This document shows positions 1 through 64,000 of a stretch of 64,000 nucleotides of DNA, one piece after another. Numbering within the stretch: position 1 is the stretch's first letter; each line of letters opens with the position of its first letter. The translations under genes and the position numbers were made by a program. The stretch is from Cryoendolithus antarcticus (lineage: Eukaryota > Ascomycota > Dothideomycetes > Cladosporiales > Cladosporiaceae), in assembly GCA_002077065.1 (NCBI GenBank), contig NAJO01000002.1, positions 1,178,001 to 1,242,000 of the forward strand. The letters run 5' to 3'. Under the pieces are notes generated by a model, which saw nothing but the letters and a program-made list of their open reading frames with translations, was not told the DNA's origin and did no database searches.

Positions 1-659
1 TCATTTGTGATCAGTTTGACGGGCGGAAGCAATTCGGCACGAGAGTGACTTCGAAAGTAGGCAGCGCGTAGTCGACACCAGTGGATAGTCCTGGCAGGAA
101 AGGAACTTTGAAGGTACCTCATCGCAGAGCCAGTGACATGTCCTAAGGTGCTATTCATCTGTTTGACACACTACACCGACGTCGCTCAGTCACGCATGCC
201 CTCTTCCGAGATGAGTATACCAACTGTATCTCTCACTCCAGACCCTCAGCCCTACTGCCCTCGCAGACAACTCCCACCGGGGGCACATCTTACCTCATCG
301 CCCAACCCACCCGGTCCACCAACCACTACGGTCGAGTTCTGCTCAGTCGGGTCCGTCTTCCTCTCAGAATAATCCCTCTACTCATGTCATTCTATAGGCT
401 TCGTACACACGTCCACGCCTCACAGCGCCGGGCTTTCGAGAACCGCAGCCGCACTGTCGATGAGTAAGCGGGAGCGTACATCTCGGTACAGCGTCCGGGG
501 GCCAAGATGCGACGCGGACCACGGCACGGGCAAGTGCTGCCAAAAGCGCCTGCAATGCACAAGGAACCGGCCCGTTCGACTAATCCACGCCTGCATATAT
601 GACCAGCACACACGTGACAGGCCCATAGATAAGCTTGCTCGACCGTCGAGATAACTCAC
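1..659. other. Left flank, no gene recognised
   Basis: Short open frames on both strands begin mostly at non-ATG codons and match no family I know. The stretch holds the 3' flank of the SDR gene on the minus strand and perhaps the end of a gene lying outside the window. I see nothing else here that I can support. Confidence 0.5.
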
Positions 660-1409
660 TCATCTGCCTCCAGTCACATCGATCGTAGTGCCAGTGACGT
701 AGCCAGCAGCGGGCGACAGCAGCCAAACAATCGCCTCGGCGACCTCTTCGGCTTCGCCAGCACGTCCAAGCGGCACGATCTTGCCCAGTCTCTCAGCACG
801 TTCCGGATCGCCAGCGGAGAGATGAATGTCAGTCTTGATGATCCCAGGTCTCACGCCATTGACTCGCACGCCTTTAGGACCAAGCTCCTTGGACAGACCG
901 ATGGTGAGCGTGTCGATTGCGCCTTTGCTTCCAGCGTAGTCGACGAACTCATTTGGCGAGCCCAGTCGAGCTGCAGCGGAGGAGACGAGGACGATCGAGC
1001 GTTCTTTCTCGGTGCCGGGAGACTTGGGGAGACGCCGTGCAGCTTCACGGGCACACAGATAGGCACCCAGAACGTTGATGTCGAAGACCTTCTTCATTCG
1101 CTCCAGGGTCATGTCGGCCAGTGGCATGCTAGGTGCAGTTACACCCGCGTTGACTACCACGCCGGTGATCGGGCCAAAAGTTGTTTCGAAGGAGTCGAAA
1201 ACTCGTAGAATGTCGGCCTCCTGGGCCATATCGCCTTGTAGGGTGATAGCCTCACCGCCTGCTGCCTTTACAGCGGCCTCTGTCTCCGTGGCGGCATTCT
1301 TGTCTTGTACGTAGTTTATGCCAACGTTCCAGCCCCGAGTGCCAGCTAGTATGGCTGTGGCCCGGCCGATACCCCGGCTGCCTCCAGTGATCAAGATGTT
1401 CGTAGGCAT
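660..1409 (-). CDS. Short-chain dehydrogenase/reductase (SDR)
   Basis: This 249-residue single-exon protein is a classical SDR, predicted to carry out NAD(P)-dependent oxidoreduction of a carbonyl or alcohol substrate in the cytosol. The cofactor glycine motif TGGSRGIG is at residues 8-15, the structural NAG motif at 87-89, and the catalytic serine, tyrosine and lysine at about 143/144, 158 and 162 (YAGSK). The C-terminal GTTIDVTGG is typical of 3-oxoacyl-ACP-reductase or glucose-dehydrogenase-like SDRs. The length is normal for the family and the start is an ATG. It is divergent from the photolyase gene, 383 bp away. The substrate cannot be told from sequence, and calling it FabG-like is family-level inference. 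Confidence 0.9.
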   Translation of the reverse strand: MPTNILITGGSRGIGRATAILAGTRGWNVGINYVQDKNAATETEAAVKAAGGEAITLQGDMAQEADILRVFDSFETTFGPITGVVVNAGVTAPSMPLADMTLERMKKVFDINVLGAYLCAREAARRLPKSPGTEKERSIVLVSSAAARLGSPNEFVDYAGSKGAIDTLTIGLSKELGPKGVRVNGVRPGIIKTDIHLSAGDPERAERLGKIVPLGRAGEAEEVAEAIVWLLSPAAGYVTGTTIDVTGGR

Positions 1410-1792
1410 GTCCAGTCGGTCAGATGTCTCGCGTTACTGTGCTATCGCAAGCACGAGAGCGTTCCGTTCATGTACATATACCCACACCATCACCTCTGAT
1501 CCGAAGGTTGTCCACTTTGTCCGATCCACTCCGAAGTGAGCAATGTCGAGCGACCAAGGTGCCATGATGTCATGGATCTGGAACGCGCATGGAGACGCGA
1601 TCGAACGTCGACTGATACATGTAAATCTCCATCATCGCCGAGATACTGGCTTCCAAGCCTCAGTCACGTGGGAACTGGTGTTTGCTCCCAGCAAGAAGCC
1701 TGCTGAAGTATCTCCAATTCCGAAACGCCTTTCTCGCGATCTCAGGAGCCCGAGGCGCAACGTCGAGGATACCTCCAAGACCACTCACGACC
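1410..1792. promoter_or_regulatory. Divergent promoter, SDR / photolyase
   Basis: This 383-bp stretch separates the two divergent starts. A CACGTG hexamer lies at 1665-1670, but it also falls inside a frame open to the photolyase ATG from 1625 (see findings), so it could be leader rather than promoter. I could not assign light-response elements. Confidence 0.4.
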
Positions 1793-3574
1793 ATGGCTCC
1801 GAAACGCAGAGCGACATCGCCCGTCCGCCCTCCGCCAGCAAAGAAACGCGAGATCATCAAGTCAGAAAACGGCGAAGATGAGGTCCCGCATGAAGAACGC
1901 TCCGGCGTGGTCGACCGCCGCTTCTACCCTCGCGAGATGACCAACGAGCGATGCGCCAAGTACAACGATGGCAGCATACCGCGTCCGATCGCGTTGCTCA
2001 ATGCCGCGCTACTGGATACAAGGGCAGGACGACGACAGATCTCGCCTGGCAAGTCCGTAGTGCACTGGTTCAAGCGGGATCTGCGCCTCATGGACAATCA
2101 TGCGCTCTCACTCGCAAGCCGGAAAGCTAAGGATCATGGTATACCGCTTGTGTGTATGTACATTGTCAGTCCCGAGGACTTTGAGGCGCACAACACGAGT
2201 GCCGCGAGAGTCGACTTTGATCTACGGAATCTGGAGCTCATGAAGCAGGACCTTGCCGAGCTGGACATCCCACTGTATGTCGAGACAGTCGAGAAGAGGA
2301 AGGACGCCATTCCTCATCTGCTGGCCAAATTCAAGGAGTGGGGAGCGAAGCATGTCTACTGCAACATGGAGTACGAGGTCGACGAGCTCAGACGAGAGAC
2401 GAAGCTGGTAATGCAGTGTCTAAAAGCAGATGTAGCTTTCGAGGTGGTCCAAGACGACGTCGTCGTCGAGCCAGGCAAGCTCGCATCAGGCGCGGGCAAG
2501 CAATACTCTGTCTATTCCCCCTGGTTCAAGTCCTGGGTGAAGTACGTGCACGAGCATCCGCACATCCTCAAGGAACACCCTTCCCCGACTGCCAATCCCT
2601 CCTCAGCGCGGACGACCTTCTCCGCCATCTTCGACCCCCCCATCCCACCCGCACCATCCTGCAAAGCACTGAGCGCAGAAGACCGCGAGCGCCTCACCTC
2701 CCTCTTCCCCGCCGGCGAACACGAAGCCCTCACCCGTCTAAACACCTTCCTCTCCACCTCCAAAGCCCAGAACTACGCCCGGGCCCGGAATCTCCCCGCC
2801 ACACCCGGCACCTCAGTCCTCTCCCCCCACTTCAGCGCCGGCACCCTCTCAACTCGCACAGCCGTCCGCCTCGCCCTAGCAACGACAACAAAATCGCTCC
2901 CCGCGCTCGAATCCAGCCACCCCGGCCTGCGGACCTGGATCTCCGAGGTTGCCTGGCGGGATTTCTATAAGCATGTCCTCGCGCACTGGCCCTACGTCTG
3001 CATGGCCAAGCCCTTCAAGTACGAGTACACGAACATAAACTGGGAGTACAACGACGCGCACTTCGAAGCTTGGGCCGCGGGGAAGACGGGCTACCCGATT
3101 GTAGACGCCGCGATGCGACAGTGTAATAGCATGGCCTGGATGCACAACCGCTGCCGCATGATCGTCGCCTCCTTCCTCGCGAAAGACTTACTCCTCGACT
3201 GGCGCCTGGGCGAAAAATACTTCATGCTGCACCTCATTGACGGTGATTTCGCTTCCAACAACGGCGGCTGGGGCTTCGCGGCAAGCACGGGCGTGGATCC
3301 GCAGCCGTATTTCCGGGTCTTCAATCCGTTGTTGCAGAGCGAGAAGTTCGATGCTGAGGGGGAGTATATTCGGAAGTGGGTGCCTGAGTTGAAGGATGTG
3401 GTAGGGAAGGCTATACATGATCCTTATGGACGGGGGGCGGGGAAGATTGCCGAGAAGGCTGGGTATCCGAAGCCGATTGTGGAGCATAAAATGGCTAGGG
3501 AGAGGGCGTTGGCGAGGTATAAAGAGGGGATTGGGAGGGAGACGGCGAATGTGGGGGGTGGGGTGCATAATTGA
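1793..3574 (+). CDS. PHR1: Deoxyribodipyrimidine photolyase (class I CPD type)
   Basis: This 593-residue flavoprotein is predicted to repair UV-induced cyclobutane pyrimidine dimers using light and FAD. The N-terminal tail is basic (MAPKRR, then PPPAKKRE) and resembles a nuclear localisation signal. The antenna-domain motif WFKRDLR is at residues 92-98. The C-terminal FAD domain shows ISEVAWRDFY, TGYPIVDAAMRQ, WMHNRCRM, NNGGWGF, ASTGVDPQPYFRVFNP and the usual run of tryptophans. The start at 1793 is the first ATG in frame and has a good context (ACCATGG). The same frame stays open upstream to 1625 with no ATG. The gene is a single exon and converges on the propeller gene. A cryptochrome is less likely because the FAD region matches fungal CPD photolyases. 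Confidence 0.93.
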   Translation: MAPKRRATSPVRPPPAKKREIIKSENGEDEVPHEERSGVVDRRFYPREMTNERCAKYNDGSIPRPIALLNAALLDTRAGRRQISPGKSVVHWFKRDLRLMDNHALSLASRKAKDHGIPLVCMYIVSPEDFEAHNTSAARVDFDLRNLELMKQDLAELDIPLYVETVEKRKDAIPHLLAKFKEWGAKHVYCNMEYEVDELRRETKLVMQCLKADVAFEVVQDDVVVEPGKLASGAGKQYSVYSPWFKSWVKYVHEHPHILKEHPSPTANPSSARTTFSAIFDPPIPPAPSCKALSAEDRERLTSLFPAGEHEALTRLNTFLSTSKAQNYARARNLPATPGTSVLSPHFSAGTLSTRTAVRLALATTTKSLPALESSHPGLRTWISEVAWRDFYKHVLAHWPYVCMAKPFKYEYTNINWEYNDAHFEAWAAGKTGYPIVDAAMRQCNSMAWMHNRCRMIVASFLAKDLLLDWRLGEKYFMLHLIDGDFASNNGGWGFAASTGVDPQPYFRVFNPLLQSEKFDAEGEYIRKWVPELKDVVGKAIHDPYGRGAGKIAEKAGYPKPIVEHKMARERALARYKEGIGRETANVGGGVHN

Positions 3575-3823
3575 TTTGCTCGTTGTTGATCATGGCCGGG
3601 TTGCCATTGATGGCGACGAGAACCAAGTGTTTTGAGAGCTAAGGTGCTTCAAGTCGGTGCTGTAAGACATAAAATGCTGTACAAACATGCCTTGCACCGA
3701 TCTACATCGACTGCTGGGGTATCGGGTTTCCCTTTCTTTCCAAGCGGTGGGCTTCTCGCCCCACTCGCAAGATCCAACACGCTCCTACCGCTGAAACGCA
3801 AGAGAAAACTCACGAAACTTGCT

Positions 3824-6800
3824 CTACATAACCACACACCCCTTCTCCCCATCCCCTTTCCTACCCAATCTTCCAGTCCGTCCCGTAACCCAAGTTCTCA
3901 CACTCCGCCCAGCCATGCTCTTCCCATCATCCCCATCCACGCCCTCTCCCACCCCGCCCAACCCATCCTTCTTCCTCCGTCGAAACACACTCTTCTTCCG
4001 CCCCGTCCCCCTCCCCAAACTCGTCACCGCACTTCTCTGGCCCCCAGAGCCGCTGCGCACATGCCCGCTCGGCGCCGGCGGATGCCAAGCCGTGATCGGA
4101 TGGCCCACACTTCCCGGCTGTGGCGGAGGTGAGCGATGGGGGATTTGATCCGAGGACTGTGAGGCGGGGAAGAGAGACGCGGAGTGTGAGTGAGCGCCGC
4201 GTTGCGATTGGGAGTTGTGTTGGGCTAAGGCAGCGGAGCGGAAAGCTGCGACGTGTGGGGGGAGGGAATGAGGGATTGCGAAGGGGTTGTTATGTTGGTG
4301 ATTGGGTTGCGCAGGGCGGGCAGGTCCTGGTGGGATGCCGTTGCTGGGTTGTGACGATCCCGGCGGCGGTAGGAGGGAGGTGCTGTAGCGAGTTTGTTGG
4401 GGTGGCGGGGAGATGTCCTGCGTTGGTGCGCTGGGGGGACGGATCGTCGAGGCAGGGGAGATTGGCGTTTGCTCGCTGTCTTGGAGGAAGGAGAGCGGAC
4501 GGACTTGCTGGATTGGTGTCATCAGGCTGCCGCTCGTTGGTGATGTCGGTGTGGGCACATGGCCGTTCACGTCTGCTGCAACAGGACGGACGTTTTCCCA
4601 ATCGCCTATCAGGCTGGGTGCAGGTCCGGCTCCGGCTAGCGGCACAGCGTTGCTGTAGGCGCGTTGAAGATTCCTTGGTACTGCTGCCGCTTGTGCCCCT
4701 GACTGTGACCGTGGAGAAGCAGCCATTGCAGCCGCAAACGCTCTATCGGCGCTGAATGACTCGCCTACAGCTGGTGGCGCAGTCATTGGTACAGCTACAG
4801 GTGCATTGCGCTCGGTGCCGTTTGATCGAGTGACGATCGCTGGTCGGAGCTGAGCTTGCAGTGGTGCATCAAGACCAGCCATTGCGCGAAATCGACTCGG
4901 CAGAGGCGCATTGGGCTCCTCAGTATACTCTGGCAGCGGCAAAAAGCCGCCGTTGCTGTCCGAGCTAACACGTGCTTGTGTCCGCTCTTCGAGTGTCTGG
5001 AAGCGATGTCGTTGCGCATTTGATGCGGCACGCTGTAAAGATACCTGTGATCGTGGTGCACCGTTTTGGAACGGCTCCTCGAACGTCTCACCAGCGAGAG
5101 ACTCACCAGCTTCGCCATTCTCGGGTAAATCGGGCAGCGACTGCCCAGCATCAGATCGTAGTGACAGCACTGAGCCGGGTCTGCGTGGCTGCTGTGAGCC
5201 AGCTGCAGTGGACCGAGAGCCGCCGCGAGAAGAAGCGGATGACAGCGCCGCTCTTCCGAGAGTCACTGGTCGCTGACTCAACCCGCCACCCTTGCTCTGA
5301 TTGACCGTCCTCCGTCTCACAAGTGCGACCTCGTCTGCTACGTCAAACTCCGCCTCCTCGAGCGTCTGCGGAGGACTTTTGCCCAGCGTGAGCGAGAACG
5401 TCTGCCCCGGCTGTCCAGCAAACTGCGGGTCGAAATCAAAGAGAATGATCCTACCACCCTCGATGTCTTGCACAGACTCCTCCTCGAATTGATCCATTTC
5501 GACAACGCCACCAGGACTTGTGACTATGAGTCGACCCTGGACTTGTGTTTGGTTGCTCAGCGGGGCTGGTAGACTGGCGTGCGAGTACACCCACTTGACC
5601 TCGCTGAACGGGCAGCCGTAGCCCTCGTCAAGCTCATGATCGATGCTGTGCGCTTCTACCACCGTCTCGCCTTCCTCCGCTTTGTGTGGAATGATGTACA
5701 GTCTGATCGTGCGATCATTGACGATCATCGCAATTGTATCGCCATGCTCGTCAATCGCCGGACAGGAATGTATTGCCGCTCCCAGACCGCCACAAGTTGA
5801 CAAAGGTGGCGAGATGACCACAGGGAAGTCAATGTTCCCGTACTGCATGTCTGTTGTATTCAATATGCCAAAGGTATCAGCCACGCCATTCCATGCGTAC
5901 AGTCGCTCGTTGCAAGTCGTGCGGTTCTCGCGCATGAACACTGCATGGCTGCTGTTGCGGATGTTCTCTGGGTGGAGCAAGTCTGAGCACCAGGCTTCTT
6001 TCAATTCATCGTGGGTCGGGACGTCGTGTGGTGACGATGCAAACACCGGCACGTTGATAACGACTGTCGACGAGACGTTGATGCGAGTGGTGGTGCCAAG
6101 CAATGTTGAGCCATCGGCCGAGAAGCTAAGCTTGTCCATCTTCTGTGATCGTACAGCTCGTCGATCCGTTGGTAGTGCATTCGAGCTCAGCGAGAACACT
6201 TCAACGCCGCCCTCGTAGGCCACCGCTAGTAGACCACCCATCGGCGCTAATGCAATGGTCGAAGTCGGAAAGTCCAGCTTCACCGTTCTTGATCGTCGTA
6301 GCCTGTGGTGCGAGAGATCGTAAATGTTGACTGTATGCGAGTCTGCCAGGATTGCTAGAGTATTGCCGTCATCGACGATCTCGACTGCTAGAGGTCGCCT
6401 CTTCAGTGCGTAGTCCTGACTTATGCCGACAGGTAAGGCTGCGGTCTGCAGAACGAACAGTCGAGCAGAGTTGTATGCTGCTATCCGACGACCGCCAGAC
6501 GATAGCGAAAAGCCGAACGCTTCGCCTTGAGGGAAGCCTGCACTGGCGGTTGCAGTATTCGATATGAGCTTGATGATATGTATGCGTGGGCGATTGGGCT
6601 CGTCGTCAGCCATGGACTGCCAGCTATACCGCACTCGATCCTTGTTGAACGGTATTTGCGTGGTGTTATAGGGATTGTATGTCGAAGACCGTCGCGAATG
6701 CGTACTGGGCGGTGTCCCTTTCATCATAGAGTTCTGCCTAGCATGCGCATTGCCATTCGTGGGCGTTGTCTGTGATGAAGACTGGCGAGCATGGTATGAG

Positions 6801-7651
6801 GTAGGCGTAGCACGTCCGTTCGTTTGCGGTGAAGCACGTGGACTGCCAGAGCCAGACCATTCCCGCTGCTCATGCTCGGGTGTCGCTCCCTGCCAATGTT
6901 GTGGAATAGGCGTGGCAAGGTCGCGCTCTTCTCCAGGGTCGTATGTCTCAAATTCAGTGCTATGCGATCCCACACTCGAGGTACTTCGCTCTTCGTGTCG
7001 CCCGTCTAGTGGCCCTGGTCGATCTTGACTCTCCAAGTTGTCAACCACATCCGCCGCTGCTAGCCCTGCCGGCGCAGCAATTGCTGGAGCAGGGGCAGCT
7101 TCAGCTGGCGATGGCCTGGACTGTGGACTCGATTGCTCGCTTCCTCGCGGAGAAACCTCACCTCTTCGTTGTTCCAACTGGGTCTCAGTAGAATGCTCTT
7201 CAGGCGTGATGACTTCCTCCACGTTATACCGCGACTTCTGCTTGGTACTCCCATTCGTGAAAAGGGAGTCCCTGATTTCCTGGCCGCCAGATGAGCTCTC
7301 AACATCTGTTTCCTCACTAACATCGTCCGCCTCCCAATCCCCATCTGGAAGCGCACCAGCCGTCACATCGGTAATGTGATGATTCCCTTCTTTCCAGTCT
7401 CCATTCCTTGCCGACTCCACATCTCCGTTTGTCAACTTCATCTTAACAGCAGGAGGACTGGCTTCCCGCATTGGCCAGTCGCTCCTTTCATGCAATCCAG
7501 TCCCGTCCATCTCTACAATCTCACTGACGCTCTGCCGCCGCTCGTCCTCCAGTATACGCTCGCGAGTCGAACTCCATCGCTCAAGGATATTGCTTCGCCC
7601 ACCGCCAGCGCGTACTGCACTGGTATCGCTGCTGAACGTCGACACTGGCAT
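3824..7651 (-). CDS. Large beta-propeller-like protein with a C-terminal CaaX box
   Basis: This is a 1275-residue uncharacterised fungal protein. The first ~310 residues are disordered and rich in Ser, Glu and Gly. A central region of about 400 residues has WD40/propeller-like strands, for example repeats of the type LAILADSHTVNIYDL and LLAVAYEGGVEVFSL. It resembles the domain catalogued in fungi as DUF7165, though I cite that name from memory. A second long disordered region rich in Pro, Ser and Gln follows. The end carries basic patches (GRKKSVFRRRKK) and the terminal tetrapeptide CVVM, a consensus farnesylation box. The open frame extends to 7735 only through a GTG, so I chose the ATG at 7651. 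Function is unknown; membrane tethering is inferred. Confidence 0.8.
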   Translation of the reverse strand: MPVSTFSSDTSAVRAGGGRSNILERWSSTRERILEDERRQSVSEIVEMDGTGLHERSDWPMREASPPAVKMKLTNGDVESARNGDWKEGNHHITDVTAGALPDGDWEADDVSEETDVESSSGGQEIRDSLFTNGSTKQKSRYNVEEVITPEEHSTETQLEQRRGEVSPRGSEQSSPQSRPSPAEAAPAPAIAAPAGLAAADVVDNLESQDRPGPLDGRHEERSTSSVGSHSTEFETYDPGEERDLATPIPQHWQGATPEHEQREWSGSGSPRASPQTNGRATPTSYHARQSSSQTTPTNGNAHARQNSMMKGTPPSTHSRRSSTYNPYNTTQIPFNKDRVRYSWQSMADDEPNRPRIHIIKLISNTATASAGFPQGEAFGFSLSSGGRRIAAYNSARLFVLQTAALPVGISQDYALKRRPLAVEIVDDGNTLAILADSHTVNIYDLSHHRLRRSRTVKLDFPTSTIALAPMGGLLAVAYEGGVEVFSLSSNALPTDRRAVRSQKMDKLSFSADGSTLLGTTTRINVSSTVVINVPVFASSPHDVPTHDELKEAWCSDLLHPENIRNSSHAVFMRENRTTCNERLYAWNGVADTFGILNTTDMQYGNIDFPVVISPPLSTCGGLGAAIHSCPAIDEHGDTIAMIVNDRTIRLYIIPHKAEEGETVVEAHSIDHELDEGYGCPFSEVKWVYSHASLPAPLSNQTQVQGRLIVTSPGGVVEMDQFEEESVQDIEGGRIILFDFDPQFAGQPGQTFSLTLGKSPPQTLEEAEFDVADEVALVRRRTVNQSKGGGLSQRPVTLGRAALSSASSRGGSRSTAAGSQQPRRPGSVLSLRSDAGQSLPDLPENGEAGESLAGETFEEPFQNGAPRSQVSLQRAASNAQRHRFQTLEERTQARVSSDSNGGFLPLPEYTEEPNAPLPSRFRAMAGLDAPLQAQLRPAIVTRSNGTERNAPVAVPMTAPPAVGESFSADRAFAAAMAASPRSQSGAQAAAVPRNLQRAYSNAVPLAGAGPAPSLIGDWENVRPVAADVNGHVPTPTSPTSGSLMTPIQQVRPLSFLQDSEQTPISPASTIRPPSAPTQDISPPPQQTRYSTSLLPPPGSSQPSNGIPPGPARPAQPNHQHNNPFAIPHSLPPHVAAFRSAALAQHNSQSQRGAHSHSASLFPASQSSDQIPHRSPPPQPGSVGHPITAWHPPAPSGHVRSGSGGQRSAVTSLGRGTGRKKSVFRRRKKDGLGGVGEGVDGDDGKSMAGRSVRTWVTGRTGRLGRKGDGEKGCVVM

Positions 7652-8414
7652 TGTCGCGCCGCGCCTGCAGGGCACTCCAATTAGGGCGCGATCCACAGCG
7701 GCTCGGGGGAGTTGAGCCGCGTTGATAGGGTACACGTGGGATGTGCTATGGGCATTGCTGCAATCAATTTGTGTACTGGGCTAGATGAAAGGCATTGGTC
7801 GGGTTTGGCTGCACAGAGCAGCGAGGCTATGGTCAAATTCACCCACGCCGCCGTCAGCGGTATCATGTCGTGGCGCATACGGGCTTCAGCTGAGACAGCC
7901 TTGGAAGCCGTTCACTGGCTCGCCGTTAGCCTTAACCGAGATCGCCCTGCTAATGACTGCTAATGAAGCTTGGCTGCCGGCTATGGCTTGCCGTCACGTT
8001 TACAATACGAAGTGGATGCTGTTCGCTGCATCACACCAGGATGTACGCTTCCAATGCACGTACTGGAAGCATCCGGGAGAAGGCAGAGCGAAGCATTGGA
8101 AGAATTGATCTTGATCAGGGCGTGGATGATCTTCATGCCGGGTGTGCTATTTTAGCTCCGTCGTGTTGTGGGGGAGCAAAGCTTCGACAGTGCTCCACCG
8201 ATCTACGGTATGGCAGTTCTGTGGTTCGAATTAAACCGAGCATACTGGTTCCTCAATGATCCGCTGCTGATGAGACAGAAATTGCAAGGATGCCTCTTTG
8301 AATGTAGACTGGCCGTACTCATGTAAAATCCTAGTCATGTCTGCGCTCTTCATAGCAGAATTCCCCCTAAGATCGCCAGAACGCCTCGCTAAACCCATCA
8401 TTTGCACATCTACC
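7652..8414. other. Intergenic, upstream of propeller gene and downstream of SSU72
   Basis: About 760 bp lie between two minus-strand genes. The stretch should hold the promoter of the propeller gene and the SSU72 3' end. Short open frames here lack recognisable content. Confidence 0.5.
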
Positions 8415-9347
8415 TCAGAACCACGCCAACGTCCACAAAGCGGGGAGCTGCGGCCACCTCTCCTGCCACTCAGCCAGCACCTCCGGCACCCTCTCATCGA
8501 ACCCCTGTCTCGCCCCTCCCGCTCCCCCATCAAACTCCCCTCCACCCTTGCCCTCCCCACTCAACCACGCCACCCTCTCCTCCCCCGCCACAGCATTCAA
8601 CGCATCAGCCAGCTCTAAAATCGCCTTCCCTCCCACAAGCGCCTCCTCATGATTATCCTTAATATCCACATTGAAGACATGTACGGGGCGATTCAACGGC
8701 GAACCCCGACTCAGCAAGTCATCCACAACAGCATCCCAACACCTCTCCTCACACGTGAAGACAACGTCCACCACACCTCCCTCTGCTCCCTTTGCGCCCT
8801 TATCCGTCTCCCACTCCCCCTGCCCCTCGCCCCAAACCCGTTTCCCCACCCTCGGCACCCCAATCCGCCAATCCTGCCACCGCTCCGGCCCCCACTTGAC
8901 CCCTTTGTTGCGCTCCAACATCGGCAAGATCCCGTTCAGTCTGTACAACCTGGCGTCTTTGCTCAACAGCTCCTCGTACATCGCCGAGTAGGAAGTCGAA
9001 TTGAAATTATACACATTCGGCTGCGTGATACTTGGTCCTGGTAGGCGGACCAGCGAGCCTGTGCCGAAGGATATCGTCGGGTAGGGGTTCGGGGCTGTGG
9101 TCAGCCGGAGGTGGGCTTCCATGCTGCGGTTGTTGTTGCTGGCGCAGACGGTGCAGAACTTGAGTTTGAAGCCGCCTTCTGGTTGGGGTGGAGGCGATTG
9201 ACCGGGATGTTGGCCGTTCTGGGAAAGATCTTGGGTGGGCTCGGGGTCGGAGGCGCCATCGAGGGCGAGGATGTTCGTGTCCGGTTCATTTGAGGGTGGT
9301 GGAGGAGGGGGTGGTGGGGGTTGCGGTCGCCGGCGTGGATCGGCCAT
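8415..9347 (-). CDS. SSU72: RNA polymerase II CTD phosphatase Ssu72
   Basis: This 310-residue protein is the CTD phosphatase that removes Ser5 phosphate from the Pol II tail and works with the cleavage and polyadenylation machinery in the nucleus. The family signature [16 protein letters not shown] is present: the C-x5-R catalytic loop has Cys68 and Arg74. Downstream come [22 protein letters not shown] and the characteristic [15 protein letters not shown]. The first ~58 residues are a proline-rich extension with a run of ten prolines, and the C-terminal quarter has a Gly-rich insert, which makes it longer than the yeast protein. The frame opens at 9386 with GTG, so I chose the ATG at 9347. 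It is divergent from RTC1. Confidence 0.95.
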
Positions 9348-9662
9348 GGTGGGTGTGAATTGCTTCGTGAGCACCGTACGTTTCACCGATAGCTCAGCTG
9401 TAAATGTTCGTGCTGATGTAACAGTGATATTGTAAGTTATGCGACTTCTTCGTGTATGCTTGATGAATAAGCTTCGGTACCTGCATGCAAACGTCCAAGC
9501 GCTTTATCGTACGGAACCTCAGACCAGCGAGCTTCTCCATCTTACAATATGCGATCTCAGTGGCGAAGCCATCAGTAATGGGCTTGATGGAATAGCCGTA
9601 AAGCTGCTCGGCATGGTCAGTCGAAGCATGAGGTGGCGTTCAGGCCATCGCGACCTCCCGCC
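9348..9662. promoter_or_regulatory. Divergent promoter, SSU72 / RTC1
   Basis: This 315-bp gap lies between two head-to-head housekeeping genes and presumably acts as a shared promoter. I recognised no specific element. Confidence 0.4.
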
Positions 9663-12569
9663 ATGAGCCACGATGCCGCGATACCACGCGCGCCTCCATT
9701 GCCGGCGCTGAAGTCCTTCCAACGCGCCAGAGATGCAGCAAACAGGATCTTCGGGTATGCTTCTAGGCCACCCAGCCCGCAGGATGAGCGACCTGCGCAG
9801 CCACCACCCGAAGGACGACGAGGTTCTGGTCGTTTGGCTCCTCTAGGTGCATCGCAAAACGCCACTGCGACTCACAGGACCGGTCTGGAGATCAAGACCT
9901 TATCGATCAACGAGAGTGGCACTCATGCTTTGCTTGGTGGCAAAGACATCTTCAAGACCATCCGAGTCGAGAATGGTGTCTGTGTCGAGGACATTAACCT
10001 GCGTGCAGCCATTCGTAGCAACCCGACTCAAGCTTCAGGCAAGCCTCGTCAAATCTACAACATCGACATCGCAGATGTTGCGTGGGCCAAAGGCGACACT
10101 GGCGAGTTCGTGGCTGCTGCGACTGAGAGTGGCAAGATCATTATTTACGATCTCGGCCATGCGGGTCTACCAGCAGCTCAACTTCATGAACATTACAGAC
10201 AGGTTCATCGCATTACCTGCAATCCCCACAAAGGCAGCCTACTCTTATCAGGCAGTCAAGACGGCACCGTGCGACTCTGGGATGTTCGTGACGCTAAGCA
10301 GCCTGTTGGCGCCACCAGAACACGCAGTAATGTGCAAAGCAAAAGCAAGTTCGCTGGCACCACTGACGGTGTTAGAGATGTTAAGTGGTCTCCCACCGAT
10401 GCCATGGACTTTGCATTTGCTACGGATGGTGGTTCGGTACAAGTTTGGGACATGCGCTACTTCAATCGACCAAAGGTAAAGATCATTGCGCACAGCTCAA
10501 CATGCATGTCAGTTGACTGGCACCCTGATGGCAAGCATCTTGCTAGTGCAGGTCTGGATCACATGATCAAAGTGTGGGACACGGGCGTGAAGTCTGGAAG
10601 AAAAGGCAACTGGGAAGTCAAGACCCCATACCCGCTGTCAAACGCTCGATGGCGACCTGCCTGCGAAATTAGATCGTCTGACGACGATGATAATACCACG
10701 AGAAGACAATGCACTCAGTTGCTCGCCGCTTACGATCGCTCGCATCCTGAGCTACATATCTGGGATCTTCGAAGACCGGCTCTGCCATTCCGCGAGCTTG
10801 CCCCATACACGGAGGCTCCGACTGACTTGCTGTGGCACTCGCAAGACTTGCTGTGGACTGTCGGCCGCGATGGTACATTCGTCCAGAATGACATTCAGCA
10901 CTCTTCACTCAAGGTAATGGACCGGTATCCAGTCAACGCAAGTGCCATCTCGCCCACCGGTGAGATCGCTTCTTTCAACATACGTCGCAGCCTTGGGCCT
11001 GCTCACAGGCATCGCAGAGCATCCTCTAGCCATGTTCCAGACGCCTCGCTACTCAGTCGAAGCTGGGCCGATGATAGCTTGGACGACTCATTCCTGCGAG
11101 CCCACCCAGAAGTTGTGAAACAGAAGCAACGGCGACCACACAGCCGACAGTCGTCTGATGTTGGTATTCCAATCTACCCTACTCGCACGAGTGTGATAAG
11201 CCTGGATCAAGTCTTCGGTCAGCGTAAAGCCGTACGACCAACGCAGACGGCTTGGCGTGGTCAATTGCCTCCGGCTTACTGTACTGATCCTCTCGTCTTC
11301 GAGTACATGGCACAGCAATCATGTCCGAATTGGCAGACAGGATTGCATGAGAGTGAGGATTTGTCCAACGTCGATGTTATCTTTCGTGACCACAGCGCTT
11401 TAGCAGAGAATGTAGGACTGTACAGACTGGCCACTCGGTGGGAAGTTCTTGGGTTAGTGACCACAGAACACCTGAAGCGGCGCGCAAAGAAATGTGAGAC
11501 GATTACGAAACTTCGTACTACCCACGTCGATGGAACTCCGTCTTATATGGCAGGTGAGCTGGCTGGCATGACTGCAGCTTGTCTGACAAGAGACGTTGAT
11601 GTTACACGCCAAAGCATGCACGCTGCTACCATATCTCACGGTTCGGGTTCAGCTACAGGTCAAGGCGAGCCTGAATCGATCGCGCCTTCCACTGAGGCTA
11701 AACCTGTACATGCTTCGACAACGCGTCACGCGACTGCAGCAAGATCTTTCTTGGCTCCATCGCCATGCATAGCAGCCCATGCCCACGTTGAGGTCGAGTA
11801 CGGAAATCCCTTCGAATTGGGAGCCATGCTTCGCGATCTGCTCATCACCTACACGCAACATCTGCCCGATGCCCAGACGGCTGCTCATCTAATCCTCGCC
11901 CTAGCACCATGTCTACCAACTACACGCCCGCTACTACGATCTGCTACATCGGCGGCAGTCGAAGTCTACACTTCCGCCTACTCACGTGGAGGTTACGAGG
12001 TTGAGGAGATACCAACTCTACTACAACAAAGCCTCACACATATCATCAACGCAGGTCTGCAGCCCTTGCAGCTCGAGACTATACTGTCCACATATCACGA
12101 GCAGCTCATCGCGCATCGCTGCTTCGTCGAAGCCGCAGCGCTGAGGTTAACGTGCTACCCGGCATTCCCGACAGTCTACGAGCAAAGTCTACGAGACAAC
12201 GAAGTGGCACTTATGTGCGGTCATTGTGGCAGTCCGAAGGATACCGCGCGCTGCGCGAGCTGTGCCTCAAGTCCTGCAGTCTGTCCAGTCTGTCAGTGTC
12301 GCGAGAGCGCGTTTACTACAGAGCAAGTGGGACCGAGCTTGTGGTCGCAGTGCCTGCATTGCAATCACGGCGGGCATGCTGCTTGCCTGCGAGCGATACA
12401 CGAGGGCGAAGGACTTAAAGGCTGTCCCACAACTGGGTGTTTGTGCGGCTGCTCAGGGCTCGCGCAGCGATCTGAACTGGCTCGAGCAGGATCGAGAAAA
12501 ACAGATGAAGTGCTGAAAGACAGCATGATTGCTACGGAGAGTAGTGCAGTAGCTGCTTTGAGGCGCTGA
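9663..12569 (+). CDS. RTC1: SEA/GATOR2 complex subunit Rtc1 (WDR24-like)
   Basis: This 968-residue single-exon protein matches the fungal Restriction of Telomere Capping 1 family, equivalent to Sea2 and human WDR24. It is a subunit of the vacuole-membrane SEA complex that signals amino-acid status to TORC1. WD40 repeats fill roughly residues 60-400 (for example LLLSGSQDGTVRLWDV and HLASAGLDHMIKVWDT). A long less-ordered middle follows. The C-terminus (about 851-931) is a Cys/His-rich RING-like zinc-finger region beginning MCGHCGSPKD with paired CPVC and CLHC motifs. The frame opens upstream with a GTG at 9633; the first ATG is at 9663. Confidence 0.92.
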   Translation: MSHDAAIPRAPPLPALKSFQRARDAANRIFGYASRPPSPQDERPAQPPPEGRRGSGRLAPLGASQNATATHRTGLEIKTLSINESGTHALLGGKDIFKTIRVENGVCVEDINLRAAIRSNPTQASGKPRQIYNIDIADVAWAKGDTGEFVAAATESGKIIIYDLGHAGLPAAQLHEHYRQVHRITCNPHKGSLLLSGSQDGTVRLWDVRDAKQPVGATRTRSNVQSKSKFAGTTDGVRDVKWSPTDAMDFAFATDGGSVQVWDMRYFNRPKVKIIAHSSTCMSVDWHPDGKHLASAGLDHMIKVWDTGVKSGRKGNWEVKTPYPLSNARWRPACEIRSSDDDDNTTRRQCTQLLAAYDRSHPELHIWDLRRPALPFRELAPYTEAPTDLLWHSQDLLWTVGRDGTFVQNDIQHSSLKVMDRYPVNASAISPTGEIASFNIRRSLGPAHRHRRASSSHVPDASLLSRSWADDSLDDSFLRAHPEVVKQKQRRPHSRQSSDVGIPIYPTRTSVISLDQVFGQRKAVRPTQTAWRGQLPPAYCTDPLVFEYMAQQSCPNWQTGLHESEDLSNVDVIFRDHSALAENVGLYRLATRWEVLGLVTTEHLKRRAKKCETITKLRTTHVDGTPSYMAGELAGMTAACLTRDVDVTRQSMHAATISHGSGSATGQGEPESIAPSTEAKPVHASTTRHATAARSFLAPSPCIAAHAHVEVEYGNPFELGAMLRDLLITYTQHLPDAQTAAHLILALAPCLPTTRPLLRSATSAAVEVYTSAYSRGGYEVEEIPTLLQQSLTHIINAGLQPLQLETILSTYHEQLIAHRCFVEAAALRLTCYPAFPTVYEQSLRDNEVALMCGHCGSPKDTARCASCASSPAVCPVCQCRESAFTTEQVGPSLWSQCLHCNHGGHAACLRAIHEGEGLKGCPTTGCLCGCSGLAQRSELARAGSRKTDEVLKDSMIATESSAVAALRR

Positions 12570-12746
12570 AGGTCTACCATGTCGGTTGACTGCTTGGCCA
12601 AACTCATCGGCGTACCTGCCGAATCGAGCCGCCCCCACCAGGTCTTACAGCCGCGGCTGTCTTCAACCAGTCGCCCCGCGACAGAGCATTGCTGGTGATC
12701 ATACCGTATACCAACTGCGAAATGGCTGCTCTAGTCGCACCCCGAC

Positions 12747-13767
12747 ATGGCGCCTCTAGAAGCGTTCACGCTCGATCGCGCCGCCTTGACCGGTCCGAAG
12801 AATAGTGTTTCGTTGGTGACAGGTGGCAGCGCTGGTATCGGCCTGCAGACAGCTCTCCTCCTGCACGACATCTCCGCAGACAACCGTATTATTATCCTCG
12901 ACCGCCAACCACCACATCCTCAGCAAGCGCCGAAGTCTTTCATCAACTCACCACGAGTCTTGTACCACTCCTGCGACATCACTTCGTGGTCGTCACAACG
13001 CGCTGCGTTCGCAGCTGGCGCAAAGAAGTTCGGCCGCATTGACAATGTCTTCGTGAACGCTGGGATCGCGGAGCATGGCGAGCAGTTCTTTGGCGAGGAG
13101 CTAGATGGGAGCGGACAGCTAAAAGAGCCAGATAGGAGGACGTACGATGTCGATCTGTACGCTGCGAGTGACACGGTGAAGTTGGCGATCTATTGGCTAA
13201 GGAAGAACGACAAGGATGGCAAAGGGAAGAAGGGCGGGAGTATAGTCATGACGGCTAGCTTAGCGGGTTATCTTGCCAGTGCTGGGGCGCCGATGTATAG
13301 CGCTGCGAAACATGGTACGTCTCCACTTGCACACCTCTCGATGCCCCCAATCCGTATCTTCAATGTCGGTGCTCACTCGTGGTGACACACCAGGCATCCT
13401 CGGTCTCCTCCGCTCTCTCAAGAATGACACCGCTACCCTCTCCATATCCATGTCCATCATAGCCCCCGGCATAACTCTCACAGACATTGTGTCCGGCCGT
13501 GATCCCGGCGAGACGCTCAACGCCTGGGCGATCCGCATGCGGAAGCTCGGCGTGCCGATCAACGATCCTGGCGAGATTGCTACAGCGGTGGTATGGCTCA
13601 TGAGCCTGGGGATGAAGGGTAATGGGAAGGGTTTGCTGGTGCAGGCTGGAAGGTGTGCGGATGTCGAGGAGGGGTTGGCGAAGGGCAGGAAGGAGTGGAT
13701 GGGAGAGAAGATGTTGGGGTTATTCAGGGGTGGGAGAAACGCGCCACTGTTTCCCAACAAGCTGTGA
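12747..13767 (+). CDS. Short-chain dehydrogenase, two exons
   Basis: The exons are 12747-13314 and 13394-13767, joined across a 79-nt GTACGT..CAG intron that splits a Gly codon just after the active site; the product is 313 residues. SDR motifs are clear: TGGSAGIG at 25-32, NAG at 104-106, catalytic Ser171, Tyr184 and Lys188 (YSAAK), followed after the junction by HGILGLLRSL. The overall pattern resembles fungal members annotated as NAD-dependent 15-hydroxyprostaglandin-dehydrogenase-like SDRs. The true substrate is unknown. It lies downstream of RTC1 on the same strand, with no sign of functional linkage. Confidence 0.88.
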
Positions 13768-13988
13768 TGGGCTGGGAAAGACTCGGAAGACGGATCTTTG
13801 GGTGAACGCACTCGAAGACAGTAGATCGACGGCAGCACTCAATATCATTCGATCGCATATCCTAGCGATAGGTCTGACTACTGAAAGATAGCCGCAAACG
13901 CAACAAGCTCCCGGCCTCCTCATTCTTCGCGGACAAGCACTCGTGCATGCCAGCACACGCATCTGCAGCCGCTTCGTTTCGCACGCAC

Positions 13989-16767
13989 TCACATCCCACC
14001 AAGCCCCATACCAATTTCGCCACCGAACCCATGCATTCTGTTCCCATCAGCGCCATGACAGCACCCTCCAAACCCCACCGCGGCAGTCATCGCAGCACCC
14101 CACACCTCTCTCTCCTCTGCCTCACTCCACTCCCTCATCCGCCTCGGCATCTTCGGTGCCCCCTTGACGCCATTCTCCTTCCCCACCATACTCCCACTCT
14201 CGTAAACCTTCGCCCCACGCTTCCCATCGAAGTAACTCACAGGACTGTTCGGGTCTCTCTCAGCATCAGGTCCATGGCCGACGTACTTGATCTCGCGGCC
14301 GTCGCTACCGGTCCACATGTAGGGTCTGCGGGGATTATGAGCGCGGATACGCCAGCGGGTGCTGTTTGTTGTCGAATTTGAGGAGGGGAGGATGGTAGAG
14401 TTTTGGGGGCTGGAGAGAGGTGGTGAGGTGTCGGTTGAGTGGGGGGAGATGTAGATTGGAGGCGTGATGTTGATGGTTGAGGGGGTGGGGATGTGAGTGT
14501 CCGTGAAGACGTTCCAGATACCTGTGTTGGTGGATTGAAGAGGACCAGTGGGGACCACACTGGTTGGGAACTTGGCGAAGGGGCCGCTCTGGTTGGGCGG
14601 GGTAGTGTACAAGGTTGCCTGTGCTGGGCTTGGCTGACTGCAAGCTGAAGACGATGACTGAGGCGAGAGCCAGCTTGGTTTGAACTCGCTTGCGGTGGCG
14701 CGAAGGGAGCTGAAGCGCTTCTCGGCAGTAGCACCATATTTGTGGGGCCCAGTCGACTGTACAACAGGACCTGCAGTAATGATAGCTGGGTCCATACCGA
14801 TATGCTGGAGGTTGGACTGATATCCAGTCATTTTGATAGCACGCTCTCCATGGCGCACAACGTGCATGGTACGGGGACCGGCAAGATCTTCTTTCTCAGC
14901 CCCCCGAGCCAGGACTTCGGCAATCTGAGCAGAGCTGCGGCCGCGAAGACCCGACAAGTCGCTAGACCAGAGGAACGGCGGCTTCGAAGAGTCATTATAA
15001 GCCTGCGAGGTAATTGCGGAAGCGCGATGAGGATTGACGCTGTTGCTAAGCTCGCGGAGCGGTAGGCGTGCGACTACAAAGGGGTCATGTGCATTCGCGG
15101 CCGATGCCATCGAGGAAGCCGGATCGATTCGTGGAAGGTTCTGACTGAGTTTTCGCGCTGCTTGGAAGTCTCTCTTAACTGGATTTGCTGCGGTACTGAT
15201 TCTGGCCGCCACATCTGCAACAAGCTCATCTTGGAGCCTGAACAAGTTGGCGCCGACGAGCTTCTTCGCTATTGGTCCAAGTAGATCATTTCGTGAGACA
15301 CGACGAGTGAGCACCGTGTTTTGTACAATAGGCATTGGTGAAGGTAGGACGGTGAGTCCTTGTACAGCAGCTCTGGCCTCCGCGGTATCAGGAAGGACGT
15401 GTTGCTTCTCAATTGCGGCGATGACAGTGTCGTCTATGGAAGATACCGGGGTGCGTGTAGGGCGATAGCGCGGCTTGAGTGCCTTTGGCGATGAGGTGAC
15501 CACTTCACTATTGCCGAAGGACAACACTGTACTGGCGACTGAGCCAGGATGTGTGGCGGCGTTACTCGCAGGCACATTCGTGTTGATCTTGAGCTTCGCG
15601 GGCTGCACTCGAGAGGGACTTGGCTTCGGCGCAGTGGATGCGACGATGCCAATCTGACGACGCTGTGTGGCCTTTGTGGGCGACATGTACGACAATATCT
15701 TGTTGCGCTGCACCTTGGTCCACTGGGGCGATGGATTTGCCATCGGAGGTTGAGTCTCGGTTGTAGCCGTGGTAGATGGAGCAGCAATCAGAGCAACATC
15801 GGTTTGAGGACCGCCGAGCCATCCCTGCGGCAAGGAGGTCCGCTTCAGTCTCTGTGAGGCTCTCTTCTCGGTCTCGAAGCTTGGTGCCTTTGCTTTGACG
15901 GATCCGGTGGCGGGTCCAGTCAAGTTGGTAAGATCGGCCGCAGTGTCTTTGCGAAGTGTCTCGTCGGCACGTCTGACCGTTGCTTGTGTCGGCTGGGCGA
16001 AGCGTGGACTCGATGTACCAGGCTTGCCGGCAGGCGAAGTACCTTTTGTATCCGCTGTGGACTTGGCAGGCGAGGTCAGCACATGTGTCTTGACAGATCC
16101 CTTATTGACCGTCAGGATGACGCCCTTAGAGACCGAAGCAGCGGCAATGGCATAAGAGCGTTTGCGTGTGGTCTTATGGATCGCCTCATGCAGAGAAGAC
16201 TCAGCTACTTTGGGACCGCCAAGTGGCGGAAACTCCTTTGACATTGGAGATGGCGACTGCTTTGCCGGCTCTGGGATCTTCGTTGGCGGTGCCATCTTCT
16301 TGGTATGGATGTGGACCATGTCGTCGGAGTGGTTGTCGGATGTGACAGGCCCATTGTCTGCACCATAGACCTGTGTACTCTCTGTCGTAATGCTCCCGCT
16401 CACGGCACCAGTCGCCGGACTGTTATTTCTCAGTGGTGTACTGCTGGCAGCTCTCATGGACTGTACAGCTGCCTTCAGCTCGTCGATCTCGTCCTCGATA
16501 TTCGAAAGGCTGTCAGCGGAGCCGGAGAAGTTGCGAAGCACTCGATCGTCGTGATTGACGCAAGAGGACGAAAAGTGCTCCAGCATTGAGTTGCTGCGAA
16601 GCGCGTCAGTATGGGGGAAGACGAACTATCAAGCCTTGGTAAACTTACCTGACAGGCAGCGTGGCAGTCTCATCGGTGCCACGAATCCCAGAGGGACGAC
16701 GTCGGAGAGTTGATGGAGGTGCGGTAGATGCTCCGCCCAGCCATCCCGAGAGGGTGCGGAATGGCAT
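13989..16767 (-). CDS. Disordered uncharacterised fungal protein
   Basis: I rebuilt two exons: 16649-16767 (MPFRTLSGWLGG start, 39 codons plus two bases) and 13989-16593, separated by a 55-nt GTAAG..GCAG intron. The reading phase closes as AG+C. The product is about 907 residues. Almost all of it is low in hydrophobics and rich in Ser, Thr, Pro and Lys, so probably disordered. A short acidic-amphipathic segment (NIEDEIDELKAAVQSM) near the N-terminus may form a coiled coil. I recognise no enzyme domain. The compact first exon contrasts with the loose remainder and may be the conserved part. The function is unknown to me. Confidence 0.7.
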
Positions 16768-17744
16768 CGCCTTGCTGCTCAGTTCAAAGGACGACGACTG
16801 AGCGCAACGATCCAGAGTTTCGACTCGTGGCCCTTGTTGACGACCAGGATGAGCTTCCGAGATTCGATGATAGTGATGTCTATCGTTGCGTTGCGGTAGT
16901 GAACTATGAAGATGACCAATGCGATCCACTCTAATACGCCGAAGAGGATGAACATGCAGTGGAAATGGTGTGTGTAAGATGGAATAGAGACACGAGAGTA
17001 TCTAACAAAACATGGCTTAATCGTGCTGAAGCAGGGACGCCCATCTGTTCGAAGTCGCAGGTGTCATCGATGCAAGAAGTGCTTACCTTTAGCATCCCTT
17101 CGTAGCTGCCATCACTGCGACTAGTGGAATTCGCATGACAGATAGGGTAGCCATTCATTTAGCATGCTGTCAATGCCGCAACCCGGTGAAAGCAGGACTC
17201 TAACTTCACAGGATTGTAGCGCCCGTATCTGTGCCCCAGCCCAGTAAGCTCAACAGCCGAAGACTAATCAGAAAACGCATGTTGCTCTTGGCTGCTGTGA
17301 TCCAACGCGGATGCTGTGAAGCGCCCAGCGTCAGACCACGCCTTTCCTCCAGCTCTCATAGAAGTCGCCTTACCTGCGGCAAAGGACGGAAAGAGGAGGC
17401 CGTATGTAGCCTTATATCGCTCAACACCACGACAGATCTCATTCCGGGACAGACACACATCTCACCAAATTCGAAGAACGGCTTTTGGCAAGGCCAAGAT
17501 CATAGTTTGATGTTGCGGGTTTGTTCTGGCTAGTGCTGTGTAGTGGTAGCTATCGCGCGACTGCCGCATGTCTCTCGCAGCTCCTTGAGCGCACGACTTC
17601 GGTGGCTCAGCAGTGCGCAGGGTTCGTGCTCGCGCCAGATATTTGCCTGTACACCCAATCAGCCTCAAACTTCGAGCATCCATATACTCCTCTCCTTCAA
17701 CTCACCTGCCCAATGCCCCTTCCACATCCTCAACCCCAGTCCAT
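16768..17744. other. Intergenic, about 980 bp
   Basis: The stretch holds the presumed promoter of the disordered-protein gene and the 3' flank of RPS21. Open frames here are short and unremarkable. Confidence 0.5.
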
Positions 17745-18074
17745 CTATCGGCTTGCACTCCACACCCCCTTCAGGAACCCCTCCTTTTGCGCCAACCGGT
17801 TCACGCAATCATCGCTCTCGCCCATAGCCCTAACGAACCCGCAAAGCGCATAGGTCTGGTTCTCTCCGGTGTAGCGGCCGTTCTCGTCGACTTTGCCGAC
17901 AGAAAGCTGGACAGAAGCGTGATCTTTCGAGGTGATGATGCGGTTTGTCGCGCTGCACTTGCGGGGGACGTAGCTGGAAGGGATGTGTTAGAGGGGGTTG
18001 GAGGGATGGGGGAGGGCGGAGGAGCGGCTGAGGGGATCGTACAGGTCGACGAGCTCGCCGCGTTCGTTCTCCAT
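17745..18074 (-). CDS. RPS21: 40S ribosomal protein eS21
   Basis: This gene is visible only after splicing. Exon 1 is 18043-18074 (ATG to DL) and exon 2 is 17745-17973, separated by a 69-nt intron (GTACGA..CCAG) that splits a Leu codon. The 86-residue product begins [20 protein letters not shown] and continues with [20 protein letters not shown] and [20 protein letters not shown], the unmistakable eS21 pattern, ending GVWSASR. It is a small-subunit protein needed for 18S rRNA maturation and 40S function. The length equals that of fungal orthologues. It sits on the same strand as the GH16 gene. A CACGTG hexamer lies at 18245-18250 upstream. Confidence 0.95.
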
Positions 18075-18429
18075 GGTTGCGATGTGTTGTGGGTAATTGG
18101 GTGAGTAGGTGTGGGTGACTTCGAGTGCGCTGTGGGAGTTACGGCTTCTTGATCAATGTCATCGGCATGTGCGCTTCGAAAACCGTGGTGCGGGCGAAGA
18201 AGCGCGGGACTTAGCCGCACTTTTAGTCTTGGCAAGTATCAGGTCACGTGAACATGTTGCTGAAGACGTAGTTACTGCAATCTGTCAGAGTTGAGCGAGA
18301 CTGAGTGATCGCACATGGCTAGCAGAGAGCTCCTGCTTGACAAATTTCTTGTCTAGCTTTCGGTAGATGCAGATCACCCTATACAAATTCCATCGCCATG
18401 ATCCAGATTCACCACCTGCCATTACATGC
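18075..18429. promoter_or_regulatory. RPS21 upstream region
   Basis: This 355-bp interval runs from the GH16 stop codon to the RPS21 start and should carry the RPS21 promoter. Apart from CACGTG at 18245-18250 I see no clear element. Confidence 0.4.
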
Positions 18430-19871
18430 TCACATCATCATCGCAGCCACCAAGAACCCCACCACCGCGATCGCACTTCCTGCCTTCACAGAAGTTGCAT
18501 CACTCGTCCCACCAGTGGTACCAGCATTCTGTATGCCCTGACTGAAGCTCGTCGAGCCACCGGCCGTGCTCCCTCCGTTGCTCTGGCCTGCATTGCCAGC
18601 GGAGGGATTGCTCTCCGCATTGCCAGAAGTATCACCGGCTTGCGTAGAACCACTATTGCCTGCATTTCCACCGCCTGACACACCAGGAATAGTCTCGGCA
18701 GTAGGCACAGCCGTGGGTGTACTGGCGGTAGCAGATGTCTTGGCCGTGCCCGATGCGCTCGCTGAGGAGCAGCCAGTCGGGCAGTAAGACGGATTGTCGC
18801 CTGTCGCGTAGAACGAAGACAGTATCGTGTTGTTATTACCAATTGCGATGGTGTCGTTGGTGCCGAAAGTAGTTTGATAGTAGTACGCCGCATCGCCAAA
18901 GTCCTTGTTGAAGCCGCTCGGCGGGTTGTAGCACTCGACCGTCACATCTGTGACCGAAGCGTAATAGTAGCCGTTGGTCATATACTGGCTGTCCCAATTT
19001 ACCAAACCGCCTGCCCACTCGATGGTGCCTTCGCCGTTGGACTGTAGACCAGCTGGCCATAGCGACATCTGAATACGAGAGGGCGATTGCGGGAAGTGGT
19101 ATGAGCCGGTCGTGGCATTCCAGGTCTCGCTCTTGAGCTGTGTGCGCATCTCGTTGCCATCAATCAGCCAGGTGATCGAGTCTGGCTTCCAGTCGATCGT
19201 GTAGGTGTGAGAGTTCTGACGGGTGTCGGAAACTGTCAGGTTCTTTGTGTTGGTGTCTGCAAGTTGTCAGCTTTTGAGTCGCTTCAGATGGGACTTCGAC
19301 AAAACTCACAGTCAGTAATGCCCTGGAAGTAGTAATTGCTCTGCGCTGTCGTCAAATCCGTCCCCACAAACTCGAAATCAATCTCGTCCTTGACATCGCT
19401 CATCATGATAAACGCCGTCACCACACCCGCGCCCTGACTTGTCGTGATCGTCGCACTGATCTTGCCATACCACACATAATGCGTGCTACTCAGTAACGTC
19501 CCCACCGTACTCGGCGCCATAGTCAAGAGCACAGCCTGATCGTTGTACACCGCCGGCGTCCCCGAGCTGACCCAGTTCCCCTTGCTTGCATCCCCAAGAT
19601 ACTGCGTATTTGGTATGATCCCATCCAGACTGTCCATCTTGAAGTCCGCGCTCTTGCACACCGGCGCCGCGACACATGATGCTAGATCGAAGCTGTTCTG
19701 CGGGTCGCAGCCACCCAGGCAGTAGGCGCCTACACCACATTGGCCGTACTGACTGCAGCAAGGAGAGTCTGAGGGACATTGAGTGCCTCCGCCGCATTTG
19801 GGCGCGGCGGCGAGGGCGGTGACTGAGAAGGTTGCTGCAAGCGCGGCGGCGACGCTGAAGGTGTGCTTCAT
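18430..19871 (-). CDS. GH16 Crh-type chitin-glucan transglycosylase, CBM18 and GPI signal
   Basis: The exons are 19310-19871 and 18430-19256, separated by a 53-nt intron (GTGAGT..GCAG) that splits a Tyr codon; the product is 462 residues. A signal peptide covers about residues 1-22. A Cys-rich chitin-binding module (CBM18) spans about 26-66. The GH16 catalytic motif DEIDFEF is at 162-168 with both nucleophile and acid/base glutamates. A Ser/Thr/Gly-rich stalk follows, and the C-terminal hydrophobic tail (AIAVVGFLVAAMMM) fits GPI anchoring. Crh1/Crh2/Utr2 enzymes cross-link chitin to beta-glucan in the cell wall. The CBM18 places it nearer the Utr2/Crh2 type. All catalytic residues appear intact. 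Confidence 0.93.
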
Positions 19872-20557
19872 TGTGCCGCTGTGTGTTGGTGAAGGTGTTG
19901 AGCGGCGAAGCTCGAGAGTGGCTTGCAAGCTGTGAGGGTCGGAGATGTGCGGCGCAAAGTTGGGCGTCCCCTTGGATTTGGGGGCGTTTGCAGTGGTCGA
20001 AACTGAGTATATCGGCTGTGACTGGGTGGGTGATAAGTCGTATGCGGTGTATGTCGACTGTCCAAGCGAGTGTGTGTGGTGGGGTAGTCGTGCAGCGAAT
20101 GTGAGGGTTTGATGTCAGGATTACAAGGCTATGTTATTGGCAATGTGATGAAGTCTGGAGACGGAAGCAGGGGTGTGGCGAAGGGTCCTCTTGTGCGCTA
20201 AGGCGGGTACACGTAATGGGTAACTTACATCTATTCATGGCATGGCCTCGTAACCATCAATGCATTGAAGCTGCACGTTGTACATGTTGCCAAATGATGT
20301 CCATACATATTCGAGAGAGAGTGCATATCCGGCATGAGCAATGTCAGGGTGCAGGAGCGATCGATGGCACAAGACTGTTGGTCGGAGCGTACCTCAAGTA
20401 TCATGTTGTTGTCATGTGCATACTTTGCTACAGTACCAGCACTTCCTTTGAGTCTTCCACCTAGTAATAAGCATGCTTCCCATTCTGCTCTGCTATCCTG
20501 CACCTCTCGTACAACATCTTCTGTCCCCACCCAGCAAGTACCTTTTACAACCCACAT
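19872..20557. other. Intergenic, about 690 bp
   Basis: The interval contains the GH16 promoter and the mannitol dehydrogenase 3' flank, both genes being on the minus strand. I recognised no coding or RNA feature. Confidence 0.5.
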
Positions 20558-22067
<1,510 letters not shown>

Positions 22068-23708
22068 TCAAAACTTCCGCTTCTTCTTCACTGGCACCTT
22101 CGCCTTCTCTTCGATCGCTCTCTTCAGCTCATCTCTCTTCCGATTTGCCCGCTCCACGGACGTCTCTCGAATCTCATTCATCGGCGTGATCGCTCGGCTA
22201 GTAGCGCGAGATATTCGCGATTCTTCAGCGTTAGTACTCTTGTGCGGACTAGGAGAAGCACGACTTGCTGCGGAAACGCCGCCTATCGTGCCCAGCTTCT
22301 TCGCCTTGACTGGCGACGGTGAATCTATCAAGGGCGACGTAGGCTGGGGCTGGGCACTCGTCTCACGCCTTGCTGGCTTGCCTCCGAGTGTACCTAGCTT
22401 TGACTTTGGTCGAACGTCCGGTTTGATTCCTTCATTGCTGGGCTCCTCAACTGTGCTCGGTGGTGTAGCTTCCTCAACGGAAGATGCCACGCGCTTGCGC
22501 CCACCCAAGACACCAAGCTTCTTCACAGCGGACGACCGCACTGCCGTCGAAGATGCTGCAGTCGGGCTGTTCGGTGCTATGGGTGACGATGAGCGCGTCT
22601 TGATCACTTTCGGTGGGGACGCATCTGGCAAGATCACGTCCTCTTCGGCTTCTGTTTCGCTGCCATCGTCTAAACTGGGTATAGCAGCCGGCTTCGTCCT
22701 AGCATCGTCCTTAACAGCATCTCGATATTGGTTCCGACGGGAATTCGAAGCCTGCGATGGTCTATCGAGGTCATCGCTATCAGAGGCAGGATTGTACTCC
22801 ACTGCTGGGTGGACAACATGCAGGTTCGGCGGCGTTGCTTGTCTTTGGAAGTCCTCCTCGGTGTTGCTGACTTGCTGATACTGGCTTCCGATCTCTGAGA
22901 CAGACTGAGTTACGTGATCGGATGGCTTCGTTTCATTTCCAAGCATGATCGACCCTCTGAGAATTCGCCACCATTCACCATGACCGGCATCGCCTCCCTT
23001 CCCCCGAAGGAGATCCTTGCCGACACCCACAGCTCCAGAAGCCACCTCGGCAATGTCGAGCTGACCAGTCCATGCTCCGCGATCAAATTTGCCCAAACCC
23101 GGTACATACTTCGAGAGCTGCTCGCGTTGCGACCTTTCCTTGCTGAGCTTCACTCCAGCTGCGACGGGAAAGACATCGGTCAAGTCATAAGCAGATCGCT
23201 CCAGCTTGTCCGTGATCCTGGAGATAACCTTGTCTTTGGCTTGGAGCTCAGCAAGTAATCGGTCCATCTGGAGTTTGAGCACTTGCGCACGCTCAAGCAA
23301 AGGGTAGATAAGAGTGTCTCCGACTGCAGTATCTGTGCTTGACTCGAGGTTGAATGTCCACTGCAGTGCCGCGAGAGGCTTTGGCATCGGTATCGAGACA
23401 TCAAGTACCAGATCGCCAGATTTAGCGCCACTTATGGACAGAGAAGTACGATCGCGCTGGTGTAGAGCGTCACGAAGTTTCGTAGAGAGGATGTCGTACT
23501 GCTCGTCGTCTTCGCTTGGATCAATGACGGTCCGGTGCTTCTTCGCGTAGTCAAAGACCGCCTGTCTGTCCAGCGTCTGCTTCCAGACGCGACTGAGATC
23601 TGTCAGAGTGACCGTGTACCCTGTGCGGTCCAGATCTGCCTTCAACAAGAGGCGCGGAAGCGAAGCGCTATCCGACTGTACGGTATGCCATGACGCTGGC
23701 ACCGCCAT
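22068..23708 (-). CDS. NEJ1: Nej1/XLF-like non-homologous end-joining factor
   Basis: This is a 546-residue single-exon protein. The first ~240 residues match the XLF fold: an N-terminal globular head (WHTVQSDSASLPRLLLKADL, then TDLSRVWKQ) and a long helix (LLERAQVLKLQMDRLLAELQAKDKVISRI) that would form the dimer coiled coil. XLF/Nej1 bridges XRCC4/Lif1 and Ku to stimulate DNA ligase IV in double-strand break repair. The C-terminal half is disordered and acidic/Ser-rich. It contains three copies of a KLGxxGG motif and ends in KKKRKF. A basic C-terminus with a final aromatic residue is known in XLF proteins as a Ku-binding and nuclear signal. The start is an ATG. Confidence 0.88.
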   Translation of the reverse strand: MAVPASWHTVQSDSASLPRLLLKADLDRTGYTVTLTDLSRVWKQTLDRQAVFDYAKKHRTVIDPSEDDEQYDILSTKLRDALHQRDRTSLSISGAKSGDLVLDVSIPMPKPLAALQWTFNLESSTDTAVGDTLIYPLLERAQVLKLQMDRLLAELQAKDKVISRITDKLERSAYDLTDVFPVAAGVKLSKERSQREQLSKYVPGLGKFDRGAWTGQLDIAEVASGAVGVGKDLLRGKGGDAGHGEWWRILRGSIMLGNETKPSDHVTQSVSEIGSQYQQVSNTEEDFQRQATPPNLHVVHPAVEYNPASDSDDLDRPSQASNSRRNQYRDAVKDDARTKPAAIPSLDDGSETEAEEDVILPDASPPKVIKTRSSSPIAPNSPTAASSTAVRSSAVKKLGVLGGRKRVASSVEEATPPSTVEEPSNEGIKPDVRPKSKLGTLGGKPARRETSAQPQPTSPLIDSPSPVKAKKLGTIGGVSAASRASPSPHKSTNAEESRISRATSRAITPMNEIRETSVERANRKRDELKRAIEEKAKVPVKKKRKF

Positions 23709-26098
23709 GGCTCACATCAGCATCTGGTCTATATCCTTCACTGACTGGGCCAGTCTGCTTCCGACGACGACGCTTGGGAAGGATATTCATGCAACACAGC
23801 TCGCGTTGTTTAGAGTAAGCGGATAGAGTTCAATATAAGGTTGCGGCGATCGTCTCGTCCCGCTCGGGCACGTGCACTGCTCCACTGTTCACTCGCATAA
23901 TGTATGAACTACTGTACACTCTACTCGCGTGAACAAGGAATATAGACACCATTGGGCTTTCCACTTCCCTGACTTCTCGAGGCAGTGCGATCACCCCTAT
24001 CATGCATCAATTCCAATGGGATTGACCAATATCAAGGAAGCTCTCGGCCACTACGTAGAGCGCGCTCAGCAAGACCGAAAACTGCGAACGCCGTAGAATA
24101 CGGCGACATCACGACACAGAGCAATGGCAGCCGGATCATGCCATGGCAGGCCGCCTTCCACTCTACAGCTCAGTACACATATGCTGCAGCGGTAAATCAA
24201 GTGAATGCTCAGGTACATGGCAACACCACCTGCTGTACCGCCTGTCAAAGCTGCTTTGTGAGACTCAAGACTACCAGACAATGGCAACACCACCAACGCC
24301 CTCACACTGTGATCCAGGCCTCATCTCACGGACGTCTTTGGTACGCTGAAACAACTTTGTAAGACCCTTCGGCCCTTTACCTGCGTCGCCACACTGCCAC
24401 CTCTGAGGTGCACAAGCCGCGGATGCTTGCATATGCCGAGCTTCGATCTCCATTCGCCGGCTAAACTGATGTTGAGATGACCTGAGGGAGTGAAGGTAGG
24501 AGCGCGGGCGGGGCTGAGTGATGGAGGCTGTGAGCGCAGTGTATCGCAAACCCAAGACACTAATTCACACAGCTTGCTCCTAGTCTTCAGTCCGACAAAC
24601 ACAATCAATGAATACTGGGTCCTTCGCCTCGGCGTGTTAGCAAATCTTTGCGCCTGGAGATCGGAGCCATCCGCGGCGGCAGCGGCTCGCATGGCTCGTG
24701 TGCGCGTGCGCGGCCTCTTCATGACTACAGACGACCGAGCACCAAGTCCCGCACTGCCGCTGCAGTACTCTGAGCGTCATGATTACACTCACAGGGGGAT
24801 CCCAGGTTCGACCGTACCCCCTTGACCCTGTGTTGCGATACACAGCTTTGCTTGGCTTATCTCCGGATCTTCCTCATGCTATCTGTGGGCCAGACTTTAG
24901 TTCTTATGGCTAGTCACAGCGCTACCATAGTCTCCAGCAAGCACTCACACGGCAGTCTGACGACTGTAAGTCGCGACACGATTGGCAGGACTTGCGACTC
25001 ATCAGTGTTCATGGTCTCGCATGGCGATCCACAGACTTGCGCAGCAATAATGACATTGTCTGGCTTACTGATGCTCCAGTCCAGTGCTGTCGTCGTAGCT
25101 GCCTGTCTGCCGAAGCCTACCCATAGACAAGCTCTGAAAACACAAGGCGACTACTGAGTAGCCGAGAGGATGCCGTGTTCACGGTCGTCATGATCAGTGT
25201 GCCCGTGCTGTCAACAATGCAGGTATACGCTACCCATGTGCTAGTGCTCATGACTTGCATACGCACTGCCAGTCTGCGCTACCAGCCGAGACCACACATG
25301 CTGCTGCAGCGCCCGACAATGCTCTGCCGAGCGGCATCCAGCATAACGGCTACGGGCCGCTTTCAGATGGCTTTGTAGCAGGGCTCTGCTTAGGTGAGGC
25401 AGTGTCTCTATTGTAGGTGAGATTCTTTTCCGTGTCCTGAGCGCGTCGGCATAGTATTCGTTTCCTACAAGACTCACGCAAGCAAAGCATACAACCCCAC
25501 CAATTGGAGCCAGTGCCATCACCATTCCTAGCAAGCGGTCGCAGACGGATCCGGGGCGTTTCGTCACGATTGCCTTGGGCAGTGCTCGACCAGTCTGATC
25601 ATTTGCGGGACTCACAGCGCTGTTCCGCCCGCCTTTGCATCACCGTACGACGTAGTGCTTGCCCGTACTCATATCCCTACGATCATCCGGTCTATGCGAA
25701 CTTGAGATCACACGTTCAAACCCACTACGTACTTCTCATCAGACGCTAGACGGCCGCGAGCTGAAAGGAACACGTCCTAACACCTCGCGCGGGAACACAC
25801 CTAGCGACACGTCTCTAGGTCCGTAACTGCACACGTTGGAACTCATCGGCTTCTCTGGCACTTGACGACACACGTTCGGGCTCATACTATCACACGTCTG
25901 AACTGGATCCCGATCGAGCGCTCGAGATTCAGCGCCCTGGAGAGGCTCTAGCAGCAGCATTTCCGACAACTCCCGAGCGTCCTCTGTCCCTCCAGCACCA
26001 GCCGCAATCCCATATATCTCGAGATTTCCTTGAGCCTTCTGGAGCCGAGACACAGCTGCTAGCACAAACACAGCCACAGTGTATGCTGCAGTCAACAC
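23709..26098. other. 2.4-kb gene-poor stretch
   Basis: No known family, tRNA or transposon was recognised in the largest gap of the window. Several short minus-strand frames between about 25241 and 26137 contain hydrophobic segments (for example VLTAAYTVAVFVLAAV, and MVMALAPIGGVVCFACVSLV), but they do not join into a convincing gene. The right end is the forkhead-gene promoter and the left end the NEJ1 promoter. Confidence 0.45.
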
Positions 26099-27731
26099 AT
26101 GCAGAGCAGTGTCATGGCAGCATCGCCGACGTGGCATTCGCACGAGATGCGCGCGAAGTCCATGTCAACGACAACGCACGATGGCGATGACAATAGCATA
26201 TTGGAACACGAGTATTTCAAACATGCAAACAGCATTGACGAAGATACATTCGACACACTAGTAGCAACCGACTTAGGTCCTCTGCCAAACCTCGACAACA
26301 ATAAGCAGAGTGTGGCTGGCGGTGCCGAAGAAGTCGAAACAAATCACTCCCCACCTGTGGTCGCAAGTATCGAAGAACCCGAGATGGACTACCGCACACA
26401 TGCATCTGCTTCAAGCAGCTCCTCTTATGCTAACCCTTTCGCCGAGATCGATGGCTTGCCAGTATGCACTGCACCACCTTCGTCAATGCCACTCCCGATG
26501 GCTTCCACTGCCGCCTGGGACGGTGGTCTCGTGGCGCAGCCATACCACTACCCTGCTTTCGATGGACCATCTTATGATTTCAGAGACCACTACTATCAAG
26601 AGCCAATGGCTCCCCAGCAGCCTCAGCACATGTATAGTCCACAAGACCATCATCCATCGCCATACTCCGCCTACTCGCGCGAACAGTCGACTTACACGGT
26701 CTACGAACAGCCAGAGGAAGACGAGTATGACGAAGAGCTGGACGGTGGCGAAGGTTCGGATCCATGCTACGCACAGCTGCTCTATCGCTGTCTCCGAGAT
26801 GCTCCGTCGCATACTCTAAGCCTTCGAGAGCTCTACAAGTGGGTGCAAGCGCACAGCCAGAAAGCCAAAGACTCAAACAGCAAAGGCTGGCAGAACAGCG
26901 TCCGACACAATCTTTCTATGAACGCCGTACGCTCCGTCTTCCTCCTTCTTCGGAAACAATTGACTGACATGGCTCCAGGCTTTCGAGCGCGTCCCTGCTT
27001 CATCCCTCCAATCCCCTTCAACCTCCACCACAGCCCCAAAGCGCGGCTCTCTCTGGCGTCTCACAGCACACGCCCTCGCCGAAGGCGTCATATCCACGAC
27101 CCGCTACCGCAAACATCCGAAGCGCAAGCCTGAGCGTCGCTCCGTCCCTGCTCCTAAACGCCAGCAATCAGGCGCCAAAGGTGGTCAAGCTACTCGTGAA
27201 GCAAGCGCAAGACGTCGCGCAATGCAAGCAAGACTCCAGAATCGCGCTCTCCGAGGCGTGACGAGCATGCCATCCTCCGGTCGCCCATCGCCAGGGCCCG
27301 GGATGGACTTCGGTATGCGACAGTCGCCGATGCCCTATTATCTCCCCCAACACCCTCTTGCCCCGCCCGCTCCCCCCGCTCCACCACCTCCTCCACATCA
27401 CCACCGCCATCTCCACCTACAAACCACAATGCAAGAGCCCTTTCACTACTCCACCCCTACGCCCACCTCTCCTCCTCAAACGGACCTCACGCCTACCCTC
27501 GCCACGCCGCCTCAGCTATCTGTCTCTCTACCACATAGCTCTTCGACGCACCAGCAACAGCCAACCAAAGGGCTGTTTGAAGAGTTCGAGCTCGGTCATC
27601 TCAGGCCTGAGGATCGGATGCTGTTCGGGACTATGGACAGCTATGGCGAGCCAGACACGCCGTTCAGTGAGGAGGGGAGTCTGTTCAGCGAGGCGATGAT
27701 GGGGTTCGGGGAGGGGGTCGAGGAGGTGTGA
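26099..27731 (+). CDS. Forkhead (winged-helix) transcription factor
   Basis: The exons are 26099-26926 and 26979-27731, separated by a 52-nt intron (GTACGC..CCAG with a CTGAC branch site) placed inside the DNA-binding domain; the product is 526 residues. The spliced domain (about 222-300) reads CYAQLLYRCLRDAPSHTLSL, then ELYKWVQAHS, GWQNSVRHNLSMNAAFERVP and GSLWRLT, which is the forkhead consensus including recognition helix 3 (QNSVRHNLS). The basic KHPKRKPERRSVPAPKR patch follows. N- and C-terminal regions are disordered, with an acidic stretch before the domain and a Pro/His-rich tail. Alternative starts are ATGs at 26114 and further in. Targets are unknown. Confidence 0.92.
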
Positions 27732-28216
27732 GGACTGCTTCGGAGCAGTCTGGGGTTGGTGTGTTACTCGATTATCGCGATGGCTTGATACTTCTGGTGG
27801 GCTCTTTCTGTTTGGACTTTATCACGGATTTCTGGACGGTATGGGTTGGAAATGGCATGGGAATGCACGAGCTGATTGGCATGTGAAATCGATGAGGGAA
27901 CGATCTCTGTTGGTGACTACTGGGTTGGGCATGCGATCCGGAGTTTGGGAGTGGATTGTGCGAGACTGGCAGACCTGACAACTCGGTCGAGACCGAAGTG
28001 CATATGCTTCATGGGGTACGGTATTGGTTCATGGTGCAAGGAATTTACTTGGTGATCTATAGAACGTGTACGATTTGGGTAGCAGACTGCTTCGTGCTTA
28101 CGAAGCTACCCAGCTGCTCGACTTGCATGTGAAAGAGCGGCGTCAATTATTTACGGACACAGCGTGGTCCTATCTCGTCGGATCCCGTTACTGTCGGCTT
28201 CGCAGTCGCTTGCTTG
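27732..28216. other. Convergent 3' intergenic region
   Basis: These 485 bp lie between the 3' ends of the forkhead and cactin genes. I recognised nothing beyond terminator sequence. Confidence 0.5.
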
Positions 28217-29770
28217 CTACTTCCTGTAGTACACCCTCTTGAACAGAAACCACACCTGGAGCACCCCCTTGTCGAAGCTACTTCGAAATCCCCTTTCCCT
28301 CTTGGCACTAAAATCCCACTCGCGATCTACAATCCTCCACGCCACATCGAGATACGGCTCACCACCCACAAATCGGATAGTACACATATCCTCCTCTCCA
28401 GCCTCCGCTCTCACTTCGCCTCGCCGCCTCCCGTCCTCCCGCTCGATCTTGTAGGTCGGCGTCGGTGCACCAGGAGGCAGGTCAGGGTAGAAGATGTTGA
28501 AGCGATAGCCTTGGACGACTTTAGGAGGCGGAGCATCTGTGGTGTAATGTGTTTGATTGTATTTGTTCCAGTCGTAGCCTAGCAGTAAGCGGTTGAACGA
28601 CTGAGGTTTGCGGGGCCGGGAGGTGGAAAGCCAGCGTGGTAAGGACTTTGTCGTTACGTCGACCTCAGACGTGAGGATCTCCTCGTTGTCTGCGAGGCCG
28701 CGGGCAAGCTCGCGGTCGAATGTCGTGGGCTGGGCTGATGAGACGTTGGCGTCATCCGTTCTCTGTCGTTTGCTGGCCGGCTCAAGCGCCGTAGGGGTTG
28801 ACGAACGCTTGTGGTTCGGCAAAAGACCGTGGCGGTTGATCGTCTCGCGGTCCGTTTCGAGTTGCTTGGCAAACTCTGCAGACGTCAAGGTGGCGAGCTG
28901 TTTGTCCTCCGGGCGCAGTCGAAGCAGTGGCTCAGGGTCTAGATCGGACCTGTCTGCACTGTCCTGATTCTTCCCGGGATCTTGGTCATCGCCATTTGCC
29001 ACCACTGCCGACCGCGACCGTGCTTGAAGTCGCACCTTCAACGCATCGGCCTCTGCAACTTGCTGCTTGCGAAAGCCATCGACACGCGACGCCTTGATCG
29101 ATTGCGATACCTTCCTGAGCTTGGCGCGTGCCTTGTACACCAGCAGGCTGCTCAGTAGATGCTCCCAGTAGTCCGTATCGATCGGCTCGTTCGACGACAG
29201 CTTCGTCTTTATCTGGCGTTCTAGCTTCTCCAGCCCTTCCAGATCCTTAGGCCCAAGCAGCTTGTCTAGATCGGCTTTGACGGATGTCACACCTCGCGCA
29301 GAAGTTTGCACACTTTGCGAGTGTTTTCTTCGGTCCTTACATATTGTTCTCATCATCTGCCGACCTGTCAGCCTCCATTAGCACCGCAACGCAACCCATC
29401 CCGGACAGGAAATACTGACCTCCCAATACTCCGCCTCCCGCCTTCCCCTTTCCAACACAACATACCCCTCGATCCCCTTCTCCAGCTCGCCCAAGTCTTT
29501 CTCACTCAGTCCTTCGAAGACACCCTCGGGATCCACCGTCTCGAACTCCTCTCCCTCGAGATCATCGCCCAGAGCGTCCCGATCGGGGTCCGTCAGAGCA
29601 AGCGTAACGACCAGCCAATCAATCGGTGCGGCCCGTCCACTCTTCACGCGTATTGCTGCCTTCTTGCGCGCTTGCTGTAACACGAAGCGATCCTCATCTG
29701 CGACCCATGCTGCCTCTGCAGCGTCCGGCGCAGCGGGGCGCTTCGCCGGGACGCTCGAGGATCCTGGCAT
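28217..29770 (-). CDS. Cactin-family splicing factor
   Basis: The exons are 29420-29770 and 28217-29356, with a 63-nt intron (GTCAGT..GGCAG); using the acceptor right before ATG keeps phase 0 and restores the cactin-like EYWEMMRTICKD. The 496-residue product contains the cactin mid domain (LQQARKKAAIRVKSGRAAPI, then DWLVVTLAL) and the conserved C-terminal domain (YDWNKYNQTHYT, GYRFNIFYPDL, then GEPYLDVAWRIVDREWD and GVLQVWFLFKRVYYRK). Cactin proteins bind the spliceosome and, in fission yeast (Cay1), support correct splicing and telomere stability. The upstream acceptor at 29365 would break the frame, so I rejected it. Confidence 0.92.
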
Positions 29771-30088
29771 GCTAAGCGGTGTGATCAGACCAGGTGTGGT
29801 GAAACGTCGGGCGCATTCAACGCAAAGCTGGTGTGTTGAGAAGTCGAGGCAGAGGTGGATGTCGAGTAGTCGAACATGATGTCGCGAGCAAACAAATTAA
29901 GCTCATGAAGCATAACGGGTGGCGCCGTGCGCCCGTTGGGTAGGGATGTCCCTTTTCGAGGCAATCAGGCCTCATCAGGTGGAAAGGTCGAGACACATGT
30001 GCCAAGGTAGACAGAGGTAGGAGGTTACTGCGAAACTTATATACAGCAAGATTGCAAAAAAAGTGAAATGCTTTTCATCCTCTCAAGA
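29771..30088. other. Intergenic, 318 bp
   Basis: This is the cactin promoter side and the 3' side of the fusion oxidoreductase gene. It includes a short A-run near 30056. No gene is seen. Confidence 0.5.
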
Positions 30089-32927
30089 TCATATCCCGTT
30101 CACCGGCCTCTCTCTGTACACATCGCCAGTAAGACTGATCTCATAGTCGACGTCCTTTCCCCTGCCTTTCTTCTCCAGCTCCCTCACAAGCGGCAGGATC
30201 TCCCGACCAAACTGCTCAATCTCCTCCTCATAATGCAGGAAAGCTGTTAGGATGATGCTCACGCCCAGCGACTTGAGCAGCACGATCCGATCAGCGATCT
30301 GCTCCTTGGTGCCGATGAGCTTCGTCTTGAACCTATCCTGCCTGTCAGCCGTCGTCCACGCGGGGTTTACAAGAACAATCAGCTTACCCATCATTATACT
30401 GCACCAAGTCCTCAAACTTGCTATTAGCCCACATCCCACTCTTATTTCCAGTACTCGCGCCTGCATTCTGCACTTGCTGCCGGAAGCCCTCAACAGCCTC
30501 AGCATCAGCCTTGCCTTGGATCTCTTGGAGCACGCGCACAGCCTCTTCTTCGGTGTCGCGGCAGATAACAAAGCCGTTCAGCGCGAACTTCACTTCGCCC
30601 TCACGGCCATGCACAACGGCGCGGGCCCTGACGTCGGCAATTTGCTTTCGAAAGCCTTCGAGAGTGTTGCCATTCATGCTTGGGAGTGTGTGAGCTGTTT
30701 ATCCAGAGGACTATGAAGTTAAAAGCAAGCGGAGGACTTACAAGTAGTAATCAGACACCGCGCCCCCATTATCCTTCGCATCATCACTATTACCTCCCTG
30801 GAAGATCTCCGGATATGGCCGTCCTGGTAAGACTAGCGGCTTCGGCTTGAGTGAGTAATCATGGAACTGGTAGAAGTCGCCCTTGAACGTGAATTTGTCT
30901 TCCGTCCAGATGCCCTTCAGACAGGAGATGAACTCCCGGCTTCTTCGATACCTTTCTGCATGATCAAGCCACCATTGCCCAATGCTCGTGAACTCCAGTT
31001 TGAACCAGCCTGACACGATGTTGACGGCCGCTCGACCATCGCTGAAGTGGTCGATCGAGGCAATCTGCTTGGCGGCCACTGCCGGGTTCCAGGGACCGGG
31101 CAGTAGGGCGATGATGAGCTTGAGTCTCTCTGTCTTAGCCAATAGTAAGGAACTCAATGTAACGGGTTCGTGTTGATTCTCCGCACCATAGCCAGCCATG
31201 AAGCGAATCTGGGAGAGGGCATACTCAAAGCCGACCCGCTCGGCAGTCTGGGCATACCGGATGTTCGCCTTATGGTCCCAGTTTGTCCGTTGCGGAATCT
31301 TACTGATCACCAGGCCACCAGAGACATTGGGAACCCAGTAAGCGAATTTGACACGGTCTGGATCAGCATTGATCTTGTCGTGGTAGCTCAGATCGGCGGC
31401 GCCGCTGTCGAAGGTGCCGTTGACTACAGGTGAGCGCAAGGGCGTGTTCGATCCGCTGTTGTTACGGCTGCGGTCGGTGCTGGCTACGGAGACGACGATA
31501 CGTCGACCACTGACGGTGCCTGAGCGAAGGCGATCGAGTGCGTCGTTGATTCCAGCCAAGCCACCCTCTGCGACTTCCACTTCTGGTAGCTTGAGGCTCT
31601 TAGCAATGAGAAGCTCTTCTAGCCACTCAACTAGTGCTTCGCCGACAGCTGCGTTCTCATGAAAGACTTTAATCGGCACTTTGTGGTGTACTACACCAGT
31701 CGCCACCTGCTTCGGCAGACCCGTCAAACCGAGCAGATGCGACTTGGCGCCCGATGAGTTCTGCTGTAGTGCCTCCTGGAGGCGCGTAGCAGTGTCATTT
31801 CCTACAGCATCGAAGCCGAATCGTAGCTGACCGCCCGTGACACCCTTCAGGATCTCGACCGCCCGCTTCTCGTCAAGCTTGTCGACGAGAAGATCTACAC
31901 CAAGTTCGTTCAGCCGCTGCGCTCCCTTCGCGAGGTCCGCAACGGCAGCGACCTTAAGACCAGCTAGCTTAGCCAGTTGTGCGACAAGCTGTCCAGTCGT
32001 GGTCGAAGCGCCCCAGACTGCAATCCACTCACCCGGTCGGGGTCGCTCCTGCTCTGAGATACCATGGAAGACCTCGTCTCTCACATCCTCAGCGACTTCA
32101 TGCTTCGGTAGGCTTCTCCCTGCGCGCAGAATGTCAGGTCCAGCCGATGCATGAGGCACACCTGAGAAGTCGACCCCGAGGCTGATCGTTAGTGACAGTG
32201 CGGCAGCGACGAAGGCGACTCCCAACGCAGCGCCTTCTTTAACTTCTACGCCCTGTGGCAGTCGAGCCACATTGCTGTCGCTCGTCACGACGTACTCCTG
32301 GTAAGCAGCCTTGCGCACGTCGCGGTAGTCGGTGCTTGGTCCGAAGACGACATCACCTTGACTGATGCGACTATGCTTCCTCGGCGCCTTCACAACAATA
32401 CCAGCAAAGTCTCGGCCATTGATCCATGGGTAGGACGGTTGCGAGAAGCCGTAGTCGGCGCCCTTCCAGTCTACTGGATTCAGTCCGATCGCGAGAACCT
32501 GCACCAGGATCTCATCGTCGCCTCGAAGCTCGGGGATCTCCTGCGAGTGCTCCAGAGAGTACTTTTGCCGAGGTCCATGCAGTAGAAGGAGATCTTGCTG
32601 GGGACGTGGTAGTCGTAGGAAGTCGTCTGACTTGTGCGTACCATTCACGCCATTAGTGCCGTTGGTTGTGGGTGCCGACTCCTGCGCCTTCGGGGCATCT
32701 GGCTGAACAGCAGCGTTCAGACTAGCAAAGCTGCGGTGCCCATTGCTTGTCTGCGAGTCCGCTGCACTCCTTGCACACTCCTGATCGGGCTTCAGCGACA
32801 CAAACTGCGAGTTTCCTACTCTAGTAGGCATCTTGAGCAGAACGACAGAAACAACCAAACAGAAAACTAGGATGAACAAAGACGCGTGAGGAGATGCAAG
32901 AAATTGTTCCAAACCCAAGTCACGCAT
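30089..32927 (-). CDS. Fusion: medium-chain reductase plus luciferase-like FMN monooxygenase
   Basis: The exons are 30742-32927, 30388-30678 and 30089-30341, with introns of 63 and 46 nt (all GT..AG, phases 2 and 2); the product is 909 residues. A hydrophobic segment at about 17-32 looks like an N-terminal membrane anchor. A zinc-independent medium-chain dehydrogenase/quinone-reductase domain (about 115-480) follows, with GRDFAGIVV and the nucleotide loop AVWGASTTTGQLVAQLAKLAG split around 303-323. A 40-residue Ser/Asn linker leads to a luciferase-like monooxygenase domain (about 525-909). That domain starts VKFAYWVPNVSGGLVISK and is close in pattern to bacterial dimethylsulfone monooxygenase SfnG. 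No Met precedes the second domain, so it cannot start independently. The frame reaches 32945 only via GTG. Confidence 0.85.
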
Positions 32928-33380
32928 CAGTAGAGCGTACTGCACATGTCCTATGCGAGTGGCATGTATTATGGCAACATCGAGACTAACCGGAGGCTAT
33001 CATGGTACTACACTGCGATCGTCAACGTTTTGCGCACGCGTGAGGAGGTGTCGAGCTGCAAGCTCGATGGCGTGCTTGGGGAATGCCGAAGCTTCGCCTT
33101 TGTAGCGCGAGTGGGCGAGTGGGCGAAGATGAGACGTCATGGGAGAAGTCATTGGCTCTGCAAGCGATCCGGTCGCGAAGGCATTTGCATAAGGTATTGG
33201 ACGCAGTGGTGGAGAGATTCATATGTGTTTGTGAGAGTGGACTGAAAGGCAACTCCATCGGCCACCGCAAAGCACAGACCACCGCGTCCATTCATCGACA
33301 TCGAATGATCTAATAGTTTGACGGTGCAATCCTATATGGTAAAGTTATTATTCAAGTTCCCTTGAAGGCTCCAGACGGCC
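32928..33380. promoter_or_regulatory. Divergent promoter, fusion oxidoreductase / DUF3253 gene
   Basis: This 453-bp interval separates head-to-head genes. I recognised no specific elements. The short frames here begin at non-ATG codons or overlap on both strands. Confidence 0.4.
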
Positions 33381-33701
33381 ATGACCTTCGCAATGGAAGC
33401 CAAGCTTCGAGCCTTTCTCACAACGCGCCACCCTCCCAAGACCTTCTGCCCTTCAGAAGTCGCCCGTAGCCTGCTTGAAACAGACCTCGCGGAGCTAGGC
33501 GCCGAGACCTGGCGCGAAGCCATGCCTGCTGTGCGCGAAATAGTCTTTGAATGGCGGGCGGAAGGAAAGTGCGAGGTGCTGCAGAAGGGTGAGGTACTGG
33601 GAGAGGAGGTCGGGCTAGAAGACGTGAAGGGCCCGATACGCGTGCGGAGGACGGAAGTGTTCGCTGGTGAGGAGGAGGATGATATGAGGGACTTCACGTG
33701 A
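33381..33701 (+). CDS. DUF3253 family small protein
   Basis: This 106-residue protein matches the DUF3253 family. The conserved elements are FCPSEVARSL near the N-terminus, ETWREAMPAVREIVFEW in the middle, GKCEVLQKGE and GPIRVRR towards the end. The family is mostly bacterial with scattered fungal members, and its predicted fold is a small winged-helix-like domain. No biochemical role is established to my knowledge. The start is an ATG at 33381; a second in-frame ATG lies four codons on. The C-terminal acidic stretch (GEEEDDMRD) is unremarkable. Bacterial origin by transfer is possible but not shown here. Confidence 0.8.
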   Translation: MTFAMEAKLRAFLTTRHPPKTFCPSEVARSLLETDLAELGAETWREAMPAVREIVFEWRAEGKCEVLQKGEVLGEEVGLEDVKGPIRVRRTEVFAGEEEDDMRDFT

Positions 33702-33826
33702 GGCTTCGAATGGCCCATCATTACATTATCTTGTGTATGCGCAGCATCCGAACGCCATTTCAGCCGTCTATGCCCAAGTGCAATCGACCCTCAGAGTAAA
33801 GTAGATGCCGAGACGCATGATCCAGC

Positions 33827-34479
33827 TCAAGCACCTCCCTTCTCCGCTCCTCCACCAGCCCTCCTAGCCTTCCACCAGAGCACCGGCAGAACGATACCGC
33901 TCGTCGCGAAAAGAACAGCACAGCCCACGCAGCAGCCCCAGATCGCTTTCGTTTCGAAGCAGTTCACTCTCGTAGTGCCCGCCAGACCTCCAATTCCAGT
34001 TGCGCCAGCCTTTACATTGCCCATCAAGGCGGTCGTGAACTCGTAGGCGTTCTGCGCTGATGCGGCGTCAGATGCAGACCCGACGGCCATGCAGTTCATG
34101 TAGCTAAGCGGCCGACCGAGGAGCACGGAGATGATTGTGAAAGCGAGGAGGAGGAGAGCGTCGATTGCTGTGAGGACGAGGAGGGTGAGGGAGCCTTGGG
34201 CATAGAAGAAGGGAAGTGAGAGTAAAGTGTAGAGAGCTGCTAGGCTAGTCTGTGTATGATGTGAGCTCAAGCGGTCTGCTGGGGTGGTAGCGAAGGGCTT
34301 AGACTTACGACTGAGAGAGTTCCGACGATTTCTTTTGGGGGCTCAATGTTCGTGCTCACGATTTGCGAGACAAAGTTCGCTGTGAGCCCGATGATGGTGA
34401 CCATGGCTATGAGCGAGAGGATCCGGACGAGCACGAAAGTCTTCGCTATGGGAGCGGCGCCGTAGGTTGGGAGAGGCAT
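33827..34479 (-). CDS. Four-helix membrane protein, MARVEL-like
   Basis: The exons are 34309-34479 (57 codons) and 33827-34249, separated by a 59-nt intron (GTAAGT..ACAG, phase 0); the product is 197 residues. Four hydrophobic segments lie at about 13-40, 58-78, 82-105 and 155-178, with a Cys-containing loop between the third and fourth. This arrangement suggests the MARVEL-domain family of fungal plasma-membrane or vesicle proteins (Nce102-like and relatives). No catalytic motif is present. The short basic C-terminal tail (KARRAGGGAEKGGA) would face the cytosol. The domain assignment rests on topology rather than a strong motif. Confidence 0.72.
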
Positions 34480-35521
34480 GGCTGTTGACGGGCGTGCTGA
34501 AAGTGCGACGAGGACTGTCGACGGGTACTGGTGTAATATTTTGTGTTCAGTGATCTGGTTGCGAGATCTGTTTGCGCGCCCGCAAGGAAGTGTGCGAGAT
34601 AGCGAGATGCAACCAGTACAACTCAGAAGTACTAGCAATTTGAAGCGCCAAAGAGAGCAAGGAAACACAAAGGAGAGTCGTAGCACTTCGTCGCTGAGAT
34701 GGAACGTTCGCTGGAAAGGATGTGAATCGGCTTTGAGATCCAGAGATCTGCCTTACCTTATACCTCAAGCGCGTCTTCGGCCGTGCATGGCATGTTTACA
34801 ACAATAGCCACACAATTTTATCACTCGCGACTTGAGGCTCTCAGGCCACGTTCAGAGAGTGTCTCGTTTCATATCGACATCGCGAAGCGCCCGCCCGTGC
34901 ATGCACCGCAAAGACCTCCGCTTGGTCGGCGGCTATTTCATACGCGCTCCGCCAAGGAGTAATGTATCTGTCGGCATCTATAACAGACGAGAGGCTGTCG
35001 ATAGGTCTGCAGCTTTCGAAGAGGTGGCATCTCATACCGCAGGCCTGGTGGAGATCGCAAAATGGCTGCTGCTCCTGTTCGGAAGATGCGCGAGCAGCGC
35101 GGACATCGTCTTCTGTGCGCTTCACGAGCTTTGGAACAGATATCCCGCCGTCGTGGCGCTGTCTTTCCATTCTCGAGAACGAATCCGCCCGTCGGGCGAC
35201 TCTCTCGCAGGCGTCCAAGTGGACTGTGGTATGGTGAGTGCAGACGAGGTAATTGTCATTCGCGTTCGCAGGATGATGTGGAATCTCGCAGTGTGGGGGA
35301 GTGGCGATCGTCAATGATGACATAGTCGGGAGAGCTGCCATGACAGTAACTATTTCGCCCTGGGATATATTACCTGAACCGCTACCTTTACCTCTTTTGC
35401 TCAATTCGTTCGCCATCGCACGAAGATTACATATTCGCAGTCCAAATCAGTCGCAAACCTGAAGCTCTCACCAGTCCGCGCCCTCCTCTACCTCATCTTT
35501 ACCTTCGCCACTGCAGCCACC
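34480..35521. other. 1-kb intergenic region with one uncertain open frame
   Basis: The stretch separates the divergent membrane-protein and MsrA genes. The right half holds a 191-codon ATG-initiated minus-strand frame, listed separately; otherwise it looks like promoter sequence. Confidence 0.4.
34841..35416 (-). CDS. Uncertain hypothetical ORF, 191 residues
   Basis: The frame begins with ATG at 35416, 105 bp from the divergent MsrA start, and encodes a hydrophilic protein rich in Ala, Arg, His and Cys with no recognised domain. The opposite strand is also open over much of the interval, which is common in GC-rich DNA and weakens the case. It would have to share a very short promoter with MsrA. 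It could be a lineage-specific gene or chance. Confidence 0.22.
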   Translation of the reverse strand: MANELSKRGKGSGSGNISQGEIVTVMAALPTMSSLTIATPPHCEIPHHPANANDNYLVCTHHTTVHLDACERVARRADSFSRMERQRHDGGISVPKLVKRTEDDVRAARASSEQEQQPFCDLHQACGMRCHLFESCRPIDSLSSVIDADRYITPWRSAYEIAADQAEVFAVHARAGASRCRYETRHSLNVA

Positions 35522-36189
35522 ATGGCTTCAATCTTCCAGCGCCTGACGCGCCCTTTCACCTCCAGCACAATGCAATTTGCGCCCGGTCAGAGCGCCGCAT
35601 CAGCAATGAATGTTCCCGAGGGAGCGCAAAAATGCACGATTGCAGCCGGCTGCTTCTGGGGTGTTGAGCATATGTACCGAAAGGACTTTGGCAAGAAGGG
35701 TCTACTGGACGCACGAGTAGGCTACATCGGTGGCGACAGCAAGAACCCGAGCTATCGCGCAGTGTGCAGTGGAACGTCTGGTCGTGTGTATCTTGTGCGA
35801 TTGACTGATGCCGTTATACAGGTACTGACAGTTTCCCAGACGCCGAAGCCCTTCAAGTCGTCTTCGACCCGCAGCAAGTCTCCTACCGCACACTTCTCGA
35901 GTACTTCTACCGCATGCACGACCCCACGACCGCCAACCGACAAGGTCCCGACACCGGCTCCCAGTACCGTAGCGGGATCTTCTACCACTCTGACGAGCAG
36001 AAGTCTGTCGCGGAGGAGGTGACGAAGCAGGCGAACGAGAAGTGGTACAAGGGCAAGATCGTGACTGAGGTGCTGCCAGCTGGTGAATGGTGGGACGCGG
36101 AGAAGTACCATCAGCTGTACTTGGATCATAACCCGGGTGGGTATGAGTGCCCGAGCCACTTCTTGAGGACATTCCCGCCTCTTTCGTGA
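35522..36189 (+). CDS. MXR1: Peptide methionine sulfoxide reductase MsrA
   Basis: The exons are 35522-35783 and 35840-36189, separated by a 56-nt intron (GTGTGT..CCCAG) splitting a His codon; the product is 203 residues. The junction restores the family string VCSGTSGHAEALQVVFDP. The catalytic GCFWG motif is at 43-47 with nucleophile Cys44. MsrA reduces methionine-S-sulfoxide in proteins using thioredoxin. The N-terminus (MASIFQRLTRPFTSSTM) is basic, hydroxylated and free of acidic residues, so it resembles a mitochondrial presequence. Internal Met17 offers a shorter cytosolic form, though that is inference. No MsrB domain is fused. Confidence 0.95.
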
Positions 36190-36375
36190 GGTCTTGGACG
36201 GCGTAGGTAGATAGTGTATAATTACCTTACGGGATATTGGATGCGTGCACCTCTATCTGCTGAGTCGGTCGTGATCTTCGTTAAAAGTTGACGTATGATA
36301 GTTGCATAGCCAAGGTAGGCCTGCATATATGCTATGATCACGGACGTAACCAATCCCATTGTTCAACCACCTTGC

Positions 36376-38278
36376 CTACTTCACCTCCTTCATATCAGAC
36401 ACGCTTCCCTTCTCCACGTCCACCTGCTTGACATTCTCAAAGTCCGTAGACTGTCCAATGACATGGTGCTCGAAGTGCGAGCCACGCTTCTCAGGCCCAA
36501 CGGCAACCGTGAAAGCAATGCCGAGAGCGATGATAGCAGTAGCGATACCCATGACAGGGCCGTAGCTTGAGACTTCCTTCCCTCGCAGACGAATTGGAAG
36601 ACCTTCGGCGAGAGCATTGACGATCTGCGCGCTGGGCGAAGAGATCATGTTGCCGAGTTGGTAGGTTACTGGGAGGTACTGTCAGTGGACGGGCTTACTT
36701 CAGGTATACTGTGGCAAGTTGAACGTACGCCCTGGGAACGAGGACCTGAACGCCGGCGGCGACAGCTCGTTCAAATGAATGGGGATGACGCCCCATGCGC
36801 CTTGCACGAAGAATTGCATCATGAAGCCGCTAGCCGAGAGACCTCCCATGGTCGTTGGCATGATCCAAGCCGGAATCAGCAGAGCGGACATCAAAGCTGC
36901 GCAGACCATTGCTCGGCGACGACCAAACCACTGCGAGAAGTAGCCAATGATCGTACCGCCGACGCAGGCGCCTGTCTTCATCAGGATGCTCGCAATGGAC
37001 GCGTCGTGGTTATCAAGTCCCTTTTGGGTGCGCATGAAGGTCGTATATGAGTCCTGGCTTGTGTGCTACCGATTTATTAGCTTCTGGGACCTCCTCGAAC
37101 GCCCTGGAGTCTCAAACTGACGCTATAGAAGTTGAACCAGGTCATGAGGATAATGGCGTAGACACAGAGCTTCCACTGGCTCGCAAGCATCGCCTTGCTC
37201 TCTTTCCAGAAAACGGCACCACTAGCGGACTTGTGGCCAGCAGCCTTGCGATCTCGGAACTGCTGGGACTCGGGGAAGGCGATACGGATGAGGCCGACGG
37301 CAATGGAAAGGCCGGCGGCAATCCAGAAGGTGATCTTCCAAGACTCGGTGCTACCGCCGACTCCGAGGTTGGCACACGCGGCGCAAACGTAGCCGAAGCT
37401 GTAACCTGCGGCGACGTCAGCTATCTAGCTTGGTATTGGTAGCAGACGGTAGCATGCTTACCTTGTTGTAGTATACCAGACATGAGACCGCGCGCCTGTG
37501 GAAAAATGTGTTAGCGGGATGCACCCTCTTGGTGGCCGAGCAAATGTTCGAATCTCTTCAACGGCCACAATCTTCTGAGCAAGCTCTTGCGAGAAGCGTT
37601 GTTGAGAACTTCGATTAAGTAGACGCATGGTATTCGGGTATGCGAACGGATGGGGCTACTCACATCAACAGGGGCATTCTCCAGCGCCATGGCGATAGCA
37701 TTGCCGTAAACGCCACCCATGAACAAGCCGAACAAGCTGCGGACAGCGAGGAACTGCTGGAATGTCGCAGCATAGATCGTGCAGATCTGTAGCAGACCGA
37801 GGACAATCATGTTGACAACCATGGGCCATTTGCGACCTGCACATGTCAGCCAAAGGCAAGACTCGTGATTCACCACTTGCTACTCACCATACTTGTCTCC
37901 CAAAAGCCCGAATATCGCAGCGCCCACGCTTCTGAGGAGCAAGGTAAGAGTAATTGCAGTGGTGATGTTTGTATTGCTCGTCTTGTAGTATGCCGAGAAC
38001 TTGACCGTCTGAATGGATAGTGCGTGGAAATCGAAGGCGTCAGCAGTCCATGCTGCAAAGCCGCAGAGGAAGAACAGCCAGTTTTGACCAGTGAGCTGCA
38101 TCATGAGCGAGATCGGATTCTTCAATGGCTTCGGTCGCTGCCATTCTGTGCGTACTTCGCCATACTCGTTTCGGATCTCGACTCGTTGCTCCCATTTGAA
38201 GAGATCGAGCACGCTCTGCTTCGCCGTAGGCCAGATGCCTGTGGCGATTGGCTCTGCCTCGCGTCCGGTGGACTCCAT
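36376..38278 (-). CDS. JEN1: JEN1-type monocarboxylate/proton symporter (MFS)
   Basis: I rebuilt six exons: 37888-38278, 37664-37836, 37462-37495 (34 nt), 37122-37405, 36729-37065 and 36376-36668. All introns are GT..AG and phases close to a 503-residue protein. It has about 12 membrane segments. The MFS loop after TM2 reads RSVGAAIFGLLGDKYGRKWP. The JEN-family signature NFYSHTSQDSYTT is created exactly at the exon 4/5 junction and matches the known lactate/pyruvate-transporter motif NXX[S/T]HX[S/T]QDXXXT. LENAPVDARGLMSGILQQGY is equally typical. It should import lactate, pyruvate or related acids with protons at the plasma membrane. The frame continues upstream of 38278, but without an ATG. 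Confidence 0.9.
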
Positions 38279-39248
38279 GTCGGTATCGTATGGGGTGAGA
38301 TCTGAATAGATGTCGCCAAGATAGACAAGACTCAATGGCTTCCACAAGGCTCGAGGAAGAAGGTAGACGAGGGTAAGCAAAGACCAAGATGACAAGACAT
38401 GCAGGGCTTAGGCGCCACGGTCTTATATGTGTGATGCTATCCAGATCTACGAGATACTCACAAGGTGTGTATGACCTACCTCCACACGCTCCACACCATA
38501 CCCCGCCGCGCCCAGAGATGGAGCGACAGGGTTGTGTTGCAGTGAAATCGGGTACTACCCCGTGCCACGATACGACAGATATCGTGCGTCCAGCAAAGGC
38601 GCTCAACAGATACGCCTCTTCCATCCCGTTACACGACATCCTCCGTCGCCAGCAGCATGGATGCCAGGGCATTGCGCGGTGAGATATCGTCGAGCGCGCC
38701 GGTAGGTCTTCGGTCGGTGCAAGTCGCGTGGTCATCTCCATCGTCCAAGACCAGATACCGCGTCTTGGAACATCTTGGCTGCAGTACGCTCTGCTTGGCT
38801 ACTCCATTGAGCTTGGTCGTCGCACTCCACCCCTTGGCGTGCGTGGAGGGCTTCGGAGAATCTTGGGTGTTCAACGGCTGGGGAGGTACTGCCCGTGCCT
38901 TCGCCGCACAAATGTACTGCGAAGCGAACATAGACGCTTGGAAATGAGGTCTAGGTATGAAGGAGTGGTTGGACGGCGTCCGGCTTCACCCGAAAATGGA
39001 TGCGCCGTCAGTCGCCGTTGGAAACATTGGGGAGACTTCATCAGCCTTGTGCAGCTACCTAGCATCACTACTCGTATTTGCATGAGTCCACGAAAATGCG
39101 ACGGGGCACGAATGGCGACAAGCTGCGCACATTTGCAGCGCAGTGCAGAAACCCTGGCGGAGACATTCTATCCCTGATCCATTCGATATCGTGACTACAT
39201 TTGCACATCCAAGTCGTACTTTCTCACTGTGCACATGATCCACGTAGA
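38279..39248. other. Intergenic, 970 bp
   Basis: This is the upstream region of the JEN1-type gene and the 3' flank of the Zn2Cys6 gene. Overlapping ATG frames on both strands (38657-38947 plus and 38629-38931 minus) encode about 96-100 residues with no recognised family; I do not support either. Confidence 0.45.
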
Positions 39249-42191
39249 TCAGAGCCCATTGCTATGCCCATTCGCAGGCCAAACTCCAGCCCCTACGTCC
39301 GTACCAATCCAAGCGTTCCCCATCCAGTCCTGCCCATTCAGATCCTGCCCCTCGTTCCACAGCGGCAGATTCATGTCGGGTGGCCCACTGTCAACATCCA
39401 TGCCCCACTGACTGACGAGCTGGTCCCAACTCTCCCAGTTCAGATCGCCGGAGGTATCCATCAACGGATCGAACGTAGGATCGTAGGGCGGCAAAAGTGT
39501 GTTGGGATCCGATGAGGGTTGAGTGTACGTCGTAAGGAATGACTGGGCGGGTGGGGCTGGGGATGGGGAGGTGAGGTCAATGGCTTGCAGGATGGGCAGA
39601 GATTGCTGTGGTGGGTGGACTGCGTCTTTGGTGATCTTGCTTGGGTACGCGGCAGGCTGCAGCTGTGGCTGAGATCGAGAGGTGGAAGGCAGTGGGTTGC
39701 TAGACTTCCGCCTACTGGTCGAACTCTTTGTCTGTGTAGTGCTGCCATTGAGGTCGACCGTGTCGACTGGCTGGCCATCTTGCTGAGTGAACTTGGGTGA
39801 TTTGAGTAGCTCGTGTGAGTCTAGTGGACGCTCGCCGAACACCGGACCACTCGTGAAGCGATGCAATTGTGCCCTGCTCAACGGCGCTCGGACAGGCGTA
39901 GGCGTCCGTGGGTGACCGAACATCGGATTAGCATTTGGCGAGTAGTGCCGTACCAGTTTCGTGCCATCAGTCCGCTGCTTTATAAGCGTCTCTTCCTGCA
40001 ATCCGCGACTGCGAGCATCCTTCGCCTTGCGGTACAGCTTCTTCAACGGTCGCCAGAGATGGCCGGCAGCGTTGTCTTCAGCAATGTTTTGACCCCATCG
40101 CCCATCGCGAGTCTTCTCCACTGCAACCCACGCCCGCTCAACAAGATCGCCCGTAGTCCTGTGACAGAGTTCAGACAGCATGAAAGCGAGGGCGTGCCAT
40201 TGCATGTAAGTCTTGAACAGCCATCCCCACTTCATGGTCCTCGACTCTGTCTCGAGCAGCAGGCTGTACTCTATGTTCTCAAGGCTCGTAATGAACAGCT
40301 TTTCTTTTGTCTCCGCGGACAGACTGGCTCCGCCGTCTTGCCGTTGGAAGGGATGATAGACCATCAGCCACATCTTGCTCATCATCAGTCTCGCTACTGT
40401 AGCAGTTACCCAGTACAGCGGCACGTTCATATCGCAATGCGCCAGATACCGGTCCTCGAGCCGATTGTGACAGTCCGTGATCCACTTCTCCTTGTCCTCC
40501 AGAGTTACGCCTTGGAACATCTCCTGACAAGCTCTCGGCGGACCAGGAGGCACGTAATTGATTCGGCGGAAAGTGTTCGCCACCTCGAAGCGGATCAAGC
40601 AGAACGTCATGTCTGTGCAACCTAGCTTTTCGGCAGGCAACTCAGCCATATCTGGTGTGATGTCAACATCATTGACATTCAGCGGCATCTTAGTATCAAA
40701 GGACTGCTCGGTTATCGTGGGATCGCAGCCATGATCCTCGCTCGCACGAGTGTCGAGTATACAGACTTGCCACCACAGCCTCTGGCGCATCTCAATCTCG
40801 AATGGCTTGAGTCCGAAGTGCAGGCCATCGCGGTGTATGCCTATAGTTTGTGCTATGCGTACGACCAGACCAGTAAGTGTCCAGATGACTCGTGCGTCAT
40901 TATTGCGGCGCAGACAGATAAGGAAGACAACGAAGGCTTGGAGGACGATCACTTCCTCAGTCGTGAGGAAATTGGCTCTCGCCAATGCCTGCTCGATTGC
41001 AAAGCGATATCGCGTGAGCAGCACTGCTTTGTCTTCATTGAAGCGCTCGTAGCAATGCTTAGGTGACAGAGAAGTGACAGCTGCATAGTAGATAGTGAAG
41101 AGTAGGACCTCGAAGCCTTTGCTGAGTTGGGCAAGGTGTGACGCTGCCTGCAATATCGTAGGCTCCAGGGTGGGTATGTGCAAGACCTTCACCAGCGGGT
41201 CGACGTTCTCCTTATACGTCTGCCAATAGAGTGGGACATATGAGGCTATTGGATGGAGCGACAGCATGTCTACATTTTGGCTTGAGAAGCCGAAGATGAA
41301 GCCATTGTGATTTTGCTGTGCGTGAGTTGGTACTTGATTGCCTGTAGTGGGCGAATCGCCGTCCTCGAAGTCCGAGTCATCGGAGTGATTCAATATCCCT
41401 TTCAGATCTTCGACCTCATTACTAAGGTTTGCCCAGAATGAACTGTTGATGTATCGGGATCTTCCTTCATTGATTACCAGACGGCCGAAACGGGTTTCGA
41501 AGCCACCCGCAGGAGCATCAATCCAGCCAGGCGCGGGTGCAATGTCTTCTCTGGGATCGAGACCTTCACTAGGTGTGCCTTGCGAGCTAAGTTTTCTAGA
41601 TTGTCCAAAATTTGATGGTCTCCCTAGAGCAGTCGCCTTCGCAGGAACGACCTGTGTCTCCTCACCCATGCTATCATCACCATCCTCTGCGTCTGCCTGA
41701 TCTGCCTTTTCGCCCACCTCATCCACTGGTACCTCAACTCCTAGACCCTTCACCACACCTTCGAGCCGCCTCAGCCTCTCCAGCAGCTCCTTGTCACGTC
41801 CGCTGCCCTCACCAGCCTTTCTCGGCCTCCTCGGCGCTCGCCCGGGCGCAGGATAGATGCACTCGATGTGCGCACGATTACAGTTCGCACAAGGGTGAGT
41901 CTTGTCGCACTTCACCTTCCGCTTTCTACAAGTCACGCAGCTCCGTGGATTCAGTGCTCGACCGTTCGCATCGACCGTCGGTCTTGATGGCCCGAGTGCT
42001 AGGTGGGTTCCATTTTGTCCAGCCACGGGATCGGAATGAGGAAGTGCGAGCCCACTGCTGTTAACGTGTTCGCCGACAGAAGAGCCAATCGACCCTGGAT
42101 TCGTAGAATCTATCGTCGCCGTCCCTGGGCTTACATTGCTTGCGCCGGCGCTGGTGTCCATAGCGTGCAATTCCACCCCTCCCTGTCGCAT
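39249..42191 (-). CDS. Zn2Cys6 fungal transcription factor
   Basis: This is a 980-residue single-exon regulator. The binuclear zinc cluster has Cys at 85, 88, 95, 101, 104 and 111 (CX2CX6CX5CX2CX6C), followed by a basic linker (PGRAPRRPRKAG) and a short leucine-containing coiled coil (KELLERLRRLEGVVKGL). The central ~400 residues form the fungal-specific regulatory domain (for example FVVFLICLRRNNDARVIWTL, then MRQRLWWQVCILDTR). The C-terminus is rich in Pro, Asp and Trp and looks like an activation region. The frame opens at 42242 with a GTG, so I chose the ATG at 42191; ATG 42161 is an alternative. It neighbours the JEN1-type gene on the same strand, but target genes are unknown. Confidence 0.9.
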   Translation of the reverse strand: MRQGGVELHAMDTSAGASNVSPGTATIDSTNPGSIGSSVGEHVNSSGLALPHSDPVAGQNGTHLALGPSRPTVDANGRALNPRSCVTCRKRKVKCDKTHPCANCNRAHIECIYPAPGRAPRRPRKAGEGSGRDKELLERLRRLEGVVKGLGVEVPVDEVGEKADQADAEDGDDSMGEETQVVPAKATALGRPSNFGQSRKLSSQGTPSEGLDPREDIAPAPGWIDAPAGGFETRFGRLVINEGRSRYINSSFWANLSNEVEDLKGILNHSDDSDFEDGDSPTTGNQVPTHAQQNHNGFIFGFSSQNVDMLSLHPIASYVPLYWQTYKENVDPLVKVLHIPTLEPTILQAASHLAQLSKGFEVLLFTIYYAAVTSLSPKHCYERFNEDKAVLLTRYRFAIEQALARANFLTTEEVIVLQAFVVFLICLRRNNDARVIWTLTGLVVRIAQTIGIHRDGLHFGLKPFEIEMRQRLWWQVCILDTRASEDHGCDPTITEQSFDTKMPLNVNDVDITPDMAELPAEKLGCTDMTFCLIRFEVANTFRRINYVPPGPPRACQEMFQGVTLEDKEKWITDCHNRLEDRYLAHCDMNVPLYWVTATVARLMMSKMWLMVYHPFQRQDGGASLSAETKEKLFITSLENIEYSLLLETESRTMKWGWLFKTYMQWHALAFMLSELCHRTTGDLVERAWVAVEKTRDGRWGQNIAEDNAAGHLWRPLKKLYRKAKDARSRGLQEETLIKQRTDGTKLVRHYSPNANPMFGHPRTPTPVRAPLSRAQLHRFTSGPVFGERPLDSHELLKSPKFTQQDGQPVDTVDLNGSTTQTKSSTSRRKSSNPLPSTSRSQPQLQPAAYPSKITKDAVHPPQQSLPILQAIDLTSPSPAPPAQSFLTTYTQPSSDPNTLLPPYDPTFDPLMDTSGDLNWESWDQLVSQWGMDVDSGPPDMNLPLWNEGQDLNGQDWMGNAWIGTDVGAGVWPANGHSNGL

Positions 42192-44275
42192 GTAGCTATA
42201 CCGTTCCCTAGCACACGCGCCAGCGACGTGACCTTTAGACACTAACCAGCCATCGCTGCGAACGTGCTGACCATGATCTCGCCCCCGTAGGATGCATGGT
42301 GTGGTCTAGACGAGTGTATGAGTAAGCTCGGAACCGGGTATAAGTCCGCCTGATCAGATGCCGATAGGGCTTGAGACTTAGTCACCCTTGGTGGTCTTGG
42401 CGGGAAATACGTTTCATCAACTGGCAGAGTCAAGAACTACGTGAGCAGGTATGAGCGCAATCAACATGAGGAAGCTGTACTCTTAGAGTTGCCGCGACCG
42501 TACGGCTTTGGCCATGGTGTGGACTCATGTCCGTACAGCTCTGCAATGCGGCAACAGGCATCGACTCAAATCTCTTTCGTCAACCCGGGGAGAACAGTAC
42601 AGTTGCATCACTTCGATCAGCGGTCCAGTCGCCAAGTAATAGCCCATGGCGGAGCCATCAGTGGACGAAGTGGCCTTCTCTTCACAGACGCCCATCTACC
42701 GCATCTCATGACACAAGGTCATGATCGCCTCAGCAGGGTTATGTCCCCGTGCCAGACGGGTGAGCAATTGAATGTCGTACACAAAAGGTCGAACGTCTCC
42801 GCTTATCTCGGTACCGAACAAGTTGACTGCGAAACTAGTGCACTACCCATGGGCGTACAGCGATCTCTAGCCGCAACGTCAACGAGGATAGAAGGTATCG
42901 TGGTAAGGGACTTCAAAGAGGCTGAGAGTATTTGCCTCAAGCCACGCCGCGAAGATCTATTTGAGCGCCTCCTTCGCCAGGATATCCTTCTGGGCCTTGG
43001 GCCTTGGGCCTGTTCTCATAATTATTAATAGTCAGCACAGCACTATGCGAATTCGAATGAGAACCCACACTGAGACCCGCAGGTGTCAAGACCAGCCTCG
43101 CGAAAGGACGAAGCGATGCACAAATTTTGATGCGGCCCACTCTGGAGCCGACATTATTGGAAGCAAAGTCGATCTTGCTGTGGCGAAGCGCTTGAACATG
43201 GGGGTTCTCAATGTCTGTAAGATGCTCAGAGCACAGTTTCACGGGCAACTGCTTGTCTGAATTCGCCGAGAGGATCATTATTGTCGCGTGCGTTGCCGTA
43301 CAGAGTGAAAGCAACAAGTGTGAGACGAGTCCAATCAATCCCAAGGATCCCGCGCCACGGCAGATTGTCATTCGACATGTCACCCTGCGAAGAGCCACGC
43401 TTACTGATCCGGCTTGGGTAAAGATCAGCGTTGTTTCAACGCGAGGGTAATCAAAAGAAAGCGGCGCTCCTCTAGCTTGATGCTTCCCCGCATAAACGCC
43501 CACAGCCGCCCCCTCTTGTTCTCCTCTTTGGCAACGTCACAGCCGTTTACAAACCCTGCCGTCCTGCGATGTCATGTCGCGAGTACGCGCTGGTCGCGGA
43601 CGATAGCACGCCTGCTTCCGTATTATATACTACCATGCATCGCGTACTGTCGTTGATCCGACGGGCGGCTCGGCCAGGCTGATACTTGCATAGCTCTAGC
43701 TTTTGTACGCTAAAGGTCGTCCTTGCGAACGACTTGAGGTCCCTTTGGTACAATACTCGTTCGAGTGGCGGCGTCAGCCACGCGCTGTATTCTTGAGCTG
43801 CAACGAGTCCCACGTCAACCATCCGTCATATCTCCCGGAGTAGCGTCAACGTTCCTCCCTCCCACGCGACCGCACCGCCACCGCACCTTTCGATAGACTA
43901 CGATCGTCGCCGGCAACTTAGCTCTCACTGGCCACTACTCCGCTTGCACACAAAGCTTGTGCCGACCCTGGCAGGTGTGCTCTGGCTGCAGTACCGCGGT
44001 CAAGTGATCTCACCTCTAGCACCTTTTGGTCCAAGTAGCCTTTGTCTTCGTCACTGGATTTCACAGACACCCATGCCGACGGATCAATAATACGGACCGC
44101 GATACTCTGGATGCGCAAGACCTGGAGTACGCTGTAGATCGGTTCACCTTGGCTGGGACCTCACTTGTGCGAAGCCATGCATACATCAGCTCCCGCGCCG
44201 GCAAAATCTCGACCAGACGTTACTTAGCTACAAAACGCTCCGGGGTTTGGCGCAACCCGAATAACAACCGCTATC
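42192..44275. other. 2.1-kb divergent intergenic region
   Basis: This long gap lies between the head-to-head Zn2Cys6 and Myb genes. Long open frames here start with GTG and have no recognised content. A short tandem of GGGCCTT units occurs near 42993-43010. I support no gene; it probably carries extended regulatory sequence. Confidence 0.45.
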
Positions 44276-45423
44276 ATGTCGTACGTCTCTCATGCTCGCT
44301 TTTGATCCTCTTTGAAGTTACGTTGCTCTGTTCCTGCACGTCTTGCGCCACGTCAATACCTCCGATAGCACTCGATCATGCGCGGACAATGTCGATGCAA
44401 CTAACACATCCTCAGCAACCCCTCACAGCAAAATCAGAAGCGCAATCTTCAGCCTACAATCCCCACCAGCGCGTACTCCGCCTCTCCCTCACAACTCACC
44501 CTATCAAGCGACGGACTGCCCGCCCAACTCCTTGGCCAGAACCCTTATCAACAGAACTTCGCCTACGGCCACGATCCATCCGCGGCCTTCGCCTACCCCC
44601 CACAACCCCAATATAGACCGCATCCCTCACAACAGCAAGTGAAGCCGGACTATCAGCACCTGCAACAACTCCAACAAACGCACCAACTGCCCCAAAATCC
44701 GCAACTACCCTCCCCAACCAACTCGCGAAAGCGGCGCGCATCAGACATCCACGACTCCCCGCTACCAGGCTCCAGTGGCAGCAATGCCGCTTTCGGGCAT
44801 CCGCAGCAGCAGGGCCTGATGGCCGCGCCACGGGACGTAGGCGATCTTAGCGGACTGCAAGGGCTACCCAATCCTTCGGCGCCGAAGAAAGGCAGGACGA
44901 ACACGCCCTGGACGCCTGCTGAGGAGCAACGGCTGAAAGCGCTGCGTGACGCAGGGAGCAGCTGGAGTGAAATCGCGAAGACGTTTCCCGCGCGGACTGA
45001 GGGAAGCGTGAAGAAGCATTGGTACAAGGTGCGCATTGCCCTGGCTCCGAGGCAGATGATTCTGACCATGCTGAGTGGGGATGATGGATTTGTTAGCTGC
45101 CGCTGACACCTAGCACAGGACATGCATTATGCCGATTTTGCGGAAGACGAGGTCAGCAATTTCGTTCGCCTCACCCGCCACATGGCTCACGTGCGTGCAT
45201 ACTGACCGAGCCAACAGAGTGCTGCGCTCTTGCAAGCGATCAAAGACTATGAGAACAACAAGTGGAAAGTGATAGGGCAGAAAGTGGGAAAGCCCGCGAA
45301 GGTGAGTACAGATCGAAGCTGAACTCGATCTTTGGAAACTGGCTGTTGTTGCAACTGACAGGCACTAACGTACAATTGCAGGCGTGCGAGCAGTTCGCCA
45401 AAGAGCAGGGTTGGAAGATATAA
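44276..45423 (+). CDS. Myb/SANT-domain DNA-binding protein, five exons
   Basis: The exons are 44276-44280 (ATGTC only), 44416-45028, 45119-45151, 45218-45301 and 45382-45423. Introns of 135, 90, 66 and 80 nt are all GT..AG, and the sum is 258 codons. The N-terminal half is Gln/Pro-rich and disordered, with a basic patch SRKRRASD. The first Myb repeat is TPWTPAEEQRLKALRDAGSS followed by WSEIAKTFPARTEGSVKKHW. A second, shorter repeat is assembled across the last three exons (AALLQAIKDYENNKWKVIGQ and KACEQFAKEQGW). The tryptophan spacing fits a two-repeat Myb protein resembling small fungal regulators. Targets are unknown. The five-nucleotide first coding exon was chosen because no in-frame ATG lies between the upstream stop and the acceptor. 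Confidence 0.82.
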
Positions 45424-45991
45424 TGCTCTGCCCTCCCGGCTACCCAAGGACTTCTTCAGGAGTCATGTTGTTCGCTATCAGGACCCAGAGCCATCATCGG
45501 GCTAAGAATAGCCAGTCGTGTGGCTTGGTGGTTTACCGCTCTGCATGCGGGCGTGCTCTTACTAGCGACAGGCGCTGCGTTCTTGACGAGCGCCGGAAGG
45601 ACCGACACGAAGTGTCGCATGTACAAAAGGCGTTTTGAGTTCGCGAAGATGCTCAGATTTTCATCCATTGTCCAGCGATTCGCGGCCGGTGTGCTTTACA
45701 CGCAGTTCTATCCGCCTTCTGTCACCTCCGGAGCGTTTACAAAGCATTCTGGTGGAAGATCGGGCGTTGCGGTGGTCGACCACACAATTCCTGTGCGCAG
45801 GCGCCAACGAGAGCCTTGACCATCCAAGCCTGAGCTCCTGAGCGTGATGTGATTACGAAGACAATGGCGCTCAGCGTGCGCGTCTTGTCGATGTATGCCC
45901 CCTTCATCGCTAGGTCGTGAACCGCCCGTTCCCTTGTGTAACTCTCTCACTTCCTAATGCAAAGTTGTGACTTTGCCACCATCAAATGGCC
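45424..45991. other. Convergent 3' intergenic region
   Basis: These 568 bp lie between the 3' ends of the Myb and NDUFAF3 genes. Frames here start at non-ATG codons, and I see nothing supportable. Confidence 0.5.
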
Positions 45992-46693
45992 TTACTTCCC
46001 CATCCCCCAACCCACAGGCACCATCGCCCCGGCCACATTCTGCACACCCCTCTCCGTAGCCAACAAATTGAACTGCGCCGCCGCATTCCTCGTATCTTGC
46101 ACCTCAACCCTTATCCCCATTTCCGCAATCCTCTGCCGCGTCTTCACACTCAACGGCACGATCCCCCTCCCCGTCCCCAACACGAGTAAATCCGGCTTCG
46201 GCCACACCAAGCCCAACACCCCCCAAGCCTCTTCGCTAGGCTCCAGCTGCCCTTTCGCATTCACTAGCCCAGTGCCGGAGATATGCGGTGTGGTCCAGGG
46301 TGACCAGGCGAAAGCTTCGCCGCCTACCAAGAGGACGCCGGAGTTCGTCAACTTGAGGCCGGAGTTCAGCGCGAATCCGTCATTCATGCAGGCGTCTATT
46401 GCTGTTGTGGGGACGGGTGTGGCGGAGAGCATGTCCATTGAGGAGAAGTCGGTTTGGGTGTCTTCTTTACTTGCTGGGCCGCGGTCGTGGGATTTGGGGG
46501 CTGCGGAGAGGGGCCGGGGGGAGGTGTGGAGGCATCTTGTTGAGGGTACCAGCGTTGGTCTCGCTGTAGCTACTGGATTAGGAGCGATTGGGCGTAATGG
46601 CTTGGAAAGGCGATGCGAGAGCGTGAGATGGAGGCATCGGCGACAAGAGATAGAAGGAGCGCGAAGGGCGGCGCGGGAAACGATGGTGAGCAT
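45992..46693 (-). CDS. Complex I assembly factor NDUFAF3-like (Mth938 domain)
   Basis: This is a 233-residue single-exon protein. The first ~60 residues are rich in Arg, Ser and Ala with almost no acidic residues and look like a mitochondrial presequence. The C-terminal ~120 residues match the Mth938/DUF498 fold: NSGVLLVGGEAFAWSP, PDLLVLGTGRGIVPLS, then MGIRVEVQDTRNAAAQFNLLA and VAGAMVPVG. In animals and fungi this factor acts in the mitochondrial matrix during assembly of respiratory complex I, together with NDUFAF4. The length and the internal GTG-GRG motif agree with the family. It is convergent with the Myb gene. Confidence 0.92.
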   Translation of the reverse strand: MLTIVSRAALRAPSISCRRCLHLTLSHRLSKPLRPIAPNPVATARPTLVPSTRCLHTSPRPLSAAPKSHDRGPASKEDTQTDFSSMDMLSATPVPTTAIDACMNDGFALNSGLKLTNSGVLLVGGEAFAWSPWTTPHISGTGLVNAKGQLEPSEEAWGVLGLVWPKPDLLVLGTGRGIVPLSVKTRQRIAEMGIRVEVQDTRNAAAQFNLLATERGVQNVAGAMVPVGWGMGK

Positions 46694-47010
46694 TTCCGAA
46701 TTCGATGCTCGTCGTTAATTAAGAGGAGAGGAGGGAAGGAAGAGGCGGTTGCGTGTATGGGTTGCGAAAGATGTATCTGTCGTCGATGATGAGACTACGC
46801 AATGTTCGCGAATTGTTTGGAGGTCGACTTGCGCAGACGTCACCGAACAAGGACAAAGTTCAGGCCATTGGGATACGGTGGAAAACACTTGTCGGCAGAA
46901 AGGGAACAAATCGAGATACAATCACCCTTACACCCCGACGCTTATGCTACACTATCATAATACATTCCCCGAACGCCAGCGTTGCAGTGTTCCCATTCCA
47001 TCCCTTACAT
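46694..47010. other. Intergenic, 317 bp
   Basis: This is the NDUFAF3 promoter side and the PRP8 3' side. No feature is recognised. Confidence 0.5.
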
Positions 47011-50000
47011 CTAGGCCAAGTTGTCCGCCCTGTCCACCCACACATCCTCCATCTCGCCGAAAGCTTGGAAATGCACCGGCCGATGCAAGTCGTCATAGAA
47101 TCTCTTCGGCACACCCACGCCAACGAATACCCTCTGCTTCTCTCGCTCTCCGAACCCTGCACCCAAGAACCCCCAGTTCCACCTCTCATCCTCCGGCACA
47201 AGGAAGTAACCCCTAATCTTATCCGACAACAGCAACTGGCACTTCTCGCCGAAACTCTGGCTGAAACCAGCAGGCGCATCGGAGCCGAGATCCAGGTTCG
47301 AGGCGCCCCAGGTGTAGCCTGGAGGCGTGAGAGACCAGGCGGAGAGCGAGACAGAGCCGGGCGTGAAATTCACGAGGAGGGAGAGGGTCTTGCTGTCCCA
47401 GGATTCATGGGCGCGCATTAGGCGAGCGTGTTGGGTGACGTCGCTGGAGGGCATGAAGCGGCTTTCGTTACCGGCTGCTGTGTGGATGATGCCAAGTGGC
47501 TCTAGATCCTTGAGAAGCTCGTGCTCGGGCAGACGCGTGGGGAGCGTGACGTCGCGTGTGCCGCCGACTTGGGGAACCATGACTATAGTCTTGATCTCCT
47601 TGACGCGCGCGTTGTCTTTGGGCGACGTGCCGTACAAGTAGCCTGCGACTTGGATACGGAGATCCGAGATGGCGATGAAGCGCTTGAGGATGTTCTTCGG
47701 CATGACGTACGTGTAGTGGTCCTCGTCGTCGCGGATGTCGTCGCTGGAGATGTAGATGTTGTTGGCGCGGGTCCGCAAGTTGCTTGTCGCAATTGCTCTT
47801 GTCCGCCACTCAGTCTTTGAGGCGAAGGAAGCTTGCTCGTACTGACTGGTGGTCGTGACGACCATGTCCTCACCGTGCACATTCTGCGTCTTGGTTGTGA
47901 CGGCTGTCAGCTGTGCCTGCTCGAGCTGTTGCTTCTCGATCTCAGCAGCTTGCTGGCGCTGCATGCTCGGCGCTGAGATCTCCATACCCAGGATGATATC
48001 CCTAATCTCCGTGTTCGTGAGCGAGGAGGTGTTGACGTTGTTCTTCTTGCCATAGTCATTCAAGATCAGATCTCTGAGCTGCACTTCTACCTTCACCCAA
48101 TCGTCATCCGTCAGCGTCGGCCAGATATGATGCTCCTGCGTGATGACAGTCTTGTCCGGTCTGAGTAGTAGCTTGGTCTTGTCCTGATTGACGTGCAGCG
48201 CACGCAGAATCAAGATCAACCTGGAGAAAGCCGTGTACGACGAGATACTCTTCAGCCACTCGTCATACAGATTGAACAACACCATCTGCGGTTCGGTAGC
48301 GCGTAAGATCATGTCGCCCAGCTTCTCGACCTTCATCGCAGCCTGGAATGGCAGCTGTAGCTCTGACGCTCGGATACTGATGTTCGGGAAATCAAGCAAA
48401 TGCACTTCGAGCGGATCCAGCAGACCCTTGCGTGTGACGATCAGCTGCTTCGGCTGTTCTTCCACAGGCAGCGATCGGATCAGCGCAGCCACTTCTTCGG
48501 CAGTCTTCCACTTCGCCAACTGACCAAGACGCTTCTGCCCAGCCCAGACAGACGTGTGGATGATCTTTAAGAACAACTGTCCAGTTCTCGGGTTGAAGAT
48601 GAAGATCGCGCCATTGATGGGCTTAGTCGTCAAATTACCCTCGAAGGTCTTGTGAATAGTCACACGGTATACATTCGTGTCGTCGATGAACAGCTGAATT
48701 TGGTTGCTGAAAAGCTCAGAGTAGTTCTGCGAGTTAAGGAACTCCTGGCTGCTCTCCGAAGCGTACAGCTGCAGGCCTTTCCGGATGCGCTCTCGTAGAA
48801 CGTACAAGGCGGGGTTTGCTTTCATGACCTTAGCCATAGCTTGCTGCACGAGCTGCTTGAGACCGGGAAAATACTGCCCATACGCCGAGTATAGATTGTA
48901 CGCCAGATCGATACCGATCATGAGGCCGGTTGCTGAGGGGTAGATGCTCATTGAGTCAGTGGTGTAGTCCAAGTACTTCGCCCTTACGTATCGCTCGATA
49001 TCGTGCGAGTCGTAGTCTCCGTAACGTAGTTGCACATCAACCCAGAACTTGTTCGTCTGTGTCGCGCCCATGTTGTCTTTGGTATCATAGAGCAAGCTCG
49101 GGTTGCTGACGGACCACTTATGGCTTGCGAAGAGCAAGATGTCGGCGCAGGACGAGTTCATCTTGTAGCTCTTTCGGGGATGAATGGTCTCCTTCTGCAC
49201 CGTCTCGATGCCCAGCGCTTCCAGTTCTTGATCAAAGACTTGGCACAGATCCATTACCACTGATTCGTGGATCTTCTGCCACAAATGCGCGCGGAAGATC
49301 TGGATGAGCGAGATCTTGAGCGTCGGGATCTTGCCGTGGAGGAAGATACCTGTCAAGTCGAGCTGGACTTGAAAACCAACGTACACATTCGCTCTGGTAT
49401 GCATGTTAGCCTGCGGAGATATGGCAGATTGGATGGAGGGGAGAAATCATACCTGTTTATGGTGGGCGACCACCAGAGCGTGAAGCGACGATTGGGAATC
49501 TGGTTGAGACCAGATCGCTGAGCATTGGTCAACTTTTTGAACTTCATCGACTCTTCGAAACCACTGTTGTGCAGTACGAGACGATCGTGGCGGAGGTATA
49601 GCTGATCGCCATCCACGCGGAAGCCAGCCCACTTAGTCGATGTAGCCTCGAGGCTGATGTTTTCGATCGAATATCGGGTGTCATGCTTCGATGAAGAAAG
49701 CTCCGCAGCCTTGAACAGCTGGTGTCGTGCACGTTGACCGGTGGTCAGACTAGCGAAGTGTGCAGCGGTCATCTCGACGTAGTCGTACTGAACGACTCCA
49801 GTGTCGCATTCCGCATCAGTACTCGATGATCGGCGGGGCGCCTCGCGATGGAGAGACAAGATGTGGTTCGAGGTGACCACAAGGTCCTCCAAACCGCTGC
49901 CAAGCTTCATGCGGTACAAAGGCTCATCACCTTTGACGATGTTGAATGCCCTCCTGCAAGTGCCGTCGGGACCCATCAATTCGTCACCTTCGCCGACGTC

Positions 50001-53000
50001 TTCGACCTTTACTTCACTGCCGTCATGCCGTAGCAGTCGCGTTCCATAAGCCAAACAAGCCTTCTCCCAGAAGAGGCCTTCCCAGGATGGAAAAGCAGTC
50101 GCCTTGAACAGCGTATGCTCAAGTATGGTCTCCACACCGCCCAACGCCTGAATAACATCCGTCCTGTAAGCATTGAGATTCCACAGCTTACCATCATGCC
50201 TTCCACTCGTCCACCAGAACGGATTACTCTTCATATGCTGATACACTTTGAACTCCGTCCGAGCCCTGAAGCCCTTGTCAAAGCTCAAAGTGCTGCGATC
50301 CTTCTGAAACAACGTGTTGATACGCGGTAGCCCACGATCCCAGGAGTCTTCCAAATCTTCGAGAGTAAGACGGCGGTTCTGCTGGTTAGCTTCGAGGCGC
50401 TTTTGAGAGTACTCCGTCCACACGCGTTGTGAGTCAACGAACTCAGCTTCCCAGGGTATGATGTAGCGGAAGATGTTCGGGATCAAGGTCTCATCGTCGT
50501 GGCCCATGCCAGCGCGGTAATGCGTTACGCCAGTATCAGTCTGCTTCGACCAGCGCTTGTCGGACGTGGGGATCAAGATGTGACTGCCGGAGATCATGCC
50601 CAGACCACCGAGTTCCTTGGGCGTGTAGAAGACTGCAGGCGGGAAACGAGAGGGCATCTTGGAGTTCAGACCAATTTTCACGCGAGTCTGGATCTTGGTC
50701 TCGCACTTGACGATCGTGTCAAGAAGGTTGACGGTGCTAACTGCGGCTTCGCGGTAGTAGGTGAAGAGCGCGATGAGAGTCGTGTTCCATTTGTTGGCGA
50801 TCTTGGTGAACGTTGTGCTGCCTGATGACATGAGAATTTGGCGGATGCGGTTGTTGAACTTTGCCACATCGTCTTCGGTGACCTGCAGGAAGGCGTGCGC
50901 AGTACGCTCCTTGGTGCTGTTGTCGACTAGACTCCAGACCGAGTCTTTGACCGGGAATTCATCTGCCGCATTGCGAAGCTTGGGCAGGATGCGGACTTCA
51001 AACCCATTCATCGCGAAAAGCAAGTTCGGGTTGTCGCGCGAGTAGACTGACGCGAAGGTGTCGTCCCACTCTATGGTCGTCAAGCTTCGCGGCAGTCTAT
51101 TCTTCATATCCCAGAATACTGCCCTGCCGAGATTGACATCATGGCGCATCAATCGCATGCGACTGTCGCGAGGCCAGCACTTCTTGTTCTTGTACCCGAT
51201 CACATTCTCAAAGTTCGGATCCGGCTGCTCTGTCAAGAATCGCTGGATCAAATCGCGGGACTCATCAGCAGAGAAACGGAAGAAGATCCAGATCTTGTCG
51301 ATGTAGCGAGTGTACAAGCGGATAGGGTGGCGACTCTCAGTCGCCCGGTCGCGGAACTGCAAGAAGTCGTTGGGCGCGTTCGGTGGCCCGGCGATTTCAC
51401 TGGCGCGCTGCAGGCCGAGCAGCAAGAGATCGATAATCAGACCGTAGTACTGGAACACGAAAGCCGAGAACTGTAGACCCCGAATCATACCGTAGGCGTT
51501 CGTATGGTCCATGTCCTTGTAATTGAGTTGCACGTTGTTCTTCGACGAGATGTAGTCTGCCAAATTGTGATCCATGATCAACCGCAGCAATCTGTTGAGC
51601 AATGTGATGTCGATCTTCTCGTAGACCTTGTCCAGCCGAGTCTCGAGCATGACATTGCACTCGCCCTCATCGATAGACCAGACATTCGACAAGTTGTTGA
51701 TACCTTGCGCCCACTTGTACGTGAGCAGTGGCGGCACTTCACTATCAGATGGCTTGATCCAGGCAGGGAACAGGCGGCGCTGATCAGCCTGGTACCATAA
51801 GTACTGATCGAGATAGGCATCGGTGATCTTTTCGATGGGCTCAATGTCGTACACCGGATTGATGTTGCTGTAATTGTCGTTCATGTCAATGCCGACCTCT
51901 TTGAACGCGCGCTGCGTGAGCAAGAAGCGCTTGATGCGTGCCAGCGTTGTGCCAGGACTATCGTAGGCCTGCTCGATCAGTGCGAGCTCTTCTCGTTGAC
52001 TCTGATTTAGTCGACCCTTGACGCTGTATGCCTCTCGAAGTCGCTCGAGCGCTAGGATCAGGATCTTCGTGTCGTGCTTGTAGCTGACCGAAGGGAAGGG
52101 GATGGGCTGATACTTTCGGCTTTCTAGCCAATGCACAGCAGTAGTGAAGATCGCGACACCCTCCTCGGTGCTGACATATGGACCATCCTTGAGGTAGTTG
52201 TGCTGCCTCTCTTGCTCAGCCTTGAGCCATAGCCGCGTAAGGCGACCCAAGTTCTTCTTCGCAACAGTCTTGTCGACAGTCGCACCGCGCCTGATACGCT
52301 CGCGATTGTAGTGCGCAACAGACACCCACCAGTCTGCCTTACTCTTCACATACCGCAAGATAATATCCTCGATCGGCTTGGGCAGACCAGGCACCTTCCA
52401 TGGGATATTCGACTTCCAGCATCGCCAAGCCTCACTCAGATGTTGCAGCACTGTGTTGACCTTGCTCTGCTTGATACCCTCGGGCATCATATCCATCAAG
52501 TCAGCCATGACAGACGCACGCAGCTCGAGATCGAAATGCGACTCGACTCGCTGCTTCGTCACCGTCTTCGCCACACCTTTGCTGTGACGCCCCTCGAACT
52601 GTCTGCTGAGCAAGTTACCCAGCCATCGCTCAAGCAAAGGGATGATTCCGCGCAAGAAGAACAGCCAGACTCGCCACGCTGGTGCCCAGAAACCGCACCC
52701 TGGTCCCTTGCCGACAGGTCCGGAGTTGAAGCGGTAGTAGATCAAATGCTTCAGGTCCTTGCATTGGCGAATCTGGTGCATAAGCTTGTACTTGTAGCGG
52801 TACATGCCTGTCAGCTGACCAACATGATTGAATGCATACAAGATGCCGTCTGCAAGCTGGAAGGCATCAATGTTGCCAAGTCTGTATTGCACTTGCGCGT
52901 CAACAATTAGCTTGGTCAGACGGAGGATCTCACGCATTAGGTGGAAGGCATTGCCGAATCGGGACTTCTTGCGCTCCTTTGTCGTCAGCGTCTTGATAGG

Positions 53001-54680
53001 CTTCAAGTTAAAGTTGTAGTCCAGATGCAAGTAAGTCAAGTTCTTGCGATGGATGAGCAAGTTCAGCATATTGAAGCCTTGCCTGCAGACTTGTAATCCA
53101 GCCTCCACCCAATCGATAGTGGTCTGTTGGAAGAACTTCGTGCTCTTCAGACTGCGACACAGGTTCTGCTTGTTTTGTGCTTTAGCAGGCTTCTTGTGCA
53201 GCTCGTTCAGGACGAACGTCTTGAGCATCTTCTGATACGAGACCCGCACCTTCACAGGCTGACCTCCAGGCACGTGCTCAAGATACCATTGCTTCACAAG
53301 CGGTACATCTTGTGCTCTTACCATCTTGCCAGATCGGCGGTCGAATGGGTATGGTGCCCACCACAGCGCGATAGCCGCAGATGTGTCCTGATTGGCAAGG
53401 TCCTCGTCGTTTAGAAATGGCTCGACCTCATCAGGAAGACTGAATCCAACACCGCCTTCCTCATCGTCCGGCTCCTCGTTATTGCCCTGGCCAAATATCT
53501 CGTCCTCGTGGCTGACGGTCAGGTTCTTCGGTGCCACTGATCTCGATGAAATAGGATTGATCGCAGAGTCGAAGTAGAACGCAGGTAAGCTCGGGTCTTC
53601 AGTCTTGAGGTAGACGCATTGTGGGTATGAGTAAATTCCAAGCTTCACGCTCCGAGGCAAGCTGTTGTATAGATATGGAAATGCCACCTTGTACTCTGTC
53701 CGGATGGGTGATCGAAAGATGATGCGGTCGATGGCATTGAACTCGCCAAAGTCCTCGTCGTTCGGATCGACATCCTTGTATAGAGGCTCAAAGCGAGGTC
53801 CACCAGGTATTGCCACATTCAGTGCCTTTGCAGTGGCGAAACCCGGTAGGTCGAAGAGATGGAAGTAGTTCTTGTCGACGATGTCTGATAACAGCGGATC
53901 ACTGAGCCGGTGTAATGCAGCCATCTGCGGGAGTGACAGGTTCCACTCCTTGTAGCCCGGCCCGTTGACATGGCTCGTATCCGACAGCGGTCTGTGATCA
54001 TAGAACCAGTCAAACACAGCCTCGTCCTCCTCCTCATCGAGCTCCATCTGTATCGGCTCCAGTGGCTCAACATCCTCGATGTTTTCCGACCAGCTCAGAG
54101 GCGGCTCCTCATCATCAAATGGTGGGAACCGCATCCTCTTGAAATGTCTCCGATCGCTCTTCTCCCTCCTCATGGCCACCCACATCGTCGCCCACTGCGC
54201 ATGAAATACCGGCTCGATCACCCTCGGGATCTCATTGACGAGCGTCAAGCACCCGTTAACGTGGTACAACACCTTCACCTCCCGCGCAGACTCCCAAGGC
54301 ATCGGCATATTTTCCAGCAACTTCAGCACGGCATGCGGCATGAACTTCAGCGCGCCGAGGTAGCTACGCTTATCGCTGCTGAACTTCTTCTGCGAGACGT
54401 CGCCAATGTCCTTAACGATCTTGCGCAAGTGCTCAGGCGGCATGTCGACTTTCTGGGTCTCGACGAAGCCGCCGCGACGCTTTTCGGCGAAGCGACGGCG
54501 TTGCATGCCTAGCCATTCCTTCTTCTTGGCCTGCTTCTTCGCGAGCTCAGGATCGATGGGGGCGGAGCGGAAGCCCGGTGGGGGAGGTGGAGGAATGCCT
54601 GCTGATGATAGTCCTGGAGGCGCGCCTGGCGGTGGAGGAGGTTGCCATCCTGGTGGTGGTGGTGGAGGAATGCCCGCCAT
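47011..54680 (-). CDS. PRP8: Pre-mRNA-splicing factor Prp8, intein-containing
   Basis: The exons are 49453-54680 and 47011-49393, with a single 59-nt intron (GTATGA..CCAG) that restores [19 protein letters not shown]. The precursor is 2536 residues, of which 164 are an intein. Prp8 is the central scaffold of the U5 snRNP and cradles the spliceosomal RNA active site. The N-terminus is proline/glycine-rich, then come the highly conserved N-terminal domain ([20 protein letters not shown]), the RT-like and endonuclease-like core ([20 protein letters not shown]), the RNase-H-like region and the C-terminal JAB1/MPN domain. The start at 54680 is an ATG. After excision the host protein would be about 2372 residues, the normal size. 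Excision joins WEKA to [10 protein letters not shown]. Confidence 0.97.
49566..50057 (-). mobile_element. PRP8 mini-intein, 164 residues
   Basis: An in-frame protein-splicing element interrupts Prp8 between GLFWEKA and [10 protein letters not shown], the site known as PRP8-a in other fungi. It occupies precursor residues 1542-1705. It starts with Cys1 (CLAYGTRLL, block A), has the block B motif TSNH (Thr62 to His65) and ends [10 protein letters not shown] with penultimate His163 and Asn164 followed by host Ser+1. All residues expected for splicing are present. Between about residues 72 and 125 there is only a short linker, and no LAGLIDADG endonuclease motif is seen, so this is a mini-intein that cannot home by itself. 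No intron interrupts it. Confidence 0.95.
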
Positions 54681-55056
54681 GGCTGTGATGGGTGTGTGCA
54701 GGTTCAGTCCCTCCTACTGCGGTATGACCAGCATGCTACTCGATGCGCGATGGAGGCGCGAGTGACACGAGCTGAGCAGTTGACAGTTGCTATGATGGGG
54801 TGAGTGGATAAATCGTCGACGCTGTGTCCTGCGCCTGACTCCTCTTCTGCAATATCTTCACGTCCTCCATCAAGTGGCGTCCTCTGGTCTTCTTCATAAG
54901 TTCGAACATCGTGCACGAGTCAGTCCCAGCCGAAGCAGTGCCAAGACTCGCTTGACTCGCACCTCCACCTCCCAAATTCTCGATTGAGACGTCAACTGAG
55001 CCCGACAGCGAAAACGACTTTCCCTCGCCTACACACGACATCTCGTTACCGCGGAG
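54681..55056. promoter_or_regulatory. Divergent promoter, PRP8 / RPL34
   Basis: This 376-bp interval separates two head-to-head housekeeping genes. A minus-strand ATG frame of 83 codons (54790-55041) fills much of it, but it has no recognised content and would occupy the promoter, so I do not call it. Confidence 0.4.
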
Positions 55057-55704
55057 ATGGCCAACAGCAGATTGACATACGTATGTACAGAGTCATGAAG
55101 GAGATGCGCACATGGGAGGGACACTAACATCTTTCACAGCGAAGGCGCATGCCGTAAGTTTTCCACCACACATTTCCTGGAGCCATCTATCGTTATTGGA
55201 ATCGCACGGATCGTTTTGCAACGAACGGACTGGTCGTGAGATTCGAGTAGAGAACGACGGGAAAGCGATTGGGAAATCGATGATGGGATATCTAGATCTT
55301 AGAGTGACATGGGACTAACACCACCGGAATAGATACAACACCGTCTCCAACAAAGTCCGCATCATCAAAACCCCCGGCGGATCTCTCAGATATCTTCACC
55401 TGAAGAAGAAGGGCACAGCACCAAAGTGTGGTGACTGCGGTAGCAAACTTGCAGGCGTACGTCTCAGCCATCTACCTACCCGCAAAACCGGCCTGGAAAT
55501 TAACAACACCAGATCCCCGCTCTCCGTCCCCGCGAATACTCCCAGATCAGCCGCCCGAAGAAGACAGTGCAGCGCGCATATGGCGGCAGCCGGTGCGCAA
55601 ACTGCGTGAAGGACCGTGTGGTGCGTGCGTTCTTGATTGAGGAGCAGAAGATCGTGAAGAAAGTCATGAAGGAGCAGGAGAAGAAGCAAAAGGGTGGACG
55701 ATAG
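55057..55704 (+). CDS. RPL34: 60S ribosomal protein eL34
   Basis: There are four exons: 55057-55080, 55140-55153 (14 nt), 55333-55456 and 55513-55704. Introns of 59, 179 and 56 nt are all GT..AG, giving 117 residues. The product starts [20 protein letters not shown] and continues [20 protein letters not shown], then [38 protein letters not shown] and [14 protein letters not shown], matching eL34 throughout, including the CX2C pairs of the zinc site. It is a large-subunit protein. The coding sequence is invisible without splicing because the first two exons are tiny. It is divergent from PRP8 and convergent with RRP41. Confidence 0.95.
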
Positions 55705-56143
55705 ATCATGCGATGACTTGGTGGTTCGAAGACAGGGAGCATGGTACCGGTTAGGCAGGAGGAGCCACAATTCGCGTGGACATGACTTCACGGAGCATGA
55801 TCCGCAAGGCGTGATGGAAGCATTGCGGTCGTCTGGCTCCGCACCACCTTCTAGACTAAGCAACTCCTCGACGCCATCGATTGCGTCGCAACACATACAG
55901 CCTTTTCAGGTTCCCTCAGCTGGCAGCTGCCCTCCACCAGGGTTTTGTTGTGCCTGAGCCCACTCTCGTCCATTGCAGCGAGGTTCTCTTGCGGATGGCT
56001 CTCACGCCCTCCAGCACGCAGCTTCCATCTATAGGAACTGGACGACATGCTCACTCCGTACGCGTCATCGGATGCATTCACATACTGAGTCTTGACCACC
56101 ATGTCTCTGCGCATCGCCCGTGATAGTGCATTGGACCTCAGCT
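55705..56143. other. Convergent 3' intergenic region
   Basis: These 439 bp lie between the RPL34 and RRP41 3' ends. Open frames here are short and unrecognised. Confidence 0.5.
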
Positions 56144-56973
56144 TCACCCCACCTTCCCCTCAAGCACTCTCTCCCCATGCTCCCTCACAATCCCATCCAA
56201 CACGCCCCTCACCCTCCTCACCCCCTCAAGTCCCACAGCAATCATCCCCTCCAACCGCCCCATCTGCACCCTACTCTCCAACACTAACACCCTTACACCT
56301 TCGCCCTCACCCGTCCCTGCGATCGTCAGGAACGGTAATTCTACTTCCTCCTGCTCGTTCACATCCAGCAGCACGTCTGCCTCTTCTTCGTTATCGGCAT
56401 AGGCTGCGGTTGTGGCTACGGTCACTGCGGCGAGGGGTGCGAGCATGGGGATGCCAGCGTCTATGAGGGCGAGCGTTGAGGCGTTCAGGCAGGTTGCAAG
56501 GAGGGAGCCGGACTGGGAGAGGATGTGCAGCGTAAGGGTGATTGTGGAGTGCGGGTAAAGATGTAACAGTAACGTCGACGTGAAAGCGGAGGAAATCGTA
56601 TGAGCCAGTTCAGCGGTTCGTCTACATACACATGGTCAGCTACATAATCCATTGCCACCGCTATCACGCATTGCACGCACTTATCCCCCCTCGCCCGTTT
56701 CCGCCGATCCGTACCCGAGAACCCAGCAAAATTCACCTCTACCTCCACAGTTGCATCCTGGTTCTGCTCACTGCTATTGGCGCCGCCTCTGCGCTTTGAC
56801 TCAGAGGGTCCGGCGACTGTGCAAATGACTTTTGTGTTTCCTTGCTCGAAGTAGGCGCTACCGTCGGCGGCGGCTTGGGTGTGCAGTTGGGCGGAGAGGC
56901 GGCGGAGTTCGTGGGCGCGGCGGCCGTCAAGGCGGAGCCGGGCGAGGGAGTAGGTTGACGTGTCGAGGGGCAT
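56144..56973 (-). CDS. SKI6: Exosome core subunit Rrp41 (Ski6)
   Basis: The exons are 56681-56973 and 56144-56621, separated by a 59-nt intron (GTGCGT..GTAG) whose removal restores RGDKRTAELAHTISSAFTST; the product is 256 residues. It has the RNase PH fold: RLDGRRAHELRRL at the start, GSAYFEQGNTKVICTVAGP, EVEVNFAGFSGTDRRKR, then LYPHSTITLTLHILSQSGSL and LIDAGIPMLAPLAAVT. Rrp41 is one of six RNase-PH-like ring proteins of the RNA exosome, which degrades and trims RNA in nucleus and cytoplasm. Like other eukaryotic members it probably lacks catalytic activity. It is divergent from the ERCC6L2-like gene across a promoter rich in ACGCGT boxes. Confidence 0.93.
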
Positions 56974-57318
56974 GGTGTTGATGAGACGGGTATGGGACTA
57001 GGCGGAAGTTATATGCTCAATGTGTCAATGTGCGTTTGCGCAGCTTGCTCTAGATGATCGACAGTGCAGCGGAAAGTTTTGGCGGGGTTGTGGTGGTGCC
57101 TGGGCATTACCGAGACGGACACCCCCCTTCCCTCCTTCCACGACCCACAAGAATCCACCATGTCCGTCTTCACTACTTGGAGATCCACGCGTCTAGATAT
57201 TGACGCGTCGTATGTTCACCTTGACATGCGTCAACGCGTGGATGTTCACCAGAACTCTGACACCTTTGACTGATCAGCATTCACGCGAGTTCACGTATGA
57301 CACCCATATATTGCCACG
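56974..57318. promoter_or_regulatory. Divergent promoter, RRP41 / ERCC6L2-like
   Basis: This 345-bp interval separates two divergent genes. Its right half carries the ACGCGT array listed separately, and repeated GTTCACC words. Confidence 0.5.
57185..57241. promoter_or_regulatory. Cluster of three ACGCGT (MCB-like) boxes
   Basis: ACGCGT occurs at 57187-57192, 57203-57208 and 57234-57239. The outer two are embedded in an inverted repeat (CCACGCGT to the left, ACGCGTGG to the right), and TTGACGC / GCGTCAA adds a second inverted pair. ACGCGT is the MluI cell-cycle box bound by fungal MBF at G1/S. The boxes lie 80-132 bp before the ERCC6L2-like ATG. Confidence 0.6.
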
Positions 57319-60300
57319 ATGCCGACACTCTCTGGCCGTCGTCGGCCCCTCACGCTCGAGGAGAAAGTCAACATAGAAGCCGGCGAAGATTCGCTAAGTG
57401 ACAAAGACGACCTAGATATGCTGCCACGCAAACGGATTGCCCACACCAAGGGCCAGGACGTCAGCTTCGATGACTACATTAACTCCATTCAGGATGCCCA
57501 GGACGTCGTCGAGATAACATCTGACGACGACTCTGGGCTTGCAAGTGGAGCTCTCAAGGCATCGAAGGCTAGACCCAAAGGCGAAAGGATCACTTTCGAC
57601 GATGATGAGAGCAGCGATGAAGCTTACAAGAAATTCCAAAAGCGCAAGACCGTAAAACGCAAGAAGGAAGCTACCGACCGCGCCGCAGTCAAGAAGCGCT
57701 CTACCAAGAATTCCATGGTCGGTGTTCGCAAGAAGAATCTGCTTGACAAGAAGACTGGCAAAGAACGCGCTTGGGGCGAGCCATCGGACGACGAGGCACT
57801 TATGGAGACCTCGCTACCCGATTACTTACAGCAGCGGCGTTCGTCTTGGGACCAAAGGCAGAAGGACGCTGGGGACGATGGCCTTCTGCTTCCGCCTACG
57901 TATGAAGATGTGGAGTTCTCGGATGACGAGAGGTTAGATGAGCTGGCTGAGAGGCCTGTTGTGACAGAGAGCATGCCGCCGATCAATCCGTATGAAGACA
58001 TCGAACTGGAGTATTCGGGTGGGTCGATCCCCGCTCCGGTGGCGCAGTTCTTGAAGCCGTATCAGATCGACGGCGTGCAGTTTCTGCATCAAGCGTTCGT
58101 GTATCAGAAAGGTGTCATACTAGGTAAGGAGCCGCCCTTCAAGCACTTTCAACGAAGTCTCGGAGAAAAATGGCCTCCCTGTTAGGTTAGTGAAAGCAGC
58201 TGACTTCGAGGCAGGCGATGACATGGGACTGGGCAAGACGGTGCAGATTGTTGCTTCTCTCAGTGTAGCATTCGGCAAGACCGGTGACGAACGCGATAAG
58301 AAGCGCATGCGGAAAATGCGACGGCTTGGCCATAAGCAGTGGTATCCTCGTGCGTTACTGATCATGCCTGGGAGTCTGATGAAGAATTGGGAGAACGAGC
58401 TCGCGAAGTGGGGATGGTGGCACGTCTATGTATGTCACGGGACGAAGTCGAAGAGGGAGGAGGCACTACACGCGGCGACCAGTGGGAGGCTAGAAGTGAT
58501 GATCACGACTTACGACACTTACCGGACGTACGCCAGTGAGATCAACGCCATCCGCTGGGACTGTGTGGTCGCGGACGAGTGCCATAAGATCAAGGAGAAG
58601 ACTTCGGCTATCACCAAGCAGATGAACGATGTCAACGCACTCTGTCGCATCGGTCTGACTGGCACTGCCATTCAGAACAAGTACGAGGAGCTGTGGACGC
58701 TACTCAATTGGACCAATCCAGGCACTTTCGGTCCCATCTCGAGCTGGAAGCAAATGATCTGCATACCACTCAAACTCGGCCAGAGCCATGATGCCACCCT
58801 GGCAAAACTTGCGAAGGCTCGCGAGACAGCAACAAAGCTGACAACGAACGTGCTCCCTCCCTTCTTTCTCCGCCGTACCAAAGCTCTCATTGCGCATCAG
58901 CTGCCAAAGAAGAGTGACCAGGTCGTCTTCTGCCCAATGACCGAACAGCAAACAGAGGCCTACAACAATTTCTGCGACAGCGAGCTCATCCGCTGCATCC
59001 GCGAGTCCTCTGAACCTTGCGATTGCGGCTCAGGCAAGAAGATGGGCTGGTGTTGCTACACGGAGGTGGATGGGATGAAGTGGCAGCACGCTGTGTTCCC
59101 AGCCCTGGTGATGTTCCAGAAGATCGCAAATCACCTTGCGCTCTTGCTGCCGAGTACGGACAACGGCGATCAACACGACAAGGACGTGGAGAAGCTGAAG
59201 GCGGCCATGCCGGACTCCTGGCTTGGCCTGTACAAGAACAAGGACAGTATCTTGAACTTGGCCAATCCCGATTTCTGCGGTAAGTGGCGGATCCTCCGCA
59301 AGCTGCTGAGACTCTGGCACGCCAATGGCGACAAAGTGCTGGTCTTCAGCTACTCCGTGCGCCTGCTCAAGATGCTCGATCTCTTATTCAAGACGACCAC
59401 ATCCTATTCAGTGTCTTACCTCAGTGGCGAGACACCATACGCGGTACGCCAGGAGACCGTGGATGACTTCAACTCCAATCCCAATCAATTCGTCTTCCTC
59501 ATTTCGACCAAAGCTGGTGGGCTCGGTCTCAACATCACCTCAGCAAACAAAGTCGTCATCGTCGACCCGAACTGGAATCCATCCTACGATCTCCAGGCAC
59601 AAGATCGCGCGTACCGTATTGGGCAGACCCGGGATGTCGAAGTCTTCCGCTTGATCTCCGCTGGCACAATCGAAGAGATTGTGTACGCAAGACAAGTCTA
59701 CAAGCAACAGCAAGCCAATATCGGCTACAACGCGAGTGTCGAGAGGCGGTACTTCAAGGGTGTCCAAGACCAGAAGGATCTCAAGGGCGAGATATTCGGA
59801 CTAGGCAACCTCTTTGCGCCAGCCAGCGAGAACATCAAGCTGCGGGACATCTTCAACAAGACCAATATTGCTGAATCTCGCGCGGACGTTGAGATTGCTG
59901 GGCTCGATCTCGAAGCCTCGCAAGCTCTGGACGATTTGGCCGGCGATGATGATCCGCTGCTGGCGCCAGACGACACCAAGAAAGCAGTGGCGGCGATGTC
60001 ACAACTTGCGCAAGAAATCATCGATGAGCCTGCCTCCCGCCGCAGCAAAGCCAAAGAGAAGACCAAGGGCCGAGATCCGGTGCAGGCGATCCTTGCAAGC
60101 GTGGGCGTGGAGTATACTCATAACAACGCCGAAGTCATCGGTACCTCCAAAGTCGAACAGCGCATCTCCTCACGTGCACGCAAGGTCGACCGGGATGGCG
60201 AGCGCGAGCGGGCATTTGCACATAGCCAAGGAGACTCGGTGGCTGCAATGGCCGGTGTGGAGGGCGAGGATGACGACGGCGTCGGGCAGTCCAGGGCTAA

Positions 60301-60478
60301 GATCCTTTGGCAGCCCGACGAGGAAGTCAGGAAAAGGCAGTTCTGTAGTATGGCTAGGAGCTTCGGGTACGAGGATGTGAGTGAATTCGCACTGGTTGTG
60401 GAAGGGTGGACGCAGGAGGAACGTAGGAGGGGCTTGGAGGTGTTCTATGGGAAGGTGGCAAGAGGTGAGGTCTCATGA
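57319..60478 (+). CDS. SNF2-family ATPase, ERCC6L2-like
   Basis: The exons are 57319-58123 and 58215-60478, separated by a 91-nt intron (GTAAGG..GCAG, with a CTGAC branch site) that falls inside the Walker A region; the product is 1022 residues. The first ~230 residues are acidic/basic and disordered. The helicase core has motif I GDDMGLGKTVQ (269-279), motif II DECH (389-392), LTGTAIQN, and the C-terminal lobe with FLISTKAGGLGLNITSA and QAQDRAYRIGQTRDVEVFRL. The extension NIGYNASVERRYFKGVQ is typical of ERCC6L2 proteins, DNA-dependent ATPases linked to repair. It is thus distinct from Rad26/CSB. The DECH rather than DEAH variant is a conservative change. Confidence 0.9.
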
Positions 60479-60948
60479 ACGACACTCACGACTGGAGTTT
60501 TGGCTGTGAATTGAGATACCCAGGGGCATTGCATTTGGGACGGGCTGTGGAAGAACTTGCTGAGGATGAAAACAGTGTACTAAAGTCTTGTGTCGATCTC
60601 CTTCCCAATCGAGTGACTGCTACGCCGTTATCTGCGACTAACTGCTGCATGCATCGGTACATGTAGGGCGCGATTCTGCAGTGCCTGACTCATCACGTCG
60701 ATCGTCCTGATGATCGCTTTCTTAGAGGAGTACAGATCAGAGGCGGCGTAGAAGCTTCTATATACATCTTGCGGCCTAGCACCACCACATCGCACCTACG
60801 TGTTCTTAGCTTCCATGTCCTATCCAATGGCTGGATCTCGTCTCAATCTGCATGATCAGTGACTACCGCGCTAACCTTTCATGCATTCTCATATCTCCGC
60901 ACAAGTGCCCATTGCGTCGGCTCAAACACTGTAAGTGCTCAAGGAGCC
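60479..60948. other. Intergenic, 470 bp
   Basis: This is the 3' flank of the helicase gene and the promoter of the GNAT gene. A frame open from 60859 begins with GTG only. Nothing else is recognised. Confidence 0.5.
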
Positions 60949-61755
60949 ATGGGAGACGTCACAGACGCCCTCCTCGAAGGCACATCGTCCCGCCTGCACT
61001 CGATGCTCGGTGTCAATGGCTCCGACCCTACATCAACGCGGCTGCACACTGGGCCACTTCCACTCTACACTCGTCCAGGACCAGACGTGAACAACAAACC
61101 CACAACCTTATCGGTATACACGCCCTCGACCCTCCACTTCTGGTCCCAAGCAGCAGCCTGGACCGAGATGATGAATCTCGCCTTCTCCACTTCCCACGGC
61201 TCCACGAAAACAATGCCAGGCCACATCGATCGCTTCTCAACCGACACGCAATTCATAAATGAACTTGGAGGTCATGCAGGTACTTTCTTGATTGTCCTCG
61301 CTTTTGATGAGCCCGACGGTGAACCTTTCGATGGGATCATAGGCACGGCAGCAGCGAAACATTACGCTCCTCCTAGCGGCCCTTTACCACCGAAGAGCCA
61401 GCAAGGTGAAACGTTTTCCCGATCTACAGAAAGCTTTGCCACGTTCGAAGGGGCGGAGTTGTGGGAGCTGAGGCATATGGGCGTTAGGCCTGATCTGCAA
61501 GGACGTGGACTGGCAGGCTATCTGATGAAGTTCTGCGAGGGAGAGGTGGAGAGATTGTTCAAAGCAAGAGGATCAAGTGGTGGCGATGCAGAGGACAAGG
61601 GCTTGGTGATGCTGCTGACCACATTGAAAGAGATCAACGAGAGCTTCTACGCGAAGAGGGGCTGGAAGTGGGACGAGGAGAAGAAGTTTGGGAAGGGCTG
61701 GATGGGCAGTGAGGCGGGGTTCTCGGTGGCACATATGAGTAAACGATTAGCTTGA
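60949..61755 (+). CDS. GNAT-family N-acetyltransferase
   Basis: This is a 268-residue single-exon protein. The acetyl-CoA-binding motif A is clear near residue 190: LRHMGVRPDLQGRGLAGYLM, with QGRGLA as the pyrophosphate loop. The C-terminal half then gives LVMLLTTLKEINESFYAKRG and a Trp-rich tail. The N-terminal ~100 residues are lineage-specific. GNAT enzymes transfer acetyl groups from acetyl-CoA to amines; the substrate here is unknown. The frame begins upstream with GTG at 60859, so the ATG at 60949 (MGDVTDALLEG) is chosen. It is convergent with the repeat-protein gene. Confidence 0.85.
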   Translation: MGDVTDALLEGTSSRLHSMLGVNGSDPTSTRLHTGPLPLYTRPGPDVNNKPTTLSVYTPSTLHFWSQAAAWTEMMNLAFSTSHGSTKTMPGHIDRFSTDTQFINELGGHAGTFLIVLAFDEPDGEPFDGIIGTAAAKHYAPPSGPLPPKSQQGETFSRSTESFATFEGAELWELRHMGVRPDLQGRGLAGYLMKFCEGEVERLFKARGSSGGDAEDKGLVMLLTTLKEINESFYAKRGWKWDEEKKFGKGWMGSEAGFSVAHMSKRLA

Positions 61756-61902
61756 TGGTCACGCGAGGGGGTAGTGGAAACGCAGTCATGGAGACGTCTC
61801 TTATCATACAACTGATTAGTAATAGAGTACAGCCACCGATATCCAACTACACCCCTGCCAAAAGAATCTCAACTTCCCGGCAACCTACGCCATTTGTTCC
61901 GC

Positions 61903-64000
61903 TCAGAGCTCCATGGGCTCCCCAATACCCCGGGGATAGAAGGCACTCAGCGTTCCCAGCCAGTCGTTGCTTTGACTAAGATCGGGAATTCTAGACCCTT
62001 CAATCGAGTTCACCACCTTGCCCTTCTTTGGACCCTTTGGAATGCCTGCATCCTTCCGCTTGCGCCTAGTCAGCTTCGGCTTGGGCGCGACCCGGACGCT
62101 CGTTGCACCATCGAGCGCCATAGGCTCGCCAGTATCAGCACTGTCTTCGGCTTCGTTGCTGGCTAGGGTGGTCTGGCTGTCGCCACGGAGCTCCTGGATC
62201 CTCTTGGGTACATGGCCAGCCCAGCGCCCAGTGGCTGGAGGCATGAAGTTACCGTTCGAGTCGAATGTCAGTGTTGGTGCGACGCCAAGATCTGGAGTCA
62301 TGCTTCCATTCACCCTCACAGGTGAGTGTGCGATGCCGTTGGGCGCCCGTCTGCGGCGTGTAGGCGCGGATGCGGTCTGATCGAAGCGATTCACCGGCTT
62401 TGGAACACGACGCGAAGATAGCACAGTGTCTTCGCCGCCAATCGGCGCAGCGTTGAAAGGGTCTGTGTCCAGTCCGCCACGTTGCCGACGCTTGCGGAGC
62501 TCTCTGCCTTCCGCATCACGAACGATCCTTTGCGTGTCTGGGTCCTGGTAGCCAATCTTGCGAGCGTCGAAGCTGTAGTCATATAGATCCGCTTCCTTCC
62601 TGTCTTCGAAGATCTCCGAATCGACAGGAAGCCTACCTCCCTTGGCTGGGCGACGCGGAATGCGAGCATGTGGCGCGGTGATCTTGTCGAGCTCCAAGTA
62701 CTCATTCTGAAGCAAGCGTAGCGCTTCTTGAGCATGCGCTGTCACCGCTTGGAGGGTCGCTTTCGGACGGATGGATGAATCGTGACGAGTAAGTGCCTCT
62801 ATAAACGCTTCTGCTGAGTTGAGAGGCTGATAGAGAGCGCGCATCAAGGCTGCCGCTTCGTCGCCGTCTTCATTGTGATCAACGTCGGACCATGACACAG
62901 CGTAGAGAGACGGATAGTTGATCGGATCGTCGATGGGATCTTCTTCAATAGTCAATGGGACGAGCCTTGGAGTGGCGGTCTTTGATTTGGAAGAGGTAGA
63001 CTTGGAGGTACGCCCAGGGATTGTGGCTTCCTCCAGAAGGCGACCTTCACTGATCTGGCTAGTGCTGCGGGCGTCCAGTAGACTGGAGGTCTTTCTTGCT
63101 CCAAGCTTCCGGCGACCTGGCTCTGCCTTGAGATGACCATCCTCGTTGTCGTCGCTGTCATCTTCGACGATGGTCTTCTTGGAGCGCGCGCTGCCTTTTC
63201 TCAGCTTTGGGGCAGCTTTACGAGCCCACTTTCCTCCACCTCGATAGACCCAATCGAGTTCAGGCCACCTTTCTGGACCCTCGGACCGGATGAGCAACTC
63301 GTCAAAACCAGGCGCATCATCCGGAATTGGAATCTCTGACTTTGCAGATGAAGCTCTCCGGACTGAGGGCGCTGCCGGTGTGAGTGACATTTTGACCGAA
63401 GACGCAGCCGGCCCACGGACGGCGGTCTTGTTGCTTGCGCCTGCTGGAGGCAGTCCTCGTGCCCAGCGACCTTGTCCTTTGTGGTAGAAATTCTCCGCGG
63501 GATGTGCATTTACGTAGTTCGTATCGACGAGGTCACTATCCGAGGCCGATGTCTGCGCGGTGGACTGTCCGGGAGTAGGTGTTGGGAGCGGCTTCGGTAT
63601 GAAGGGTGGTCTCGGACCGAATGCATATCGACCCTGGCCACGGTGATGGAACTCCTGGTCGGGATGCGCATCGACGAAGTCCTTGTCCACTAGGCCTCTG
63701 GGGACGTCATAGCCCTCGTCGTTGCTGGACTGATCGACTGGCGCAGATGGAGGTGGTCGGGGTCCGCGCCTGTAGCGACCGCTCCCAGCGTGGTGGAAGA
63801 TAACATCTGGATGCGCATCGACGTATTCCTTGTCGTATGTCGTCCGAGACTGGTACTTTGGCATCTTTGGGGTCTCCTCGAAGACTGGCGAAGTTTCGAG
63901 CAGTACCCAGCGACCACCACCGAGGTTATCGAACTCAGCGTCCGGGTGTCTGTTCTTGTACAGAACCATATTTTCTTTCGAGAAGAAGCCCTCGATCGAT
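61903..64000 (-). CDS. Uncharacterised protein with five HP..GxGR repeats, possibly partial at the window edge
   Basis: The frame encodes 688 residues from an ATG at 63969 to the stop at 61903, but it stays open to the window edge, so the true start may lie outside. The N-terminal third holds five related units (see the repeat entry). The middle is basic and Ser/Lys-rich. Around residues 460-500 there is a conserved-looking stretch (YDYSFDARKIGYQDPDTQRI) followed by RELRKRRQRGG. The C-terminus has a basic KLTRRKRKDAGIPKGPKKGK patch that could be a nuclear signal. I do not recognise the family. Nuclear or chromatin-related location is a guess from the basic patches. Confidence 0.75.
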   Translation of the reverse strand, partial: SIEGFFSKENMVLYKNRHPDAEFDNLGGGRWVLLETSPVFEETPKMPKYQSRTTYDKEYVDAHPDVIFHHAGSGRYRRGPRPPPSAPVDQSSNDEGYDVPRGLVDKDFVDAHPDQEFHHRGQGRYAFGPRPPFIPKPLPTPTPGQSTAQTSASDSDLVDTNYVNAHPAENFYHKGQGRWARGLPPAGASNKTAVRGPAASSVKMSLTPAAPSVRRASSAKSEIPIPDDAPGFDELLIRSEGPERWPELDWVYRGGGKWARKAAPKLRKGSARSKKTIVEDDSDDNEDGHLKAEPGRRKLGARKTSSLLDARSTSQISEGRLLEEATIPGRTSKSTSSKSKTATPRLVPLTIEEDPIDDPINYPSLYAVSWSDVDHNEDGDEAAALMRALYQPLNSAEAFIEALTRHDSSIRPKATLQAVTAHAQEALRLLQNEYLELDKITAPHARIPRRPAKGGRLPVDSEIFEDRKEADLYDYSFDARKIGYQDPDTQRIVRDAEGRELRKRRQRGGLDTDPFNAAPIGGEDTVLSSRRVPKPVNRFDQTASAPTRRRRAPNGIAHSPVRVNGSMTPDLGVAPTLTFDSNGNFMPPATGRWAGHVPKRIQELRGDSQTTLASNEAEDSADTGEPMALDGATSVRVAPKPKLTRRKRKDAGIPKGPKKGKVVNSIEGSRIPDLSQSNDWLGTLSAFYPRGIGEPMEL
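63220..63963 (-). repeat. Five degenerate ~25-residue protein repeats
   Basis: The units map to about 63907-63963, 63757-63837, 63607-63687, 63451-63528 and 63220-63288. The three central copies share [YF]V[DN]AHPxxxFxHxGxGR[YW] preceded by D-x-[ED/N]. The first copy reads KNRHPDAEFDNLGGGRW and the last ERWPELDWVYRGGGKWAR, a diverged form. Copies are separated by 25-55 residues of Pro/Ser-rich linker. Confidence 0.75.

Follow-up and report, generated by a model that had tools for sequence, protein, structure and literature searches.

On the minus strand of a 64,000-nucleotide stretch of the Cryoendolithus antarcticus genome (the window), a single gene appears to encode a medium-chain reductase (MDR) and an SfnG-type FMN monooxygenase behind a hydrophobic N-terminus. 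Are the two enzymes truly one protein, where was the joint made, and what would an MDR do for SfnG? We found that the fusion is confirmed and conserved: SfnG is joined here to an MDR and possibly also to a membrane anchor. No description of an MDR-SfnG fusion was found in the passages and listings retrieved from the open-licence PMC literature.

Gene model and the two halves

The minus-strand frame is free of stops from the ATG at 32927 to the GTAAGT donor at 30741, and the protein predicted from this exon and two short ones has 906 residues (Table 1). The initial annotation had described one uninterrupted exon joining a hydrophobic N-terminus, an MDR and the start of SfnG, and the open frame of 32927–30742 bears this out. 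Methionines of the spliced model are at 1, 33, 577, 730 and 811. None is near the start of the second domain, as had also been claimed.

The annotated protein P0001 (B0A48_01209, C. antarcticus) is 100% identical over 96% of the query. Its QYNDG/FKTK at the intron 2 border sets the first base of exon 3 at 30332 and the predicted length at 906 residues. Several protein and profile searches were made with a query carrying three extra residues at this acceptor, from a border placed 9 nt earlier. Pfam places ADH_N at residues 136–224, ADH_zinc_N at 312–406 and Bac_luciferase from 551 on.

Table 1. Features of the fused gene and its 5′ region, in window positions
Feature	Position	Strand	Basis and remarks
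Exon 1	30742..32927	-	Anchor, disordered N-terminus, MDR domain, linker and first 57% of SfnG domain; open frame, splice model
Intron 1	30679..30741	-	63 bp, GTAAGT...AAG; splice model, annotated P0001
Exon 2	30388..30678	-	SfnG domain; splice model, annotated P0001
Intron 2	30333..30387	-	55 bp; acceptor fixed by P0001 and conserved NDGFKT motif
Exon 3	30089..30332	-	SfnG domain end, tail, stop; splice model, P0001, copy 2 comparison
N-terminal hydrophobic anchor	32832..32927	-	Residues 1-32, long form only; hydropathy
Second in-frame ATG (Met33)	32829..32831	-	P0001 start; conserved MPS..SPF.SL.PD..CGR
MDR domain	31470..32615	-	Residues 105-486; zinc motif absent, LovC/quinone-reductase-like
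Linker	31365..31469	-	Residues 487-521, without Met; spliced model
SfnG-type FMN monooxygenase domain	30155..31364	-	Residues 522-885, across exons 1-3
Upstream 46-codon ORF	33000..33140	-	Within DNA-conserved 5′ region; copy 2 also open, 46 codons

The C-terminal half scores 557.6 bits against the NCBIfam SfnG profile (TIGR04021), above the equivalog cut-off of 382.95. The predicted structure of P0001 (AlphaFold, 874 residues without the anchor, 42 sequences) has a pLDDT of 69 and a pTM of 0.47, serving fold assignment only and not domain contacts, and it assigns this half to the SfnG TIM barrel. At the FMN site, MsuD H123, R126, Y127 and N104 align with H656, R659, Y660 and N636; the MsuD S177 position is Asn here and the S178 position is Ser. 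The score, the predicted fold and these residues support the SfnG-type monooxygenase proposed earlier. The FMNH2-dependent dimethylsulfone monooxygenase SfnG of Pseudomonas (TIGR04021; PDB 8t0u, 8t0w) has the same fold and 59% identity, whereas the protein here is fused to an MDR and, in its long form, preceded by a membrane anchor.

The N-terminal half matches ADH_N with 44 bits (cut-off 23.5) and ADH_zinc_N with 37.1 bits (cut-off 31.8). It lacks the catalytic zinc site. GRD is found in 48/48 covered rows of a 51-row alignment where one expects GHE, which we take to be the catalytic zinc motif of zinc alcohol dehydrogenases. The Lys of an NPxD[WY]K motif is kept in 46/46 covered rows of the 51, across fused, paired and unpaired forms.

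In the predicted structure, the closest folds of this domain are enoyl and quinone reductases. The LovC-type trans-enoyl reductases and the quinone oxidoreductases (PDB 3b70, 1yb5) share with it the MDR fold, the absence of the zinc motif, a nucleotide loop of the GxxT kind and an equivalent of LovC Lys54, which aligns with Lys155 and is kept in 46/46 covered rows of the 51. LovC itself is 25% identical and its Thr139, aligned with Ala, is not kept; moreover, no polyketide synthase is seen in the protein here, whose partner is SfnG. The coenzyme choice was also read from Asp331, a reading dropped because the NAD-binding Asp aligns one position earlier.

The fusion and its history

Two genes may have been misread as one, with a cryptic intron or stop between MDR and SfnG, but we regard this as highly improbable. 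Fused genes do have separately annotated SfnG entries in Polychaeton, Saccharata, Phyllosticta citricarpa and Mycena maculata. However, these four entries begin within the MDR tail (SG[KR]RIVV), as would be expected of fusions that gene finders have broken. Also in favour of a misreading, two entries without the linker, P0053 (Chaetothyriales) and P0120 (Sporobolomyces, a basidiomycete), look like tandem genes with the MDR first that the gene finder merged through a predicted intron. Against a misreading at the present locus, the frame is single, residues 34 to 576 include no Met, and fused ORFs occur in many species.

A second genomic copy is fused as well. It is on contig C1 of the 46.97-Mb genome, and the same exon borders give 905 residues with no inner stop, its linker being one codon shorter than that of the window copy. 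Between the copies, dN/dS is 0.017 for the MDR domain (378 codons), 0.024 for the SfnG domain (364 codons) and 0.10 for the linker (35 codons). Both halves of the second copy are under strong purifying selection. Identity is 37.7% in intron 1, 63.2% in intron 2 and 84–91% in the coding segments.

Many other matches in this genome are also paired (contigs C62 and C1; 95% protein identity for the present gene), as in a duplicated or hybrid genome. No literature on the C. antarcticus genome and duplication was found in open-licence PMC.

Among the relatives of the whole protein (best 120 of 162 matches), 118 of the 120 listed contain 120 or more residues from each of the two domains; P0112 (59 SfnG residues) and P0119 (no MDR) do not. 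Stricter limits of 200 MDR and 150 SfnG residues leave 58 listed relatives, 40 of them nearly complete in both domains. All 58 have the MDR first, and in 48 the linker lacks Met. The fused holders include Zymoseptoria, Fulvia, Zasmidium, Neofusicoccum, Diplodia, Elasticomyces and Peltaster, which we take to be Dothideomycetes, Teloschistes, cf. Caloplaca and Polycauliona, presumably lichens, and Chrysothrix and Coniocarpon, presumably Arthoniomycetes.

Thus the domain-architecture comparison finds the fused MDR and SfnG in many fungal species, and homologues are not always two separate genes. The claim of a genuine fusion stands on the fused second copy and the relatives with both domains. The fused state of the second copy, of P0001 and of many relatives shows that the fusion is not an artefact, and it rules out a gene split or an assembly error.

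One listed relative, P0113 of Elsinoe fawcettii, is 1237 residues long. Its SfnG part is well conserved, but its MDR part has diverged strongly and, judged by eye, is broken up by repeated inserts.

In some other fungi the two halves are separate genes, among the matches listed in the single-half searches (best 120 of 5698 and best 120 of 542). Adjacency was judged from locus tags and equally long contigs, not from strand or gene order. Both halves are on equally long contigs in eight (Xylogone, Stipitochalara, Phlyctema, Mollisiaceae, Hymenoscyphus, Drepanopeziza, Chaenotheca and Candelaria), and the locus tags are consecutive in 5/8 (Mollisiaceae, Hymenoscyphus, Drepanopeziza, Chaenotheca and Candelaria). 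The count leaves out Diplocarpon (unequal contigs), Polychaeton and Mycena galericulata (equally long contigs, but cut models) and Phyllosticta capitalensis (partial models, unequal contigs).

These pairs have halves related to those of the fused gene, apparently on one contig, but they make two proteins instead of one chain: the SfnG of the eight have an N-terminus of their own and the MDRs an end of their own. As the halves are fused in some fungi and adjacent in others, their functional coupling is supported, in line with the link suggested in the initial annotation. The two halves probably work together.

Trees were made by quick-mode maximum likelihood with SH-aLRT support only. The 86-row SfnG tree sets the fungal rows as one clade (99) against 26 bacterial rows. 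Within it, the fused rows and the cut models come together (83), with Thelotrema inside and P0053 and P0120 outside. A test that dropped P0120 and placed P0053 and Thelotrema (P0119) outside the group does not reject a single clade of 26 fused or cut rows (p-AU 0.78), which is no proof of a single origin.

The 51-row MDR tree has several long branches, Elsinoe P0113 above all, and its details are unsure. A branch (93) has 29 rows on one side (pairs, Eurotiales, others, P0053 and P0120) and the remaining fused rows with Mycena on the other.

Most likely, a single joining event within fungi produced the fusion from an older adjacent fungal gene pair, as judged from the one fungal SfnG clade, the introns and the bacterial loci. 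In the latter, no MDR relative was found in 80 of 582 bacterial SfnG loci with flanks of up to 6 kb (tblastn, two MDR queries, E 1e-3). A bacterial operon as the origin of the pair was rejected on this result. The same three findings do not support a recent bacterial transfer, which had been proposed to have built the gene, although an ancient bacterial origin of SfnG itself is possible.

In the basidiomycetes Mycena maculata and M. galericulata (P0132, P0198 and P0235), the fused gene seems to be present but cut in the gene models. P0132 begins inside the MDR tail; P0198 and P0235 lie on equally long contigs. The SfnG of both species and the MDR of M. galericulata nest with Botryosphaeriales-type Dothideomycetes. 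A transfer between fungal phyla or a contamination may possibly explain this placement.

A possible N-terminal anchor

A hydrophobic segment spans residues 15–31, with a best 17-residue hydropathy of 3.1. P0001 begins at Met33, therefore the anchor is present in the DNA and absent from the deposited protein. Of the 120 listed relatives, 42 begin at the later, conserved Met and 32 reach further upstream; in the other 46 no motif was recognised. The 32 extended sequences (31 distinct N-termini) all reach a hydropathy of at least 1.6 over 17 residues before the conserved Met, a level reached by 1270 of 20000 random 42-residue open stretches of the window (6.4%). They come mostly from metagenomes, with Pseudocercospora and Fulvia among them, and often carry a motif like W...DPSP.AL. 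P0100, one of the 46, also has a hydrophobic helix.

On the other side, the upstream extension of the closest relative, P0002 of Oleoguttula (91% identical), lacks hydrophobic character, and 13 other relatives, lichen and Arthoniomycete included, begin without an anchor. The hydrophobic N-terminus annotated initially thus holds for the DNA and for the extended relatives, and fails for P0002 and these 13.

That the anchor is merely a 5′ UTR artefact is disfavoured by the relatives with long N-termini, although the Met33 start of P0001, P0002, the anchorless relatives and a dN/dS of 1.18 with low dS between the two genomic copies speak for it. The 32 anchor codons differ by 7 nonsynonymous and 2 synonymous changes; compared with the MDR domain, synonymous changes are much scarcer (Fisher p 0.00016). 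Upstream of these codons, 373 bases share 79% identity between the copies. Given the few synonymous changes and this upstream identity, the anchor stretch may also hold a regulatory signal.

Synonymous changes are also rarer than in the MDR domain (141 of 378 codons) in the disordered N-terminal stretch (13/74; window 32927–32606 together with the anchor) and in the linker (4/35).

The upstream 46-codon ORF resembles the annotated N-terminus of P0002. It may act as a regulatory uORF, or serve as an alternative first exon whose use would leave out the anchor. Hence three N-termini are possible: a start at 32927, a start at 32831 or an upstream exon as in P0002. In the long form, the N-terminal helix would hold the protein in a membrane, and the charges around it suggest that the catalytic part, both domains included, faces the cytosol.

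Possible roles of the MDR half

Taken as a whole, the protein is fairly likely to be a coupled bifunctional sulfone monooxygenase for sulfur scavenging. The SfnG half would use FMNH2 to cleave the C–S bond of dimethyl sulfone or another small sulfone, yielding sulfinate and an aldehyde if it follows its family. The MDR half, without the zinc motif, would bind NAD(P)H as the dedicated partner of the SfnG half.

The most likely single role of the MDR, at somewhat short of an even chance, is in-cis electron transfer from NAD(P)H to FMN, in place of bacterial MsuE. It is favoured because no MsuE or SsuE type NAD(P)H:FMN reductase was detected in the genome (TIGR03566 and TIGR03567, 0 matches in an unspliced search of a maybe incomplete genome), whereas the bacterial two-component system has MsuE as a separate FMN reductase. 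As a control, the two profiles match in 9 and 11 of 14 genomes. It is weakened by the LovC/quinone-reductase-like fold and by other flavin-reductase families present in the genome. To our knowledge, the medium-chain dehydrogenase fold is not known to reduce free flavin. Neither the profiles nor the predicted fold gave evidence for a flavin-reductase class in the MDR half, and no MDR-fold flavin reductase appeared among the papers listed from open-licence PMC.

A still bolder version is a membrane-tethered, self-sufficient sulfone monooxygenase, with the MDR replacing MsuE and FMNH2 handed over within one chain. This is rather unlikely; if true, it would be the first fused SfnG system, as far as found. 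StyA2B, reportedly a fused two-component monooxygenase, likewise has a reductase and a flavin-using oxygenase in one chain, but both of its halves have other folds, and the reductase role here is putative.

Alternatively, the MDR would reduce a C=C or C=O bond, either of the sulfur compound before SfnG acts or of the released aldehyde, with FMNH2 coming from a separate flavin reductase. We consider this possible rather than probable. The enoyl and quinone reductases as the closest folds, the conserved Lys aligned with LovC Lys54 and the other flavin-reductase families all fit it, but formaldehyde reduction would not readily be expected of an MDR that lacks the zinc motif. K54, T139 and G282 affect the enoyl reduction by LovC according to one passage, itself unclear on these sites (PMC11943018), and the Ala at the Thr139 position speaks against the likeness. 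Moreover, the bacterial dimethyl sulfone pathway, in the part of the source available, is described without an MDR-type processing step (PMC8234197).

The MDR half might also be a non-catalytic scaffold or stabiliser, brought in by a chance fusion of neighbouring genes and retained because it helps folding, oligomerisation or anchoring. The much diverged MDR part of Elsinoe P0113 and an altered nucleotide loop in M. galericulata P0235 would suit it. However, the low dN/dS of the MDR domain and the constancy of GRD and the NPxD[WY]K Lys across all forms make such a passive part improbable.

Whichever role the MDR has, the fusion and the conserved gene pair name a candidate partner for fungal SfnG and make the coupling question accessible to tests on one protein. 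An MDR that supplies FMNH2 would be a new fold among flavin reductases and a new class of them; one that does not would hint at a so far undescribed step of sulfone use. The holders include a rock-dwelling fungus, lichens and plant-associated fungi, so the fusion bears on organic sulfur use by terrestrial fungi.

Excerpts of a 2018 review state that neither genetics nor biochemistry had by then characterised fungal FMNH2-dependent sulfur monooxygenases, and that fungi have conserved FMN reductases whose sulfur role was still to be demonstrated (PMC5857272). The gene numbers of SfnG and a DszC-like gene are neighbouring in Exophiala spinifera, as far as the excerpt goes (PMC11778650), which fits a sulfur role. 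The present genome has 21 matches to PF08028 (MsuC/DszC-like). The best of them was considered for the sulfinate step and rejected, since by eye it looks like an ordinary acyl-CoA dehydrogenase.

Upstream of the two copies, sulfur-regulator motifs were searched by consensus forms of the CYS3/MetR site and the E-box. An exact CYS3/MetR site is found upstream of neither genomic copy, an E-box once in the window copy and zero times in copy 2, and a single-mismatch ATGTTGCCAT at -53 in both copies.

Two further genes of the window were recognised by eye. A methionine sulfoxide reductase A-like gene is at 35522–36022 on the plus strand, ~2.6 kb upstream of the fusion. A PRP8-like ORF at about 49353–54680 on the minus strand carries an intein-like insertion near its C-terminal end.
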